From the NCBI GenBank assembly GCA_002733495.1, contig NVVV01000001.1, positions 24,158 to 88,157 on the forward strand: a DNA stretch of 64,000 bases, given 5' to 3'. The notes beneath the pieces were generated by a model that was not told the origin of the DNA, searched no databases, and worked only from the letters and a program-made list of their open reading frames with translations. The first letter of the stretch is position 1; every line of letters begins with the position of its first letter. The translations under genes and the position numbers were made by a program. Source of the DNA: Robiginitomaculum sp. (GTDB taxonomy: Bacteria > Pseudomonadota > Alphaproteobacteria > Caulobacterales > Maricaulaceae). Of the stretch, positions 1 through 64,000 are shown piece by piece.

Positions 1-109
1 GGTGGCGGCCTTTCCGGAAATATCGCCAGAACGGGTTTCACAATAAATTTGGTTGCAATCATATATATGCATTCGTAGACTTAGGTATCCACATTAAAGA
101 TGGTTCCCT

Positions 110-418
110 ATGTCTAATCGTTTTTCATACAAACAGCTTTCATTCAAATTTTATGCTGCGTATGGCCTGACTGGTTTTCTTGTATATTATTTCTGGAATA
201 TGATTTCATATTCAAACGCAAACAATGGTAAGACAGAAACCTTATCGTTATTATACAACTTAATCCCTTTGATTATATGCTTGGGCATTGCCCGATTTAG
301 CGGTGATGAAGAAGGAGGCGTTAAGTTCGTTGGCAATACCAAACTTTTTAGACTCAAACTCCTAACCATGATTGTCAGTGGTGTTTTGGGCTTGTTTATA
401 GTGTCTGCGGTCACTTAA
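110..418 (+). CDS. Small predicted membrane protein, unknown function
   Basis: A 102-residue ORF with three hydrophobic stretches, at about residues 17-33, 45-61 and 84-100, so probably a small inner-membrane protein. I do not recognise a family. The base composition is clearly more AT-rich than the housekeeping genes to the right, and the ATG has only a weak purine stretch upstream. It converges on mazG with a 14-base gap. The reading frame on the opposite strand (187-414) is less protein-like, so this strand is preferred. It may be recently acquired or a remnant; the window edge hides its left-hand context. Confidence 0.4.
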   Translation: MSNRFSYKQLSFKFYAAYGLTGFLVYYFWNMISYSNANNGKTETLSLLYNLIPLIICLGIARFSGDEEGGVKFVGNTKLFRLKLLTMIVSGVLGLFIVSAVT

Positions 419-432
419 AAGGCTGGCTGGGT

Positions 433-1248
433 TCAATCATACGCCTTAGCCTCAACCCAATAGCGCTCCATCAGGTCCAGATCGGCATCATCCAGCGATA
501 TATTCCTCTCGGCCAGGCATTTTTCGATATAGGCAAAGCGGCGTTCAAATTTAACATTTGAGCGCTCCAATGCGTTCTCTGCATCTATATTAAGTTTTCG
601 TGCCAAGTTAGTGCAAACAAACAATATATCACCAAGTTCATCAGCAATATGTTCGATGTTTTCCGGGGTGTTCAGGGCTTCTTTTAGCTCGGCCACTTCC
701 TCGTCCAGTTTATCAAAAACCGGTCCCAGATCCGGCCAATCGAAACCAACGCGGGCGGCGCGGGCTTGCAGCTTTTGCGAACGTTTTAAACGGGGCAGGG
801 TGTGCGCAATTCCGCCCAGCAAACCGGCTTTGCGATTGTTTTCTTTGGATTTATTGGATCGTTCGCGCTCTTTATGGCGTTCCCAATCCCCGGCCTGTAC
901 GCCAGCCGCGATCTGCGCATCCGTGCCAAACACATGGGGGTGGCGCCGTTCCATCTTGTCGCAAATGCCATTAATCACATCATCAAGGGTGAAGTTGTTG
1001 TTTTCATGGGCCATTTGGGCATGAAACACTACCTGAAACAGTAAATCGCCCAGCTCGTCACGCAAATCATCCATGTCTTTGCGCGCAATGGCATCGGCCA
1101 CTTCATAGGCCTCTTCAATGGTGTAGGGCGCAATGGAGGCAAAATCCTGCTTAATATCCCAAGGGCACCCCTTATCCGGATCACGCAGGCGGATCATAAT
1201 GGACTTTAACCGGTCAAGTGGGGACATTGCATTTTCCAGATCAATCAT
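433..1248 (-). CDS. mazG: Nucleoside triphosphate pyrophosphohydrolase MazG
   Basis: Cytoplasmic enzyme that hydrolyses (d)NTPs to NMP and pyrophosphate, cleaning the nucleotide pool. At 271 residues it has the usual full length with two MazG domains. The first carries EEAYE (45-49) and DELGD (64-68), the acidic Mg-binding helices. The second carries EEVAELKEAL (183-192) and DELGD (203-207). The ATG overlaps the stop of the upstream hydrolase gene as ATGA, which supports this start and translational coupling. It is the long housekeeping type, not the short MazG-like antitoxin-associated form. Confidence 0.93.
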   Translation of the reverse strand: MIDLENAMSPLDRLKSIMIRLRDPDKGCPWDIKQDFASIAPYTIEEAYEVADAIARKDMDDLRDELGDLLFQVVFHAQMAHENNNFTLDDVINGICDKMERRHPHVFGTDAQIAAGVQAGDWERHKERERSNKSKENNRKAGLLGGIAHTLPRLKRSQKLQARAARVGFDWPDLGPVFDKLDEEVAELKEALNTPENIEHIADELGDILFVCTNLARKLNIDAENALERSNVKFERRFAYIEKCLAERNISLDDADLDLMERYWVEAKAYD

Positions 1249-2270
1249 GGTGGGGGCAGGCGATGATAGTCTTTTCGCATCAAAAAGCTGTAACGATCAA
1301 AGCGAAATTCGACATTGCCATCCATCACACCAACACCGGCAACCTTGCCCGCCAGAACAAGTTCAAGATTTTTTGATGCCTGAATGAGGAGCGCCGGGTC
1401 TGCCCGGGGCGTATTATGTGCAGGAAACACCGCCTTTAGCCTGGGGGCAAGCCTGGCCAGGCGCGCCATGGACTGTCGATAGGCATATAGATCGGTTTCC
1501 GGGAAAAACAGCCAGACAGGCCCTTCGTAAAAACTGTCGCCAGACCACAAAAAACCGGCATCGCGATCCAGCAAAGCCACGGAGTCTTCAGTATGACCGG
1601 GGGTGCGCAACAGTTCCAGTTTGCGCCCGCCAAGATCGAATATATCGCCTTCAGAAATTATCCGGCTAATGTGGAACGGCCGGATATGATGATTATCCCG
1701 GGTAATGCCTTCGGGCAGGGGCCTGCACAGGGCTGCCGCAGAGACTTCCCTTTTCACCCGTGCTGATATGCTGCCTTTGGCATTCTTAATGGTAAAGGGG
1801 GTGGCGATCGAAGCGATATTGTCGAACTGGTAATTGCCACCGATATGATCAAAATGGCTGTGTGAATTGATCACTATTACCGGCATGGCAGTGATCTTTT
1901 TGATTACAGCCTTGATATTGCCAATGCCATTGCCGGTATCAAACAGTAAGGCCATGTTATCGCCGACAATAAGGTAAGAAATGACTTCCTGCCACTGAAA
2001 CGGTTCATAAATGGCCCAGATGCCCTTTTCAATCTCATAGACTTCAAACCAGTCATTGCTGAATTGGCTTTTGGACAATTTTGCAAAGGCCGGGCGAGGC
2101 AAACGGTCACAAAAACTGTCTAGGTCGGCGGCACTGGCATTAGCCGACACCTGTTCCTGTGCGGCTCCTTGTGACGCCGCAAATAACAACAAAACGGCCG
2201 CCAAAACCTGAGCCAAAGCAATAGAGCCTTCACGCATTCCAGCCATCTGTTTTGTGTTCACCAGTTGCAT
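1245..2270 (-). CDS. Exported metallo-beta-lactamase-fold hydrolase
   Basis: A 341-residue protein of the metallo-beta-lactamase superfamily. The zinc-binding HSHFDH motif lies at 137-142, with further ligands in TPGHTED (H226), GDSFYEG (D245) and PAHNTP (H285). A hydrophobic stretch at about 18-38 ending in AQ suggests Sec export to the periplasm. Start codons at residues 9 or 12 would give a more typical signal peptide, so the exact start is uncertain. The substrate cannot be read from sequence; it is not obviously a class B beta-lactamase and could be a lactonase or esterase type. It is the first gene of a two-gene unit with mazG. The 160 bases upstream are T-rich on the plus strand and should hold the promoter. 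Confidence 0.8.
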   Translation of the reverse strand: MQLVNTKQMAGMREGSIALAQVLAAVLLLFAASQGAAQEQVSANASAADLDSFCDRLPRPAFAKLSKSQFSNDWFEVYEIEKGIWAIYEPFQWQEVISYLIVGDNMALLFDTGNGIGNIKAVIKKITAMPVIVINSHSHFDHIGGNYQFDNIASIATPFTIKNAKGSISARVKREVSAAALCRPLPEGITRDNHHIRPFHISRIISEGDIFDLGGRKLELLRTPGHTEDSVALLDRDAGFLWSGDSFYEGPVWLFFPETDLYAYRQSMARLARLAPRLKAVFPAHNTPRADPALLIQASKNLELVLAGKVAGVGVMDGNVEFRFDRYSFLMRKDYHRLPPP

Positions 2271-2431
2271 TCCGCTTCTTTATCTGCAATGCCACGGCAT
2301 CCATATTGGTAACCGCATGCATTTTAGCTTTTTATCTGAAGTTAGCAAAAGTATCTGCATTTTTTTGATTTTTGCTTTTTATGTGTGATTTTTGTGTACT
2401 TTCAGTGATTAATATCCGGGCAGGGCGCATA

Positions 2432-2971
2432 TCAATCACTAACTCTGGCACTAACTCTGGCGACCGCTTCCATCACCGCTTTGGCGGCGGTGTCCGCGTC
2501 CTGCCATTCGCCAACTTTTACCCATTTTTCGTGCTCCAAATCCTTATAATGGGTAAAAAAGTGCTTGATTTGGTCACACATAACCTCTGGCAAGTCTTTG
2601 TAAGTGCGTACACTTTCATAATAGGGGTGGAGTTTGGATACCGGAACGGCCAGGATCTTCTCATCCGGGCCGCTTTCATCTTCCATTTGCAACATACCCA
2701 CCGGGCGCACGCGCATCACACAGCCCGCAATCACCGGCGTGCGGCCTACCACCATCACATCAATCGGATCACCATCCAGCGATAGGGTGTGGGGGATAAA
2801 GCCATAATTGCCGGGATAAAACATGGCCGTATGCAAAAACCGGTCAACAAAGAGCGCACCGGATGCCTTGTCCACTTCGTATTTAACCGGCACGCCGCCC
2901 AACGGAATTTCGATGATGGCATTTACATCCCATGGCGGGGCTTTACCGGCGCTGATTGCATTAATGTCCAT
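2432..2971 (-). CDS. ppa: Inorganic pyrophosphatase
   Basis: Soluble family I pyrophosphatase, hydrolysing PPi to two phosphates and pulling biosynthetic reactions forward. It is 179 residues, the normal bacterial length. The signature DGDPIDV is at 66-72, preceded by YPGNYGFIPHT (52-62) with the conserved active-site Tyr and Phe. K30 and E21 of the N-terminal strand are also in place. The last residues (ARVSARVSD) come from a perfect 12-base tandem duplication at 2438-2461. It stands alone on the minus strand, with 160 bases between its stop and the next minus-strand gene. Confidence 0.95.
   Translation of the reverse strand: MDINAISAGKAPPWDVNAIIEIPLGGVPVKYEVDKASGALFVDRFLHTAMFYPGNYGFIPHTLSLDGDPIDVMVVGRTPVIAGCVMRVRPVGMLQMEDESGPDEKILAVPVSKLHPYYESVRTYKDLPEVMCDQIKHFFTHYKDLEHEKWVKVGEWQDADTAAKAVMEAVARVSARVSD
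2438..2461. repeat. 12-base tandem duplication in the 3' end of ppa
   Basis: ACTAACTCTGGC occurs twice in perfect tandem (2438-2449 and 2450-2461). Read on the minus strand it duplicates four residues, giving ARVS-ARVS just before the last residue of pyrophosphatase. The duplication is in frame and lies outside the catalytic core. Confidence 0.9.
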
Positions 2972-3082
2972 TTTTGATCCATTCGGATTTGAGCAGGCGT
3001 TTAATTTTATATATCGCTATCACCCATAGAGGGGATATTGAAGTCCGTTTTCAGCTATGCGCTGCAACCTCAATAAGGCGCA

Positions 3083-3098
3083 TAATATATATTATGTG
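3083..3098. promoter_or_regulatory. 16-base perfect AT-rich palindrome upstream of the SQR-like gene
   Basis: CATAATATATATTATG is a perfect inverted repeat centred between 3090 and 3091, in the 200-base gap between ppa and the SQR-like gene, about 90 bases upstream of that gene's start. Its symmetry and position suit an operator for a dimeric repressor, for example of the ArsR type that often controls sulfide-oxidation genes. This is inference: no regulator gene is adjacent, and AT-rich DNA produces such palindromes by chance fairly easily. Confidence 0.35.
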
Positions 3099-3186
3099 TT
3101 GTTATTATCGTGAAAATGTCAAACAGGATTACATTTTCGTTATTTACGCTTATCATCCTTAATTCCTAGCAATGCGAGAATCAGTC

Positions 3187-4317
3187 ATGAGCCGAGCCTA
3201 TACGATATTAGGTGCCGGATTTGCAGCCATCACCGCTGCACGTAAATTACGGGCACTGGAGCGCAAAGCACAGATCACCATGATCGCCCCCAAGGCAGAA
3301 TTTATATATTTACCCAGCCTGATCTGGATACCGTGCGGCAAACGCACCGGCGATGAATTGCGCATCCCGCTGGCAAAATTCATCAAACGCCATGATATCA
3401 ATTTTATCGAAGCCAGTGCCTCAGGCGTCACCAATCAGGGGCGCACGGTAAAAACCAGCACGGGTGATGTGGATAATGATGGACTGGTCATTGCCTGTGG
3501 CGGGCGTTTTATTAAAAAACTGCCCGGCATAGAGCACGTTATTACGCCCTGTGAAGGCATTCCTGCCGCTGAGGCCATTCGTGATCGTCTGGCGGCACTG
3601 AAAGGCGGCACTATCGCCTGTGGCTTCGCAGGCAACCCCAAAGAGCCAGCCGCTATGCGCGGCGGGCCAATGTTTGAATTTCTCTTTGGTATTGATCGCC
3701 AATTGCGTAAAGAAAAGCGCCGCCAAGCCTTTAAGTTGGTGTTTTTCTGCCCCGCGCCGCGCCCGGGGGCACGCCTTGGTGAAGCGGCGGTAGATCGCCT
3801 GCTGGCCCGGATGAAAGAACAGGATATCGACATCCATATTGGCCATAAAATCAAAGGCTTTACCGCCGATACGGTTACCACCGAAGGCGGTCAATTTAAT
3901 GCCGATTTGATCTTGTTTATGCCAGGCATGACCGGCAATGCCTGGTTTGCAAAGAGTGAATTGCCACTATCGCCCGGTGGCATGATCCGCGCCAATGTCT
4001 TGTGCCAAGTGGATGATATGCCGCGCACCTATGTTGCCGGCGATGCGGGCAGCTTTCCCGGCCCCGGCTGGATGCCCAAACAGGCCCATATGGCCGACCT
4101 GCAAGCCGAGGCCGCCGCTAAAAACCTGGTGAATGAAACCAAAGGAAAAGCCCCGACCGAGGAATTTCGCACCGAACTGGTGTGCCTGATCGACAGTATG
4201 GACAAGGGCGCTTTGGTCTATCGCACGGAAAAGCGCCAATTCATGTTGCCACCTTTGCGCATTGGCCATTGGGCCAAGCGGGCTTTTGAGCGTCAGTATC
4301 TGAAAAAACTGCGTTAG
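3187..4317 (+). CDS. Sulfide:quinone oxidoreductase-like FAD protein
   Basis: A 376-residue two-dinucleotide-binding-domain flavoprotein. GAGFAA (9-14) is the N-terminal FAD-binding turn. The late segment AGDAGSF (284-290) with MPKQAHMADLQAE (296-308) is typical of the sulfide:quinone oxidoreductase / flavocytochrome c sulfide dehydrogenase group. Cysteines at 50, 104, 122 and 145 are candidates for redox chemistry, but I cannot assign the catalytic pair with certainty. It probably oxidises sulfide, or a related thiol, and passes electrons to quinone at the inner membrane. An ATG 15 bases upstream (3172) is also in frame; 3187 is preferred because it places the dinucleotide motif at the usual distance. 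Monocistronic, with a palindrome in its leader region. Confidence 0.75.
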   Translation: MSRAYTILGAGFAAITAARKLRALERKAQITMIAPKAEFIYLPSLIWIPCGKRTGDELRIPLAKFIKRHDINFIEASASGVTNQGRTVKTSTGDVDNDGLVIACGGRFIKKLPGIEHVITPCEGIPAAEAIRDRLAALKGGTIACGFAGNPKEPAAMRGGPMFEFLFGIDRQLRKEKRRQAFKLVFFCPAPRPGARLGEAAVDRLLARMKEQDIDIHIGHKIKGFTADTVTTEGGQFNADLILFMPGMTGNAWFAKSELPLSPGGMIRANVLCQVDDMPRTYVAGDAGSFPGPGWMPKQAHMADLQAEAAAKNLVNETKGKAPTEEFRTELVCLIDSMDKGALVYRTEKRQFMLPPLRIGHWAKRAFERQYLKKLR

Positions 4318-4324
4318 GTTTCTG

Positions 4325-4570
4325 TCATACGTATTTTCCGGGCGGGTGATGGGGCACATCACTGCCCTCCTCTGCGCCCATGTCTTCACGCTCCAACCGC
4401 CAGAGCAGTTTTTTTAGTGCTAGTTTTTGCGCTTCGGATTCGGGCATTTTGCTCGGTACAATCGTGATGATTTCAATGCCGGTAACGGAATCCACTGCAC
4501 ACACGCGCATGTTCTCATCTATCCGAATAAACTCGAAGAAAATTTCGCGGTCTTTCGGCTTTTCGCTCAT
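4325..4570 (-). CDS. Small conserved alphaproteobacterial protein coupled to hemA
   Basis: An 81-residue protein whose ATG overlaps the hemA stop codon (ATGA), which fixes the start and indicates translational coupling. A longer frame upstream would run into hemA and is not needed. The sequence is soluble and has a beta-rich core (EIFFEFIRI, then ITIVPSK) followed by a charged helix. It resembles the small DUF6898-type proteins known from alphaproteobacteria, but that assignment is from memory of the pattern. The role is unknown; its position suggests a link to haem synthesis or simple co-transcription. Confidence 0.6.
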
Positions 4571-5790
4571 GCTGCCTTGGCAGATAACCCCAGACGCGCC
4601 CACACATTTTGCAGGGCATCTATCAGATTGGCCATCAATTCATCATCATGCAAAGGCGATGGGGTCAGGCGCAGACGTTCGGTACCGCGCGGCACCGTGG
4701 GATAATTGATCGGCTGTACGTATATGCCATATTCGTTGAGCAGCGCGTCAGTTACCGCCTTGCACGCCACCGGATCACCAACCAGCAACGGCACCACATG
4801 GGTTTCCGATGGCATAAGTGGCAGGCCTGCCTCGCGAAGAAGGGTTTTCAGGCGCAAAGCGCGCTCTTGATGTTTTTCTCGCAACATATTGTTTTGTTTT
4901 AAATATTTCACACTGGCGACAGCACCGGCAGCCAGTGCTGGTGCCAGGGAGGTGGTAAAAATAAAGCCCGGGGCCTGGCTGCGAATGGCATCAATCATGG
5001 TGGCATTGGCAGCCACATAGCCGCCCATCAGGCCAAAAGCCTTGCCCAGCGTGCCGTTAATAATATCCACCCGATCCATAATACCATCGCGTTCGGCAAT
5101 CCCGGCACCGCGCGGCCCATAAAGGCCAACGGCATGCACTTCATCCAGATAAGTAATCGCGCCGTATTTTTCGGCCAGATCGCAAACGGCCTCAATCGGG
5201 CCAATGTCGCCGTCCATGGAATAGACGGACTCAAAAGCAATCACCTTGGGCGCTTCGGCCGGGGCCGCAGCCAATAATTCTTCCAGATGGTCCAGATCGT
5301 TGTGCCGCCAGATATGCTTGGGCGTGCCGGCGCGGCGTATGCCCTCGATCATCGAGGCATGATTCATTGCATCGGAGAAATAAATGCAGCCAGGCAGAAT
5401 TTTAGCCAAAGTGGCCAGGGTAGCTTCGTTGGCAATATAACCAGAAGTGAATAAAAGAGCGCCTTCCTTGTCATGCAGATCGGCGAGTTCTTCTTCCAGT
5501 TCAACATGATAGCGTGTGGTGCCGGAAATATTGCGGGTGCCGCCCGCGCCCGCGCCTACGGCGTCGATGGCTTTGTGCATGGCCTCGATCACACAAGGAT
5601 GCTGGCCCATGCCCAGATAATCATTAGAGCACCAAATGACGATATCCTTGTCGTCGCCATTGGGCGTACGAAATTGTGCGTGTGGAAAATTACCCCGTTG
5701 GCGGCGCAAATCCGCAAAAACCCGATAGCGGCCCTCGGCCTTTACCTGATCAACAGCGGCTTCAAATTTGGCATCATACTGCATGCACAT
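4567..5790 (-). CDS. hemA: 5-aminolevulinate synthase
   Basis: PLP enzyme condensing glycine and succinyl-CoA to 5-aminolevulinate, the first step of tetrapyrrole synthesis by the C4 route typical of alphaproteobacteria. It is 407 residues, full length. Landmarks are [10 protein letters not shown] (53-62), [13 protein letters not shown] (79-91), [12 protein letters not shown] (214-225) and the PLP-lysine motif NGTLGKAFG (245-253, K250). Met3 is an alternative start. The downstream small gene is coupled by a 4-base overlap. The 140 bases upstream, shared with the 3' end of thiG, should hold the promoter; no clear operator was recognised there. Confidence 0.97.
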
Positions 5791-5931
5791 ATCGGGGCGC
5801 CAACGGCACCCGTCTCCTCTTGAGTCTACTCACCCTTCTTCCGATCATATATTACGCCGTTGCGCAAGAGAAGAGCGGCAGAGGTAAAACGTCGCAGGGG
5901 TCACAACACCGTGTAAACCCGCATTGAGGGG

Positions 5932-6705
5932 TTAAATCAGACCTGCCAGCGGGCTGGACGGGTCGGCATAGCGTTTTTTTGCCATGCGTCCTGCCAGATA
6001 AGCCTCGCGCCCGGCAATCACCGCGTGTTTCATCGCCCGGGCCATACGAATGGGGTCTTGCGCCTCCGCTATGGCGGTGTTCATCAACACGCCTGCGCAA
6101 CCCAGCTCCATGGCTTCGGTGGCATCCGATGCGGTGCCCACGCCCGCATCAACGATCACCGGCACTGAGGATTGCTCGACAATCAGGCGTATATTGACCT
6201 TGTTTTGCAAGCCCAGACCAGAACCAATTGGCGCGCCCAGCGGCATGATGGCGGCGCAGCCAAGTTCTTCCAGTTTTCGGGCAAACACCGGATCGTCCGA
6301 GCAATAGACCATGACGTCAAAACCATCATCAATTAACATTTTAGCAGCGCGCATGGTTTCCTCCATATCCGGATAAAGGTGTTTGGGGTCAGACAAGACC
6401 TCCAGCTTGACCAGGGACCAGCCTCCGGCCTCGCGCGCCAGACGCAAGGTGCGCACCGCGTCCTCGCCGGTAAAACACCCGGCGGTATTGGGCAGATAGA
6501 CCGTTTCCTTTGGGTTGATAAAATCCACCAGCATCGGCTCATCCGGGTTCATCACATTCACCCGGCGCATGGCCACGGTAACAATTTCAGCGCCAGACGC
6601 CGTTAAGGCCGCTGCGTTTTGCGCATAATCCTTGTATTTACCGGTGCCTATAATCAGGCGCGAAGCATATTCCCGCCCGGCAATGATCAATGGTGTGTCC
6701 TGCAT
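5932..6705 (-). CDS. thiG: Thiazole synthase ThiG
   Basis: Forms the thiazole phosphate ring of thiamin from deoxyxylulose 5-phosphate, dehydroglycine and the sulfur carrier ThiS thiocarboxylate. It is 257 residues. The Schiff-base lysine is K100 in LVKLEVL. LPNTAGC (71-77) and the phosphate-binding GAPIGSG and VDAGVG loops are present. It follows thiS with a 2-base gap, the normal thiS-thiG order. No thiO, thiE or TPP riboswitch is visible near by, so the rest of the pathway must be elsewhere. Confidence 0.96.
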
Positions 6706-6707
6706 GT

Positions 6708-6908
6708 TCAGCCCCCGCCAATAAAGCGCACAATCTCAATCCGGTCGCCCTTTTGCAGAATCACCTGATCAAAGCTCGAACGCGAAACGATAGAGAGATT
6801 GCGCTCTACTGCGACTTTGACAAGAGGGATATTCAGCGCCTCTATAAGCGTGGCAATCGTGGTGCCTGCTTCGACCGCGTGGGCCTCGCCATTGAGTGTG
6901 ATATTCAT
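6708..6908 (-). CDS. thiS: Sulfur carrier protein ThiS
   Basis: A 66-residue ubiquitin-fold sulfur carrier ending in the required Gly-Gly (RFIGGG), the C-terminus that is adenylated and thiocarboxylated for thiazole formation. The frame is open up to 6944, but that extension encodes part of the 26-base repeat at 6932-6957, so the ATG at 6908 is chosen: it gives the normal family length and begins directly with the first beta strand (MNITLNGE). It sits immediately upstream of thiG. The repeat lies 24 bases before the start codon, inside the likely mRNA leader. Confidence 0.92.
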
Positions 6909-6931
6909 GTGCTGAGGCTTATCCTTTTCCC

Positions 6932-6957
6932 CATCCTTCGACAAGCTCAGGATGAGG
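6932..6957 (+). repeat. 26-base interspersed palindromic repeat, copy 1
   Basis: The core CCTTCGACAAGCTCAGGATG plus flanks is identical to copies at 7000-7025 (inverted), 7374-7399 and 7425-7450 (inverted). Each unit can itself fold, since CATCCT (6932-6937) pairs with AGGATG (6949-6954). Together with the inverted copy at 7000-7025 it could form a 26-base-pair stem with a 42-base loop upstream of thiS. Confidence 0.95.
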
Positions 6958-6975
6958 TCCAGATCAAACTCATAT

Positions 6976-6991
6976 CCTCATCTTGAGCCTT
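6976..6991 (-). repeat. Degenerate partial copy of the 26-base repeat
   Basis: CCTCATCTTGAGCCTT lies between the two full inverted copies and matches the start of the inverted unit with one substitution and one insertion. It looks like a decayed third half-copy, suggesting repeated insertion or duplication at this site. Confidence 0.6.
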
Positions 6992-6999
6992 CCTCCCAA

Positions 7000-7025
7000 C
7001 CTCATCCTGAGCTTGTCGAAGGATG
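7000..7025 (-). repeat. 26-base interspersed palindromic repeat, copy 2 (inverted)
   Basis: Exact reverse complement of 6932-6957. It ends 5 bases before the stop codon of the GIY-YIG gene, so the nuclease gene starts right at the edge of the repeat on its downstream side. Confidence 0.95.
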
Positions 7026-7030
7026 ACAAG

Positions 7031-7342
7031 TCAGGCTTCAGGTTTTCCATATTCGGTATAATTCTTTGAAAGGGCTTGCACCTGATCCCAATCTTTGGCG
7101 ATCAATGCTTCTTTTTTAGCTCGGCTCCAGCCCTTTAGTTGTCGCTCAACGGCAATGGCATCAGTGATATTGATAAATCGCTCTGACCAAACCAGATCAA
7201 CGGGTCTGCGTGAATATGTATATGCCTTTGGGTTCAGGCCCGCATTATGCTCATCAATACGGGTTTGCGGGCTGTGCCCCCTATGGGAGCCAATGTAATA
7301 ACGCCCGTCTGCACATCGCAGCATATAAACCCAAATATCCAT
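7031..7342 (-). CDS. GIY-YIG nuclease-domain protein inside a repeat cassette
   Basis: A small single-domain GIY-YIG protein of about 103 residues. The WVYMLRCADGRYYIGS stretch contains the two-part VYML...YYIG signature. A conserved arginine (R28 or so, in TRIDEH) and the late ERQLKGWSRAKKEALI helix with the catalytic-type Glu follow. It belongs to the YhbQ/UPF0213-like group of stand-alone GIY-YIG proteins, whose function is poorly known; DNA nicking is the family activity. In-frame starts at 7360 (ATG) and 7372 (GTG) are possible; 7342 places the domain at the N-terminus. The gene is bracketed on both sides by inverted pairs of the 26-base repeat and interrupts the thiS-aroQ interval, as expected of a small mobile cassette. 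Confidence 0.8.
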   Translation of the reverse strand: MDIWVYMLRCADGRYYIGSHRGHSPQTRIDEHNAGLNPKAYTYSRRPVDLVWSERFINITDAIAVERQLKGWSRAKKEALIAKDWDQVQALSKNYTEYGKPEA

Positions 7343-7373
7343 CAGTGGGCACGCCTTCATCCTTATGGTCACA

Positions 7374-7399
7374 CATCCTTCGACAAGCTCAGGATGAGG
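7374..7399 (+). repeat. 26-base interspersed palindromic repeat, copy 3
   Basis: Identical to 6932-6957. It begins 2 bases beyond the furthest possible start codon of the GIY-YIG gene (7372), thus at the upstream edge of that gene, and forms an inverted pair with 7425-7450. Confidence 0.95.
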
Positions 7400-7424
7400 T
7401 TGTGTGTTGGCTGACTACATTACT

Positions 7425-7450
7425 CCTCATCCTGAGCTTGTCGAAGGATG
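7425..7450 (-). repeat. 26-base interspersed palindromic repeat, copy 4 (inverted)
   Basis: Exact inverted copy. With 7374-7399 it could form a 26-base-pair stem with a 25-base loop. It ends 55 bases before the aroQ start codon and so may lie in the aroQ leader. Confidence 0.95.
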
Positions 7451-7505
7451 GAAGCAAAAAACACAGCGCTTGCCCCCTAGGCGCAATGCTCGTAAAAAGC
7501 GCGCC

Positions 7506-7946
7506 ATGAGCAAACCGCTATATATTCTGAACGGGCCGAACCTGAACCGGCTGGGCACACGCGAGCCAGAGGTTTATGGCCGCGCGACGCTGAGTGATAT
7601 AGAAGCGGCCTGCACAAAAATGACAGCAAGCAGAAATCGCACCCTTGTCTTTCGCCAGACCAACTCGGAAGGCACATTGGTGGATTATGTGCAAGAGGCC
7701 GCAGATGCCGCCTGTGCCCTGATTATCAATGCCGGGGCCTATACCCATACATCCATTGCCCTGCATGACGCCTTGCGTTTGCTGAACGTGCCAGTGATTG
7801 AGCTGCATTTATCCAATCCAGCCGCACGCGAGGACTTTCGCCGCACAAATTACGTTGCCCCGGCGGCGACTGCCAGCATTTGCGGCTTTGGTGCAATGGG
7901 CTATGAGATGGCCGTGACAGCGGCGCTACAGCTCGTTAAAATCTAA
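7506..7946 (+). CDS. aroQ: Type II 3-dehydroquinate dehydratase
   Basis: Converts 3-dehydroquinate to 3-dehydroshikimate in the shikimate pathway. It is 146 residues, the normal length for the dodecameric type II enzyme. NGPNLNRLGTREPEVYG holds the catalytic loop with the Arg and Tyr, INAGAYTHTS the substrate-binding Asn and catalytic His, and IELHLSNP the late His. The open frame runs back to 7404, but that part is translated repeat DNA; the ATG at 7506 begins directly with the first strand. It heads the plus-strand run aroQ-accB-accC-aat, an arrangement common in proteobacteria. Confidence 0.96.
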   Translation: MSKPLYILNGPNLNRLGTREPEVYGRATLSDIEAACTKMTASRNRTLVFRQTNSEGTLVDYVQEAADAACALIINAGAYTHTSIALHDALRLLNVPVIELHLSNPAAREDFRRTNYVAPAATASICGFGAMGYEMAVTAALQLVKI

Positions 7947-7981
7947 CACAACACGTTAAAACAAAAAACGGAAACTTCATT

Positions 7982-8485
7982 ATGGTAGCAAGCACAAAAT
8001 CTGGCGGGCGCGCTCTTGGCAAGGGCGATTTGGCCCTGATCCGTGAGCTGGCCGACATCTTGCGCGATACGGACCTAAGCGAGATCGAGGTCGAGCGCGG
8101 CGATTTGAAACTGCGCGTCAGCCGCCAGATGGCCGCACAAATGGTGCAAGCTGCTTTGCCTGCGCCTGCCCTAGTGGAAACCAAATCCGCCCCCGCTGGC
8201 ATGGCGCCGGAAACCCCGGCCCCTGAGGCCGCCGTTGATTTTTCTGTTCACCCAGGTGCGATCCGCTCCCCCATGGTCGGCACGGTCTACCTGGCACCAG
8301 AACCCGGTGCCACGCCTTTCTTCAAGGTTGGCGACACGGTCAATGAAGGCGATACCTTATTGCTGATCGAAGCCATGAAAACCTTTAACCCCATCACCGC
8401 GCCGCAATCAGGCAAAATCATTGAAATTCTGGTTGATGATGGCGCGCCGATTGAATTTGATGAAACTCTGCTGGTGATTGGGTAA
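7982..8485 (+). CDS. accB: Biotin carboxyl carrier protein of acetyl-CoA carboxylase
   Basis: A 167-residue carrier of the carboxybiotin group between biotin carboxylase and the transferase subunits in malonyl-CoA synthesis. The N-terminal helix region (15-50) is followed by an Ala/Pro-rich linker (57-87) and the biotinyl domain. The biotin lysine is K133 in EAMKTFN. Thr in place of Met after the lysine is a known variant in alphaproteobacterial AccB. It lies 35 bases after aroQ and 5 bases before accC, so it is surely co-transcribed with accC. Confidence 0.96.
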   Translation: MVASTKSGGRALGKGDLALIRELADILRDTDLSEIEVERGDLKLRVSRQMAAQMVQAALPAPALVETKSAPAGMAPETPAPEAAVDFSVHPGAIRSPMVGTVYLAPEPGATPFFKVGDTVNEGDTLLLIEAMKTFNPITAPQSGKIIEILVDDGAPIEFDETLLVIG

Positions 8486-8490
8486 ACCTG

Positions 8491-9837
8491 GTGTTTGAAA
8501 AAGTTCTTATCGCCAATCGCGGCGAAATTGCCCTTCGTATTCACCGCGCGTGTCACGAAATGGGCATTGCCACCGTGGCGGTGCATTCCACTGCGGACCG
8601 CGATGCCAAGCATGTATTGCTGGCCGATGAAAGCGTCTGCATTGGCCCACCGGCAGCGGCGCAAAGCTATCTGAATGTGCCCTCCATTATGGCCGCTGCC
8701 GAGATCACCGGCGCAGACGCCGTGCATCCGGGCTATGGGTTTTTATCTGAGAACGCCCGCTTTGCCGAGATTGTGCAATCCCATGGCCTGACGTTTATTG
8801 GTCCCTCGCCAGACCACATCCGCCTTATGGGCGATAAAATCACTGCCAAAGTCGCCGTTAAAGAGGCCGGCATTCCCGTTGTACCGGGATCAGTTGGCGA
8901 GATTAACGACCCTGAAGATGCCATTGCCATTGCTAAGGATATTGGTTTTCCTCTGCTGGTCAAAGCCGCATCAGGTGGCGGTGGACGGGGCATGAAACTG
9001 GCCCGCAAAGAAGATGAACTGATCCAGGCGGTGCAAACCGCCCGCGCCGAAGCCGCCGCCGCCTTTGGCGATGGTACGGTCTATCTGGAACGGTATCTGG
9101 AACAGCCGCGCCATATCGAAGTGCAGGTGATTGCGGACAGTCACGGCAATGTTGTGCATTTGGGCGAACGCGATTGTTCGCTGCAACGACGCAACCAAAA
9201 AGTGCTGGAAGAGGCCCCCTCACCCGCCCTTGATCAGGCCGGACGCGAAGAGATTGGCCAGATTGTCAGAAAGGCCATCAGTAAAATCGGTTATTTGGGC
9301 GTAGGTACAGTTGAGTTCCTTTATGAGGACGGCAAGTTCTATTTTATCGAAATGAACACCCGCCTTCAGGTGGAACACCCGGTCACCGAAATGGTCACTG
9401 GCGTTGATCTGGTGCGCGAACAAATCGCCATTGCCGCTGGTGAAAAATTGTCTTTTACGCAAGATGATGTTCGCTTTAACGGCTGCGCTATTGAATGTCG
9501 CATCAATGCAGAACACCCGCGCACCTTCGTGCCTTCGCCTGGCAAAGTGCGCGAGTTTCATCCCCCCGGCGGTTTGGGCGTGCGCCTCGATTCTGCCGTC
9601 TATTCTGGTTATTCCATTCCGCCATACTATGACAGCCTGATCGGCAAATTGATCGTGCATGGGGCGTGCCGCGAAGATGCTCTGCGCCGCCTTTCGCGCT
9701 CGCTGGATGAGCTGGTGGTCACCGGCATTGAAACTACGCTGCCCTTATTTCAGGACTTGTTGAAAAACCCTGATTTCCAAAAGGGCGATTACCACATTCA
9801 CTGGCTGGAGGAATGGCTGGCCAAGCATGACAGCTAA
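8491..9837 (+). CDS. accC: Biotin carboxylase subunit of acetyl-CoA carboxylase
   Basis: ATP-dependent carboxylation of the biotin on AccB with bicarbonate. It is 448 residues, full length. HPGYGFLSEN (79-88), the glycine-rich ATP lid SGGGGRGMK (161-169) and EMNTRLQVEH near 290 are intact. The start is GTG, 5 bases after the accB stop. The N-terminal MFEKVLIANRGEIA is the usual beginning of the family, so no earlier start is needed. Confidence 0.97.
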   Translation: MFEKVLIANRGEIALRIHRACHEMGIATVAVHSTADRDAKHVLLADESVCIGPPAAAQSYLNVPSIMAAAEITGADAVHPGYGFLSENARFAEIVQSHGLTFIGPSPDHIRLMGDKITAKVAVKEAGIPVVPGSVGEINDPEDAIAIAKDIGFPLLVKAASGGGGRGMKLARKEDELIQAVQTARAEAAAAFGDGTVYLERYLEQPRHIEVQVIADSHGNVVHLGERDCSLQRRNQKVLEEAPSPALDQAGREEIGQIVRKAISKIGYLGVGTVEFLYEDGKFYFIEMNTRLQVEHPVTEMVTGVDLVREQIAIAAGEKLSFTQDDVRFNGCAIECRINAEHPRTFVPSPGKVREFHPPGGLGVRLDSAVYSGYSIPPYYDSLIGKLIVHGACREDALRRLSRSLDELVVTGIETTLPLFQDLLKNPDFQKGDYHIHWLEEWLAKHDS

Positions 9838-9840
9838 GCC

Positions 9841-10488
9841 ATGTCTGGCGTCCTAGGTCCCAAAGAATTACTGGCGCTTTATGCGCAGGGCCTGTTTCCC
9901 ATGGCTGACGGTCGCGAAGACACCCGCGCCGCCATTGTTGATCCGCCTTTGCGCGGCATTTTACCCCTGAACGCCTTGCACATTCCGCGCCGCCTGCGCC
10001 GCACCGTGCGCCAGAACATCTATGATGTGCGTGTCGACAGCGCCTTTGGTGCGGTAGTCGAAGCCTGCGCTGCGCGCGAAGATACATGGATCAGTCATGG
10101 CATAGAATATCTCTATGATGGGCTCTTTACCGAAGGCCATGCCCATTGCGTTGAATGCTGGCAGGGCGATGATCTGGTGGGCGGCCTTTATGGCGTTCGC
10201 CTTGGCGGGGCATTTTTCGGTGAAAGTATGTTTTCAACCGCGCGCGATGCCTCGAAAGTCGCGCTGGTGCATCTCTGCGCACGCCTGATCCAGGGCGGCT
10301 TTACCCTGCTGGATACGCAATTCATCACCAGCCATCTTGGCCAGTTCGGCGCAGAAGAAATTGCGCGCGCTGACTACCATAAACGCCTTGAAAAAGCCCT
10401 GCCGCTCAAGGGCGACTTTGCCGCTCTGCCAACCGGCACAAATGGCCAGAATGCGCTGGCCATTGTGGACGGCGCACAGGCTTCCTGA
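9841..10488 (+). CDS. aat: Leucyl/phenylalanyl-tRNA-protein transferase
   Basis: Adds Leu or Phe from aminoacyl-tRNA to proteins bearing N-terminal Arg or Lys, marking them for ClpAP (N-end rule). It is 215 residues. The GLFPMAD entry (17-23), GGLYGV (114-119) and [10 protein letters not shown] (123-132) motifs are characteristic. It starts 3 bases after accC. The partner N-end-rule transferase gene bpt is also in this window, at 38445-39176. Confidence 0.95.
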
Positions 10489-10520
10489 AGCGCTCCAATG
10501 TTGAAGGTGTGAAAATAAAA

Positions 10521-10605
10521 TTGCCCCCTAATTTGCCTCTTGTTTACCCCTTAATTTAGATAAATGAGCCTTTATTTACCCTTAATTACCCCTCTTTTAC
10601 CCTTG
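10521..10605. repeat. Cluster of TTTACCC / CCTTAATT repeats between aat and the DUF2155 gene
   Basis: The 236-base convergent gap 10489-10724 holds no gene. Within it, TTTACCC occurs at 10543-10549, 10575-10581 and 10596-10602, with an ATTACCCC at 10586-10593. The longer element TTTACCC(C)TTAATT is present twice (10543-10556 and 10575-10587), and a CCCCCTAATTT variant lies at 10524-10534. The stretch is pyrimidine-rich on the plus strand and unlike its surroundings. No terminator with a T-run was found. Function unknown. Confidence 0.5.
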
Positions 10606-10724
10606 TAAAGCGAGGATAGGGCGCACTTTATCCCCGGTGGGGCAAAATAGTTTATACTGGTGTGTTTAAATAAGGCAGGTTGAAAGGAGCGTGCGTATAG
10701 AAAAATGCAAATAGCGGCTTCAGA

Positions 10725-11138
10725 TCAGCCCTTGCAGTCAAGAACCCAGACATCATAAATCGGGTGCTCCAAGGCGTTCAGTGCCGGGTTGGAGGCAAAC
10801 ATCCATCCAGAAAATATCTCTTCGCCGTCTGTTTGCTTTCCAGAACCGTCAGTGCGCCGGTCTTTGACATTCATAAACACATAGACTTCGGGCTTTTCTT
10901 CGGGCGGGGTTTTGCGGCAATAATTGACGGTGATGCTGAGCGTGCCAAAGGTCACAGTGCTGTTCACCGGCGCTTCAAAATCCTGGGTTTTGGCACTGAT
11001 TTTATCAAGGCCGCGCAGCACAGCCACACTGCCTGCGCGCGAAGACAAAAGGTCCTGCGAGGGCACGGCCTGCGCGGTGGCAATGCCAGGCAGGCACGCC
11101 AATAAAAGGGCGAAAAGCGTGAACTGAATAATGCGCAT
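10725..11138 (-). CDS. DUF2155 periplasmic protein
   Basis: A 137-residue exported protein with a clear signal peptide (hydrophobic 4-18, cleavage after ATAQA). The mature part has the DUF2155 pattern: an LDKISAKT start, a beta-rich middle with YCRKTPPEEKPE, SGWMFASNPALNALEHP and a C-terminal WVLDC. The two cysteines could form a disulfide. The family is almost confined to alphaproteobacteria and is usually found beside mlaD-like and NDUFA12-like genes, as here. Function unknown. Confidence 0.88.
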   Translation of the reverse strand: MRIIQFTLFALLLACLPGIATAQAVPSQDLLSSRAGSVAVLRGLDKISAKTQDFEAPVNSTVTFGTLSITVNYCRKTPPEEKPEVYVFMNVKDRRTDGSGKQTDGEEIFSGWMFASNPALNALEHPIYDVWVLDCKG

Positions 11139-11179
11139 AAGCCTATTATCGAAAAAAGATGTGACGTGATTATGACCGC

Positions 11180-11638
11180 TTACTGGTCAGATTCTGATGA
11201 TGAACCGCCGGCAAATTGCCCCAAAAGTGACAACAAGTCCACTGCACCTTGCGTAAAATCGAACTCTTGGCCATCTTCAAGAAGGTCTTCTTCGGCCCCC
11301 GGATCAATGGAAATATAGGCGGAACCCAATAATCCATCTGTGGTAATACGGGCAACAGAATCCTCTGGCACGGGAATGCCTGCGTGGATGCTCATATCCA
11401 CTTTGGCATCAAAGGTTTTGGTATCCAGTGAAATGTTGCTGATGATGCCGACTTTCACACCGGCCATACGCACATCGGATCCGGCATTGACGCCGCCGAT
11501 TGAACCAAACTTGGCTGTCAGGGTATAGTCATTGCGGTTTTGCCCTTCGCCCACGGTCTGCATGGCATACAAAACAAAAAATCCAGCCGCGACCAGAACC
11601 AGCAGACCGACAAGGGTTTCAACAAGTTGCCCACGCAT
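11180..11638 (-). CDS. mlaD: MlaD-type MCE-domain lipid transport protein
   Basis: A 152-residue inner-membrane-anchored MCE protein. One N-terminal helix (about 7-26) is followed by the MCE domain (36-115), with GGVNAGSDVRMAGVKVG as the typical start. An acidic, Ser-rich tail (Gly-Gly-Ser-Ser-Ser-Glu-Ser-Asp-Gln) closes it. It belongs to the hexameric substrate-binding part of the Mla system, which maintains outer-membrane lipid asymmetry. The ABC parts mlaE and mlaF are not near by. The start overlaps the NDUFA12-like gene's stop by one base. Confidence 0.9.
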   Translation of the reverse strand: MRGQLVETLVGLLVLVAAGFFVLYAMQTVGEGQNRNDYTLTAKFGSIGGVNAGSDVRMAGVKVGIISNISLDTKTFDAKVDMSIHAGIPVPEDSVARITTDGLLGSAYISIDPGAEEDLLEDGQEFDFTQGAVDLLSLLGQFAGGSSSESDQ

Positions 11639-12048
11639 CAGGATTTTGCCTCATCAGGCGTCCAGGCCTCGTAATCGCCGGTGGCGTGCGGACGGTGCCC
11701 GTTATTCGCCAGCGCCCCTTTGGGGTGCCAAGCATAAATGGTGCCGGTCAGGTTTGGCTGGTGGTCTTTTTCCCAGGCCTTGCGCGGCAAGGGCGCTTCG
11801 GTCGGCGGTGCATCAAAGGTGTGATGCATCCAGCCATGCCATTCTGTTGGCACGCGCGAGCCATCGGCATACCCTTTATAGGTCACCCAGCGGCGTTTTT
11901 GATTATAAATGCCAGGCTTTTTTTCTTCGTAATAGATGTTGCCAAACTCGTCTTCACCGACTTTCCGGCCATGCTTGGCAATGGTGAGCAGTGTCCCAAG
12001 GGTCGCGCCGTCCCACCAGGCAAACAGTCTTTTGATAAAGAGTAACAT
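11638..12048 (-). CDS. NDUFA12-type NADH:ubiquinone oxidoreductase accessory protein
   Basis: A 136-residue protein of the NDUFA12 (B17.2) family, an accessory subunit of complex I in mitochondria and alphaproteobacteria. The conserved GTLLTIAKHGRKVGEDEFGN, RRWVTYKGYADGSRVP and EWHGWMHHT segments are all present. It probably sits on the peripheral arm of NADH dehydrogenase. It is first in a run with mlaD and DUF2155, a widespread alphaproteobacterial order whose logic is unclear. Confidence 0.93.
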   Translation of the reverse strand: MLLFIKRLFAWWDGATLGTLLTIAKHGRKVGEDEFGNIYYEEKKPGIYNQKRRWVTYKGYADGSRVPTEWHGWMHHTFDAPPTEAPLPRKAWEKDHQPNLTGTIYAWHPKGALANNGHRPHATGDYEAWTPDEAKS

Positions 12049-12157
12049 GATCAGATTCGCCTCTCTTGCATTGCGCAGACTATGCCGCGAGGCGCGCCCA
12101 AGGTCCAGAGGCCAAATTCACCTGTTACAATTGGCCGCTATAGTTACAAACACGGGG

Positions 12158-12889
12158 TCAGCCATGCCCGCCATGTTCAAGGCGTTCGATCATACGTTTC
12201 CGCGCCTCGGGCAAGACTTTATCGACAGGCCATAACACCCGTCGTTCCAGAAAATAGCCGGTCAAAGTTAGCCCAGCCAGCACATCACCGGAATTCAGGG
12301 GCGCAGGTTCACGCCTCAAGAAGCCTGGCAGAATTAACAGCTTGTCCAGATATGGCTTGGCCGCTTCGGCGCAAACGGCCTGACCGCTGCGGGGGCTGAC
12401 ATGGGTCAGATTTTCGGCACTTCCCGTGGCGGCACAGCGGTCCAGTTGCAGGCCATAGCCCAGCTCACGCAAGACGCCAGCCTCCCAACGTACATAAAGG
12501 GCGGGCCAGATTTCCACATTGGGCATTTGCGCAATGAGCACATCAAAGGCCTCAAATATGTGCGGCTGGGCCTCACGTTCCGGCAAGGTCAGACTGGCCA
12601 TGGCGCTGGCCGAAGCCAGCCCACCAAGCGCCAGGGCATTATCAAATAGCGCCGGGGCACGGGCTTCAACGGCTTCAAAGGAAAAGGTGCCTAAATGTTC
12701 AGACAGGCGGGCACGCCAGTGCACATCAACTACATTGCCAGGTTGCAAAATACCGCGCAAACGCTTGCCCGTTGCGCCGCGCACCAGCCCGGCATGACGG
12801 CCATATTGCGGGGTCAGCACCTCGACAATGGCGCTGCTCTCCCCATGGGAACGCACCATTAGGATTATGGCGCGGTCCTGCCACTCCAT
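12158..12889 (-). CDS. recO: DNA repair protein RecO
   Basis: Loads RecA on SSB-coated DNA together with RecR in the RecFOR pathway. It is 243 residues, with the N-terminal OB fold (MEWQDRAIILMVRSHGESSA; then GLVRGATGKRLRG) and a helical C-terminal domain. It is the last gene of the long minus-strand run from rpoZ, and its ATG overlaps the era stop (TAATG). It has no paired zinc-ligand cysteines, as in other RecO proteins of this class. Confidence 0.93.
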   Translation of the reverse strand: MEWQDRAIILMVRSHGESSAIVEVLTPQYGRHAGLVRGATGKRLRGILQPGNVVDVHWRARLSEHLGTFSFEAVEARAPALFDNALALGGLASASAMASLTLPEREAQPHIFEAFDVLIAQMPNVEIWPALYVRWEAGVLRELGYGLQLDRCAATGSAENLTHVSPRSGQAVCAEAAKPYLDKLLILPGFLRREPAPLNSGDVLAGLTLTGYFLERRVLWPVDKVLPEARKRMIERLEHGGHG

Positions 12890-13839
12890 TACTCTAGCTC
12901 TAATCCAAAGAGTGCCAGATGGGATCGGTCATTGGCCCAGTTTTCGCGCACTTTGACATGCAGAAACAAATGTACCTTGCGATCAAACATGTGTGATAGC
13001 TCCTGACGGGAAGTTGCGCCAATGGCTTTGATCACCTGCCCGCCTTTGCCCAGCACGATTTTACGCTGGCTTTCACGTTGAACGTAAATCACCTGACCAA
13101 TCCGTACCGCCCCATTGCGGTGTTCTTCCCAGGTCTCGGTCTCAACACTGGCGGCATAGGGCAGTTCTTCATGCACCCGCAGCATCAGCTTTTCGCGTGT
13201 CACTTCGGCGGCCAGAAGGCGCGACGGCAGGTCGGCAATCTGATCTTTCGGATAATGCCACGGTCCTTCGGGCATGGCAGTTGCCAGCCTGGCTTTCAGG
13301 GCTTTCAGCCCCAACCCCTTACTGGCGCTTATCATGAAAGTTTCGTTGTAACGCCCTGTTTCCTCAAAATGTTTCGCCAGCTTAAGCAGGTCTTCCTTGT
13401 CTAAAAGGTCAATCTTGTTTAACGCCAGATCGGCCTTTAATTCATGAGTTTTCAGGCCTTTGATAATGCGATCAACGTCCTTGAAGGCCAATTGATCCTG
13501 CGCCTTGGCGCCTTTTGCGTTCAAAACCCGCGCATAGGCCGGGGCATCCACCAGATGTACGATTTTATCGGCTTCGGCGGCGCCGTTCCAGGCGGCCTGC
13601 ACCATGGCCCGGTCCAAAGCGCGTTTGGGGCTGAAGATGCCGGGGGTGTCCACCAGAACGATCTGGCTTTGGCCTTCGACCAGAACGCCGCGCACATTAA
13701 AGCGCGTGGTCTGCACCTTATGGGTGACGATAGAGACCTTGGCCCCGACCAATTTGTTGACCAGTGTGGATTTACCGGCATTGGGCGCGCCGATGATGGC
13801 GGTAAAGCCGCAACGTGTATCCTCTGATGAGGTTGTCAT
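12889..13839 (-). CDS. era: GTPase Era
   Basis: Essential GTPase binding the 3' end of 16S rRNA during 30S assembly. It is 316 residues. G1 is GAPNAGKS (17-24), G3 is DTPG (64-67) and G4 is NKID near 140. The C-terminal KH domain carries GKGGQVIKAIGA. It is coupled to rnc (ATGA overlap) and to recO, the classic rnc-era-recO unit. Confidence 0.97.
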   Translation of the reverse strand: MTTSSEDTRCGFTAIIGAPNAGKSTLVNKLVGAKVSIVTHKVQTTRFNVRGVLVEGQSQIVLVDTPGIFSPKRALDRAMVQAAWNGAAEADKIVHLVDAPAYARVLNAKGAKAQDQLAFKDVDRIIKGLKTHELKADLALNKIDLLDKEDLLKLAKHFEETGRYNETFMISASKGLGLKALKARLATAMPEGPWHYPKDQIADLPSRLLAAEVTREKLMLRVHEELPYAASVETETWEEHRNGAVRIGQVIYVQRESQRKIVLGKGGQVIKAIGATSRQELSHMFDRKVHLFLHVKVRENWANDRSHLALFGLELE

Positions 13840-14528
13840 GTTTTCTTTCTCATTTCCAATAGCTTGCGCGCCGCTTCGCGTTCGGCTGCCTGTTTGTTTC
13901 TTGCTTTACCTTGCGTTATCAGGCCCCCAGCCTTGATCTCGATCAGAAATTCGGGGGCATGGTCCGGGCCGGAGCGCTCCAGCAAAGTATAAATTGGCAA
14001 GGCATGCCCCTGGCCCTGCGCCCATTCCTGGACTTGACTTTTGGGGTCGTGAATGGATTTTCCCTCTTCGGACAATTCATCGCCCCAGAAGGTAACAAAA
14101 AAAGCCTTTGCGGCTTCCAGCCCGCCATCAACATAGAGCGCACCCAGCACGGCTTCGCAGGCATCGCCTAGAATTTTTTCCTTGTCCCGTCCTCCGCTTT
14201 TAGCTTCGGATTTGGATAATAACAGAAACTCACCGATGCCGGCGCGGCGGGCGGCCCGGGCGCAGGCCTCTTTACGTACCAATGCATTTAGCCTCGGTGC
14301 CATATCGCCTTCGTTAAAACGCTGATCTGCATTAAACAAAAACTGCGCAGCCAACAGCCCAAGAACCCGGTCGCCCAGAAATTCCAGACGTTCGTTATCG
14401 CGCGCCGTATTGCGCCCATCGCCATAGCTGGAATGGGTCAGCGCCCGGCTCAACAAATCATTGTTTTTAAACTGATACCCCAGTTTGTTCTGAAAATCTT
14501 CCAAAGCAGGGTTGGCAGGGCTGCTCAC
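13836..14528 (-). CDS. rnc: Ribonuclease III
   Basis: Double-strand-specific endonuclease for rRNA and mRNA processing. It is 230 residues: RNase III domain with the signature ERLEFLGDRVLG (47-58), a second acidic patch in KEKILGDACEAVLGA, then a double-stranded RNA-binding domain (about 156-225). It overlaps lepB and era by 4 bases each. Confidence 0.96.
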   Translation of the reverse strand: MSSPANPALEDFQNKLGYQFKNNDLLSRALTHSSYGDGRNTARDNERLEFLGDRVLGLLAAQFLFNADQRFNEGDMAPRLNALVRKEACARAARRAGIGEFLLLSKSEAKSGGRDKEKILGDACEAVLGALYVDGGLEAAKAFFVTFWGDELSEEGKSIHDPKSQVQEWAQGQGHALPIYTLLERSGPDHAPEFLIEIKAGGLITQGKARNKQAAEREAARKLLEMRKKT

Positions 14529-15289
14529 TTGTTTTTGCGCAGGCTAACCAAGGCCCGCCCCCGGAAATTATACCATGTCCACGGCTTGAACAGGCTGAAC
14601 TTGTCATTGACAGAAACCAGAATACGCTCCCCGCGTCCAACCAGGTTTTGTGCAGGCACGAAGCCCCAATCCCGACTGTCGAGCGAATTATCCCGATTAT
14701 CACCCATCATGAAATAATGCCCCGGCGGCACACGATAAACCGGCGTGTTATCATAGTGGCCATTATCAGTCATATTATAGGTAATATAGCTGTGGCCATT
14801 GGGCATGGTCTCGCGAAAACGCGTTACAATGCGTGAACCACCACGATGTTCCACAATGGTCTCTTCACCGGCACTTTCGCGCTTTAAGGCCTTGCCGTTC
14901 AGGTAAACGCGGCCATTTTTTATTTGAACAGTATCACCCGGCAAACCAATAAGGCGCTTGATATAGTCAAATTTGGTATCGCGGGGCCATTTGAAGACAA
15001 CAATATCACCGCGTTTTGGGTCGCGGCCCAAAAAGCGCCCTTTGAAAAGATTTAAATTAAAGGGGAGAGAATAGCGGCTGTACCCATAGGCGTATTTAGA
15101 CGAAATCAGATAATCGCCAACCAGCAATTGCGGGCGCATGGATTCAGACGGGATCGTAAAAGGCTGATAGAGCACGGTACGCAATACAGCCGCAATGAGC
15201 AGCGCCCAGAAAATGGTGCGAATGGTTTCGCCCCACCCTTCGGCCTCTTGCGTCTTCGCGTCTGCCTTACCCTCAACATTACTGGCCAT
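14525..15289 (-). CDS. lepB: Signal peptidase I
   Basis: Inner-membrane serine-lysine protease that removes Sec and Tat signal peptides. It is 254 residues, with a single N-terminal membrane segment (about 24-43). The catalytic Ser lies in PSESMRP (S50) and the general base in YIKRLIGLPGD (K111). The box GDNRDNS (196-202) is intact. It sits 3 bases after acpS and is coupled to rnc. Confidence 0.96.
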   Translation of the reverse strand: MASNVEGKADAKTQEAEGWGETIRTIFWALLIAAVLRTVLYQPFTIPSESMRPQLLVGDYLISSKYAYGYSRYSLPFNLNLFKGRFLGRDPKRGDIVVFKWPRDTKFDYIKRLIGLPGDTVQIKNGRVYLNGKALKRESAGEETIVEHRGGSRIVTRFRETMPNGHSYITYNMTDNGHYDNTPVYRVPPGHYFMMGDNRDNSLDSRDWGFVPAQNLVGRGERILVSVNDKFSLFKPWTWYNFRGRALVSLRKNK

Positions 15290-15292
15290 GCT

Positions 15293-15691
15293 CTATATTT
15301 TCCTAGCTTCAATCACCACAAACGCTTGCGCAAGCGGGTAATCATCAGTGATCGTTAAATGAATGATGGGCTGATACCCCTTTGGGGTCAATTCGTCCAG
15401 ACGGCGCTCTGCACCGCCCTGCAAGATCATGGTTGGTCTCCCCGTGGGCAGATTTTCGACGCCCAGTTCGCGCCAGGCCACCCCGAATTTAACACCTGTT
15501 CCCAGCGCCTTGGCACAGGCCTCTTTGGCGGCGAAGCGTTTAGCGTATGACGCAGCACGCTCTTTGCGCCGATCAGATTTTTCGCGCTCTATGGGCGTAA
15601 AAACACGGGTAGTGAAACGCTCGCCAAAACGAGCCAGTGTTTTCTCTATGCGGGTTATATCGCACAGGTCCGCGCCAATACCCAAAATCAT
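15293..15691 (-). CDS. acpS: Holo-[acyl-carrier-protein] synthase
   Basis: Transfers 4'-phosphopantetheine from CoA to apo-ACP. It is 132 residues from the ATG that overlaps the pdxJ stop codon (ATGA at 15688-15691); an ATG seven codons upstream lies inside pdxJ and is less likely. The N-terminal [11 protein letters not shown] holds the Mg-binding Asp and [16 protein letters not shown] the second metal and CoA site. Confidence 0.95.
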
Positions 15692-16437
15692 AAGGCTTTC
15701 TCGTTTCGGCAATGGGCAATAAGGTCACGCATGTGGATAATGGCTTCGGAAAGACCACAGAATATGGCCTCACTAATCAAAAAATGCCCTATATTCAACT
15801 CTTTAACTTCTTCAATCGCCGCCACAGGCGTGACGCTGTTAAACGTCAGGCCATGGCCTGCATGGATTTCCAATCCCTGACGGTGCCCAAAACTGGCTGC
15901 ATCGCGCAAATCATTCAAAATTGCCTCTGCCCTGGCCGTATCACCGGCATTACAGGCATCGGCATAGGCCCCGGTGTGCAGTTCGACCACAGGCGCGCCC
16001 AAGGCAAGGGCAGCCTCCAACTGGTTGCGAGAAGGCTCAATGAACAGAGACACCCGGGTGCCATTTTCGCGCAATGCACCCACAAAACGCGCCAAATGGT
16101 TATGTTGGCCCGCCGCATCCAGCCCGCCCTCTGTGGTGCGCTCCTCGCGCTTTTCAGGCACGATACAGGCGGCGTGGGGGCGCGCGTTCAGGGCAATGGC
16201 CAACATTTCATCGGTTGCCGCCATTTCAAGGTTCAGCGGCAGGTCAATTTCTTCGCCAAGGCGTACAATATCCCGGTCGGTAATATGGCGTCGGTCCTCA
16301 CGCAAATGCGCGGTAATGCCATCGGCCCCGGCTTTGGCCGCGATATGCGCCGCCTTTACCGGATCCGGATAGTTTCCGCCACGGGCATTACGGATCGTCG
16401 CCACATGGTCGATATTGACGCCAAGACGGGGGGTCAT
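15688..16437 (-). CDS. pdxJ: Pyridoxine 5'-phosphate synthase
   Basis: Closes the pyridoxine ring from 3-amino-2-oxopropyl phosphate and deoxyxylulose 5-phosphate in the long (DXP-dependent) vitamin B6 pathway. It is 249 residues, a TIM barrel. [16 protein letters not shown] is the classic start; [16 protein letters not shown] (35-50) and the late GHGLTF phosphate loop are intact. It is coupled to pyrE upstream and acpS downstream by 4-base overlaps. Confidence 0.97.
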
Positions 16438-17021
16438 GCGTGCAAATCTCGACTGCCGGGTTTGTGGGGAGTAATCGCGGCCAGCTCAGCAGGTACATCG
16501 TCCGGGGCATAGGTTGGAAAATCAACTTGCGCCAATGAAATCAGCGGGGCACCCACATCGGCTTTGCCGCCAGAGCGGTCAATAAGACAGGCCTCGGCCA
16601 CCACATTGGCCCCAAGGGCGCGCACCGCCTCAATGCATTCGCGCGAAGACAGGCCGGTGGTGATGATGTCTTCGACAATTAGCACCCGCGCGCCTTTTGT
16701 CAGCGTAAAGCCACGGCGAAGGCAAAACGCGCCCTCTACGCGCTCGACATACATGGCTGGCAATTCCATTTGCCGGGCCGTTTCATAGCCCGGAATGATG
16801 CCGCCAACGGCGGGCGATATAATGGCGTCAAAGGGGCCAATTTCTGCGGCCTCGACCTTTGCTGCCAGCGCCTTGCACAGTTTTTCCGTGCGCGCCGGGT
16901 TCATGAATATAAAGGCTTTTTGCAAGAAAAATGGGCTATGACGCCCGGATGACAAAACAAAGTGCCCTTCCAGCAAGGCACCAACCTCGCGAAATTCCTG
17001 CAAAACATCATTGGTATTCAT
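16434..17021 (-). CDS. pyrE: Orotate phosphoribosyltransferase
   Basis: Makes orotidine 5'-phosphate from orotate and PRPP in pyrimidine synthesis. It is 195 residues. The PRPP-binding signature [12 protein letters not shown] is at 113-124 and the [11 protein letters not shown] substrate segment at 24-34. It begins 9 bases after rsh and is coupled to pdxJ. Confidence 0.95.
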
Positions 17022-17030
17022 AAGGCAATC

Positions 17031-19265
17031 CTAACTGGAACTCTTGAAATCGGGGCTGGTGGCTCTAGCCCGGTGCGCCGAAACCACACAATTACACGCG
17101 CGCATTGCGGCAACAATATGGGACAGGTGCCTTGCGCCGGAAACTTCCACATCAAAAGACATATCAAAGAAATCGGATGCCCGCGTCAGGGATTTAAGGT
17201 CCATGATATTCCCCTTGGAGCGCCCTACCGCATCGGCAATCTCGGCCAGTGCCCCAGGTTGGTGCACCACGGTGGCCAGAATGCGCCCGACCGAGGCCGA
17301 TTCCGTACCGGCCTGCGGGGTCCAGCTAAGGTCGATAAAGTCTTCTTCGCGATCTTCATAATCGGCCAGCATTTCACAATCGATCGTGTGAATGATCAGG
17401 CCTTTGCCACCATCGGTAACGCCGACAATACGATCACCAGGCAGCGAGGTACAGCACTGGGCGAAATGCATGGGTGTTTTGGCCTTAATCCCTTTGCCCT
17501 TCACATAAAAACGTGCGGTTTGGTCACTAATCAGCTCGCGCTGATTTATCTGCTCAACACCCTGGTCAGCGCGCCCGGGAAACAGTGCATCCATAAATTT
17601 GTCGGTGCGCAATTGCCCTCTACCGATCTGGCGATAAAGCTCTTTATTGGTTTTTAGCCTCAGCCGTTTTCTGGCGTCTTTGAGCACCACCGTGCCTTTC
17701 AACCCCTCGCGCCGCAACAGCCGCTCAACAAAGGCCCGTCCCAGTTTTTCATACTCCTGACGTTCAACTTCGCGGATCAGACGGCGTATGGCCGATCGCG
17801 CTCGCCCCGTCACCACCATGCCTTCCCAGCCTTGCGGCGGACCGGCAACGCCGCCCCGGATAATGCCGACCGAATCGCCGTTATTCAGTGACGTCCGCAA
17901 AGGCCGTGTCCGGCCATTAATTTTCACGCCGACGCATTCATCACCTATGTCCGTATGCACCGCATAGGCAAAGTCCAGCGCCGTTGCGCCGGCAGGCAGG
18001 GAAATCAGTTTGCCTTTAGGGGTAAAGGCAAACACCTGGTCCTGAAACATTTCCAGCTTTGCATGTTCCAGAAAATCATCCGGCCCGCCGCCATATTCCA
18101 GAATTTCCAGCAGGGGTTTAAGCATTTCCAGCGGATCGCCGCCAGCAACGCTGTCATAGGCATAGCCGTCTTGCTTGTAGCGCCAGTGCGCCGCCACGCC
18201 CTCTTCGGCAATGCGATCCATTTCTTCGGTACGGATCTGCAATTCCACCTTCACATTACCGGGTCCAATCACCGTCGTGTGCAAAGACTGATAACGATTG
18301 GGCTTGGGCACAGAAATAAAGTCGCGAAAACGCTCAGGCACACAACGCCAGGAGGTATGGATCAACCCCAGCACCCGGTAACAATCCTCAGGGCTGTCGA
18401 CAATGATGCGAAAAGCATAGACGTCAGCCAGCTCATCGAAGGTAATGGCCTGACGTTCCAGCTTTCGCCAGATTGAAAAGGGCCGCTTTTCACGACCAAA
18501 AACGCGCGCTGCAATCCCTGCCGCCATCACCCGTTCGGATATCGCCCGGGACATTTTTCCGATTTGCGGCGCGGTGTGTTCGCGCTGGGTTTGCAGCCGG
18601 CGCGTAATGGAAACAAAAGCTGGCGGATTTAAATAGCGAAAGGACAGGTCTTCCAGTTCGGCACAAATCTTTTGAATACCAATACGTCGGGCAAGGGGCG
18701 CATAAATCTCGGCAGTTTCACGGGCTATACGCTCGCGCTTATCACGCCGGGAAATAAAGTGCAGGGTCTGCATATTGTGCAAACGATCAGCCAGCTTGAC
18801 CAACAATACGCGCACATCCTTGGTGATGGCCAATACAAATTTTTGTAAGTTTTCACCCTGTTGCGTACGTGCAGAATCCAGTTCCAGCTTGCCAAGCTTT
18901 GTCACCCCATCAACCAGGGCGGCAACTTCATCGCCAAAACGCAACTGCAAATCGTCCAGCGTCACGTCTGTATCTTCTACTGTGTCATGCAAAAGGGCGG
19001 TTATAATGCTGGCCTGATCAAGATGCAGGCCGATCAGGATCGATGCTACATTTACCGGATGCCCGTAATAAGGCTCGCCAGAGGCGCGCAATTGTACCCC
19101 ATGATTTTGCTGGCAAAAATCATGGGCATCACGGATCAGGGCTTCGTCCACACCCGGATTATAAGTGCGTATAGCCGCAATCAGGTCTTTGGCCTTGGGT
19201 ATAGGACCGGGAACGCCGTCCGGCATGGACGGTGGTAATTTCGGCGACGGTGTCGCCTCAGCCAT
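17031..19265 (-). CDS. Bifunctional (p)ppGpp synthetase/hydrolase Rsh
   Basis: A RelA/SpoT homologue controlling the stringent response. From the chosen ATG it is 744 residues: HD hydrolase domain with HDTVED (93-98) intact, synthetase domain (about 230-350, with FRDFISVPKPNRYQSLHT), TGS domain (about 395-455) and C-terminal ACT domain. Both activities are therefore expected. An ATG ten codons upstream (19295) lies inside rpoZ; 19265, 4 bases after the rpoZ stop, is preferred. The rpoZ-rsh pairing is the usual one. Confidence 0.95.
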   Translation of the reverse strand: MAEATPSPKLPPSMPDGVPGPIPKAKDLIAAIRTYNPGVDEALIRDAHDFCQQNHGVQLRASGEPYYGHPVNVASILIGLHLDQASIITALLHDTVEDTDVTLDDLQLRFGDEVAALVDGVTKLGKLELDSARTQQGENLQKFVLAITKDVRVLLVKLADRLHNMQTLHFISRRDKRERIARETAEIYAPLARRIGIQKICAELEDLSFRYLNPPAFVSITRRLQTQREHTAPQIGKMSRAISERVMAAGIAARVFGREKRPFSIWRKLERQAITFDELADVYAFRIIVDSPEDCYRVLGLIHTSWRCVPERFRDFISVPKPNRYQSLHTTVIGPGNVKVELQIRTEEMDRIAEEGVAAHWRYKQDGYAYDSVAGGDPLEMLKPLLEILEYGGGPDDFLEHAKLEMFQDQVFAFTPKGKLISLPAGATALDFAYAVHTDIGDECVGVKINGRTRPLRTSLNNGDSVGIIRGGVAGPPQGWEGMVVTGRARSAIRRLIREVERQEYEKLGRAFVERLLRREGLKGTVVLKDARKRLRLKTNKELYRQIGRGQLRTDKFMDALFPGRADQGVEQINQRELISDQTARFYVKGKGIKAKTPMHFAQCCTSLPGDRIVGVTDGGKGLIIHTIDCEMLADYEDREEDFIDLSWTPQAGTESASVGRILATVVHQPGALAEIADAVGRSKGNIMDLKSLTRASDFFDMSFDVEVSGARHLSHIVAAMRACNCVVSAHRARATSPDFKSSS

Positions 19266-19269
19266 TGCG

Positions 19270-19629
19270 CTAAAAACGGTTGTCTGGGGCGCCATCGCGA
19301 TCAGCGGTAAGGGCCTTCAGCATGTCCACTTCGGAAACAGCAGCTTCAGCTTTTTGATGCTCAATCGCCATGCGTTCTGTTTCTTCGCCGCTTTCTTCAT
19401 CGGGAAGTACACGTTGCAGGCTGGAAATAAGGCTCTCAGCCAGGGTGTCAACACCAATGACTTCATCAGCGATTTCCCGAAGCGCAACGACAGGGTTCTT
19501 GTCATTATCACGCTCAACCAGTAAAGGGGCACCAGAAAGAATCGTGCGGGCACGATGCGCGGCCAGCAAAATCAGGTCAAAACGTGTATCAACTTTTTCG
19601 ATGCAATCTTCGACGGTAACACGAGCCAT
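19270..19629 (-). CDS. rpoZ: RNA polymerase omega subunit
   Basis: A 119-residue omega subunit that helps assemble RNA polymerase and forms part of a ppGpp site. [28 protein letters not shown] is the family start, so the ATG at 19629 is chosen over the longer frame to 19710; a GGAGTG ribosome binding site precedes it. A charged C-terminal tail beyond residue 70 is common in alphaproteobacterial omega. It heads the nine-gene run ending with recO. Confidence 0.95.
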
Positions 19630-19746
19630 AGGGCACTCCGGTATCTGGGCACAAAACCATTGTGGAAACGCGACTGCATAGCCTTGCCCATGGGCCGATG
19701 CAAGCATCAATATCGCTTATAATACAGTTATTATCCGCTTTTAGTG

Positions 19747-20268
19747 TTAAAGCGGTAAAGTTTGCGTCTTGCTTTCCTTCGGCAAGGCCCGGATCAGGGC
19801 GGAAACTGGCTGACCACTGCCGGGCAATCGCCAGTGTGGGGCTATATCGAAAAGCGGTAACAGCACGAATGCACGCGCGGTCAGGCGGGGATGAGGAATT
19901 TGCAAATGCTGGGACTGAATGCGCACTTTCCCATAAGATAGAATGTCAATATCGAGGGTACGCGGCGCGTTGCGCACTGAGCGCCGCCGTCCAAATTTTT
20001 GCTCTATGTTTCGCAAGACGTGCAAAAGTGCGAATGGTGGCAAAGCAGTTGAAATTTCGGCCACGGCATTCACATAGGCCGGTGCCGAAGGATCAGGCCA
20101 GGCCGGACTTTGCCATAAACGGGACAGGCCTAGGACCTTCACCCCCCTGCCCTTCATTGCATCACAAGCCTTCACAATCGTGCCCGCTGGCGAATGATTT
20201 GCATATGGGAGGTTGGCACCAAAGGCGATATAGGCTTTGTTATTTCCGACGACCTCGTTTTGAATCAC
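19747..20268 (-). CDS. folK: 2-amino-4-hydroxy-6-hydroxymethyldihydropteridine pyrophosphokinase
   Basis: Transfers pyrophosphate from ATP to the pterin precursor in folate synthesis. It is 173 residues. The signature RNAPRTLDIDIL (99-110) carries the Mg-binding Asp pair, followed by PHPRLTARAFVLLPL. The first residues before AYIAFGANL are poorly defined, so a start up to ten codons later is possible. It diverges from the NYN-domain gene with only 31 bases between start codons, and precedes rpoZ by 117 bases. Confidence 0.94.
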   Translation of the reverse strand: MIQNEVVGNNKAYIAFGANLPYANHSPAGTIVKACDAMKGRGVKVLGLSRLWQSPAWPDPSAPAYVNAVAEISTALPPFALLHVLRNIEQKFGRRRSVRNAPRTLDIDILSYGKVRIQSQHLQIPHPRLTARAFVLLPLFDIAPHWRLPGSGQPVSALIRALPKESKTQTLPL

Positions 20269-20299
20269 ATTTAATCCATTTCTTTGAAAGATTTATAAA

Positions 20300-20857
20300 A
20301 TGGCATTTTACCCTGATGAACGCCTTGGGCTTTTTATTGATGGCGCGAATTTCTACTCTGCCCTGCGCGCCCTTGATGTTGAAGTTGATTATTCAAAATT
20401 GCTGAGTGAGTTTCGCAAGCGGGGTCGGCTGGTTCGCGCAAATTATTATACCGCACTGGTTGAAGATCAGGACTTTTCACCCCTGAAGAAAATGGTCGAC
20501 TGGCTGGACTATAATGGCTTCACCATTATCACCAAATCAGCCAAAGAATACACAGATGCTGTCACTGGCCGCAAGCGGATTAAAGGCGATATGGACGTCA
20601 ACATCGCTGTTGATGCCCTCCAGGCCGCAGAGTGGCTGGACCACATTATCCTCTTTTCCGGCGACGGAGACTTCTGCCCGCTGATCAAGGCGATACAGAG
20701 CAAGGGCGTGCGGGTTTCTGTAGTTTCTACCACCTTGTCTAACCCGCCAGTGGCTTCGGACGAGTTGCGCCGGGTTGCCGATTCCTTCATTGAACTCAAT
20801 GATCTGGCCCCCTTATTGGCGCGCCCGGCCCAAGACGATAACGATTCGGCACAGTAA
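20300..20857 (+). CDS. NYN-domain protein, LabA/DUF88 family
   Basis: A 185-residue protein with a NYN (PIN-like) nuclease fold. Acidic residues sit at the expected places: FIDGANFY (12-19, D14), KGDMDVNIAVD (95-105) and FSGDGDFCPLI (119-129). Family members are predicted metal-dependent RNases, and cyanobacterial LabA acts in clock output; the role here is unknown. It is followed by the glycosylase gene after 6 bases and diverges tightly from folK. Confidence 0.87.
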   Translation: MAFYPDERLGLFIDGANFYSALRALDVEVDYSKLLSEFRKRGRLVRANYYTALVEDQDFSPLKKMVDWLDYNGFTIITKSAKEYTDAVTGRKRIKGDMDVNIAVDALQAAEWLDHIILFSGDGDFCPLIKAIQSKGVRVSVVSTTLSNPPVASDELRRVADSFIELNDLAPLLARPAQDDNDSAQ

Positions 20858-20863
20858 TCCCTG

Positions 20864-21541
20864 ATGAACAACAAAGCGCACCCAGATCCCGTTCCACCCG
20901 AAGCGCCCTTTGGCTGCACTCTTTGTCCGCGTCTGGTTGATTATATCGACGAGATCAGAAAGGCCGAGCCAAGTTGGCATAATGGCCCGGTGGATTCTTT
21001 TGGAGACGAAGCGGCGCGGCTTTTGATCATTGGCATGGCCCCAGGGCGCGGCGGGGCCAACCGTACCGGGCGCCCCTTTACTGGCGATGGGGCTGGCGAC
21101 CTTCTCTATAAGGCCCTCGCCAAGCAGAAATTCTCTATCGGGACGTTTGAAAAGAATGGCCAGGATGATTTGCAACTTAAAGATTGTATGATCACCAATG
21201 CGGTGCGCTGTGTGCCGCCGCAAAACAAGCCCACCGGCGAAGAAACCCGCACGTGTAGGCCTTTTCTCATTAGCCGATTGGCGCATCTGCCCAATGTGAC
21301 TGCACTTTTTGCTCTGGGCCGCATTGCCCATGACAATATGATTTCAACGCTAGGTTTGCGCCGCGTGGCCTATCCCTTTGGCCATGGGGCCGAGCACGAA
21401 GTGGGAAGCGAAGGGCGGCAATTTCGTCTGTTCGACAGCTATCATTGCTCGCGCTATAACACCAATACGGGTCGGCTGACCGAAGCCATGTTTGATGACG
21501 TTTTTACGGCAGTACGCACATTTCTGGACAAGAGTATATGA
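20864..21541 (+). CDS. Family 5 uracil-DNA glycosylase (UdgB-like)
   Basis: A 225-residue iron-sulfur uracil-DNA glycosylase. Cysteines at 18, 21, 116 and 131 are placed to bind a [4Fe-4S] cluster. Motif A is GMAPGRGGANRTGRPFTGD (57-75); its GRGGANRTG form, without the Asp/Asn of families 1 and 4, points to family 5. The late SYHCSRYNTNTGRLT carries the minor-groove His. It likely removes uracil and some deaminated purines. It overlaps the following MFS gene by 4 bases. Confidence 0.88.
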   Translation: MNNKAHPDPVPPEAPFGCTLCPRLVDYIDEIRKAEPSWHNGPVDSFGDEAARLLIIGMAPGRGGANRTGRPFTGDGAGDLLYKALAKQKFSIGTFEKNGQDDLQLKDCMITNAVRCVPPQNKPTGEETRTCRPFLISRLAHLPNVTALFALGRIAHDNMISTLGLRRVAYPFGHGAEHEVGSEGRQFRLFDSYHCSRYNTNTGRLTEAMFDDVFTAVRTFLDKSI

Positions 21542-22824
21542 GTAATTCCAGTGCCTTGAAGTTGTTGACCGAACGGCGCTTTGCGCCGCTTTTGCTTTCG
21601 CAAACGCTGGGCGGCTTTAATGACAATGTTTTTAAATATTCGCTGATTATCCTGATTACCTTTGGGGGCTTGCAGCTTCAGGGCATAGACAGCGAAGTTC
21701 TGGTGCCCGTCGCAGCCACTGTCTTCTCGCTACCGTTCTTTTTGTTTTCAGCCATTGCGGGCCAGATTGCGGATCGTTATCCGCGCGATCTGGTATTGCG
21801 GCTCACCAAGCTGGGCGAGATATTCCTCATGCTCAGCGCCGCCATCGGGTTTGTGCTGAACTCTGGCCCAGTCCTCTTTATTACCTTGTTTTTTATGGGG
21901 GCGCAGTCTGCAATTTTTGCCCCGGCCAAACAGGCAGCTTTGCCGCAATACCTTAGCCGCAAGGAACTGACCCCCGGTAATGCCTTGATCAGCGGCACTT
22001 TATTTTTATCCATCCTGACGGGGTCTCTGGTTGGCATATTGCTTATCCGCCGCGCCCATGGCCCGGAAATCATTGGCGGTTTACTGGTCACGCTGGCCGT
22101 TCTGGGCTGGGTTTTCATGCGCATGATGCCGACAAAGCCTGCCGCTGCGCCGGATTTACGCATTAACTGGAATATATTTTCCGGCACATGGCGCACCATG
22201 GCCAATTTATTTCTGGAACCAAAAACATTGCGACCACTGGTGGGGGTTGCCTGGTTCTGGGCCGCCAGTGCCGCGTCCATCACTGTCTTGCCGCTTCTTG
22301 TTCATGACATGCTTTATATGGACGAAAGCGTGGTGTCGGTCTTTATGGTGGTCTTTACCCTGGGGGCGGCTTTTGGCTCGCTGGCATGCGCGCTGGCCAC
22401 GCGGGGGCGAGATATTATAGGGTTTTCAATCCTTGGCGCTATCTTGCTATCGGTCTTTGCTGCCGATGTTCTTTTTTCCAGCGCCGGGCGAACCCCTGCG
22501 CCGTTAGGCGGTGTCAGTGACTTTTTTGCTGACAAGAGGAATTGGCGCTTACTATTTGATTTTTTTGCCATGTCCACATTTTCAGGCATATTCGTTGTGC
22601 CCTTGCAGGCCATGTCGCAACACCGGGCACCTGAAAAGTTCCGCGCCCGTCTGCTAGCTGGCGGGGCGGTGATGAATGCTGCGGGTGCCTCTATTGGGCA
22701 ATTGGCGTTGATTTTTGTAGCCCGCTCTCATTTACCACTTTCCAGCGCTTATTTTGGCATCGCCATTATCAGCCTGCTGTTTGCTCTTTTCATGATGTAT
22801 CGACGGATAAAAAACACATGGTAA
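21538..22824 (+). CDS. MFS transporter, LplT-like
   Basis: A 428-residue, 12-helix major facilitator protein. The start (LLTERRFAPLLLSQTLGGFND) and the loop GQIADRYPRDLVLRLTKLGE resemble the lysophospholipid carrier LplT and the MFS part of fused 2-acyl-GPE acyltransferase proteins, but no acyltransferase domain follows. Lysophospholipid flipping across the inner membrane is plausible, not shown. It overlaps UDG by 4 and rnd by 7 bases. Confidence 0.8.
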   Translation: MSNSSALKLLTERRFAPLLLSQTLGGFNDNVFKYSLIILITFGGLQLQGIDSEVLVPVAATVFSLPFFLFSAIAGQIADRYPRDLVLRLTKLGEIFLMLSAAIGFVLNSGPVLFITLFFMGAQSAIFAPAKQAALPQYLSRKELTPGNALISGTLFLSILTGSLVGILLIRRAHGPEIIGGLLVTLAVLGWVFMRMMPTKPAAAPDLRINWNIFSGTWRTMANLFLEPKTLRPLVGVAWFWAASAASITVLPLLVHDMLYMDESVVSVFMVVFTLGAAFGSLACALATRGRDIIGFSILGAILLSVFAADVLFSSAGRTPAPLGGVSDFFADKRNWRLLFDFFAMSTFSGIFVVPLQAMSQHRAPEKFRARLLAGGAVMNAAGASIGQLALIFVARSHLPLSSAYFGIAIISLLFALFMMYRRIKNTW

Positions 22825-23966
22825 TCGTCACCGATAACGACACCCTGCACGAGGTCTGCGAAGGCCTACGCAAAACAGAATTCTTTGCCGTAGATACTGA
22901 ATTTTTACGGGAAAGCACCTATTGGTCCAAGCTGTGCCTGATCCAGGTGGCTGGCGGCGATGTAGAGGCTATTATTGACCCGCTGGCCGAAGGACTGGAT
23001 ATGCGTCCCTTCCTCAGCATCATGGCCGATACCAGCATCACCAAGGTTTTCCATGCGGCGCGCCAGGACCTTGAAATTTTCTACCGGCTGATGGGGCAAG
23101 TTCCCTTGCCACTGTTTGATAGCCAGATTGCCGCTATGGCGGCAGGCCTTGGCGATTCTATTGGCTATGACACACTGGTGCAAAAAATGCTCCGCCGCAC
23201 AGTGGATAAAGGCTCACGCTTTACCGACTGGTCACGCAGGCCTTTGACCGACAAACAACTGACCTATGCCATTGGGGACGTCACCCATTTGCGTGACCTG
23301 TATCCCTTGTTGATTGGACGCCTGGAAGACCGGAACCGCCTGAGCTGGGTTGATGAAGAGATGGAAAACTTGACCAATCCTGCACTTTACCAGTTTGACC
23401 CTGAAGAAGCCTGGCGGCGTATGAAAATCCGTAAATATACCCCGCAATGGCTGGCCATAATGCGCTTTGTCACACGCTGGCGGGAACGCGAAGCCCAGAC
23501 CCGAGACAAGCCGCGCGGGCGTATATTAAAAGACGATGCCATCTATGAAGTGGCACAACAGGCCCCACGTACGGTCGAGGCCTTGGGCCGCATGCGCGCC
23601 ATCCCACGCGGGTTTGAACGCTCTTCTATGGCGCAAGGCCTGCTTGGTGCCATTAACGACGCCCTCACTGATCCTGCCGAGCACGCCCCCAAAGTGGAGC
23701 GCCCACAGGCCATGCCGTCGGGTCTTGGCCCTGTGGTGGAAATGCTGAAAGTCTTGTTGCGGATCAAGGCTGAAGACCTGGGTGTCGCCCCGCGTCTTAT
23801 TGCCAATGCCGCCGATATAGAACGCCTAGCAGCCTATGATGACGCAGACATTGCCGCCCTGAAAGGCTGGCGCAGGGAGGCCTTTGGCGAGGATGCGCTG
23901 CGCCTGAAACGCGGCGAGTTATCTTTGACGCTTGACGGTAAACGGGCACTCATAGAAGCGCGGTAA
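22818..23966 (+). CDS. rnd: Ribonuclease D
   Basis: 3'-5' exoribonuclease for tRNA maturation. It is 382 residues: DEDD exonuclease domain with FAVDTEFLRE (23-32, D26 and E28), FHAARQDLEIF near 77-87 and YAIGDVTHLRDLYPLL near 152-167 (the last motif with its Tyr and Asp), followed by HRDC domains (about 210-380). Start ATG lies inside the last codons of the MFS gene. Confidence 0.94.
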   Translation: MVIVTDNDTLHEVCEGLRKTEFFAVDTEFLRESTYWSKLCLIQVAGGDVEAIIDPLAEGLDMRPFLSIMADTSITKVFHAARQDLEIFYRLMGQVPLPLFDSQIAAMAAGLGDSIGYDTLVQKMLRRTVDKGSRFTDWSRRPLTDKQLTYAIGDVTHLRDLYPLLIGRLEDRNRLSWVDEEMENLTNPALYQFDPEEAWRRMKIRKYTPQWLAIMRFVTRWREREAQTRDKPRGRILKDDAIYEVAQQAPRTVEALGRMRAIPRGFERSSMAQGLLGAINDALTDPAEHAPKVERPQAMPSGLGPVVEMLKVLLRIKAEDLGVAPRLIANAADIERLAAYDDADIAALKGWRREAFGEDALRLKRGELSLTLDGKRALIEAR

Positions 23967-24057
23967 AGCTGTTTTTCTAGCGAGATACAATCTTAGCCTT
24001 TATCAGCTACTATCACCCTAATGCCCTTTTAATGAGCGCAAAACATTGGGTGATATA

Positions 24058-24474
24058 ATGACTCCTGAACAGATCGAGCTTGTACAAAACAGCTTTGCAA
24101 AAATTCGGCCTGCGGCCAGTGACGTTGCCAAACTATTCTATGGTCGCTTGTTCCAAATTGCGCCGCAAGTGCGGCCTATGTTTCCAGAAAACATGGATGA
24201 TCAGGGCAAAAAACTGATGGCCGTGCTCGGCACCGCCGTTCAGAGCCTGACAAACCTGCCAGCGCTTGTGCCCATACTTGAAAAGTTGGCGCGTAACCAT
24301 TTGGCTTATGGCGTAGAAGAAGCCCATTACGATGTTGTTGGTGAGGTGTTGCTGTGGACCCTAGAGCAGGGTCTGGGCGATGATTTTACCGAAGAAACAC
24401 ACGAGGCATGGGTGCAGACCTATGCAATAGTTTCTCAAACCATGTGCAATGCCGCTTACGCAAAAGCGGCTTAA
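24058..24474 (+). CDS. Single-domain globin
   Basis: A 138-residue globin of the FHb-like single-domain group. F42 in RPMFPE fits position CD1, Q49 the distal E7 position and H81 in ARNHLAYGV the proximal F8 histidine. There is no reductase domain. A role in NO detoxification or oxygen binding is likely from the family. The ATG at 24058 is chosen over an in-frame TTG at 24046. It lies alone, convergent with ppx. Confidence 0.87.
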   Translation: MTPEQIELVQNSFAKIRPAASDVAKLFYGRLFQIAPQVRPMFPENMDDQGKKLMAVLGTAVQSLTNLPALVPILEKLARNHLAYGVEEAHYDVVGEVLLWTLEQGLGDDFTEETHEAWVQTYAIVSQTMCNAAYAKAA

Positions 24475-24495
24475 CACCCTATAATTATTGTCATA

Positions 24496-26013
24496 TCAGG
24501 GCTTGGGAGCTTCAGCGTTCAGCCCCAGGGCTTCAGCCATGGCTTGCAGGCGTTTTTGCGCCCGTGCGGTTAATAACTCTTGCGCATCATCACGGGCCAC
24601 AAGGCAGAGATGATCGTCCTGCCGGTGCACATGGGTCCGTTTAAGCAGTTTGGCTGTGCGCCCTGAAACGGCGGCGGCGCAACGCAGGCTCGTGCCCAGA
24701 CCATAGGCCCATTCTTTTTGCTTTTTCCCCAAAAGGTGCCCAACCAGCCCGCCCCTTGGTGGTTCCGCATCACCGCCATAACGGTAAAATATGCACAGCG
24801 CCAAGGCGACGCGCTCTTCATGGGTTAATCCGGCAAACGGCGCAAACAGCACAATATCAAAGGCGATTTGTGCCCGGTGATCAGGGTGCAGGCGCGCCCC
24901 GATGTCGGCCAAGCGACAGGCTGCTGCGACCAAAAGCTGGGTCTGTTTTTCGCCAAAAGGGCTACAAAGCACGTCTTGCACCGGCTCCAGCCAGCGCTGT
25001 ACTTCGCGGCCAAACCGCGACGACGACCAGTTTTGCTGCGCCAAAGCCTTCACCCCAGCCAGCACCGGATGCACGGCCCGCGCTTTTGATCCCAATTGCT
25101 CATACAACAGACCTTCGCGCAGGCCATAACCGGAGATGGTGACGCTATCAAAGAACTGACGCTGTAAAATACGTTCCAGCAACAAAGCGGCATAAGGCAA
25201 TAAAGGTGCTCGGCGGGATGACAGGCCCGGTGTTTTTGCCAATGACTGCGCGCTTTGTGTGCTGACCAAATGCACCAGCTCAAAGGCTTCATCCCGGCTG
25301 ATACGGTAATTGTGCAAAACACGCAAAGGGTGGCCGCGCAAGGCCATATTCACCAAAGCCAACGAGCGCCACGCGCCGCCAACGGCATAAAAGCTACCCT
25401 GTGCCCTGGTTGAAATCTGCGCACTGGCCTCATCCAGCGCTATATCAATACGCGCCGTCATGTTTTTAATGTCCATATCATCCCCGGCGCGCATCGCCAG
25501 CGGCCCCAGGGGAAGGGAAATCCCACGCTTTACCCGGCCCTTGCCGACAGGCACCAGTTCCAGAGACGAGCCGCCCAGATCGCCAATCACCCCCATGGCA
25601 TCCTGCGCACCGGCAATAACGCCCAGCGCCGACAGGCGAGCCTCTTCCTCGCCCTTGATAATTTTGATGTGCAGGCCGGTTTCTTTTTTAACTTCTTTTA
25701 TAAAGTCCGGCCCGTCTTCGGCATTGCGCACAGCCGCCGTAGCAACTGCCAATATGGTGCTGATTCCACGGGCCTTGATGATGCGTTTATAGCGTTTTAG
25801 CGCCGCCATAGCTGCCACAGCGCCTTCGGGGTTCAGCTTGCCGCTTTGGGCCACACCGCGCCCCAGACCAGCAAGCACTTTTTCATTAAATATCGGCTGA
25901 AAAAATGTTTCCTGCGTTCTGAAGATCACCAGACGCACAGAGTTAGACCCCACATCAATGACCGCCTTGTCAATCAGCCCCGATGCGAGTTTGCCGGTTT
26001 TCTTCGTGGTCAT
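24496..26013 (-). CDS. ppx: Exopolyphosphatase / GppA-type phosphatase
   Basis: A 505-residue ASKHA-fold phosphatase. [14 protein letters not shown] (19-32), [25 protein letters not shown] and [11 protein letters not shown] mark the nucleotide and phosphate loops. It removes terminal phosphates from polyphosphate; activity on pppGpp is possible in the same family. Its ATG overlaps the ppk1 stop, so synthesis and breakdown of polyphosphate are co-expressed. Confidence 0.92.
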
Positions 26014-28193
26014 TCGGTATGGTCCCCGGACTGAACATAGGGTGATTGATCGTGCTTTAGGGCGCTGCCGCGCCCGGAAAGTGACGGATTGGTCATAAAA
26101 TAGGTGTGGGCACTAAAGGGCTTGTCTATGCCGGACGTATCAACCCGTTTAAACTGCCCATCGCCCTGCATGATCCAGCTCTGGGCCTGATCCTGCAAAT
26201 TGATCACCATGATCTGGTTTAAAACCTGACGGTGCACGGTGGGATTCTGAATGGGGCACAGCACCTCAACCCGGCGATTTAAATTGCGCGGCATCCAGTC
26301 CGCAGATGATATAAACACCAGCACCGATGTAGACGGCATGGCCTTGCCATTGGCAAAACAGGCAATGCGCGAATGCTCCAAAAACCGGCCAATAATACTT
26401 TTGACGCGAATATTTTCGGATAGACCGGGCACGCCGGGGCGCAAACAGCAAATCCCCCGGATTACCAGTTCAATGGGCACGCCTGCCCCGCTGGCCGCAT
26501 AAAGGGCATCAATCACCTGACCATCCACCAGGGCATTCAACTTCACCCAAATGCCGCTCGGCTTGCCGGCACGGGCATTATCGGCCTCCGCAGCGATAAG
26601 GCGCAATAATGTGGATTTGCAATTTAGCGGCGACAGCGCAATGCGTTCCAGCGCTTCGGGCTGGGCATAGCCGGTGATATAGTTAAACACGCGCCCGGCA
26701 TCGCGGCCAAAGGCCGGGTCGGCGGTAAAGAGAGATAAATCCGTATATATTCTGGCCGTCACCGGGTGGTAATTGCCCGTGCCAAAATGCGTATAGGTAC
26801 GCAATTGGTCGCCCTCACGGCGCACCACAAGGCTGATTTTGGCGTGGGTTTTCCACTCTATAAAGCCGTAAACCACTTGCACACCGGCGCGTTCCAGCGC
26901 CCGGGCGAGATTCAGATTGGTTTCTTCGTCAAAGCGCGCTTTTAGCTCGATCAGGGCGGTGACGTTTTTGCCCGCCTCCGCCGCCGCAATCAATGCGGCC
27001 ACAATGGGTGAGCTTTTGGAGGTACGATACAGCGTTTGTTTAATCGTCACCACATTCGGGTCGGCCACGGCCTGGCGCAAAAACTGCACCATCACATCAA
27101 AGGATTCATAAGGGTGGTGGATCAGAATGTCTTTTTCGCGGATCGCGGCAAAGCAATCGCCGCCATGGTCACGAATGCGCTCAGGGAAGCGCGGCTCAAA
27201 AGGTGGGAATTGCAAATCCTGACGCTCGGGCACTATCAACTGGTCAAGCTGGCTAATTCCCAAAATACCATCAACCGGGGCCACATCGCGATGATTGGCC
27301 CCCAATTGCTCTATGATGAACTGGCGCAAGCTATTCGGTGTGCTGGCGTCAAATTTTACCCGCACGACAACGCCCCGACGGCGTTCGCGGATCATGCTTT
27401 CAAACTGGCGAACCAGATCTTCGGCCTCTTCCTCAATATCAATATCGCTGTCACGCAACAGGCGAAAGGCCCCTGTCTCCTCGACGATATAGCTCGGGAA
27501 AATATCCTTGAAGAATAAAGCCAACACCGATTCCAGCGGCACATGGTGCTTGATCGCTGCGCCGTCTTTTGCCTGCCCCTGCAACGTCAAAAACCGGGGC
27601 ACACCCGTGGGAATGGGCACCAGGGCATTCATCGGCTTGCCATCACTGGCGCGGCGTAACTTTAGCACCAGCGCAAAACCCAGATTAGGAATGAAGGGAA
27701 AGGGGTGCGCCGGATCGATGGCCAAAGGGGTAATCAGCGAAAATATCTGGGCGATAAAAAGCGCGTGCAATTGCTTGCGGTCGTCGTCGCCAAGTTCTTC
27801 GGCATTGGTGACACAAACACCAGCGCCATTGAGTTGCGGCACGAGTTCACGCCAGATGCGTTGCTGGTCCTGCATCAAGCGGGCCGCTTCTTGGTTAATG
27901 CGTTCCAATTGCTCGGCGGGGGTCAGGCCATCCTGACTTTTCCGGCTAACGCCAGCGCGAATTTGCGCTCGCAAACCGGCAACGCGGACCATGTAGAACT
28001 CATCCAGATTAGACCCGGATATGGAGAGAAAGCGTAAGCGTTCCAACAAAGGGTGGCACGAGTTTTCGGCTTCCTGCAAGACACGCGTGTTAAATTGCAG
28101 CCAGCTTAGCTCGCGATTTAAAAACCGTGCAGGCGCGGTCAGCAGATCCTTGCTGGCCTCAGTGTTTGCTGTGCTGTTTTCTTGATGCGCCAT
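26010..28193 (-). CDS. ppk1: Polyphosphate kinase 1
   Basis: Reversibly polymerises the gamma-phosphate of ATP into polyphosphate. It is 727 residues with the four PPK1 domains. [15 protein letters not shown] is the standard beginning. The phosphohistidine motif [12 protein letters not shown] and the second histidine motif [11 protein letters not shown] are both intact. It lies 2 bases after hdaA and is coupled to ppx. Confidence 0.96.
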
Positions 28194-28195
28194 CC

Positions 28196-28861
28196 CTAAG
28201 TTGTTTCTTCCTGTTCAATCTCTGCCATAACGGTCCGTACCAGCGGCAGGCGAATATTCTGTTTCAGATCATGCCCTTTTGCGTGGATACGTTCAACGGT
28301 CGTCAATGCCGCAGCCGTCGAGCGCTCCATACGCGATAAAAGATAGTCAATCACCGGCTGGTTCACCGCGATTTGTCGATCAGTAAACAGCTTTCTTAAC
28401 ACCCCGGTCAGCACCACATCATCCGGTTCATCAATGGCAATGGTAGGCATGGCGGCAAGGCGCGATGTTAAATCCGGCAAAGTGTTTGGCCATTGGCGCG
28501 GCGCGTGCATGCTGGTCAGCAAGACATGCACCTCACCGGCTGCGGCCGCATTAATCAGGCGAAACAAGGCCGTTTCGTCCAGGCCTGTGGGCAGGTCTTC
28601 GATATAGAGACATCCGCGCAGCGTGCGCGACAAATGCGCCAGATCATACTGAACCGCACCCGTGTCTTCGGCCCATAATTGCGTCAAATGCGATTTACCA
28701 CACCCCGAAGGGCCGGTCAGCGCCAACAGACCGCCGGCCCAGTCTTTCCATGCCGCCAGGGCTTTGCGCGCCTGCGCATTACTTTGTCCCTCGACAAAGG
28801 TTTCTCGGCGGTAAGCCCCGCCTTTGGGTGCCAGATCGAGCCAGAGTTGACGGGTTTGCAC
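28196..28861 (-). CDS. DnaA-related replication regulator HdaA
   Basis: A 221-residue protein homologous to the AAA+ part of DnaA. The Walker A motif [10 protein letters not shown] is at 50-59, a Walker B-like CLYIEDLP at about 84-91 and a sensor 2 region at the C-terminus. In alphaproteobacteria HdaA with the beta clamp stimulates ATP hydrolysis by DnaA and limits initiation. The N-terminal QLWLDL resembles the clamp-binding peptide of Hda proteins. It sits between DUF2066 and ppk1, a common arrangement. Confidence 0.9.
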
Positions 28862-28884
28862 AACACCACCTTCAAAATTTAAAA

Positions 28885-30000
28885 TTATTGAATACGGGCA
28901 ACCAGACCAATGTCTTCATTGCCAAGCGCAATGCCTTTTTGCGCTAATCGCCGGGCCAATTGCTCTTCGCTGCCGATATAGCGCAAGGTCAGTAAAGCCC
29001 CATCATAGCTAAGGGCATCAAGACGGGCCTCCTCTACCAGAGCCACACCGCCAAGCGCATCGCGCAGGCGCTGCCATTCATCCAGACCATTATATAACGC
29101 CGTCAGACGGACGCTTTGGCGCTCTTTACCGCGCACAATGGCCTTATGCTTCCAACTGGTATCAAGGGTTTGTGCCAAATTATCTGCGGCCAAAAACAAA
29201 GCCCGGGACAGCTTGTCAGACCGTGGGGTGTTATATTCCGCCTCGCCCTCAAAGCGGCCCATATCCACCACGGCCTCAATCCCCATGTCACCAACCACAA
29301 CGCGGCGCACATCCATGCGCACATGGGCGGGGCCATCTTGCAGAGCCGACGCCACAATCACCTCGCGTACGCCGACATTGGTCGCCATCGTGCTGAGCAA
29401 GCCTGTATCTAATTGTGCCAAACGCCAGGCCAGCAATGAAAGCTCATCCTCATCCGTGGCATTCATGCCCTCCGTGGCAAGGCGCAAAGGCACCAGGTGA
29501 TTCTGGAAAGCCGGGCGTTTTAAAACGCGCGCCAAAGGATTATCTGTATGCAGAACCGGCTTGCCTTCATCATCCTTCCAGAGTGCAACAATAAGGACCG
29601 GCGTCGCCTGACTTTCCACAAAGGGAAGCCCTTGCACCCGCAGGAAAGCGCGCACCAGCGCAGCGTCAAAGGTGACACTTAATTCACCCAAATAGCGCGA
29701 GCGGCTACGTTTTTCCTTGGCAATGCCAATCCCGGCCACCAATTGTTCAGCAATATCTTCGGTAATGACCAATGGAGGGTCCAGCGCCAGTCTATCTGAT
29801 GGCAAAGTCAGCCGGTCCAGCAATAGATATGTGGCATCCAGCGTACCGACACGTATGGCCTGTTCGCGGGCCTTGGTGACATTGCGGCCATAGGCATCAA
29901 TGCGCACCCCGGTAATTTCAAAGGGATTGCCAGCAAAGGCACAAGGCGCCGTCAGTAAAACGGCCATCCCTGCCAGCATTTTCAACACGCTTCGTATCAT
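28885..30000 (-). CDS. DUF2066 exported protein
   Basis: A 371-residue protein starting at the ATG at 30000, which gives a proper signal peptide (hydrophobic core then APCAFAG); the longer frame to 30090 lacks one. The mature part has the DUF2066 pattern, with VTKAREQAIRVG near the N-terminus and repeated beta-alpha segments. It is probably periplasmic; function unknown. It is regularly found next to hdaA and purM in alphaproteobacteria, and diverges from purM here over 128 bases. Confidence 0.83.
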   Translation of the reverse strand: MIRSVLKMLAGMAVLLTAPCAFAGNPFEITGVRIDAYGRNVTKAREQAIRVGTLDATYLLLDRLTLPSDRLALDPPLVITEDIAEQLVAGIGIAKEKRSRSRYLGELSVTFDAALVRAFLRVQGLPFVESQATPVLIVALWKDDEGKPVLHTDNPLARVLKRPAFQNHLVPLRLATEGMNATDEDELSLLAWRLAQLDTGLLSTMATNVGVREVIVASALQDGPAHVRMDVRRVVVGDMGIEAVVDMGRFEGEAEYNTPRSDKLSRALFLAADNLAQTLDTSWKHKAIVRGKERQSVRLTALYNGLDEWQRLRDALGGVALVEEARLDALSYDGALLTLRYIGSEEQLARRLAQKGIALGNEDIGLVARIQ

Positions 30001-30128
30001 TACTGTTCTCACAAACATTACACTGAACCAGGGTCTAATATACACGGTTGTCACAACAGAATGAAAGCCGCCTATTGCGTCTATTCTCACATTAGGCTTT
30101 TAAGGGAGCGTGTGAAAGGAATCAGCCA

Positions 30129-31160
30129 ATGGTCAAAAAAAAACAAAATGGTCTTAGCTATGCCCAGGCCGGTGTTGATATAAACGCCGGTGATGCCCTG
30201 GTGGCGAGACTGCGCACCCTAACCAAAGCCACCATGCGCCCCGGTGCGGATACAGGGCTTGGCGGTTTTGGCGGCGCGTTTGATCTAAAAGCTGCCGGAT
30301 TTAACGACCCGATCCTGATTTCAGGGACCGATGGCGTGGGAACGAAGCTCAAAGTGGCGGTAGAGAGCGGGCTAACCGGCACAGTGGGCATCGACCTTGT
30401 GGCTATGTGCGTCAATGATGTCTTGGCGCAAGGTGCTGAACCTTTGTTTTTTCTGGATTACTTTGCATGCGGACAGTTAAACCCCGAGGCCGCAGCCACA
30501 GTCATTGCCGGCATTGCTGATGGCTGTGTTAATGCAGGCTGTGCTCTGATCGGCGGCGAAACGGCGGAAATGCCGGGCATGTATTCGGGGGATGACTTTG
30601 ATCTAGCCGGTTTTGTTGTTGGCGCGGCTGAGCGCGATCAGATATTACCACAAAAGGACCATATGCACGCCGGTGATGCGCTGATTGCACTGGCATCATC
30701 TGGCCCGCATTCCAATGGATATTCCCTGATCCGTGCCGTGGTGAAACTTGCCGGGCTAGACTGGGATGCCCCATCACCTTTTGCATCCGGAAAAACTCTG
30801 GGCGAATCGTTGATGACACCGACGCGTATTTATGTGCGCTCGCTGTCACCTCTCCTGCGTAGTGGAATAATCAAGGGCCTGGCTCATATCACGGGCGGCG
30901 GCCTTATTGAGAACCCGCCACGTATGCTGCCCGCGCACCTGCAAGCCAATATTGATGATGATAGCTGGCAATGGCCGGACGTTTTTAACTGGCTGGCCCA
31001 AACAGGCGGGGTTAGAACCCACGAAATGCGGCGAACATTTAATTGCGGCATTGGTATGCTTTGCGTCGTAGCAAAGGAAGATGCCAGCGCCGTAGTTCAG
31101 GACTTGTGTGCGACAGGAGAAACCGCCTGGATTGCCGGTAAACTCGGAGAAAAGGCCTGA
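30129..31160 (+). CDS. purM: Phosphoribosylformylglycinamidine cyclo-ligase
   Basis: Makes AIR from FGAM and ATP, fifth step of purine synthesis. It is 343 residues. YAQAGVDINAGD is the usual start; SGTDGVGTKLK (58-68), MCVNDVLAQGAEPLFFLDYFA and GGETAEMPGMY are intact. The purM stop and purN start share one base, so the two are coupled. Confidence 0.97.
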   Translation: MVKKKQNGLSYAQAGVDINAGDALVARLRTLTKATMRPGADTGLGGFGGAFDLKAAGFNDPILISGTDGVGTKLKVAVESGLTGTVGIDLVAMCVNDVLAQGAEPLFFLDYFACGQLNPEAAATVIAGIADGCVNAGCALIGGETAEMPGMYSGDDFDLAGFVVGAAERDQILPQKDHMHAGDALIALASSGPHSNGYSLIRAVVKLAGLDWDAPSPFASGKTLGESLMTPTRIYVRSLSPLLRSGIIKGLAHITGGGLIENPPRMLPAHLQANIDDDSWQWPDVFNWLAQTGGVRTHEMRRTFNCGIGMLCVVAKEDASAVVQDLCATGETAWIAGKLGEKA

Positions 31161-31807
31161 TGAGCTTGCCGGTTGCTGTGCTGATTTCGGGGCGTGGCTC
31201 AAATATGAAGGCCTTGCTGGAGGCCTGTTCCAAGCCTGAGTTCCCGGCGCATATCGCCCTGGTTATTTCCAATAATAATGACGCATATGGCATTGATATT
31301 GCACATGAATATGGTGTGAAAACAGAAATACTTTCTCACAAGCATTATGATAGTCGGGCAGAGTTTGATGCCGCCCTTGATCGGTGCCTGATGGCCAATG
31401 ATGTCAAGATGGTATGTCTGGCTGGCTTTATGCGCTTGCTGGGCCGTGAGTTCGTGGAGAATTGGAACGGAAAGCTGATTAATGTCCACCCCTCTTTGCT
31501 ACCGGCCTTCAAAGGTCTGGATACTCATGCCCGGGCCTTGGAAAAAGGTGTAAAACTACACGGGTGTACGGTTCACTATGTCAGCCCGGAAATGGATGAG
31601 GGACCGATTATTGGTCAGGCCGCCATACCCGTACGTTATGGCGATGACAAAGCTACACTGGCTGACCGGGTTCTTGAGGCAGAGCACCAGCTTTACCCTG
31701 CCTGCCTTGAGTCGCTGGCTTTGGGGCAAATTACACTGAAGAATGGTCGGGTAATTGTTTCTCTGGTGCCGGGTTCTGCGGCAAAAATACTACTTAACCG
31801 GGAATAG
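31160..31807 (+). CDS. purN: Phosphoribosylglycinamide formyltransferase
   Basis: Formylates GAR with 10-formyl-THF. It is 215 residues. SGRGSNMKALLEA (10-22) binds the phosphate. The catalytic set is N in NVHPSLLPAF with its His, and D in EMDEGPIIGQA. It follows purM with a one-base overlap. Confidence 0.96.
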   Translation: MSLPVAVLISGRGSNMKALLEACSKPEFPAHIALVISNNNDAYGIDIAHEYGVKTEILSHKHYDSRAEFDAALDRCLMANDVKMVCLAGFMRLLGREFVENWNGKLINVHPSLLPAFKGLDTHARALEKGVKLHGCTVHYVSPEMDEGPIIGQAAIPVRYGDDKATLADRVLEAEHQLYPACLESLALGQITLKNGRVIVSLVPGSAAKILLNRE

Positions 31808-31979
31808 TCATAAAAACCGTGCATTAACGTGTTCAAAATGTCACATTGCCAACGGAAGTTCCGTAAATTTAACCGCACAATATGGCATTTTGTCGTGTCC
31901 GGGCATAGAAGTCGGCATCCCTAACCGCATTCAGGCGGCCAGCGAAATACTGGCTTGTCAAAACAGGAATTTATCTCTC

Positions 31980-34205
31980 ATGAACATTTCATCCAAAAAT
32001 AACCTAGGGCGCTTTGGTGGCGCTGTCAGCGTTGCCGCTCTGGCCCTTTCCGGTGCTCTGGCTATTCCGGCCACCGCCCAGGAGGTCACCAATGATAATG
32101 GCCTCGACGTTATTATCGTGACCGCGCAAAAACGCGCTGAGAACATCCAGGATGTGCCAATTTCGATCAGCACTATGGATGGTGACAATCTGGACAATAT
32201 TCTTTCTGGTGGTGATGACATTCTGGCCCTGTCCGGCCGCATCCCCAGTCTGAACATTGAATCTTCAAACGGTCGTGTTGCCCCGCGTTTCTATATTCGT
32301 GGTCTGGGCAATACAGACTTTGATCTGGCCGCTTCTCAGCCCGTATCCGTGATCATGGACGACGTGGTGATGGAAAATGTAGCACTGAAAAGCTTCCCGT
32401 TGTTTGATATTGCTCAGGTTGAAGTTCTGCGCGGCCCTCAAGGCACATTGTTTGGTCGTAATACCACCGCTGGTATCGTCAAGTTTGACTCCGTTCGCCC
32501 GAGTGATGAGTTCTCGGCAAACGGTTCAGTTTCCTGGGGCCGTTACAACACCGTTCGTGCGACAGGCGCGGTTGGCGGTGCGCTGATTGAAAACAAATTA
32601 TCCATGCGTATTTCTGCGCTATACACCCAGCGTGACAACTGGATTGATAACGGCTTTACGAACGAAAATAACGTTTTGGGCGGCTATGAAGACGTTGCCG
32701 GTCGTCTGCAATTGCTTTTCACACCAACAGAGAACTTTAGCGCTCTTGTGATTGCTCAGGCCCGCTCGCTTGACGGGAATTCTGCAACATTATTCCGTGC
32801 TAACATTTTCGATGCTGGCAGCAATCGCCTGAATAACAACTTTGTGCGAGACACCGTCTTTTTTGATGGCGGCAACAACAATGCGCAAAGCTATGACAAT
32901 GCCGGCCTGACCCTGAAAATGGAGTACGAAACAGACGCGGTTACGTTTACCTCCATCTCTTCCCTTCAAACAGTTGATGGGTCAAGTATTGGTGATATTG
33001 ATGGCGGTTTTGGCGCTGTCTTCCTGCCAGGCGGCGGCGGCCCTGGCTTCATCCCCTTCCCGTCAACGACTGAAGGGTCGATCAAGAATCACAACCAACG
33101 GACCCAGGAATTCCGCGTGGCCAGCAATGGCAGTGGCCCTGCCAAGTGGCAGGCTGGTGCGTATTACTTCAACATGGACCTGGACCTGGGGACAAACCCA
33201 TTCTTTGTTCCTGAAACGGTACTGAAGCAGTCCAATAACACTTGGGCTATTTTCGGTCAGGGCAGCTATGATCTTTCCGATCAGTTCACGGTTACCGCCG
33301 GTGTTCGTTATACCGAAGATAAAAAGCGCCTTGGGGCGATCGCCACTAACTTCCCGATTTCAGAAGTGAACATTAAAGGCAGCAAAGTTAGCTGGGACGT
33401 TAGCGGTACCTATGCGGCCTCTGACACCCTGAACCTTTACGCCCGCGCGGCCCGTGGTTTCCGCGCCCCGTCAATTCAGGGTCGCGATGTTGCTTTCTTT
33501 GGCCAGCCGTCAACGGCCCGCTCCGAAACCATCGATTCCATTGAAACTGGTTTCAAATCGGAACTGCTGGAAAACACCCTGCGCCTTAATGCTGATGTCT
33601 ATTACTACCGCATCAAAAATATGCAGCTAACGGCTATTGGCGGTGCTGGGAACTTCAACCAGTTGATCAACGCCAAAAAAGGCATTGGTTATGGCTTTGA
33701 ATCTGATCTGGAATGGCTGGCGGCTGACAATTTTGTCATCACGGCCGGGTTTGCCTACAACAAGACAGAGTTTCGCGATCCGAACCTTGCTGTTCCGGTT
33801 TGTGGTTCTGGTCTGTGTACGCCACTTGATCCACTGGATGCCAACGGCAACGCCCTTGTTTCAGGCAACCCGTTCCCTCAGGCACCAAAAATTACGGGTA
33901 ACTTCACAGCCCGTTATTCGGTGCCTGCTGGCGATAATGGCGAACTCTATGCCTTCACTGACTGGTTAATTCAGGGCAAGACCAATTTCTTCCTTTATGA
34001 ATCTGCTGAGTTTAAATCCAGTGGAAACTTTGAAGGCGGCTTGCGTGCAGGGTATCTGCGCCATGATGACTCCCTTGATGTGTCGTTTTATGTGCGCAAC
34101 ATCACCAATGAAAATAATGTCATTGGCGGGATCGACTTTAACAATCTGACGGGCTTTACCAAAGGCCCGCGCACTTTCGGCCTGACGGTTTCCGTTCGCC
34201 GGTAA
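31980..34205 (+). CDS. TonB-dependent outer-membrane receptor
   Basis: A 741-residue receptor. A signal peptide (about 1-33, ending ATAQ) is followed by a TonB-box-like VIIVTAQKR, the plug domain (VEVLRGPQGTLFGRNTTAG) and a 22-strand barrel ending in a charged VSVRR rather than the usual aromatic residue. The ATG at 31980 is chosen because earlier in-frame starts would extend into purN and bury the signal peptide. The substrate is unknown; the sequence resembles the large generic IroN/FecA-like group with DVPIS. A strong terminator follows. Confidence 0.92.
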   Translation: MNISSKNNLGRFGGAVSVAALALSGALAIPATAQEVTNDNGLDVIIVTAQKRAENIQDVPISISTMDGDNLDNILSGGDDILALSGRIPSLNIESSNGRVAPRFYIRGLGNTDFDLAASQPVSVIMDDVVMENVALKSFPLFDIAQVEVLRGPQGTLFGRNTTAGIVKFDSVRPSDEFSANGSVSWGRYNTVRATGAVGGALIENKLSMRISALYTQRDNWIDNGFTNENNVLGGYEDVAGRLQLLFTPTENFSALVIAQARSLDGNSATLFRANIFDAGSNRLNNNFVRDTVFFDGGNNNAQSYDNAGLTLKMEYETDAVTFTSISSLQTVDGSSIGDIDGGFGAVFLPGGGGPGFIPFPSTTEGSIKNHNQRTQEFRVASNGSGPAKWQAGAYYFNMDLDLGTNPFFVPETVLKQSNNTWAIFGQGSYDLSDQFTVTAGVRYTEDKKRLGAIATNFPISEVNIKGSKVSWDVSGTYAASDTLNLYARAARGFRAPSIQGRDVAFFGQPSTARSETIDSIETGFKSELLENTLRLNADVYYYRIKNMQLTAIGGAGNFNQLINAKKGIGYGFESDLEWLAADNFVITAGFAYNKTEFRDPNLAVPVCGSGLCTPLDPLDANGNALVSGNPFPQAPKITGNFTARYSVPAGDNGELYAFTDWLIQGKTNFFLYESAEFKSSGNFEGGLRAGYLRHDDSLDVSFYVRNITNENNVIGGIDFNNLTGFTKGPRTFGLTVSVRR

Positions 34206-34229
34206 GTTCTGATAACATAAACGTGATCA

Positions 34230-34258
34230 AAGGCCCGGTAGCATACCGGGCCTTTTTT
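34230..34258 (+). terminator. Rho-independent terminator after the TonB receptor
   Basis: A perfect 11-base-pair stem, AAGGCCCGGTA (34230-34240) with TACCGGGCCTT (34244-34254), has a 3-base loop and is followed by a run of T. It begins 24 bases after the stop codon of the receptor gene. Confidence 0.93.
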
Positions 34259-34320
34259 CTTGCCCCTGGCGGCCCTTCATGTTCTTTGTTTGTTTCATTT
34301 GCAAACATTGAGGTTCAAAC

Positions 34321-35031
34321 GTGATCACACTTTTTCAACCCCCACCCGGACTTGGCGCGGCCAATCCCAGCCCGTTTTGCATCAAGCTGGAGGTTTTGCT
34401 GAAAATGTCAGAACTTTCCTTTGATATAAAAATCGAGGGAAACCCAAGCAATGGCCCTACTGGCAAAATTCCCTTTATCAAGGATAATGGCAAGGCCTAT
34501 GGCGATTCTGGTCTGATCCAAACCCATCTGGAAAAAGAGTATAATATTGATTTCAATGCCGGTTTAAACGAGCGGCAAAAGGCTGATAGCCTGGCCTATA
34601 CACGCCTTGTGGACGAGCACCTTTATTGGGTGTTGGTCTATTCGCGCTGGATGGAAGATGAAAACTGGGCCATCTTGAAGCCTATGTTTTTTGGAAAATT
34701 ACCATTTCCCTTAAAACAGATCGTTCCTAATATTGCGCGGAAAAAATTGGCCAAGGCCCTGCATGGCCATGGAATTGGCCGCCATAACCGAGACACCATA
34801 TATGCGCTGGCCGCCGATGACCTGGCCGCCATTGCCGCCTTTCTTGGCGATCATGATTTTGCCTTTGGTGATACTCCCAAGGCCGTAGATGCGGCGCTGT
34901 ACGGGCAATTAAGCGGCATTATAGATGCACCGTTTGACACACCGCTAAAACGGGCGGCCATGTCTCATGACGTGCTGCCCGCCTATTGCGCCCGTATGCG
35001 GGCGCGTTTTTTCCCCGATCTTGATAAGTGA
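34321..35031 (+). CDS. Glutathione S-transferase family protein (FAX/metaxin-like)
   Basis: A 236-residue protein with an N-terminal thioredoxin-like GST domain. NPSPFCIKLEVLLKM (16-30) holds a Cys at the usual active-site helix. TGKIPFIKDNGKAYGDSGLI (48-67) has the cis-Pro and the Glu/Asp-Ser that bind the glutathione gamma-glutamyl. An all-helical C-terminal part follows. It resembles the failed-axon-connections / metaxin type. The start is GTG. Convergent with the TRAP genes. Substrate unknown. Confidence 0.82.
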   Translation: MITLFQPPPGLGAANPSPFCIKLEVLLKMSELSFDIKIEGNPSNGPTGKIPFIKDNGKAYGDSGLIQTHLEKEYNIDFNAGLNERQKADSLAYTRLVDEHLYWVLVYSRWMEDENWAILKPMFFGKLPFPLKQIVPNIARKKLAKALHGHGIGRHNRDTIYALAADDLAAIAAFLGDHDFAFGDTPKAVDAALYGQLSGIIDAPFDTPLKRAAMSHDVLPAYCARMRARFFPDLDK

Positions 35032-35044
35032 TCCAGAACAGGTC

Positions 35045-36646
35045 CTAGCCGTATATTAAATGCGGCAGGGCCGTGGCCAGTCCCGGGAACAGTGCGACCA
35101 GCGCCAGCACCACAATCTGAATGACCACAAATGGCATCGCACCGCGATATATATGCGCAGTGCGAACTTCTTTTGGCGCAACGCCGCGCAAATAGAATAG
35201 TGCAAAGCCAAAGGGCGGGGTCAGAAAGCTGGTTTGCAGATTAATGGCCATCATCACACCCAGCCAAATCGGATCAATGCCCATGCCCAACAAGATCGGG
35301 CCTACAATGGGCACCACCACAAAGGTGATCTCGATAAAGTCCAAAAAGAAGCCCAGAAAAAACATGACCAGCATCACTAGCACCACAGCCCGCACTGGGC
35401 CGCCGCCGCCCGACAGCAACAACCGCTCGACGCTGTCATCACCCCCAAGGCCCCGAAACACCAGACTGAAGAGCGTGGCCCCGATCAGGATCACAAACAC
35501 CATGGCGCTAATCTGCGCTGTGGACCGGCTGACAGCTTGTAAAACCTTCGTAGAGAACAAGCGCCATAAAGCCGTCAAAATCCCGCCAAGCGCTGGAATG
35601 ACCAGAAGAAAGGCCATCCCCTGCCCGGCTTTTTCCATCAAAGTGACATCGCTGCGCCCAAGGCGCAGATCCATCACCATGGCCAGTGCAATCATGGCCG
35701 CAAATGCCGCCGCACCGCCAAGAACGATTAGTCGTCCCCAATCGCGCTCTGGCTTTTGTGTATCTTCACGGGGGCTCATGCGGCTGGCCGCCAGAAACAG
35801 CGCACCCAGTGCCCCGACGCCTGCCGCTTCGGTCACATCGGCCAGACCGCCCAAAATAGAACCAAGCACAGAGAAGATCAGCAATAATGGTGGTAATAAC
35901 ACGCCTAGGATAGCCTTCAGGCTAGGCGGGCGATCGGCATTGCTCTTTACCGCTGGCGCCATATCGGGGCGAAAATAGGCCACCCCGACCATCCACAAAA
36001 GATAAAGAACCACCAGCAAAAGGCCCGGCAATATGGCCCCGGCAAAGAGATCACCAACAGAGATGGTGCGCGGCGCAAAATTGCCTGCGTCCAGTTGCGC
36101 GCGCTGATACGCATTGGAAATCACATCACCCAGCAAGACCAGCACAATAGAGGGTGGAATAATCTGGCCCAACGTGCCCGACGCGGCAATAGCGCCGCAC
36201 GAAAGCGACGGGGAATAACCATGGCGCAACATGGTGGGCAGGGATAGCAGGCCCATGGTGACCACAGTGGCCCCGACAATACCCGTGGAGGCAGCCAGCA
36301 AAGCCCCGACCAGAATGACCGAAATACCCAGCCCGCCGCGCATTTTTCCAAATAAACCAGCCATGGTTTCAAGTAGTTCTGCGGCAATATTCGAGCGTTC
36401 CAGCATGACACCCATGAACACAAAAAGCGGCACCGCCACCATCACCTGTCGGGTCATCACCCCGCCATAGATGCGATTGGGAAAAGCGCTGAGCAATGCC
36501 GCATCAAAATGCCCGGTCAGGATACCAATGCCGGCAAAAAGGAGCGCCACACCAGCCAGCGCAAAAGCTACCGGATAACCCGATAGCAGCACCAGAATAG
36601 CCACAGCAAACATAATCAAATCAAGATGGGCGAGCACGATATCCAT
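35045..36646 (-). CDS. TRAP transporter large permease (DctM type)
   Basis: A 533-residue, strongly hydrophobic protein that is the sodium-coupled transport subunit of a TRAP carrier. The family core is clear in YPVAFALAGVALLFAGIG, VPLFVFMGVMLERSNIA, ASTGIVGATVVTMGLL and the late IDPIWLGVMMAINLQTSFLTPPFG. It is about 100 residues longer than the standard DctM, from an added segment in the middle (about 270-360) seen in the TakP-type TRAP branch. Last gene of the run. Confidence 0.92.
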   Translation of the reverse strand: MDIVLAHLDLIMFAVAILVLLSGYPVAFALAGVALLFAGIGILTGHFDAALLSAFPNRIYGGVMTRQVMVAVPLFVFMGVMLERSNIAAELLETMAGLFGKMRGGLGISVILVGALLAASTGIVGATVVTMGLLSLPTMLRHGYSPSLSCGAIAASGTLGQIIPPSIVLVLLGDVISNAYQRAQLDAGNFAPRTISVGDLFAGAILPGLLLVVLYLLWMVGVAYFRPDMAPAVKSNADRPPSLKAILGVLLPPLLLIFSVLGSILGGLADVTEAAGVGALGALFLAASRMSPREDTQKPERDWGRLIVLGGAAAFAAMIALAMVMDLRLGRSDVTLMEKAGQGMAFLLVIPALGGILTALWRLFSTKVLQAVSRSTAQISAMVFVILIGATLFSLVFRGLGGDDSVERLLLSGGGGPVRAVVLVMLVMFFLGFFLDFIEITFVVVPIVGPILLGMGIDPIWLGVMMAINLQTSFLTPPFGFALFYLRGVAPKEVRTAHIYRGAMPFVVIQIVVLALVALFPGLATALPHLIYG

Positions 36647-36649
36647 CGT

Positions 36650-37312
36650 TTAGACAGGCTCGTCTATGCGTTGCGGCGTGGGCAAGGGCGCCCCATAGAG
36701 AAAAAGCGCCGCGCGCAGGGCCATGGCGGAGCCTTGCGCCATCATTAGCGCCGCAAAAACTGGAATGGCGGTTTTTAGCAAATACACCATAGGCAGGCCA
36801 CTGGCCTCAGCCGAGCCTTCTTTGAATACCCATGCCCGGGCTGCAAAAGCACCGCCATACTTAAAAATCAGGATAGCCACCGGCATCAGCAAAAACGTTG
36901 TGCCCAGTATATCGACAATGGCCTGCCCCCGCGCCGAGAGCTTTTCATAAAGAATATCGACCCGCACATGGCCGTCGGTCATCAAGGTGGCCGGTGCCGC
37001 CAGAAGAAACAAAAGTGCATACATATAAATGATGGATTCTTGTGCCTTAATGGCGCTAACCCCAAACACATAACGGGTGACAACCAAGGCCGCGACGCCA
37101 AGCGCCATGGTCACGGCCAACCATTTGCTAGCCTCGATAATGCTCGTGCTTAGCCCGTCAATGAAATGCACGATCAGATGCGCCGGACGTACTAGCGCAT
37201 TTACCTGCCGCCCCAAAAGGCTCAATATGAACAGGCCATAAGCCAGCAGCAATAAGGGTTGTGCCCATAAAATGGCCCAACTCAATGGTGTATTTGCAAA
37301 GAGAAAACCCAT
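36650..37312 (-). CDS. TRAP transporter small permease (DctQ type)
   Basis: A 220-residue membrane protein with about five hydrophobic segments. The DctQ core includes KWLAVTMALGVAALVVTRYVFG and PATLMTDGHVRVDILYEKLS, with the conserved VDI. It is longer than typical DctQ because of an extra N-terminal helix pair. Its start shares one base with the dctP stop; dctM follows after 3 bases. Confidence 0.9.
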   Translation of the reverse strand: MGFLFANTPLSWAILWAQPLLLLAYGLFILSLLGRQVNALVRPAHLIVHFIDGLSTSIIEASKWLAVTMALGVAALVVTRYVFGVSAIKAQESIIYMYALLFLLAAPATLMTDGHVRVDILYEKLSARGQAIVDILGTTFLLMPVAILIFKYGGAFAARAWVFKEGSAEASGLPMVYLLKTAIPVFAALMMAQGSAMALRAALFLYGAPLPTPQRIDEPV

Positions 37313-38448
37313 TAAAACCCGGCGAGAGCACGCAGACGCAAATATGGCCCGTCCGAAACCTGTGCCCAGGCGCTGGCTTCGCTCAAAGCGGTCATATAGC
37401 TGTCGAGAATGGCCCTGGTTTCCGGATCACTCTGCCCAACTTCGGCCAGCACTTTGCGCGTTGCAACGCCAAGGGCCTTCCATATCTCATCTGAGAAATT
37501 GCGAACCTCTACCCCGTACTCATCTCGCAAGGTTTTCAGGGCTTTGGCATTTTGCCAGCTATATTGCGCCAAAGAGGAAGACATGGTCCAGCCGCAGGAC
37601 CCCTTAACGGCCATCTGCTCTTGCGACGTCAGGCTGTTCCAGACCTCAAGGTTAAAGCCCAGTGACACGGTTGAGCCCGGCTCATGAAAACCGGGACCAT
37701 AATAATAGGGCGCTTCACGATAAAACCCAAAGGCCAGATCATTCCACGGCCCCACCCATTCGGTGGCGTCAATGGCCCCTGATTGCAAGGCCTGATAAAT
37801 CGCTCCGCCGGCCAGCAATTTTGGCGACACACCCAATTCGCGCATCACATCGCCGCCAAAGCCGGGAATGCGCATAATCAAGCCCTTCAGATCATCCAGC
37901 GTGTTAATCTCTTTTTTGAACCAGCCACCCATCTGGTGCCCGGTTGAGCCAGCCGGAAAGGCAATCAGGTTAAAGCGCGCCGAGAGCTTGTCCCACAGCG
38001 CCCGGCCCCCGCCATGATCAACCCAACCCAATTGCTCCACCGCAGTCATGCCAAAGGGCACAGCGGTAAAAAAGGCAAAGCCCTTGGACTTGCCGACCCA
38101 GTAATATTCTGAGGCGTGATACATATCCGCAGCGCCCGAAGACACCGCATCAAATTCTTCATGAGCAGGCACCAATTCACCCGCTGCATACAGCTTTACC
38201 GCCAATGTCCCGCCAGATAGAATGCCTATATTTTGCGAGATTTCTTCGGCGGCAGTCCCAAGCCCCGGAAAGTTCTTTGGCCAGGACGTGACCATGCGCA
38301 AAGTGCGTGTTTTTTTGCGTAACACCGCAGGTGACGCCGGTGAGTTCCCCGAATCTTCACCAGATTTTACCCCTTGCGGTGCGCCGCAGGCGGCCAATGC
38401 CGCGCCCAGCCCCAGGCTGCCCGCAGTCAGTAAAGTTCTTCTTTTCAT
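37312..38448 (-). CDS. TRAP transporter substrate-binding protein (TakP-like)
   Basis: A 378-residue periplasmic binding protein. The start MKRRTLLTAGSLGLGAALAACG carries a twin basic, hydrophobic signal with a lipobox-like LAAC. The mature part matches the DctP family of the 2-oxoacid branch: SWPKNFPG, LVPAHEEFDAVSSGAADMYH and GAIDATEWVGPWND, with the WVGPWND segment next to the ligand site. Uptake of a 2-oxoacid is likely from the family, not shown. Its ATG overlaps the bpt stop. Confidence 0.9.
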   Translation of the reverse strand: MKRRTLLTAGSLGLGAALAACGAPQGVKSGEDSGNSPASPAVLRKKTRTLRMVTSWPKNFPGLGTAAEEISQNIGILSGGTLAVKLYAAGELVPAHEEFDAVSSGAADMYHASEYYWVGKSKGFAFFTAVPFGMTAVEQLGWVDHGGGRALWDKLSARFNLIAFPAGSTGHQMGGWFKKEINTLDDLKGLIMRIPGFGGDVMRELGVSPKLLAGGAIYQALQSGAIDATEWVGPWNDLAFGFYREAPYYYGPGFHEPGSTVSLGFNLEVWNSLTSQEQMAVKGSCGWTMSSSLAQYSWQNAKALKTLRDEYGVEVRNFSDEIWKALGVATRKVLAEVGQSDPETRAILDSYMTALSEASAWAQVSDGPYLRLRALAGF

Positions 38449-39176
38449 GCTGTGTCCTGCTCCAGAATTTCCCAGCCATCGGGGCGTAAAACTTCAAGGG
38501 GTTTGTATTGCGCTTTATAGCGCATCTTGTCACTGTCCTGCACCCAAAACCCAAGATAAACGTAAGGAAGGTTGCACTGTACCGCCTGATCCACATGATC
38601 AAGGATCATATAAACGCCAAGCGATCGCGCCGCCGCAGCGGGTTCAAAAAAACTGTAGACCATTGACGGGCCATCGCTGAGTAAATCCACAAGCGCAGCG
38701 CCCAGTAGTTTGCCGTTTTTATCGCGATACTCGCTCACCTGACTACGCGCGGCGGTGTCCTCGATCATACTCAAATAATCCGCATATGACATATCTTCCA
38801 TCCCGCCTTCCGGATGGCGCGCCCGAATGTAGCGCAACAACAAGGCATAGTGTTCATCACTGGCCAGGGCCGGGGTAATGGTACGCACCAGACCAGAGTT
38901 TTTACGATGAATGCGCCTTTGTGTGCGGTTCGGACGAAAGGCCGGGGCCTGAATGCGAACCGAGCGGCAAGCCGAACAGTGCTCGCAGGCCGGACGATAG
39001 ATAATATTCTGCGAGCGCCGAAAGCCTGCCTGTGTCAGGCTGTCATTCAGCTCTGGTCCGTCCAGCACATGCATATGAGTGAACAGCTTGCGTTCCATTT
39101 TTCCTGGCAGATACGGGCACGGCGCCGGGGCCGTTAGAAAAAACCGTAATTGCTTCAATGGAAACGGATGGGTCAT
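38445..39176 (-). CDS. bpt: Aspartate/glutamate leucyltransferase Bpt
   Basis: Adds Leu to proteins with N-terminal Asp or Glu, creating N-degrons for the ClpAP pathway. It is 243 residues. The CPYLPGKMERKLFTH start, RSQNIIYRPACEHCSACRSV with the clustered cysteines, and the C-terminal YLGFWVQDSDKMRYKAQYKP are characteristic. It lies between the SLC13 gene and the TRAP genes on one strand. The other leucyltransferase, aat, is at 9841-10488. Confidence 0.94.
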   Translation of the reverse strand: MTHPFPLKQLRFFLTAPAPCPYLPGKMERKLFTHMHVLDGPELNDSLTQAGFRRSQNIIYRPACEHCSACRSVRIQAPAFRPNRTQRRIHRKNSGLVRTITPALASDEHYALLLRYIRARHPEGGMEDMSYADYLSMIEDTAARSQVSEYRDKNGKLLGAALVDLLSDGPSMVYSFFEPAAAARSLGVYMILDHVDQAVQCNLPYVYLGFWVQDSDKMRYKAQYKPLEVLRPDGWEILEQDTA

Positions 39177-39206
39177 AAGACTTGCAACGACTCACGATTA
39201 ACGTAC

Positions 39207-41054
39207 TCACAGACCAAAATAATACGGTGCCGCGAGTGCAAAAACCAGCCATAACACAACCACCAGAGGCCCGCCAACGCGCACATAGTCCATAAAGCGG
39301 TAATGCCCCGGCCCCATGACCAGCAAATTGGTCTGATAGGCAATTGGCGTGGCAAACGAGCAATTGGCCGCGTAAATTACCGTCATCACGGCGGCAACCG
39401 CCAGCTTGCTTTCCATTTCCGGGGTTTCGGCAAACTTAATGGCGGCATTGACCGCAATCGGGGCAAAGAGCACCGCCGTGGCCGCATTGGAAAGAATATT
39501 GGTCAGCACCGCGACCAACCCAAACATGCCAATCAGTAAAGCCACCGGCCCATAAGGCATGGCCGCATTAACCGCCGCATTGGCCATCATTTCGGCGGCG
39601 CCGCTTTCCTGCAAACTGGCCCCCATGGCAAAGGCGGCTCCGATCAAAAGATAGATACGCAAATCCAGTGCCCGTGCCGCCTGTCGTAAATTCAAACAGC
39701 CAAATGCCACCATGGCCACGGCCCCGGCCAGCGCCGCATCAACAATGGGCACAAATCCACTGGCGGCGGCCAAAATAACCGCCCCGAAGATCAGACGTGC
39801 CCGAAGGGCCAGACGAATATCGGGCACATCGGCCATGGACCACAGCAATACCAGCAAATTGCGGTCAAAGCGCATGGCGCGCAAATCCTTGCGCGCGCCA
39901 AACAGCAACAGATCATCCCCGGCCTGAAGCCGTATGGTGGATAGTTTCTGGCGCACCATTTGCGAGCGCCGCTGAATACCCAGAACAATACACCCCGTGC
40001 GCCCACGCAGGCCGATCTGGTCCAGCGTGCGCCCTTCATAGCGTGAACCCGGCGCAATAACGGCCTCGGTTATCGCCAATGCGCCCTCGGGATTGCCTTC
40101 GCCCTCATCACGGGCATTGGTACGCACCATGCCAGAGAGCATGCCCGGATCAGAGATCAAAAGATTGCTGAGCACTTTGCGCGTGGCCGCCACTGTCAAG
40201 ACATCGCCTTCTCGCAAGGTCGCCTCGGCCTCATAAGGCGGATAGAAAGTGCGCGATCCACGCTGGATCATACGTATAGTCAGGGTTTGCAATTGCGCAA
40301 ACATGCCAGCCACCGGCGCTTCGCCCAGATGCGGGTTTTTGGCGGTTATGACGATTTGCGCAATATATTGACGCCCTGAACTGCGCTCCTTTTGCTTGGC
40401 TTCACGCTTGGGCAAAAGGCGCACCCCAATCACCAGAAGATAGATCACTCCGGTAAAAGCCAACAGCAGGCCCATGGGGGCCAGAGAGAAAAAACCAAGT
40501 TCAATACCGTCCTGGCGTTTGAGAACATCAGCGACCAGAATATTGGTCGAGGAGCCGATCAAAGTCGTCATACCCGCCAGAATGGAAACATAGGAAAGCG
40601 GGATCATTACCCGCGAGGCCGATGTGCCCACCCGTGCCGCAATCGCCACCAGCACCGGAATAAACATCACTACCACGGGGGTGTTGTTGATAAAGGCGCT
40701 GATCAGCATAACAAAGCCAAAAAGCGCCCCCATGGTCAAAGTGGGGTGGCGATCATATGACGCGACCAGCGCCCTTGATGGGCCTTCCATTGCGCCGGTA
40801 TGGAACATCCCCTGCCCCACCACCAGCAATGCCAGAATGGCGATCAATGCCGGGTTGGCAAACCCGGCCAGAAGGTCTTCAGCACCAAACGTACTCTCTG
40901 GTGTTGGCCAGAGCTGAAAAATCAGCAAAAAAACAGCAATCGCTGCTGCCGAAACAAGCTCAATGGTGAAAAGCTCGAAGGCATAAAGTACAACGATGCC
41001 GGCCACGACGACCAGAATAAGGATCATCCGCAAAAGCTGTGGATCACTAAACAC
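39207..41054 (-). CDS. SLC13-family permease with RCK_C regulatory domains
   Basis: A 615-residue divalent anion:sodium symporter-type protein. Two hydrophobic halves (1-190 and about 400-615) flank a soluble middle with two TrkA-C (RCK_C) domains (about 215-300 and 305-390). The loop IMISAFINNTPVVVMFIPVL-like region near 115-135 contains the SNT-type motif NNTPVV, and the second half has LTNILSNAATAVL. Such proteins carry sulfate or dicarboxylates; which one is unknown here. bpt starts 30 bases downstream. Confidence 0.88.
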   Translation of the reverse strand: MFSDPQLLRMILILVVVAGIVVLYAFELFTIELVSAAAIAVFLLIFQLWPTPESTFGAEDLLAGFANPALIAILALLVVGQGMFHTGAMEGPSRALVASYDRHPTLTMGALFGFVMLISAFINNTPVVVMFIPVLVAIAARVGTSASRVMIPLSYVSILAGMTTLIGSSTNILVADVLKRQDGIELGFFSLAPMGLLLAFTGVIYLLVIGVRLLPKREAKQKERSSGRQYIAQIVITAKNPHLGEAPVAGMFAQLQTLTIRMIQRGSRTFYPPYEAEATLREGDVLTVAATRKVLSNLLISDPGMLSGMVRTNARDEGEGNPEGALAITEAVIAPGSRYEGRTLDQIGLRGRTGCIVLGIQRRSQMVRQKLSTIRLQAGDDLLLFGARKDLRAMRFDRNLLVLLWSMADVPDIRLALRARLIFGAVILAAASGFVPIVDAALAGAVAMVAFGCLNLRQAARALDLRIYLLIGAAFAMGASLQESGAAEMMANAAVNAAMPYGPVALLIGMFGLVAVLTNILSNAATAVLFAPIAVNAAIKFAETPEMESKLAVAAVMTVIYAANCSFATPIAYQTNLLVMGPGHYRFMDYVRVGGPLVVVLWLVFALAAPYYFGL

Positions 41055-41112
41055 CAGGGCTGTTCCTTTCCTTTGGCCACTTTCCTTTGGCCATTACCAT
41101 GAATCACAACTG

Positions 41113-41895
41113 ATGGTTTACGCTTTCATAGTGGATAACGAAGGTCTAAGCTTTGCAAGCCTTATATGGAGAGACGGTGTGCGCAATGCCCTTGGCTTTT
41201 TTGTTGCTTTTGCCCTGATTGTTGCAGCCCTGATGTTAGGCATTGGGCTATTGGCCCCAAACTTTCTGCCCAGCACAGATGATCGTGGGCAGTTTGTGTA
41301 TTTAATCATCCTGATCGCCATGATCAGCACCGGCATTATTGGCGGCACGCGGGCCAATTTCGGCCTGGCCGTGCGCCAAGCCGTTATATGGGTGGGCATT
41401 TTCCTGCTGCTGATTACCTCATATGCGTTTCGGGGTGATTTCGCGCTGATCAAAGACCGCATACTGGCTGAATTGATGCCTTCGCAGGCGCAATCAATTG
41501 CCAGTGAAGACGGGCAGACGATCACGGGGTCTGCCGTGGCCATTCGCAAGGCCAGTGACGGGCATTTTTGGGCCGAAGGCCGGGTCAACAACACCCATGT
41601 GCGCTTTATGGTTGATACCGGAGCCAGCGCCGTTGCCCTGACATTGGCTGATGCCCGCCGGATCGGCTTTGGGGAAGAGGATTTGCGTTACACGGTCCTG
41701 GTCAACACCGCCTCTGGCCAGACCTTCGCCGCCCCGGTTACGTTACGCAGGCTCAGCATTGGTGGCCTTATCGTGTCTGATGTGCGCGCTTTGGTTATCA
41801 AAGACGGGCTGGATACGTCTCTTTTGGGCATGAGTTATCTTGGCCGACTTTCGCGCTTTGAGGCCAGCAAAAATCAGCTCATCTTACGCCGCTAA
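41113..41895 (+). CDS. Membrane-anchored retropepsin-like aspartic protease
   Basis: A 260-residue protein with N-terminal membrane segments (about 25-50, 58-78 and 86-103) and a C-terminal aspartic protease domain. MVDTGASAVAL holds the catalytic Asp, and LLGMSYLGRLSRFE is the typical family end. It matches the TIGR02281 clan AA family found in alphaproteobacteria; one such domain is half an active site, so it should act as a dimer. The start is taken at the ATG at 41113; upstream in-frame sequence has no membrane character. Its last 12 bases overlap the convergent TauE gene. Confidence 0.85.
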   Translation: MVYAFIVDNEGLSFASLIWRDGVRNALGFFVAFALIVAALMLGIGLLAPNFLPSTDDRGQFVYLIILIAMISTGIIGGTRANFGLAVRQAVIWVGIFLLLITSYAFRGDFALIKDRILAELMPSQAQSIASEDGQTITGSAVAIRKASDGHFWAEGRVNNTHVRFMVDTGASAVALTLADARRIGFGEEDLRYTVLVNTASGQTFAAPVTLRRLSIGGLIVSDVRALVIKDGLDTSLLGMSYLGRLSRFEASKNQLILRR

Positions 41896-42729
41896 TACAT
41901 GATAAGCGGTCAGGGCATCGCGCAGCATCATCACCCCAGCCACAAACATGAGAACAGCAAACAACCGCCGCAAGGTTTTAACCGGCAGAGCATGGGCCGC
42001 CGCCACCCCAAGGGGGGCCATAAGCGCCGTTAGCGTCGCGATAAAAACAAAGCCGGCCAAATTCATATAGCCCACAGAGAAAATCGGCAGGCCCTTCACC
42101 TGCCACCCTGCCACGATGAAGCCCAGTGTCGCCGGCACCCCAATGGCCGCGCCAAAACCCGCCGCTGTGCCCACAGCCCGGTGAATGGGCTTGCCACACA
42201 TGGTCATCACCAAAACCCCAAACACCCCGCCGCCAATACCCGCCATGGCGGAAAATAGGCCAATGAGGCTGGCGATAATGGCGCTGGGCACTCTACCCGG
42301 CATGGTATCGCGCAAGCGCCAGTCTGGCTGGCCAAAACCCATTTGAAGGGAAATCAGCATGATGAATATGCCAAACCCCAGCGTTAGCGCTTCACCGGGG
42401 GCCGCACTGGCGGCAAAGGCACCGACAAAGGCACCGGCCATAATCCACGGCACCCAGGCCTTTAAAATCCGCACATCCACCGCGCCGCGTCGATAGTGCA
42501 ACAGAACTGACCGCATGGATGTGGTAATAATTGTTGCCAGAGATGTGGCCACGGCGGCCTTCATGCGCACATCATCATCAATGTCCAAAAGGCCAAAGAC
42601 CGCATAAAGCGCCGGGACAATGACCACACCGCCGCCCACACCAAACATGCCTGCAATCAGCCCGGCGAAGGCCCCGGCCCCAATAAGGGCAAGGATCATC
42701 ATCCAGTGTTCCGCAATTATACTCATCAT
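41884..42729 (-). CDS. TauE/SafE-family membrane permease
   Basis: A 281-residue protein with eight or so hydrophobic segments. GMFGVGGGVVIVPALY (27-42) and its counterpart AMAGIGGGVFGVLVMTM are the duplicated glycine-rich motifs of the family, which exports sulfite, sulfonates or other organic anions. Coupled to dusA upstream by a 4-base overlap; the biological link to dusA is unclear. Confidence 0.9.
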   Translation of the reverse strand: MMSIIAEHWMMILALIGAGAFAGLIAGMFGVGGGVVIVPALYAVFGLLDIDDDVRMKAAVATSLATIITTSMRSVLLHYRRGAVDVRILKAWVPWIMAGAFVGAFAASAAPGEALTLGFGIFIMLISLQMGFGQPDWRLRDTMPGRVPSAIIASLIGLFSAMAGIGGGVFGVLVMTMCGKPIHRAVGTAAGFGAAIGVPATLGFIVAGWQVKGLPIFSVGYMNLAGFVFIATLTALMAPLGVAAAHALPVKTLRRLFAVLMFVAGVMMLRDALTAYHVLAA

Positions 42730-43715
42730 GCTGCCCAGCTTTCACCCAAAACGGCACCGGCGGCCCGGGCAATCACCTCTGGCCCTGCCCCGGGTCTTGG
42801 GGCGTCTTCGGATAAAGTGCGTCGCCAGGCCCGCGCGCCCGGCTCTCCGGCAAACAAGCCAAGAATATGCCGGGTAATCGCATGCAAGGGGACTCCCTTG
42901 GCAATTTGCTGCCCGGCATAAACCATCATGGCTTCCAACACCGCTTCTGGGTCAGGGCGTTGCCCGGATTTTCCAAATACCTTTTCATCCACATCAGCCA
43001 AAACCCATGGCGTGTGATACGCCGCACGGCCAAGCATGGCCCCATCCAGCGCGGCGCTTTCTGCCAGTGCGTGATCTACATCCGCCAAACCACCATTCAG
43101 AATAATGCGCAGATCCGGGCGTGCGGCTTTGATGGTGCGCACCAGATCATAATCCAGCGGTGGAATGGTGCGGTTATCTTTGGGGCTAAGCCCCTTTAGC
43201 CAGGCCTTGCGCGCATGAATGATAAAGGTCTTGCATGGTGCCGCAGCAACAATATCAATAAAGGCAGGCAAGCTTTGCTCTGCCTCCTGCTCATCAATAC
43301 CGATACGGCATTTGACCGTCACAGGCACCGAAACAACCGTCTGCATAGCCGCCACACACTCAGCAACCAGTTCGGGCTGTGCCATCAGCGCCGCCCCAAA
43401 CGCCCCGGACTGAACCCTGTCTGATGGGCAGCCAACATTTAAATTGATCTCGCCGTAACCTGCATCTTCGGCCAGCTTGGCGGCCTGGGCCAGCTCATCT
43501 GGCTCCGCACCGCCTAATTGCACAGCCACCGGATACTCGCTTGCATCAAAGTGCAACAGTTTTTCCGCATCCCCATGGATCAAAGCCTTGGCGGTAATCA
43601 TCTCCGTATACAGCAAAGCGTGGCAGCTTAACTGGCGATGAAAAAACCGGCAATGCCGGTCGGTCCAATCCATCATCGGGGCAATTGAAAATCTATGGGC
43701 GTTTACTGGTTCCAT
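42726..43715 (-). CDS. dusA: tRNA-dihydrouridine synthase A
   Basis: FMN enzyme reducing uridines 20 and 20a in the tRNA D-loop. It is 329 residues. IAPMMDWTDRHCRFFHR (11-27) is the DusA-type start, VAVQLGG (64-70) and NLNVGCPSDRVQSGAFGAAL carry the FMN contacts and catalytic C96. The 200-base AT-rich gap upstream separates it from the divergent GspG-like gene. Confidence 0.95.
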   Translation of the reverse strand: MEPVNAHRFSIAPMMDWTDRHCRFFHRQLSCHALLYTEMITAKALIHGDAEKLLHFDASEYPVAVQLGGAEPDELAQAAKLAEDAGYGEINLNVGCPSDRVQSGAFGAALMAQPELVAECVAAMQTVVSVPVTVKCRIGIDEQEAEQSLPAFIDIVAAAPCKTFIIHARKAWLKGLSPKDNRTIPPLDYDLVRTIKAARPDLRIILNGGLADVDHALAESAALDGAMLGRAAYHTPWVLADVDEKVFGKSGQRPDPEAVLEAMMVYAGQQIAKGVPLHAITRHILGLFAGEPGARAWRRTLSEDAPRPGAGPEVIARAAGAVLGESWAA

Positions 43716-43913
43716 TGTTCTCTTATGGGCCGTATCAATGAGAATTTCAAAACGAAAACCTACTTAACAAACATGTTGCCTTTGCGTGAATACGAAGCCT
43801 TATTTGCAATGAGCGTTTCAAAACTACACATATTTTGCGGTATAACAATTGCATTTACACCGACTAATGTTGTATAAAAAACGCGTTATTTAACGAGGGC
43901 GCGTTGCGTAGCG

Positions 43914-44393
43914 TTGGAGGTGGCCCTGTCTCAGTTTGATACATCACTCTATGAAGAAAACCCTGTTTTTTCCGTAAAGCGGCCTGGGTTATTTTCTTCC
44001 TATGCGCCGTCACAGCTTGCGACAGCTATCCTCAGCGTTGGTGCGCTGACGATGATCGCAGCGATTAACATCCTTCCGGCCCAGTATGATGCCCGTCACA
44101 AGAAAGTCATAAGCGATATTGTGCAACTGGACCAAGGCATTAGAGAATATGTCCGTATCCACAAGCAATTGCCAACCAATGCACAAGGTGTCCGGGCGCT
44201 GGCTGAGTTTGTGCCTTTGACAAAAGACCCGTGGGGCAATGCTTATCAGTATGTTTATCACGCTGGCGAAGGCCGGTATGACATTTTTTCCCTTGGTAAG
44301 GACGGCAAACCGGGTGGCCTAGGCAAAGCAAGAGATATTCGCCGTCCCGACTTAATAGCGCAAAATGACCAGCGCCGTGGCGGCCAGCAATAA
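43914..44393 (+). CDS. GspG-like pseudopilin-domain protein without prepilin signal
   Basis: A protein of up to 159 residues. Its C-terminal half matches the major pseudopilin GspG: SDIVQLDQGIREYVR, then LPTNAQGVRAL, then DPWGNAYQYVY with YDIFSLGKDGKPGG, the calcium-site loop. But the N-terminus is a hydrophilic tail of about 30 residues before one membrane helix (about 35-53), and there is no Gly-Phe-Thr-Leu-(Ile/Leu)-Glu prepilin peptidase site. No other secretion genes are near. The start is TTG (43914), GTG (43920) or CTG (43926); a GGAGG at 43916-43920 would fit the CTG best. The 3' end overlaps the convergent LysE gene by 42 bases. Confidence 0.75.
   Translation: MEVALSQFDTSLYEENPVFSVKRPGLFSSYAPSQLATAILSVGALTMIAAINILPAQYDARHKKVISDIVQLDQGIREYVRIHKQLPTNAQGVRALAEFVPLTKDPWGNAYQYVYHAGEGRYDIFSLGKDGKPGGLGKARDIRRPDLIAQNDQRRGGQQ
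43916..43920 (+). promoter_or_regulatory. Strong Shine-Dalgarno sequence before a non-ATG start
   Basis: GGAGG is five bases upstream of an in-frame CTG (43926-43928). The in-frame TTG (43914) and GTG (43920) overlap this element, so neither is placed for it. There is no in-frame ATG anywhere near the N-terminus, so a non-ATG start is unavoidable. Confidence 0.5.
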
Positions 44394-44972
44394 ACCCATC
44401 ACCAGATTTAAAATCACGGCTGATCGACCGCTGGACATATAGCGGTTCAAAAAACTGCCTGCCAGAGTCCAGGTGGTTGACGAGACTATGCCGAAACAAA
44501 AAAACGTCCCGCCAATAATTAACGCTCGCATAGCAGCCGCATCAGCAAGCCCGATATAGACTCCGGCGCTGGATATACTCATCACCAATGCCTTGGGGTT
44601 TGCCAGTTGAAACAATGCCGCTTCATGTAGATTAAACGGTCGCGATCTGGCTTTTATCCCGGATATTTCGCTTACCTTATCCATGTTCCGGGCGGCAATA
44701 AAAAACTGCAAAGCAAGCCAGAAAAGCCAGATAGCGCCAAGCACTTTCACCCCGGTGACCAGCCAAGGTTGATTTTGCATAATGACGCCAAGACCAAAAA
44801 CAGAGGCCACCAGCATGGCAACAAAACCAAGCTGAACGCCAATAATATGTATCACGGTGCGCCGCCAACCAAATAGCGCACCGGACGACATAAGAAGGAA
44901 GTTATTTGGTCCCGGCGTCATCGTCGTGGCAAAGGCAAAGCCTAGCAAGGATAGAAAAAGCGTTATGTCCAT
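44352..44972 (-). CDS. LysE-family amino-acid exporter
   Basis: A 206-residue inner-membrane protein with six hydrophobic segments. The TPGPNNFLLMSSGALFGWRR stretch (19-38) is the LysE/RhtB signature. It probably exports an amino acid or derivative; a link to cysteine or sulfur metabolites is suggested only by its place at the end of the cys operon. It begins 5 bases after the DUF998 gene. Confidence 0.9.
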   Translation of the reverse strand: MDITLFLSLLGFAFATTMTPGPNNFLLMSSGALFGWRRTVIHIIGVQLGFVAMLVASVFGLGVIMQNQPWLVTGVKVLGAIWLFWLALQFFIAARNMDKVSEISGIKARSRPFNLHEAALFQLANPKALVMSISSAGVYIGLADAAAMRALIIGGTFFCFGIVSSTTWTLAGSFLNRYMSSGRSAVILNLVMGLLLAATALVILRY

Positions 44973-44977
44973 CTTGT

Positions 44978-45604
44978 CTAGGTTTCAATTTCGGTTTTAT
45001 CCAGCGATGGCTGCCAAAAAACGGCATAAACAAACCAGGCAACCAGCATGTATTCCGCCAATCTTTGCCACGCGCCTTTCCATTCGCTCATTTCTAGTGA
45101 CAGCATCATAACAAAACCCAAAATAACCATGCTAACTGTGAACAAGGTGGCATTAGCAAAAGCGCGAGATGCCTGTTTGCGTGTTGCAAAATAAATCAAT
45201 AAAAGGCCTGTAATTGCGCCTGTGTATTCAATCAAGCCACCCAGATTATGTAAGGCTTGGCGACCTGTTCCCTGCTCAGGACATCCGGCATCACAGTGGA
45301 AGAAAAAAGCTCCCAAATATCCAATGGCAATGCCTAAAAGAAAAAGGATTCCCAGCCTTGCCATTGGGAAATTAGAAAACTTTTGGTATAGCGCAAAAAC
45401 CAGAATAATAACGGCCAAACCAATGGGCAGAAAACTGCCATAATTAATGAGCATTGCGTGCGGTGCCCCAATGGCACCAAGTTCACTTAAATAGTTCCCG
45501 ATGGGGGAATAGCCATCCTGTATGACCCCTACTATTTCTGGCAGTAAAACACCCGAACCAAAAAGAACTAAAAGAGAAAACCAGCTTAAATATTTCACCA
45601 TCAA
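44978..45604 (-). CDS. DUF998 membrane protein
   Basis: A 208-residue protein with about six membrane segments, matching DUF998: QDGYSPIGNYLSELGAIGAP near 29-48 and FFHCDAGCPEQG near 101-112 are typical. Function unknown. Its ATG overlaps the cysQ stop (ATGA), so it is translated with the sulfate-assimilation genes. Its composition is somewhat more AT-rich than cysQ. Confidence 0.8.
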   Translation of the reverse strand: MMVKYLSWFSLLVLFGSGVLLPEIVGVIQDGYSPIGNYLSELGAIGAPHAMLINYGSFLPIGLAVIILVFALYQKFSNFPMARLGILFLLGIAIGYLGAFFFHCDAGCPEQGTGRQALHNLGGLIEYTGAITGLLLIYFATRKQASRAFANATLFTVSMVILGFVMMLSLEMSEWKGAWQRLAEYMLVAWFVYAVFWQPSLDKTEIET

Positions 45605-46419
45605 AACATTTTCCTGATGTTAGCGCCATAGGCGATAAATCCGGGGTTCAGATACGGGCGCGTTTGATCGTATTTTCCATAGCCAAAGGTCTTACCGTCC
45701 AGGGTTTCCACCCGGCCCCCGGCTGCCGATAAAATGGCATGGCCCGCCGCCGTATCCCATTCCATGGTTGGCCCATGACGCGGATAAACGTCGGCCTTGC
45801 CTTCGGCCAAAAGGCAGAACTTTAATGAACTGCCTGCCGATACCGTGTCTTTTACATTATGCGCCGTTAACCAAGCATTGGTTTCTTCGGCCCGGTGTGA
45901 ACGCGACGCCACCGCCATCAGGTTTTCACGGTCCGCATCACGCACGCTTATGGGCGTTTTTTCTTTAGGCTGGCACGTCTCTACTACTGCGCAATCCAGT
46001 TGCCTACGCCAAGCCCCCTGCCCCGCTTCGCCTTCGTAAAAAGCCCCTGTGGCGGGCACATAAATCAGACCAAAAACCGGATTCTTATCTACTATCAGGC
46101 CAATATTAACGGTAAAATCCGTGCCGCCGCGTATAAATTCCTTAGTGCCATCCAGCGGATCAACTAAAAAGAAAACCCGTGTCGCTTTGGGAATGTGTCC
46201 GGCTTCGGCGGCTTCTTCGGCCACCACAGTAATCTCAGGTGCGGCTTCGCTTAGGGCTTTCAGCAAAATTACTTCGGCGCGGGTATCGGCCAGTGTCACT
46301 GGCGAGCCATCGCCCTTAAATTTATGATCACCACCAGCGGCACGCACATCCATGATCACCCGCCCAGCGGCCAGCATGGCATCGCGCAAAACCTGTTTTT
46401 GCGCCTCGTCAAGTTTCAT
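45601..46419 (-). CDS. cysQ: 3'(2'),5'-bisphosphate nucleotidase
   Basis: Hydrolyses PAP (and PAPS) to AMP, relieving inhibition in sulfate assimilation. It is 272 residues from the ATG one base after the cysNC stop; the frame extends upstream into cysNC but without reason. The metal-binding DPLDGTKEF (87-95) and the late WDTAAGHAILSAAGG are intact, as is the E69/E70 pair. Confidence 0.95.
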   Translation of the reverse strand: MKLDEAQKQVLRDAMLAAGRVIMDVRAAGGDHKFKGDGSPVTLADTRAEVILLKALSEAAPEITVVAEEAAEAGHIPKATRVFFLVDPLDGTKEFIRGGTDFTVNIGLIVDKNPVFGLIYVPATGAFYEGEAGQGAWRRQLDCAVVETCQPKEKTPISVRDADRENLMAVASRSHRAEETNAWLTAHNVKDTVSAGSSLKFCLLAEGKADVYPRHGPTMEWDTAAGHAILSAAGGRVETLDGKTFGYGKYDQTRPYLNPGFIAYGANIRKMF

Positions 46420-46420
46420 A

Positions 46421-48286
46421 TCAGACAATGCCCCTGGCCTCCAGTTCAGCAAACACCACTTCGGCCAGCTCTTCGGGTGTTTTCTCACCGGCTTGCAGGT
46501 GGATTTCCGGGTTTTTTGGCGCTTCATAGGGACTGTCTATGCCGGTAAAGTTCTTGATCTCACCGGCGCGGGCTTTCTTGTAAAGTCCCTTTACGTCGCG
46601 GGCCTCGCAAACGTCCAGCGGCGTATCAACAAATACCTCTACAAATTCGTCTCCTTCAACCATCTGGCGCGCCATGTCACGCTCGGACCGAAATGGCGAA
46701 ATGAAGGACACCATGACCAGAAGGCCTGCATCAACCATCAGCTTGGACACCTCAGAAATGCGGCGAATATTCTCTACCCGGTCCGCGTCGGTAAAGCCCA
46801 GATCCCGGTTCAGACCGTGACGCACATTATCCCCGTCCAGAAGATAAGTATGTCCGCCACGGGCCAGCAGGCGCTTTTCCAAAAGGTTAGCAATTGTGGA
46901 TTTTCCCGATCCCGAAAGCCCGGTGAACCATAAAATACAAGGCTTTTGTCCCTTCAGGGCGGCGCGGGCATTTTTGTCCACATCCATGGCCTGCCAGTGC
47001 ACGTTATCCGCCCGACGCAGGCCAAAGGCGATCATGCCCGCCCCCACGGTTTCATTGCTAAGCTTATCGACCAGAATAAAGCTGCCCATGTCGCGATTGT
47101 TCTCGAAAGTGTCGAACACCACCGGATGATCCAGCGCCAGATTGCAATAGCCGGTTTCGTTAAAGCCCAGAACCTTGCCCGCATTGTGGCTGTTATCTTC
47201 GTAATTGATAACGTATTTCAGCTTAGTTACGGCGGCATTGACGCTCTGCGCGCCTAACCGCAATTGCAATTGCCGTCCGGGCAAAAGCGGTTTTTGGTGC
47301 ATCCAGATCACATGCGCCGCAAATTGATCACTGACCGGCGGCGGATCATCCGCAGCGGCAATAACATTGCCACGGCTAATGTCGCGCTCGTCGGCTAACG
47401 TGACCGTCACGGCCTCACCGGCACTGGCTTTATTTACCTGACCATCCGGCGTTAAGATGCTATCAATGCTGGACATTTCGCCCGTCGGCCCAATACGCAC
47501 CGCATCGCCCACACGTACGCTGCCTGCACTGAGCGTGCCGCAATACCCGCGAAAGCTGTCATCAGGCCGATTGACCAATTGCACCGGCAGACGAAAGGCC
47601 CCGCCCGTATTCGCCGGTGTTAAATCAACGCCTTCCAAATGTTCACGCAAAGTCGGGCCATCAAACCAGTCCATCGCCGCGCTGCGCGTGGAGAGGTTAT
47701 CACCATTCAACGCCGATAATGGAATGGCCTGAACCGCGCAAGCGCCCAGCTTTTGGGCAAACTCGGCATAGTCGTGCACAATGGTATCAAAAACCGTCTG
47801 ATCGTAATCAACCAGATCCATTTTATTGACGGCCAGTACCAAATGGCGAATGCCCATAAGCGAGACAATTTTGCTGTGCCGCTTGGTCTGAATCTGCAAG
47901 CCCTTGCGCGCATCAACCAGCAGGATAGCCAGATCAGAGTTCGAGGCGCCGGTGGCCATATTGCGGGTGTATTGTTCATGCCCCGGCGTGTCGGCTACAA
48001 TGAATTTACGCTTCTGCGTCGAGAAATAGCGATAGGCCACATCAATGGTGATGCCCTGTTCGCGTTCGGCCATCAGGCCGTCCACCAGCAAGGAATAATC
48101 GAGTGATGCCCCGGCGCGGCCACCGGCCTCGCTCTGGCTATGAAGGCGCGCCAGTGTGTCCTCGCTGACCTCATTGCAATCAAACAGCAAGTGCCCGATC
48201 AGCGTACTTTTACCATCATCGACACTGCCGCAGGTTAAAAAGCGCAAAAGCCCCTTTTCACGGGCTTGATCATCACGGACGGCCAT
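46421..48286 (-). CDS. cysNC: Bifunctional sulfate adenylyltransferase subunit 1 / APS kinase
   Basis: A 621-residue fusion. The N-terminal GTPase domain (GSVDDGKST at 20-28, [12 protein letters not shown] near 98) activates ATP sulfurylase with CysD. The C-terminal APS kinase (GLSGSGKS at 456-463, then [10 protein letters not shown]) phosphorylates APS to PAPS. The fusion is typical of alphaproteobacteria. It shares one base with the cysD stop. No cysH, cysI or cysJ is in the window, so PAPS could feed reduction elsewhere or sulfotransfer. Confidence 0.96.
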
Positions 48287-49191
48287 TAGAAATACCCTTC
48301 CTGCTTCTTTTTCTCCATAGACCCGGCTTCATCATGGTCGATGGCGCGGTTGGCCCGCTCGGACAGGTTGGACGTGCTTAATTCTTCTATGATTTCAGCC
48401 ACAGTACTGGCTTCGGATTCGATCGCGCCCGTCAGCGGGTAACAGCCCAGCGTGCGAAAACGCACCATGCGCTCCTCAACCTGTTCACCCGGGGCAAGGG
48501 GCAGGCGCTCATCATCCACCATGACCAACATGCCGTCGCGCTTCACCACCGGACGCAGGGAAGCAAAATAAAGCGGCACCAGCGGGATATTCTCGGCCTC
48601 AATATAGGTCCACACGTCCAGCTCGGTCCAGTTAGACATGGGGAAGGCCCGCACGCTCTCGCCGGGATTAATCCGTCCGTTCAACAAATTCCATAATTCC
48701 GGGCGCTGGTTTTTGGCATCCCAGCGATGATTGGCCGAACGAAAAGAAAAAATACGCTCCTTGGCGCGCGAAGCCTCTTCATCACGGCGCGCACCGCCAA
48801 TAGCAACGTCAAAGCCATGGTGCGACAGGGCCGCTTTTAGGGCTGCGGTTTTCATCACATCGGTATAACGCGCGCTGCCATGAGAAAACGGGGTTATGCC
48901 TGCCTCTACGCCTTCGGCATTGGTATGCACGATCAAATCAAGGCCCAGCTTGGCCATCAGCGCGTCGCGAAAGGCGATCATTTCGCCAAATTTCCAGGTG
49001 GTGTCCACATGCAAGAGCGCAAATGGCAGCTTTGCCGGGGCAAAGGCCTTCATGGCCAGATGTAACAGCACCGCCGAATCCTTGCCAATGGAATACATCA
49101 GCACAGGCTTTTCAAACTGCGCGGCCACCTCGCGCATAATCATAATGCTCTGCGCTTCTAATTGTCGTAAATATGCCGGTTTTTGCGTCAT
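48286..49191 (-). CDS. cysD: Sulfate adenylyltransferase subunit 2
   Basis: A 301-residue ATP sulfurylase catalytic subunit of the PP-loop type, with [19 protein letters not shown] (33-51). [19 protein letters not shown] and [12 protein letters not shown] are standard segments. It heads the operon cysD-cysNC-cysQ-DUF998-LysE. The 53 bases to the mltF-like gene are too short to rule out joint transcription with it. Confidence 0.96.
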
Positions 49192-49244
49192 AAAGCGGGT
49201 TTAACGGGCATGGGCAATATTCACAACCATCATCTGCACGATTT

Positions 49245-50681
49245 TTATGGTCCCGGGTTTTTCTGTGTGTGCTGGCGTAAAATATCGTAAAAATTACGTA
49301 CCGCCGCCACATAGTCACGGGCCTGTCGCCCATGGGCGTAACCACGGGGCAGGTCCTTGTAAATTTCCGGATTTTCCAGATCGGCCAGCACCTCACGCAC
49401 ATCGCGCCAGCGATCAGGGTCAAGGCCATTTTTACCGGCCAGTATGCGGGCATCCATCATATGGGCATAACCCATATTATAAGCCGCCAGTGCGAACCAG
49501 TATCGGTCCTCACCAACAATACCATCAGGCAAACGTCGCAACAGCCGCGCATAATACCGTCCACCACCGGCAATGGATTGCGCCGCGTCCAGCCGGTTGG
49601 TCACCCCGGCTTCGCGGGCGCTGGCGCGGGTTAACATCATCATGCCCCGTACCCCGGTATGGCTGCGCGCATCGGCACGCCAATGACTTTCCCGCCATGA
49701 AATCGCCGCCAGCAATTCCCAAGGCAGTTTATGCCGCGAGGCCGTTTTTTCGAACATTGGTCGAAAGACAGGTAAACGCCCCCGCATGGCCCGGCGAAAA
49801 CGGGCAATGTCCACATAATCAAAGCTGTTATCCGCCACCTGAAAATAACGCTCGTTCAAGGTTTCCAGCAGGGCCTTTGTTTCTTCACGGGCAAACCATG
49901 CGGCCATATTGCGTTCCAGACTGATTGGCCGCCAGCTTGTGCCGCCCCCCAAAGCCCAGGCAATCGGTTGGTCATCATTCAAGGCCATCGGGCTGGTCAA
50001 TTCGGGCAAATAGCGCCGGTGCAAGGCAAAGACGTGGGAATCAGCCAGTGTGCAGAACCGCGCGCTTTTGCCAATTTGTACCAGCAGGCTTTCAACCGAG
50101 ACATTCTCACTAATGCTATATTCAAGACCTGGAATCTCGTCTTTCAGCTTTTGCAAAACCTCCACATAGGACGAGCCCGGCGCAATGCGAATATCCACGC
50201 CCGGCAAGTCTGCATTGGTCTTGGGCTTTGGTCCCTTACGCGAACAGACAAGGCGCGTTTGCACCTGCAAATAAGGAGGGCCAAAACGCATGGCATCTTT
50301 GCGCGCCTTCGTTATGGTTAGCCCCGCAGCCGCAATATCGGCCCGATCTTCCACAATGGCCTGCAACACCCCTTCAATGGTTTGTTCAGCCTGCATGGTA
50401 AGGTCCAGCCCCAGATAATGCGCATAGGCATTGGCCAGATCATACTCAAAGCCAACGGGTCCCTCGCGATCTTCGTAATAGGTGGTTGGGGAGTTGAGCG
50501 TCACCACCCGTAATTGTCCGCGTTTTTGCGCCTCGCGCAGGACCGAGCCCTGATGCGGCTCGCGATCACCACACGCCGCCAGCACAAATAGAGTCAAAAT
50601 TGCAAGCGCCTTTAACGCCCGGCTAAGCAGGGCTGTGCTATGGCGGGGTATAAGAGAACAGCGAGTTACGTCTATGGCCAA
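49245..50681 (-). CDS. mltF: MltF-like membrane-bound lytic transglycosylase
   Basis: A 478-residue lipoprotein with a lipobox LAAC (C37), an N-terminal solute-binding domain (SBP_bac_3, about 50-280) and a C-terminal SLT domain with the catalytic Glu in SWRESHW (E331) and YNMGYAH. MltF cleaves peptidoglycan glycan strands from the outer-membrane side, regulated by the binding domain. The only start that keeps the signal sequence is a TTG at 50681, which overlaps the divergent gene's start by 8 bases; a later non-ATG start is possible. Confidence 0.9.
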   Translation of the reverse strand: MAIDVTRCSLIPRHSTALLSRALKALAILTLFVLAACGDREPHQGSVLREAQKRGQLRVVTLNSPTTYYEDREGPVGFEYDLANAYAHYLGLDLTMQAEQTIEGVLQAIVEDRADIAAAGLTITKARKDAMRFGPPYLQVQTRLVCSRKGPKPKTNADLPGVDIRIAPGSSYVEVLQKLKDEIPGLEYSISENVSVESLLVQIGKSARFCTLADSHVFALHRRYLPELTSPMALNDDQPIAWALGGGTSWRPISLERNMAAWFAREETKALLETLNERYFQVADNSFDYVDIARFRRAMRGRLPVFRPMFEKTASRHKLPWELLAAISWRESHWRADARSHTGVRGMMMLTRASAREAGVTNRLDAAQSIAGGGRYYARLLRRLPDGIVGEDRYWFALAAYNMGYAHMMDARILAGKNGLDPDRWRDVREVLADLENPEIYKDLPRGYAHGRQARDYVAAVRNFYDILRQHTQKNPGP

Positions 50682-51228
50682 AGCAGTCTTTCATAAAAAC
50701 CAGCGGATTTACGTTAAACCCGTGGGCACGTGGTCCGTCATAGAACAGATAAAACCGCAATGGGTCAAAGATATTGAAGAGCCTGTGCGCATTTTCTACG
50801 AAGTTGGTCTGGGGCGTGTGTTCACTGCCGACGAGCTGACAGGCGAAGAACGCGACGCCAATGCAGGCCCGGTGAAAGAGCAAAACTGGCGTATCTTGCG
50901 CACGCGTAACAAATGGCAAAACGCCGAAGAGTGCGCCCATCACCCTTTTCCTGGCACGTTTCCAGTGGTGGTGACCGACACCAAGGACTGGGGCGGTTGG
51001 CGCACCCCCGGCGCAGAATATGACCGCAACCCCGAAGGCATTGAGGTCCAGGCGCGGATCATGGCCAACGGTCTGCGTCTTTTACAAATCGCCGAACGTC
51101 TGGCCGAATCCATACAAAAAAGTGCCGGTGACGCCCCGGCTGAGCTGGTAGAGCTGGCCCGAGAAGCGCGTGCTATTTCCCGCTTTATACAGGATGTGCC
51201 CAGCGCCGCGCCGGAAACCGCTCTGTAG
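50674..51228 (+). CDS. Conserved protein of unknown function
   Basis: A 184-residue soluble protein from the ATG at 50674 (MAKAVFHKNQRIYVKPVGTW); the frame upstream is antisense to mltF. Segments such as WRTPGAEYDRNPEGIEVQAR and a C-terminal helical part look like a conserved alphaproteobacterial protein, but I do not know a function. It diverges from mltF with overlapping starts and precedes crcB by 74 bases. Confidence 0.72.
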   Translation: MAKAVFHKNQRIYVKPVGTWSVIEQIKPQWVKDIEEPVRIFYEVGLGRVFTADELTGEERDANAGPVKEQNWRILRTRNKWQNAEECAHHPFPGTFPVVVTDTKDWGGWRTPGAEYDRNPEGIEVQARIMANGLRLLQIAERLAESIQKSAGDAPAELVELAREARAISRFIQDVPSAAPETAL

Positions 51229-51302
51229 GTCGTTTGGGATTTTAACACGAACGGAACGCACGCCCCCTTGCCCGTTTGCGCTGATACCGTTATCAGCGCG
51301 CT

Positions 51303-51683
51303 ATGAAAGCACTTTTTCTCACTGCGGCCGGCGGGGCCATTGGCGCCAGCGCTAGGCATTTGCTTGGCCGCTATGCTTTGCACGCTTTGGGGCCAGGTGC
51401 GCCCTGGGGCACCTTGATGGCCAACACTATTGGTGGCTTTGCCATGGGACTGTTGGCCGGCTGGCTGGCCTTTGGCATTGATGGCGGGCGCGAACTGCGC
51501 CTGTTTTTAGGGGTTGGCCTGCTGGGTGGCTTCACCACCTTTTCTGCCTTTTCACTAGAAACGGCCTTGCTGATCGAACGCAAAGCCTGGAGCGCGGCCC
51601 TAAGCTATGTCGGCATCTCTGTCATTGCTTCCGTAGGGGCCCTCTTTATTGGTCTTTATATCTCGCGACGACTGTTTGCCTGA
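51303..51683 (+). CDS. crcB: Fluoride ion exporter CrcB/Fluc
   Basis: A 126-residue, four-helix fluoride channel that forms an antiparallel dimer. GTLMANTIGGFAMG (36-49) with N41 and GGFTTFSAFSLE (75-86) with the Phe/Ser track are the family hallmarks. No fluoride riboswitch was recognised in the short leader. It overlaps rluC by one base. Confidence 0.94.
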   Translation: MKALFLTAAGGAIGASARHLLGRYALHALGPGAPWGTLMANTIGGFAMGLLAGWLAFGIDGGRELRLFLGVGLLGGFTTFSAFSLETALLIERKAWSAALSYVGISVIASVGALFIGLYISRRLFA

Positions 51684-52657
51684 TGAGTGCTGTACAGACA
51701 ATTGAAGTCAAAGCCGGTGAGGAAGATCAGCGGCTGGATCGCTGGTTTAAACGCCAGTTTCCCCATATCAGCCATGGCGCGCTAGAGAAGTACTTGCGCA
51801 AGGGCGAAGTGCGCGTCGATGGCAAACGTTCTAAATCTTCCTTTCGCCTGAAAAATGGCATGCAGGTCCGCGTCCCGCCTCTGCCAGACCCCGGCGCACA
51901 AAAACCCGCCAATCGTGTCTCTGCCGAAGATGCCGCCCTCTTGCACGAAATGGTCATCTATAAGGATGCGCGGGTGATCGTGCTAAACAAGCCTGCCGGC
52001 TTGGCAGTTCAGGGCGGCACCAAAACCTATCGCCATATTGATGGCATGCTGGACGCGCTGGCCAAGAAAGGCGAGCGCCCGCGCCTCGTGCACCGGCTAG
52101 ACCGCGATACATCCGGCGTCTTGCTCTTGGGCCGCGATGTGGCCGCCACGGCGTCGCTGGCCAAGGCGTTTCAATCGCGCCGGGCGCAAAAGACTTATTG
52201 GGCGCTGACTCTGGGCGTGCCGCGCCCGGAAAAAGGACTTCTTAGCGGTTATATGAAAAAGGGCTTTGGTGAAAAGGGCCGCGAACTGATGATGACCGCC
52301 CGTCATGGCGACCCCGATGCCAGCTATGCCAGAACCCGTTATGCGGTGTTGGCCCGCGCCGGACAGCGCGCCGCCTGGGTGGCCCTGCGCCCCGAAACCG
52401 GACGCACGCACCAATTACGTTTTCACATGGCCGGTATGGGCTTTGCCATTTCTGGTGATCGGAAATATATATGTGATCGCCCGGATATTGGCGGCCTGGA
52501 AGAACAGCTTCACTTGCATGCGCGGGCCATCACCTTGCCCCACCCCGATGGTGGCACATTTAACATAGAGGCTCCGCTGCCACCGCATATGAAAGAAAGC
52601 TTTGCCGCGCTTGGCTTTTCCATCAACGAAATTACTAACGATCCGTTTGAGGAATAA
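51683..52657 (+). CDS. RluC/RluD-type 23S rRNA pseudouridine synthase
   Basis: A 324-residue enzyme. An N-terminal S4 RNA-binding domain (about 16-60) and the catalytic HRLDRDTSG (137-145, D142) identify it. The site specificity, probably RluC (23S 955/2504/2580), is inferred from length and the S4 domain. The crcB-rluC pairing is common in alphaproteobacteria. Confidence 0.92.
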   Translation: MSAVQTIEVKAGEEDQRLDRWFKRQFPHISHGALEKYLRKGEVRVDGKRSKSSFRLKNGMQVRVPPLPDPGAQKPANRVSAEDAALLHEMVIYKDARVIVLNKPAGLAVQGGTKTYRHIDGMLDALAKKGERPRLVHRLDRDTSGVLLLGRDVAATASLAKAFQSRRAQKTYWALTLGVPRPEKGLLSGYMKKGFGEKGRELMMTARHGDPDASYARTRYAVLARAGQRAAWVALRPETGRTHQLRFHMAGMGFAISGDRKYICDRPDIGGLEEQLHLHARAITLPHPDGGTFNIEAPLPPHMKESFAALGFSINEITNDPFEE

Positions 52658-52747
52658 ACGCGTCAAATCGTCTCGTTTGACCATATCGCTTTGTATATTG
52701 ACGTTTCGCCTGCATATTACGGCAAAGCACATCATCAGGGCAGCGCA

Positions 52748-53677
52748 ATGACCAACAAACCAGCAAATAAACCGGCTCCAAAAACAAGTGGCGAGGCCCT
52801 GCATCATCTGTCAGAGATGCGTCACGACCCCGAAGCCATCCGCGAAGCCTTTGAGAACGGAGTGTATCCCTATAAGATCAAAATTGGTCGCAAGGCTTAT
52901 GAAAAACACAAAGCCGACTTGCAGGTCGAATTGCTGAAAATGCAACGCTGGGTGGAAGAAAGCGGCGAAAAAGTCGTGATGATCTTTGAAGGGCGCGATG
53001 CCGCCGGCAAAGGCGGCACCATCAAGCGCATAACCGAGCATTTGAACCCGCGCTCCGCCCGCGTTGTGGCACTGGCCAAACCATCGGAACGCGAACGCAA
53101 TCAATGGTTTTTCCAGCGTTATATCCAGCATTTGCCAACGGGCGGTGAAATGGTGCTGTTTGACCGTTCCTGGTATAATCGCGCCGGTGTGGAACGGGTT
53201 ATGGGTTTTTGCGAGCCGCACGAATATCTGGAATTCATGCGCCAGGTGCCAGAGTTGGAACGCATGCTGGTCCGCTCCGGCATTCGCATTTTCAAGTTCT
53301 GGTTTTCCGTAACCCAGGACGAACAGGCCAGGCGTTTCAAATCACGTGAACAAGATCCGCTAAAGCAATGGAAACTCTCACCTGTTGATCGCGCCAGCTT
53401 TGATAAATGGGACGACTATACCGAAGCCAAAGAGGCCATGTTCTTCTATACGGATACTGCCGATGCCCCCTGGGCCATTGTTAAGTCAAACGACAAAAAA
53501 CGCGCCCGTCTTGAATGCATGCAGCATATTCTGGCCAGTCTGCCCTATCCCAACAAGAATGAAAAACTGGTTCGTTGTGCTGATCCCCTTATCGTCGGCG
53601 GCACGCACCATGTTTTGGGACGTTCAGAGCATACTCTGGGAGCCAGCCTGCACCCTGATTTGCGCCATGGCAGCTAA
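52748..53677 (+). CDS. ppk2: Polyphosphate kinase 2
   Basis: A 309-residue class I PPK2. The Walker A-like FEGRDAAGKGGT (80-91), Walker B-like LFDRSWYNRAGVER (137-150) and lid region are intact. It transfers phosphate from polyphosphate to nucleoside diphosphates (or the reverse). The ATG at 52748 is chosen; an in-frame ATG 19 codons upstream adds an unlikely tail. It complements ppk1-ppx at 24496-28193. Confidence 0.93.
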   Translation: MTNKPANKPAPKTSGEALHHLSEMRHDPEAIREAFENGVYPYKIKIGRKAYEKHKADLQVELLKMQRWVEESGEKVVMIFEGRDAAGKGGTIKRITEHLNPRSARVVALAKPSERERNQWFFQRYIQHLPTGGEMVLFDRSWYNRAGVERVMGFCEPHEYLEFMRQVPELERMLVRSGIRIFKFWFSVTQDEQARRFKSREQDPLKQWKLSPVDRASFDKWDDYTEAKEAMFFYTDTADAPWAIVKSNDKKRARLECMQHILASLPYPNKNEKLVRCADPLIVGGTHHVLGRSEHTLGASLHPDLRHGS

Positions 53678-53685
53678 ACATGCCT

Positions 53686-54075
53686 TCACCAGAGATCATC
53701 GATCTGACGCACATCATCAATCTGGATACCTTTGATTACCGCCTTGCCCGTTTTGCCAAGGGCGACGATCAGCTTCATATCATGGTCGCTTAGCTGTTTT
53801 TCCAAACCCTTTGCCGTTTTCTGGTCGGCAAAATAGCTCTCGATATTATAGGCCACACGAATATTTATATTATTTTTCCAATTATTGACGCTCAACACCC
53901 GACCCGTGATAAAAATCGCATCTGTCTTGGGCCGTGAATGAGAAAGTGAAGCCGGGGTCCAATGCCCAGTCTCATTTTGCTGTAACATCACGAAAATGGG
54001 CTGCCCTTTTTTGAAATCATCCGCGCCTTGCAAAGCAAGCGCGTCCAGCGTGTGCAACTTTGTCCGAATACGCAC
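53686..54075 (-). pseudogene. GDYXXLXY-family protein, C-terminal fragment
   Basis: The frame reads DDFKKGQPIFVML, ITGRVLSV, YNIESYFADQ and ends in KAVIKGIQ, the pattern of the C-terminal part of GDYXXLXY-domain proteins. The normal N-terminal membrane helix and the GDYVxLxY motif are gone: the open frame begins with a degenerate GHYVRIRT just upstream of a GTG at 54075. It overlaps, in another frame, the end of a truncated DUF2157 gene. In intact genomes the two proteins are encoded by neighbouring genes (often with a DUF4401 part between), so this looks like what is left after a deletion. Confidence 0.65.
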
Positions 54076-54551
54076 ATAATGGCCCCCAGCATCCAGAGCG
54101 ACGTCAGGGCCGATGCCATCAACAGGACGGGGCGTGATTGCAGAGCATGAGCAACAGCCATAGCACCCAACGCCCAGATCAGAATGCCATTGGGATAATG
54201 GGCCGAGATATTAAAAATCTGCGCTACCAGCATAACGCCGACGCCAAAAAGCGCCGCGTCCAGTAAGGCAAAGGCATGGGCAAAGGCCATGGCCTTGCGC
54301 TTAAGGGCATAAATACAAACGCCAAAGGCGCTCCACATCAGGGCCAGAATAAAGACAAAGGGCCAGATTTTGGCAATGGCGCCCCAATTGGCCGCAACAA
54401 AGCTGAGACCTGCCAGCGCCATGAAAATGGCCCCTAGGATGGCCAGAATACCAACCGCTGTCAGGCCGCCCTTGCGGATGGTGACGCTCACTAAAATGTG
54501 GCCCGGCCATGCTTCTGCGAACCTATTAATGCGGACCGACGGCCTCTTCAA
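53988..54551 (-). pseudogene. DUF2157 membrane protein, N-terminal fragment
   Basis: The frame reads AVGILAILGAIFMALAGL, FVAANWGAIAKIW, FALLDAALFGVGVML, IFNISAHYPNGILIWALGA and SLWMLGAI, the start of DUF2157 proteins. It stops after about four membrane segments instead of the usual eight or more; past about 54075 the residues (CVFGQSCTRWTRLLCKARM) are unnatural, being the out-of-frame GDYXXLXY fragment. The first 30 residues also do not look like a normal DUF2157 N-terminus, so the 5' end may be damaged too. Confidence 0.65.
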
Positions 54552-54615
54552 AATAAGCCCTGCGCAATTATTTGGACCAAGTGCGCCCGAATATTATAGC
54601 CCTAACTCGTTCTGA

Positions 54616-56277
54616 TTAAATAGTATCCCGAAAACGATTGGTGATAGGGTAACGCCGGTCGCGACCAAAATTACGACGACTGATTTTCACCCCCGGCGGG
54701 GCCTGACGGCGTTTATGTTCGGCCAGATATAGCAAATGCTCGATCCGGCGCACTACATCGGCATCATAGCCGCACGCAATAATGCTGGCCGCATCGGCCT
54801 CCTCCTCAATCAAGCCATGCAAAATGGCGTCCAGCTCCCCGTAAGGTGGCAGGCTGTCCTGATCCTTCTGGTCGGGCTTTAATTCTGCCGAGGGCGGCTT
54901 GTCGATCACGCTTTGCGGCACCATCGGGCCATTTGGCCCCTTCGCCCCGGCAGGCACATGGGCATTGCGCCAGTTACACAGATCAAAAACCTCGGTTTTA
55001 TAAATATCTTTCAAGGCGTTATAGCCGCCAGACATGTCACCATAAAGTGTGGCATAGCCGACCGCCATTTCTGACTTATTGCCAGTGGTCAGCAACATGT
55101 GGCCAAACTTGTTAGAGAGCGCCATCAGCGTCACGGCGCGCAGCCGCGATTGCAGGTTTTCTTCGGTGGTATCGGCATCCCGCCCGGTAAACAGCGGCCC
55201 CAGCATCTCTTCATAAGTTGTCACTGCATCCTTGATGGAAATGCTGTCATAGCGCACACCCAAAAGCTCGGCGCAGGCCACCGCATCATCAAGGCTTTCT
55301 TGTGAGGTATAGGCGGAGGGCATCATCACGCACCAGACCCGTTTCGGCCCCAATGCATCCACCGCAATGGCCGCCGAAAGTGCCGAATCTACCCCGCCGG
55401 AAAGCCCCAGCACCACGCCAGCAAAGCCGTTTTTGTTGACATAATCGCCAAGGCCCAGACACAGCGCCTGCCAGTCGGCCTCAAGGCCCTCAGATGGGGA
55501 TGATAAGGGCGGGGCCGCACACTGCCAGCCCGCATCACTTTCCTGCCAGTGGCTGGTTTGTACCGAAGATACAAAGAGCGGCGCACATTGCACCGTCTTG
55601 CCCGTTTCATCCCAGGAAAAACCGCCGCCATCAAACACCAGCTCGTCCTGGCCACCAACCTGGTTGATAAACACCAGTGGCAGGCGCACATCATGGTGCC
55701 AAGCCCGAAAGGCCTCATGGCGGTAGGTGTTAATGTTACGTCGAAAGGGCGAACCATTAATGCACAAGAGCATGTCTGCCCCCGCCGCCGCCAGCGCCCG
55801 GGGCACGTCTTGCAGCCAGATATCTTCGCAAATCGGTAGGCCAATTTTTAGCCCACGAAAGTCCACAGGCTTTGGCACCGGCCCCGGTGTGAACACACGC
55901 ATTTCATCGAAAACATCATAATTTGGCAGGTCGTGCTTATAGCGGCGCGCGGTGATTTTGCCGCCTTCCAGCAACAGCACCGCATTATAAAGCTGATCTT
56001 CATCCCGCCATGGTGCGCCCACCAGCAAGGCCGGGCCACCATCGCCCGTTTCACGCGCCAACGTCTCAACCGCGTCGCGGCAAGCGGCAACGGCAGAGGG
56101 TTTCAAAACCAGATCTTCGGGGGGATAGCCCAATACGCCCAGTTCCGGCGTCATAACAAGATCAGCGCCCTCTTTTGCACCTTTGGCACGGGCATCACGG
56201 ATCAGCGAACAATTGCCCGCAATATCGCCCATAAGGGGGTTCAGTTGAGCCGAGGCGATGGAAATCTTGCGCGTCAT
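54616..56277 (-). CDS. nadE: Glutamine-dependent NAD+ synthetase
   Basis: Last step of NAD synthesis: amidates deamido-NAD with ammonia from glutamine. It is 553 residues: a nitrilase-type glutaminase domain with Glu45 (TPELGVLGYP), Lys114 (RRYKHDLPN) and Cys150 (LPICEDIW), then the NAD synthetase domain with the PP-loop LSGGVDS (292-298). It follows the oxidoreductase gene by 18 bases. Confidence 0.96.
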   Translation of the reverse strand: MTRKISIASAQLNPLMGDIAGNCSLIRDARAKGAKEGADLVMTPELGVLGYPPEDLVLKPSAVAACRDAVETLARETGDGGPALLVGAPWRDEDQLYNAVLLLEGGKITARRYKHDLPNYDVFDEMRVFTPGPVPKPVDFRGLKIGLPICEDIWLQDVPRALAAAGADMLLCINGSPFRRNINTYRHEAFRAWHHDVRLPLVFINQVGGQDELVFDGGGFSWDETGKTVQCAPLFVSSVQTSHWQESDAGWQCAAPPLSSPSEGLEADWQALCLGLGDYVNKNGFAGVVLGLSGGVDSALSAAIAVDALGPKRVWCVMMPSAYTSQESLDDAVACAELLGVRYDSISIKDAVTTYEEMLGPLFTGRDADTTEENLQSRLRAVTLMALSNKFGHMLLTTGNKSEMAVGYATLYGDMSGGYNALKDIYKTEVFDLCNWRNAHVPAGAKGPNGPMVPQSVIDKPPSAELKPDQKDQDSLPPYGELDAILHGLIEEEADAASIIACGYDADVVRRIEHLLYLAEHKRRQAPPGVKISRRNFGRDRRYPITNRFRDTI

Positions 56278-56295
56278 TGCGCCCTTTTACGGCCC

Positions 56296-57207
56296 TTAGG
56301 CGACCTTGTCGACGCGCAGGGCCAGTGCCAGTGCTTTTGCCCCGGCAATGCCGCAAACCGGCACCTGTCCGCCATCCATAATGGCGCAGACAAAGGCGTT
56401 CACTTCGGCGGCCAGACAGTCCTTTGCCTCGGGGGCATCAGCAAAACCGGCGTTTAGCGCAAACGGCGTGCCATTAATCAGCGAGCGATTAAAAAAATCA
56501 ATCTCAACGACGCCAGAGGGATATTCAATGCGCATATGGCGTTGGCGGTCCGTAGACACTCGCGAGGCGTGTATGCTGGCTTTAGTGCCACTGGGAAAAT
56601 GAATTTCGGCCCGTGCATCATCAATACCGCCGCTCGGCCCGGTGCGCACGTCAGAGCGCACTTCGTCGGCCTCGCCACCTGCCAGCAGATTAACCAGATC
56701 AAGATCGTGAGTCATGAGATCCAGGGTCACGCTGACATCGGTGCCCCGTTGCGAATAGGGTGCCATGCGCGAGGCCTGAATGCTGACTGGATTTTCAGGA
56801 ATATCAAAAAGACCAATGGCATTAGAGACAAAGCGTTCCTGATGGCCAACCTGAAGAATGACGCCCTGCTTTTCGGCCATAGCGACCATTTCGCGGGCAT
56901 CTTCAAGACGCGTGGCCAAGGGTTTTTCCACCAGCACATGCAGGCCGTGTTCCAGTGCATCCATGGCCTGACGATAATGCACACTGGCCGGACTGGCCAC
57001 GATCAGCGCATCAGCGGCCGCGATCATCTCATCACGGCTAACGAACGCAACGCCGCCATGCTCATTAACCAGTTTCTGTGCACGTTCTGGATGTTCGGGG
57101 TCATAAACACCAGCAAATTCAACACGCGGATGTGCCGCCAGCTTGGCCGCATGGTGGCCACCAAAAACGCCAGCGCCAGAAATACATACTCTGATTTTAT
57201 GGTTCAT
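56296..57207 (-). CDS. Gfo/Idh/MocA-family oxidoreductase
   Basis: A 303-residue NAD(P)-dependent sugar-type dehydrogenase. The Rossmann motif GAGVFGGHHA is at 11-20, VLVEKPLA near 91-98 has the catalytic Lys, and HDLDLVNLLAGG has the late His. UDP-sugar 3-dehydrogenases of the GnnA type look similar, but no partner aminotransferase is adjacent, so the substrate is open. It precedes nadE. Confidence 0.85.
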   Translation of the reverse strand: MNHKIRVCISGAGVFGGHHAAKLAAHPRVEFAGVYDPEHPERAQKLVNEHGGVAFVSRDEMIAAADALIVASPASVHYRQAMDALEHGLHVLVEKPLATRLEDAREMVAMAEKQGVILQVGHQERFVSNAIGLFDIPENPVSIQASRMAPYSQRGTDVSVTLDLMTHDLDLVNLLAGGEADEVRSDVRTGPSGGIDDARAEIHFPSGTKASIHASRVSTDRQRHMRIEYPSGVVEIDFFNRSLINGTPFALNAGFADAPEAKDCLAAEVNAFVCAIMDGGQVPVCGIAGAKALALALRVDKVA

Positions 57208-57375
57208 GATAAGCCTTTACGCTATCCCCCACTCCTCATTGCCACCACGCACGCGCAACCACAATGCGCAAGGCGAACAAGAAATATGACCAATTCTTTC
57301 AGTCTGGCTTTTCAGGGGTGGTGAGTATCTAGTCCGCACATCGGTGTAGGAAGCCCAAGCCGCGCAAAACGCGGC

Positions 57376-58551
57376 TTAATTTTCCACCTCATCAAACGTC
57401 ATCGTCACTTTTTGTGCCCAGTCGTAAAGCGCAGGCCAGCTCTGGCCGCCATTGCCCATCAGGCCAAGGCGGACGATCACCAGATCGCGCGACGGCACCA
57501 CCCAGATGATCTGGCCCTCATGACCTTGCGCTGAAAAGGCATCACGGGGGCCAAGGGCAGACCCCTGCCCCCTGGGGCGAATATCATTGGCATTGGCGGC
57601 ATTAATCCACCAGCCTGCACCATAAACGGTGGTATTATCAGCCGGGGTTTTGGAGCGGGAAAAATCCACCCAGCCTTCGGGCAGCAACCGCTGGTCATTC
57701 CACATACCATCGCGCAGATAGAGATAGCCAAAACGGGCAAAATCACGCGCCGAGGCCCAAACCAGCGAGCCGCCAAGAAACGTGCCGGCGGCATCAAATT
57801 CGATACGGGCATCCATGCCAATGGGGTCAAACAGGCTGGCATTGGCATAATCCACCATGGCTTCTGGTGCAGGCGGCACAACGTCCACCTGATGCGCCAC
57901 CAATCCCTGCACCGCGCGCGCCAGTAAATGAAATCCGGCGGTGGAATAGTTCCAGTGGGTGCCGGGTTCTTCAGCCATTGATAATCCCTTGACGTAAGAA
58001 ATGGCATCATAGCGCCCCTTGCCAAACATCATTTGCACCACATCGTTATGGCTCAGCCCCTTGGCGCCAATCTCGTGATAGTCCAGCCCGTCCACCATAT
58101 TCAGCCACTGCCGCCAGGTGATGGCGGCGCGTGGGTCATCCGCCGCCCAGGGTCCCGGCATGGGCGCATCCAGATCGGCAATCATGCCGCGCTTAACCGC
58201 CATCCCCACCAAGGCCGAGGTAATGGATTTGGCCATAGACCAGCTGACCTGCTTGGTATCTGGGCCAAAACTATCCCGATAGCGCTCGGCCACCAGCTTG
58301 CCCTTGTGAATAATCACAATGGCGCGGGTCTCCCCCATCACATCATCAAGCTCTCGCGCCATGGCATCATCCATCAACGCCTCCAGCGGCGCTTTGGTTT
58401 GAGGCGGCAAGATGCCCTCTTCCCACTTGGCACCAGGCCAGGCCTGCCCATCGGGCTGTGGCGGCAAGGGATAGAGAGACTGCGCCAACGCGCCACGAGC
58501 CAACACCAGTAAAAAAGCGAACGCGGTTGCTATGGCCATCTTGATTGTCAT
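57376..58551 (-). CDS. Exported serine hydrolase (beta-lactamase-related)
   Basis: A 391-residue protein with a signal peptide (cut after GALAQ). It has the class C-type fold: SMAK (105-108) is the SxxK nucleophile and base, YSTAG replaces YxN, and HEGQ near 350 stands for the KTG strand. This pattern is that of DD-peptidase/esterase-like serine hydrolases rather than a true AmpC. It is divergent from a small exported protein with a 41-base gap. Confidence 0.87.
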   Translation of the reverse strand: MTIKMAIATAFAFLLVLARGALAQSLYPLPPQPDGQAWPGAKWEEGILPPQTKAPLEALMDDAMARELDDVMGETRAIVIIHKGKLVAERYRDSFGPDTKQVSWSMAKSITSALVGMAVKRGMIADLDAPMPGPWAADDPRAAITWRQWLNMVDGLDYHEIGAKGLSHNDVVQMMFGKGRYDAISYVKGLSMAEEPGTHWNYSTAGFHLLARAVQGLVAHQVDVVPPAPEAMVDYANASLFDPIGMDARIEFDAAGTFLGGSLVWASARDFARFGYLYLRDGMWNDQRLLPEGWVDFSRSKTPADNTTVYGAGWWINAANANDIRPRGQGSALGPRDAFSAQGHEGQIIWVVPSRDLVIVRLGLMGNGGQSWPALYDWAQKVTMTFDEVEN

Positions 58552-58592
58552 GCTAATCTCCCCTTAAGCTGTACCTATCTTAGGGGAGCCAT

Positions 58593-58919
58593 ATGAAAAC
58601 CGTCAAAGTGTTATTGATCTCTACTGCAGTTTTAGGCCTGATTGCCGTCGGCATCTGGCAATTTTTCCTCAAGGAACAGATCACCAACGCCAATATTGCC
58701 CGCGCAAAGATTGCCAGCGCCTATACAGCCAAACAGGTGTGTTCATGCCGCTTTATTGCTGGGCGCGAACTCAAAAGCTGCCTTGGTGATTATACCGATG
58801 ACATCAGCGCCCTCTCCATCACCCAAGAAGACAAGATGATCATCTCCGAGGCCCCGTTTGGTATGGGTACATCCCGCGCGCGCTATACGGCAAAACTTGG
58901 CTGTGCCTTGCTGAAATAA
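58593..58919 (+). CDS. Small Cys-containing membrane-anchored protein, unknown
   Basis: A 108-residue protein with an N-terminal hydrophobic segment (about 5-24), probably an anchor, facing the periplasm. The outer part has four cysteines, in KQVCSCRF, LKSCLG and LGCALL, which could form two disulfides. I do not know the family. It lies back to back with the serine hydrolase gene and is followed by a repeat-rich gap. Confidence 0.6.
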   Translation: MKTVKVLLISTAVLGLIAVGIWQFFLKEQITNANIARAKIASAYTAKQVCSCRFIAGRELKSCLGDYTDDISALSITQEDKMIISEAPFGMGTSRARYTAKLGCALLK

Positions 58920-58945
58920 CGGTTTTTCTTTGGGGATGTCATTTT

Positions 58946-58971
58946 CATCCTTCGACAAGCTCAGAATGAGG
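58946..58971 (+). repeat. 26-base interspersed palindromic repeat, distal copy
   Basis: Same unit as at 6932-7450, with one base change (AGGATGAGG is AGAATGAGG here). It stands alone, without an inverted partner and without a GIY-YIG gene, 27 bases after the stop of the small membrane protein. Confidence 0.9.
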
Positions 58972-58987
58972 AGTGGCCGCAAACTTC

Positions 58988-59015
58988 GTCACCCTCCGAC
59001 TTGATCGGAGGGTCC
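58988..59015 (+). repeat. Second hairpin repeat family, copy A
   Basis: ACCCTCCGA (58991-58999) pairs perfectly with TCGGAGGGT (59005-59013) around the 5-base loop CTTGA. It is similar to the reverse complement of the unit at 59051-59076, with compensating changes in the stem. Confidence 0.85.
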
Positions 59016-59050
59016 ATTCAAAAGCGACGCACACAATCCCAGCCCTGTGT

Positions 59051-59076
59051 ATCCTCCGGTCAAGCCAGAGGACGAC
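59051..59076 (-). repeat. Second hairpin repeat family, copy B (inverted)
   Basis: TCCTCCGG (59052-59059) pairs with CCAGAGGA (59065-59072), with one mismatch, around TCAAG, the complement of the loop in copy A. The 200-base gap 58920-59120 thus holds three repeat units of two families and no gene. Lacking T-runs, these are not classic terminators, but they could end or stabilise the two convergent transcripts. Confidence 0.8.
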
Positions 59077-59120
59077 AATGAAAAGTAGAACAGTTAAACT
59101 ACCCGACACACGGCTTGTAT

Positions 59121-59981
59121 TCAGGCCGTTTGCACACCGCGCGTAATGTCGGACAGATCGACCTCATAAGGCTCGTTCAAGAAGTCCTGAATAACCGACA
59201 CGGTCTCTTCGGACCGGGACATCAGGAATAAATGCCCGCCATTCAGAATTACATGCAGACGTGAATTAGGTAGGGAAAAGTTCAGGATATGCGCATTCGC
59301 CATGGGCACAATACTGTCCCGGTCACCGGCCAGCACCAGCGTTGGCATTTTCAGCATGCGTATAAAAGGCAGGCTAGTCCAGCCGAGAAAGGCCAACATC
59401 TGGTACATATAACCGCGCGGGCTTGGCGGACGCAAAGCAGCGACGAAGCCTTGCGCATCCTTGCCGCCCTCTTCGCCATAAAGCGTTTCAAAATTACGTA
59501 GCATAAAGTCCGGGTCCGTATAGCGGCGCGGATTGGTCATTTTGGAAATGGAGGCCATCTTGCCGGGTACCATGGTGACGCCGGTTGTGGTGGCCGCCAG
59601 AATAAGGCGTTTAACGCGTTTGCGGTACTGAATGGCAAATTGTTGGGCCATCACGCCCCCCCAGGAAACGCCCATAACATCAAGATTATAATAGCCAAAA
59701 CGGTCCACCAGCTTGCGCGCCATGCGCGCCAATTGCCAAGGCCGATAAGGCAGCATGGGGGCTGGACTTTCGCCAACGCCGGGCACATCAAATGTCAAAA
59801 TGTCCCGGTCGGGCAACAATTCGCCCAGCATTAAAGACAGCTCCAGATTGGCCCCAATGCCATTGAAGAACAACAAAGGCCGTTTGCCCAGATCAGCTTC
59901 GGCACGCCAATGCGCAACGCGCAAGACCTGGCTCCCGATCGTCTCAAAACTGATACTTAGACGTTCGTGCGTGTAGGCCAT
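59121..59981 (-). CDS. phaZ: Intracellular PHA depolymerase, alpha/beta hydrolase
   Basis: A 286-residue alpha/beta hydrolase. GVSWGG (104-109) holds the nucleophile S106, and later AGDRDSIVP and NGGHLFL fit the acid and His. LLFFNGIGANLELS is typical of the medium-chain-length PHA depolymerase group. It should release 3-hydroxyacids from granules. It follows phaC with a 27-base gap. Confidence 0.87.
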   Translation of the reverse strand: MAYTHERLSISFETIGSQVLRVAHWRAEADLGKRPLLFFNGIGANLELSLMLGELLPDRDILTFDVPGVGESPAPMLPYRPWQLARMARKLVDRFGYYNLDVMGVSWGGVMAQQFAIQYRKRVKRLILAATTTGVTMVPGKMASISKMTNPRRYTDPDFMLRNFETLYGEEGGKDAQGFVAALRPPSPRGYMYQMLAFLGWTSLPFIRMLKMPTLVLAGDRDSIVPMANAHILNFSLPNSRLHVILNGGHLFLMSRSEETVSVIQDFLNEPYEVDLSDITRGVQTA

Positions 59982-60008
59982 GGGCCCTCCTCTGAGTCGG
60001 CAGGTAGC

Positions 60009-61691
60009 CTAGCCGAACACGTATTCACCCGGCGCGTCAACCAGCGGCGGGAAGGCTTTGGACCCCACAGCCTTTGGCGCGGCCTTCATTGGACCTGAAT
60101 GCTCTTTCAGCCATGCGGACCATTCCACCCACCAGGACCCAGCCTGCTCTTCCGCACCTGCCAGCCATTCATCGGCGGTTCCGCCAAGGTTGGCATTAGA
60201 AGAATATTTGGACTTTGGATTACCCGGCGGGTTTAACAAGGACTGGATATGCCCGGAATTAGAAAGGTAAAATTTGATGTTTTTACTGCCCAGCAATCTG
60301 GTGGTGCGATAACAGGCCTTCCAGGGCGTGATGTGATCCTTGATCCCGGCTACAATAAATGTGTCGCATTTGACCCGTGTCAAATCGGCAGTATGGCCAG
60401 CAAATTCAACCTCGCCCGGATTGGCAAACGGTTCTAGCACACTCATATCCAGATAGTCCGAATGCAATTGTGCCGGCAAATTGGTGGTGTCTGCATTCCA
60501 GAACAACACATCAAACGGGGGCGGATCCTGCCCCATCAGATAATTATTGATAACATAGCTCCAGACCAGATCATTGGGGCGCATCCAGGCAAACATACGG
60601 GCCAGATCATCGCCCTTCAAAATGCCTTTATTACGGGACCAGGACCGGGCGATCTCAATGCTTTTTTCGGAAACAATCTGCCCAAGCTCGCTATCATCGC
60701 GGCGCGGGTCCAGCACACAGACCTGAAAAGTCAGGGCATTGATACGCTTGTCGCCCGCTGCCGCCAGTGTGCTGGCAAAGGTGGCCGTAGTGATTCCACC
60801 GGAACAGGCGCCCGAGACATTCAGTTTTTTTGAGCCGGTGATTTGCGCAATGACTTCGCTCGCCTGGATCAGGCTATCGACATAATTCTGCAAGCCCCAA
60901 TGGGCGTTTTCCTTTTGCGGGTTGGCCCAACTGACGATAAAGGTCTGAAACCCCTGAGAGAGCAAAAAGCGCACCACGCTTTTTTCCGGGGACAGATCAC
61001 TGGCGTAAAATTTGTTGATTTGTGGCGGGATCTGCAAAAACGGAATTTTGTGCACTTTGTCAGTGGTCGGCGTATATTGAATCAATTCCATGATCTCGTT
61101 TTTCCAGACCACTTTACCGGGGGTATTGGCCAGGTTTCCGCCGACCTTAAAAGGACGTTTATCGACCTGTGACGGCATGCCGCCATTTTTAGTCATATCG
61201 TCATAAACGTTCTTCAGACCCTTGATCAGCGACAGACCACCAGAATCTATAACGCGCTTTTGCGCCATGGGATTACCCGCGAGGCTGTTGGTCGGAGATA
61301 TTGCATCAACGATCATGCCCATAACAAACTGTGCACGAGCGTGCTCCAGCTCGTCCAGTTGCAAGTCCTCAACCCAGATGTTCAGGTTCTCCTGCATGGC
61401 CAGATAGGCCTGAAGCCCACGCTTGTAAAACGGATTAAAGGTCCAGGCTGGGTCCTGAAAACGGCGATCACGAGGGTCCGGCGCGCGTTCTGACTTGCCA
61501 AGGGCAATCTCGACGCTTTCCTTGGCCATCCGGCCAGCATATTTGGCCGTGGCGGCAGGGCTGGTGCCGGTACGCCTGAGCAACATCGCCACCGCGCCCA
61601 GTAATTCCTGACGGTTTATGCCCATCAGCGGGTTCAGCGCCGTGGTATTGCTAGCGGCCTCTGCACCAATATTGCCTGTCTCTTTTGCCAT
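60009..61691 (-). CDS. phaC: Polyhydroxyalkanoate synthase
   Basis: A 560-residue PHA synthase. The lipase-like box SGACSGG has the catalytic C296; the Asp in GIKDHITPW and His in NSGHIQS complete the triad. No phaE is beside it, and the length suits class I or II. The ATG at 61691 is preceded by a good AGGAGAGA site and is chosen over an in-frame start 29 codons upstream. The 182 bases to the divergent regulator gene should hold both promoters. Confidence 0.93.
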   Translation of the reverse strand: MAKETGNIGAEAASNTTALNPLMGINRQELLGAVAMLLRRTGTSPAATAKYAGRMAKESVEIALGKSERAPDPRDRRFQDPAWTFNPFYKRGLQAYLAMQENLNIWVEDLQLDELEHARAQFVMGMIVDAISPTNSLAGNPMAQKRVIDSGGLSLIKGLKNVYDDMTKNGGMPSQVDKRPFKVGGNLANTPGKVVWKNEIMELIQYTPTTDKVHKIPFLQIPPQINKFYASDLSPEKSVVRFLLSQGFQTFIVSWANPQKENAHWGLQNYVDSLIQASEVIAQITGSKKLNVSGACSGGITTATFASTLAAAGDKRINALTFQVCVLDPRRDDSELGQIVSEKSIEIARSWSRNKGILKGDDLARMFAWMRPNDLVWSYVINNYLMGQDPPPFDVLFWNADTTNLPAQLHSDYLDMSVLEPFANPGEVEFAGHTADLTRVKCDTFIVAGIKDHITPWKACYRTTRLLGSKNIKFYLSNSGHIQSLLNPPGNPKSKYSSNANLGGTADEWLAGAEEQAGSWWVEWSAWLKEHSGPMKAAPKAVGSKAFPPLVDAPGEYVFG

Positions 61692-61873
61692 GCCTATAGT
61701 CTCTCTCCTGAATAAGTCTGGCCCCTTATACCTTAACATAAATCGTCCGGTATTTTTGCCAATATTCTTGTTTGTCAATTAATAAACAGTGTGCCGTGGT
61801 TATTTCAGAAAAATCGTTTCATGTTGTTGTTTATGTGTCAAACTAACCCTGTAAAAAAACAGACCAGAATCCA

Positions 61874-62506
61874 ATGAAAACCCGTGATCGTATTTTGCAA
61901 TCCAGTCTGACGCTCTTCAATGAAGAGGGCGAAGCCAGCCAGTCTGCCGTCGACATCGCCAATGTATTGGAGATGTCGCCGGGCAATCTGTATTACCATT
62001 TTAAGGGCAAGGATGCGATTATCCGAGCCTTGTTTGATGATTTTGAGCACGAAATGCGCATCATACTGCGTGGCTCCCGGGGGCGGATCACCTCGATTGA
62101 GGACAATTGGGTCTATAACTATATTATCCTGGAAGAGATTTTTGATTTTCGGTTTTTCTATCGTAACTTAGGCGAATTGCTGGCGCGCTATCCTGATTTG
62201 GCTGTGCGCTTTCGCGCTTTGATGGCGGAAAAACGCCAAACCATAAACAACATTCTGGATGAGTTATCCCGTCGCAAGGTTCTGCACCTTGGCCCACGCA
62301 TGGGCGACGTGATCACCGACCAGATCCTCTCGGCGCTAACCTTCTGGCTTAGCCTTGATGTGATCGAGGGCGGCCATACGGAACCCGGCACCCTGATCCA
62401 CAAAACCGTGTTTGCCATTATGGCGCTGGTTGCGCCACATATGGGTGAAGACGGTTTTGACATCATGCAGGCCATGTTGGCCCATTACGATCAGATGGTA
62501 AATTAA
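61874..62506 (+). CDS. TetR-family regulator, PhaD-like
   Basis: A 210-residue TetR-type regulator. The N-terminal HTH (about 5-50: RDRILQSSLTLFNEEG, then MSPGNLYYHFKGKDAIIRAL) is clear. LYYHFKGKDAII and the position divergent to phaC suit a PhaD-like regulator that responds to a PHA precursor, but this is inferred from context. Its 3' end overlaps copB by 4 bases. Confidence 0.87.
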   Translation: MKTRDRILQSSLTLFNEEGEASQSAVDIANVLEMSPGNLYYHFKGKDAIIRALFDDFEHEMRIILRGSRGRITSIEDNWVYNYIILEEIFDFRFFYRNLGELLARYPDLAVRFRALMAEKRQTINNILDELSRRKVLHLGPRMGDVITDQILSALTFWLSLDVIEGGHTEPGTLIHKTVFAIMALVAPHMGEDGFDIMQAMLAHYDQMVN

Positions 62507-63267
62507 AACCAGAGACGAATACCGGCGACAAATGATGTGCTTGACGCGTGCTCTCCCGCCAGTCGGCGAAAATCAGCCGTATCGCCCACAGCACTTTGCC
62601 AGGCAACGCCAATATAGGGGGCAAATTCGCGTTTGATCTCATAACGCAACCGAAAGCCCAGCTCCACAGTGCTAAGACCTGCGCCTATACCCAATGCCTG
62701 TACGTCCTGTGCGGCGAAGTTCACCTCTGCACGCGGTTGCCCGATCAGACGCTGGGTAAAGAAAACTTCGTATTCGGCCTCAATGCGGGCGGTAAAGTCA
62801 CCGTCTTCGCTTAAGAATATGGCGCTATCCACCTCGAACCATTGTGGTGCCAGCCCCTGTATGCCGACAACCGCATATGTGGTTGGCTTGATGTCCGGGC
62901 CAACATCTTGGCGTATGCCTGCCTGGAAGTCGAAAAATGGTGCAATCATGCGGCTGTAAAGCCCCTGAAGCTCCGCGCCTTCAAGGCGTGAGTTAAAATC
63001 GCCCTCGCCTTCAAACTTGACCCAGAGTTTTTGATAATCAGTGCCTATCCAGCCCTGGGTGTCCCAAAGATAGCGGGTGTTCCCCTGGCCCAGAACAAAT
63101 TCTGCCCGGTCTACCTGAAAGAAATTAGCCAGCATGGCATCATCAACCGGCGGTTTCCATGACGCTGGTGCGCCGGTACGCGGGTTTTCCTGTTGCGCCT
63201 GTGCGACAGACGCACCCGCAACGAGTGCAAAAACAAAACCAGCAAAAAACAGTGTGCGAATATTCAC
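62503..63267 (-). CDS. copB: Copper resistance outer-membrane protein CopB
   Basis: A 254-residue outer-membrane barrel of the CopB family. After a signal peptide (cut after AQAQ) come GQGNTRYLWDTQGWIGTDYQ, GVGIQGLAPQWFEVD-like segments and a C-terminal Phe typical of barrels. The Met/His-rich N-terminal region of many CopB proteins is absent here. Its ATG overlaps the copA stop (ATGA). Confidence 0.92.
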   Translation of the reverse strand: MNIRTLFFAGFVFALVAGASVAQAQQENPRTGAPASWKPPVDDAMLANFFQVDRAEFVLGQGNTRYLWDTQGWIGTDYQKLWVKFEGEGDFNSRLEGAELQGLYSRMIAPFFDFQAGIRQDVGPDIKPTTYAVVGIQGLAPQWFEVDSAIFLSEDGDFTARIEAEYEVFFTQRLIGQPRAEVNFAAQDVQALGIGAGLSTVELGFRLRYEIKREFAPYIGVAWQSAVGDTADFRRLAGEHASSTSFVAGIRLWF

Positions 63268-64000
63268 AGGATCTCTCCTTCATAAGGCGAAACCTCAACA
63301 ACGCGGAACATGCCCATATCCATATGGAATAAAAGGTGACAGTGAAACGCCCAGCGCCCCCCCGCATCAACATTAATCAACGCCGATACCCGTTCACCGG
63401 GCTTGACGGAAATAGTGTGTTTTCGTGGCAAATACTCGCCATGACCATTTTCAAGCTCCATCCACAAACCATGCAGGTGAATCGGATGATCCATCATGGT
63501 GTCATTGACCAGAATAAGACGCAAACGCTCGCCTAGATTAAAGCGGACCGGGCTATTGACCTCCGAGAACTTCTTACCGTCAAAGGACCACATATAGCGT
63601 TCCATATTGCCGGTCAGGTGCAGCTCTACTTCGCGGTCCGGGGCACGTTGATTATAGGGTTCAAGCGCTTTGAGATCATTATAGACCAGCACCCGGTGAC
63701 CAACGTCTTTAAGTCCGGTTCCCGGCTCGCCTAGCCGATTGCGCTGAACTTCGGCAACCGAAATAGCCCCCGGGCCGTGATGATCCGGGCCATGGCGCGC
63801 GACAATTGGGCCAGCAGAACCCATGTCCATATCGCCCATCTTCATGGCTGGCTTTTTGGCAGCCCCCATGTCCATGCCGCCCATGTCCATATCGCCCATC
63901 TCCATGCCGCCCATCTTGCTGTGGTCCATCTTCATGGCTGGCTTTTTGGCAGACCCCATGTCCATGCCGCCCATGTCCATATCGCCCATCTTGCTGTGGT
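63264..64000 (-). CDS. copA: Multicopper oxidase CopA, C-terminal part (cut by window end)
   Basis: At least 245 residues of the C-terminal part of a CopA-type multicopper oxidase; the frame runs through 64000 and the N-terminus lies outside. HPIHLHGLWMELENG carries the type 2/3 copper ligands and HCHLLFHMDMGM the type 1 and 3 ligands (His-Cys-His, His and axial Met). Before this domain lies a Met-rich region of 30-residue repeats (Met-Asp-Met-Gly-Gly and Lys-Met-Asp-His-Ser-Lys-Met), probably binding Cu(I). It oxidises Cu(I) in the periplasm and is translated with copB. Confidence 0.92.
   Translation of the reverse strand, partial: HSKMGDMDMGGMDMGSAKKPAMKMDHSKMGGMEMGDMDMGGMDMGAAKKPAMKMGDMDMGSAGPIVARHGPDHHGPGAISVAEVQRNRLGEPGTGLKDVGHRVLVYNDLKALEPYNQRAPDREVELHLTGNMERYMWSFDGKKFSEVNSPVRFNLGERLRLILVNDTMMDHPIHLHGLWMELENGHGEYLPRKHTISVKPGERVSALINVDAGGRWAFHCHLLFHMDMGMFRVVEVSPYEGEIL
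63841..63990 (-). repeat. 90-base in-frame tandem repeat in copA
   Basis: The 60 bases 63841-63900 recur at 63931-63990 with a single mismatch, a period of exactly 90 bases (30 codons). The encoded units share KKPAMKM and GDMDMGGMDMG, giving a Met/Asp-rich copper-binding linker. The next unit appears to continue past the window end (HSKMG is encoded at 63985-64000). Confidence 0.9.

Follow-up and report, generated by a model that had tools for sequence, protein, structure and literature searches.

A GIY-YIG nuclease gene between REP-type palindromes in Robiginitomaculum sp.: comparative evidence for a family of candidate minimal mobile elements

Introduction

REPs have been sorted into a GTAG superfamily, linked to RAYT transposases, and a CGTC superfamily, which is mostly alphaproteobacterial (Di Nocera et al. 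2013, PMC3733652). In the portions of that survey on which we draw, CGTC REPs are defined by a tag CGTC (variants TGTC and CCTC), a stem of 8–9 bp, a loop of 4–5 nt and, for most, a CCA tail; they are reported from five phyla and from every order of the Alphaproteobacteria, and the superfamily is said to include the dRS3 repeats of Neisseria and the RPE repeats of Rickettsia. The same portions state that CGTC REPs "apparently lack a dedicated transposase" and that transposase genes were found unassociated with CGTC repeats; they leave open how these repeats spread and suggest that the enzyme may have been lost or replaced. They also report that REPs lie mostly downstream of coding regions and that several REP families in one genome have repeat-specific enzymes in GTAG/RAYT systems (PMC3733652).

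Our literature search, judged by titles, beginnings of abstracts and term counts, with preprints and most subscription papers outside its scope, returned no paper linking GIY-YIG proteins to REPs. GIY-YIG enzymes are hydrolytic, and covalent DNA intermediates are not known for them. I-TevI, the phage Seg enzymes and the Penelope endonuclease are GIY-YIG nucleases that drive the mobility of their own gene, and Slx1 is part of a eukaryotic repair complex.

Here we analyze a block in a 64,000-nucleotide stretch of Robiginitomaculum sp. DNA (contig NVVV01000001.1), the whole of which we call the window and in which all coordinates are given. The genome assembly comprises 3.19 Mb in 82 contigs and is 87.9% complete and 5.2% contaminated. 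A preliminary description, made from the letters of the sequence, had proposed that a GIY-YIG gene and the repeats around it form a possible mobile cassette.

Results

Structure of the block

Four exact copies of a 26-nt unit are arranged in two inverted pairs, with full complementarity within each pair, and enclose a single gene with a GIY-YIG match (PF01541), exactly as had been described. The features of the region are as follows.

6932–7450, no strand: whole repeat–gene–repeat block between thiS and aroQ (exact repeats; comparison with congeners)
7000–7399, minus strand: probable core cassette (inner REP, GIY-YIG gene, inner REP, with CCTC tags outward)
6932–6957, plus strand: REP unit 1, outer (exact 26-mer)
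7000–7025, minus strand: REP unit 2, inner (exact 26-mer)
7031–7372, minus strand: GIY-YIG nuclease ORF, 113 aa, likely start ATG 7342 (PF01541; orthologues; AlphaFold2 model)
7374–7399, plus strand: REP unit 3, inner (exact 26-mer)
7425–7450, minus strand: REP unit 4, outer (exact 26-mer)
58946–58971, plus strand: solitary dispersed REP copy, 1 mismatch
6708–6908, minus strand: thiS, left neighbor of the insertion site, probable start ATG 6908 (PF02597)
7506–7946, plus strand: aroQ, right neighbor of the insertion site (PF01220; orthologues align from start 7506)

With up to three mismatches allowed, the 26-mer has five matches in the window versus none in 100 dinucleotide shuffles of the window. 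The Pfam matches of the neighbors bear out the earlier placement between thiS and aroQ: the left one is ThiS (PF02597, E 1e-11, tested on the longer ORF 6708–6944), and the right one is a type II dehydroquinase, AroQ (PF01220, E 6.7e-53, tested on the longer ORF 7404–7946).

The unit had been called palindromic. Taken alone, it forms a weak hairpin (6-bp stem, 11-nt loop, −3.5 kcal/mol as DNA, z −1.95), while each pair of units folds as a long hairpin of about −32 kcal/mol as DNA (z about −12). On the CCTC-first strand, an unpaired CCTC tag (CCTC-ATCC...) precedes the stem. Compared with the published definition of CGTC REPs, the 26-mer has the tag in its CCTC variant; the stem of 8–9 bp with a 4–5 nt loop is absent, and no conserved CCA was found at its untagged end. 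The CCTC tags of both inner units face outward from the gene and the outer units face the inner ones, and the segment 7000–7399 therefore has a REP–gene–REP layout with outward tags.

Enclosed protein

The GIY-YIG domain (E 7.8e-15, 55.4 bits against a cut-off of 22.6 bits) is the sole Pfam match of the enclosed ORF, and no HUH/tyrosine transposase gene lies between the REPs; the gene is a free-standing short ORF between two genes, with one Pfam domain. Both of its ends had been placed within a few bases of the inner repeats. This holds for the stop, which is 5 nt from one inner repeat, but probably not for the start, since the orthologues in two congeners (G023 and G035) align with MSDxWVYML at ATG 7342, 31 nt from the other inner repeat instead of 2.

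Residues Y16, Y26, R38, H42, and E76 of the window protein are invariant in alignment A1, and among the relatives the columns Y9, Y20, R30, H34, and E68 are kept in 75–76 of 76 sequences; we take this set of Tyr, Tyr, Arg, His, and Glu to be catalytic-type residues of GIY-YIG nucleases. The relatives share one more conserved residue, an Asn kept in 75 of 76, to which no residue of the window protein aligns. In the AlphaFold2 model (mean pLDDT 80.9, pTM 0.70, with residues 89–101 unreliable), the closest solved structures are the UPF0213 proteins 1zg2 and 1ywl, followed by Slx1 (6seh, Foldseek E 0.034). By eye, the signature GAKYTK and RSxASKRE, which we label YhbQ-like, is absent from the window protein. 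NCBIfam gave no family for three of the GIY-YIG proteins, and a search of PHROGs yielded a single weak match, of a paralogue to a homing endonuclease.

Comparison of 12 gene pairs supports purifying selection on related copies of the gene: dN/dS was 0.03–0.16 in the six resolvable pairs outside G036, a genome of the same family as the window. The three pairs within G036 gave 0.33–0.51, which counts against the explanation that we prefer below, and dS was saturated in the remaining three, among them both pairs with the window gene.

Repeat family in the genome of the window

The search for the repeat throughout the genome, which had been suggested earlier, found its 23-nt core at 74 places with up to three mismatches, compared with 0 for the same pattern read backwards; the four copies in the block thus belong to a dispersed family. 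Of these places, 42 sit in pairs less than 200 bp apart, and 18 of 21 neighboring pairs are oriented like those of the window. Conservation among the 27 exact copies drops sharply at the borders of the unit.

The genome contains seven small stand-alone GIY-YIG genes, in addition to a UvrC-like gene and one longer gene, as well as two Y1_Tnp (RAYT-type) genes. By eye, REP-like palindromes of several types adjoin each of the seven, and a strict CGTC REP, as defined below, lies within 300 bp of four of the six other than the window gene. The genome also holds a tandem array of six CGTC-type REPs in the same orientation, one per 45 nt (G000:C24:3035-3285).

Window clade

The window clade was scored at 18 loci, namely the window, 15 more loci, and two fetched separately, from 23 strong places (E < 1e-20). 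The half-site CTCAGGATGAGG, with two mismatches allowed, flanks the gene on both sides in all 18, against a background of 3 sites in 31.9 kb. The tags of the nearest repeat pair point outward in 11 of the 18 loci, and seven have no outward pair. This layout, together with the fact that the sequence shared among the G036 copies ends at the inner right-hand repeat, makes 7000–7399 the probable core cassette.

By eye, the inner loop of the window-clade repeats is highly variable between species, with the arms CCTTCGA...CTCAGGATGAGG kept. At two loci (L050 and L056), this loop carries varying inner hairpins, some of which resemble the canonical CGTC REP stem (CCCCGGATCAAGTCCGGGG). At a locus outside the 18 (L230, in G082), a GIY-YIG frame resembling the window clade extends into a TTCGACAAGCTCA repeat and thereby acquires a repeat-encoded tail; TTCGACAAGCTCA doublets are seen by eye on both sides, the GATGAGG half-site is absent, and the flank score, defined below, is 8.

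Gain and loss of the block

Among 18 genomes of the family, the thiS–aroQ site holds the full block in three congeners (the window's genome, G023 and G035) and three REP units with the gene absent in a fourth, G053. Two further congeners, G045 and G006, have an empty site, a state for which the earlier description had proposed to check close relatives, and no GIY-YIG match was found at this site in the remaining 12. The gene is thus missing from the site in 15 of 18 genomes, and the finding that had been named as evidence for a chance link, the gene in the same place in distant relatives lacking the repeats, did not arise.

In another genus, a second site lies between a DUF502 gene and a glmS-like gene with GATase and SIS domains; it was matched in 60 genomes, of which 30 species were examined. 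The full cassette is present in G113, G477, and G427, inverted in G449, and reduced to a 3' remnant with a REP in G468. A solitary CGTC-type hairpin occupies the site in G436, G229, and G470 (with a truncated left end in the last), an unrelated CGTC doublet does so in G448, and ten species have an empty site with a gap of 7–34 nt. The solitary hairpins would look like scars left after loss of the gene between two REPs. Eleven species were left unclassed; eight of them (within L253–L282) hold 471–745 nt of other sequence with no GIY-YIG match, and the glmS site may therefore be a general insertion spot.

Copies at unrelated loci were found in both groups. Four species of the glmS-site genus carry cassettes that share about 420–530 bp at 76–81% identity between unrelated flanks, with homology beginning 2–12 nt outside the CGTC tag. 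As for the suggested check whether whole blocks recur at several loci, G036 has near-identical window-clade cassettes at three places, 93–97% identical over 475–534 bp and with different flanks. A few tens of bases beyond the left repeat are also shared in G036, which leaves the exact ends of the cassette unsettled. A footprint scan among the glmS loci yielded one usable REP with no empty partner, the flanks being too diverged, and neither the precise footprint of an insertion nor a target-site duplication could be resolved, which counts against the preferred explanation.

Taken together, the comparison supports a REP–gene–REP block that is gained, lost, inverted, and copied to new loci. The notion of a mobile cassette is thus strengthened by full, REP-only, and empty states within one genus and by the three G036 copies.

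At another locus (L173, about 2150–2450, in G275), a stretch with inverted-repeat-like ends (CTAGTG... / ...CCCTAGTG region) interrupts a REP that neighbors a GIY-YIG gene, which looks as though another mobile element had used the REP as its target.

Association of the gene with REPs in the wider family

Species genomes were scanned with query A2, a set of 12 relatives headed by a paralogue from the window's genome rather than by the window protein itself. Of at least 558 loci matched, the best 80 were analyzed; they come from many phyla and, as the top matches to a single query, represent the near part of the family. The strict REP test followed the published definition, with the tag limited to CGTC or TGTC and one stem mismatch allowed.

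Around these 80 loci, 228 strict REPs were found in 1.27 Mb versus 1 in mononucleotide-shuffled DNA. Their density per kb falls with distance from the gene, from 5.22 (0–100 bp) through 2.35 (100–200 bp) and 1.02 (200–300 bp) to 0.19 (300–500 bp) and about 0.06 beyond 2 kb, which corresponds to a local enrichment of about 90-fold on both sides of the gene. A strict REP lies within 300 bp in 55 of the 80 loci, and on both sides in 39. The tags of the nearest REPs point outward rather than inward in ratios of 35:11 upstream and 31:17 downstream; the inward minority (11/46 and 17/48) counts against the preferred explanation.

A motif-free flank score, the similarity of the 250 bp upstream to the 250 bp downstream with a threshold of 16, gave a concordant picture. 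Similar flanks were found for 54 of 78 target genes (L074 and L076 had too little flank and were left out) versus 12 of 869 other ORFs of the same loci (Fisher p 6e-57), and of these 12, four are themselves GIY-YIG genes and one is a spurious ORF composed of repeat sequence. In matched controls the proportions were 6/234 for small genes and 5/189 for spaced genes. By either criterion, strict REP or similar flanks, 69 of the 80 loci are positive, among them all four candidate phyla radiation loci and single loci from Planctomycetes, Omnitrophota, Elusimicrobia, and others. Neither feature was found at the other 11, one of which is the sole Bacteroidota locus.

Protein identity correlates with REP stem-loop identity (Mantel r 0.42, p 2e-4), also for pairs below 50% identity (r 0.25, p 0.008). 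For 54 of 76 proteins, the nearest neighbor in protein sequence has a REP loop of the same length (permutation p 4e-4). This co-variation is partly confounded with taxonomy; the 76 loci include some added because a REP had already been seen, and 76 of 120 is therefore not a rate. Overall, the comparison supports the view that, across phyla, CGTC-type REPs go together with this branch of GIY-YIG genes.

Control genes and co-occurrence

A strict CGTC REP was found within 350 bp of 1 of 31 RAYT-type (PF01797) loci versus 18 of 30 GIY-YIG loci (A2 matches, phylum genomes). In the exceptional locus (L216, 695–781, in G298), two CGTC REPs forming a doublet lie at distances of 162 and 220 bp from the RAYT-type gene. 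On this count, a RAYT origin of the repeats was rejected.

The YhbQ-like control search passed 3 of 142 genomes, and the set was filled up from two other searches to 13 YhbQ-like or other small GIY-YIG loci, including L237, a small GIY-YIG gene that is not clearly YhbQ-like. A strict REP is nearby at one of the 13 (L235, 45 bp away). Twelve could be given a flank score, L234 being too short; their scores of 7–10 equal background, and none has similar flanks. The YhbQ-type label given to the window gene at the outset therefore calls for correction, as YhbQ-like genes mostly lack the repeats; a link of REPs to GIY-YIG genes in general was rejected on these YhbQ-like and small controls. The near-negative result of both the RAYT and the YhbQ-like controls indicates that a particular branch of small GIY-YIG proteins is tied to REPs. 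At three loci with YhbQ-like genes and no repeats (L062, L063, and L066), the coding sequence upstream is alike, which suggests a fixed chromosomal place.

Among 239 phylum genomes, 73 have the CGTC-1 pattern (up to two mismatches), and 77 have an A2 match at E ≤ 1e-10. At E ≤ 1e-18, the gene is present in 29 of the 73 REP-positive versus 24 of the 166 REP-negative genomes (p 4e-5). In the 129 genomes of stated 100% completeness, the corresponding numbers are 17/22 and 23/107 (odds ratio 12, p 1e-6). In G289, just two CGTC-1 sites were found, and they flank the GIY-YIG gene of this genome.

The other 44 of the 73 REP-positive genomes gave no GIY-YIG match at E ≤ 1e-18, which counts against the preferred explanation. 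When 15 REP-positive, gene-negative genomes were searched with PF01541, one had no match and most had only uvrC-like or YhbQ-like matches; G095, with 179 REPs and 99% completeness, had only a uvrC-like one. REPs can thus exist without a detected partner. Loss of the gene, missing contigs, or other mobilizers are possible explanations for such genomes.

Discussion

Comparison of genomes shows a mobile cassette whose gene accompanies the repeat around it; the gene as putative mobilizer of the cassette is the best explanation of the data. It is likely that the block between thiS and aroQ belongs to a large family of minimal bacterial mobile elements, each consisting of a single-domain GIY-YIG gene between its own REP-type palindromes and candidate for its own mobilization. 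The earlier interpretation is supported, and the link of repeat and gene is not due to chance: instead of repeats showing no preference for GIY-YIG genes, which had been named as a result that would speak for chance, every scored window-clade locus has them on both sides, and the wider family agrees. Counting against the preferred explanation are also the 11 loci of 80 with neither feature, the RAYT-type and YhbQ-like exceptions (L216 and L235), the seven window-clade loci with no outward pair, and the departure of the window's 26-mer from the CGTC definition.

We infer that the protein itself would perform the move. The tags of the bracketing REPs (CGTC or TGTC, here CCTC) most often point outward. 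In the proposed mechanism, the protein would recognize the folded REP as a hairpin or cruciform and nick at or beside the tag, and host replication or repair would then copy or move the cassette, or gene-less REP doublets, to new places. The 74 dispersed places of the 26-mer would be non-autonomous derivatives of the cassette. The role would be that thought for RAYT transposases on GTAG REPs, played by an unrelated hydrolytic enzyme, and since GIY-YIG enzymes are hydrolytic and covalent DNA intermediates are not known for them, the chemistry would differ from that of the HUH RAYTs.

Among the alternatives, a homing-type GIY-YIG parasite could insert in or next to abundant REPs that spread by other means. 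Gene-less REPs where relatives have the gene (G053 at thiS–aroQ; G436, G229, and G470 at glmS) and the many REP-rich genomes with no detected gene speak for such a parasite. We nevertheless regard this as improbable, because variation in the protein tracks that in the REP sequence, palindromes of differing types are seen by eye beside all seven small GIY-YIG genes in the genome of the window, the flanking tags are more often outward, and G289 has its only two sites found at its gene. Still less probable is that cassette and REPs owe their movement to another enzyme supplied in trans, such as a RAYT or IS transposase, or to recombination of the repeats by the host. The window's genome does have two Y1_Tnp genes, one RAYT-type locus is near CGTC REPs, and the inverted cassette of G449 is explicable by recombination between inverted REPs. 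However, the other 30 of the 31 RAYT-type loci have no strict CGTC REP within 350 bp, RAYT-type genes are present in 33 of 142 class genomes, the parts of the published survey used here likewise report transposase genes not associated with CGTC repeats (PMC3733652), and recombination alone does not put copies at unrelated loci.

The place of the gene inside the repeats and its movement with them at variable loci also bear on a protective function, in which the protein would trim or resolve cruciforms at REPs like Slx1 or SbcCD and make them tolerable rather than spread them. The very stable hairpins of the REP pairs and the rank of Slx1 as the nearest solved nuclease after the two UPF0213 proteins are in line with it, but a housekeeping role needs neither that place nor that movement, and we give it marginally less weight than transport in trans. 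As for REPs serving as transcription terminators or RNA stabilizers of a small gene, or lying there by coincidence, the reported position of REPs mostly downstream of coding regions (PMC3733652, in the parts used here) would fit; the enrichment on both sides of the gene, the 12 positives among 869 control ORFs and the empty sites at thiS–aroQ and glmS make this reading scarcely credible.

Returning to mobilization by the enclosed gene, we consider GIY-YIG proteins of this branch the best candidates for the missing enzyme that spreads CGTC REPs, with cutting of the REP by the protein as a putative step. We also lean, with more reserve, toward a wider proposal, according to which a GIY-YIG nuclease of roughly 100 aa would be the sole protein that the element has to encode for REP-bounded cassettes and gene-less doublets to be excised or copied, and would be a dedicated CGTC mobilizer in many phyla, perhaps for dRS3 and RPE too. 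If the enzyme is sufficient, these elements would form a new class of bacterial DNA transposon, and GIY-YIG would, if this is true, join the short list of folds driving DNA elements. With a candidate partner that is enclosed by the repeats, travels with them, and varies in step with them, the spread of CGTC REPs becomes a directly testable question, and a role is suggested for a common, little-explained class of genes.

With respect to known systems, Slx1 has the same GIY-YIG fold and acts on branched DNA but is not linked to repeats. The YhbQ/UPF0213 proteins are similar to the window protein in fold and size, yet YhbQ-like genes mostly have no flanking repeats. GIY-YIG homing endonucleases differ in another way: no intron, intein, reverse transcriptase, or separate DNA-binding domain is seen in the window element, and elements of its type are bounded by palindromes and occur at unrelated loci. 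Occurrence at unrelated loci is also what is expected of DNA transposons and MITEs. The REPs beside most GIY-YIG genes fit the definition of the CGTC superfamily (55 of 80 loci within 300 bp), whereas the 26-mer of the window has the CCTC variant of the tag but departs from the definition with its short stem and lack of a CCA tail. The closest resemblance in layout is to the REPtrons, that is, GTAG REPs or REPINs with a RAYT (TnpA-REP): both have one small enzyme gene flanked by inverted, tagged REPs, an unpaired four-base tag, and many gene-less single and paired REPs in the genome. They differ in that the RAYT is an HUH/tyrosine enzyme with the tag GTAG, and the enzyme here is a GIY-YIG protein with the tag CGTC, TGTC, or CCTC; the layout is that of a REPtron, with an enzyme of an unrelated class.
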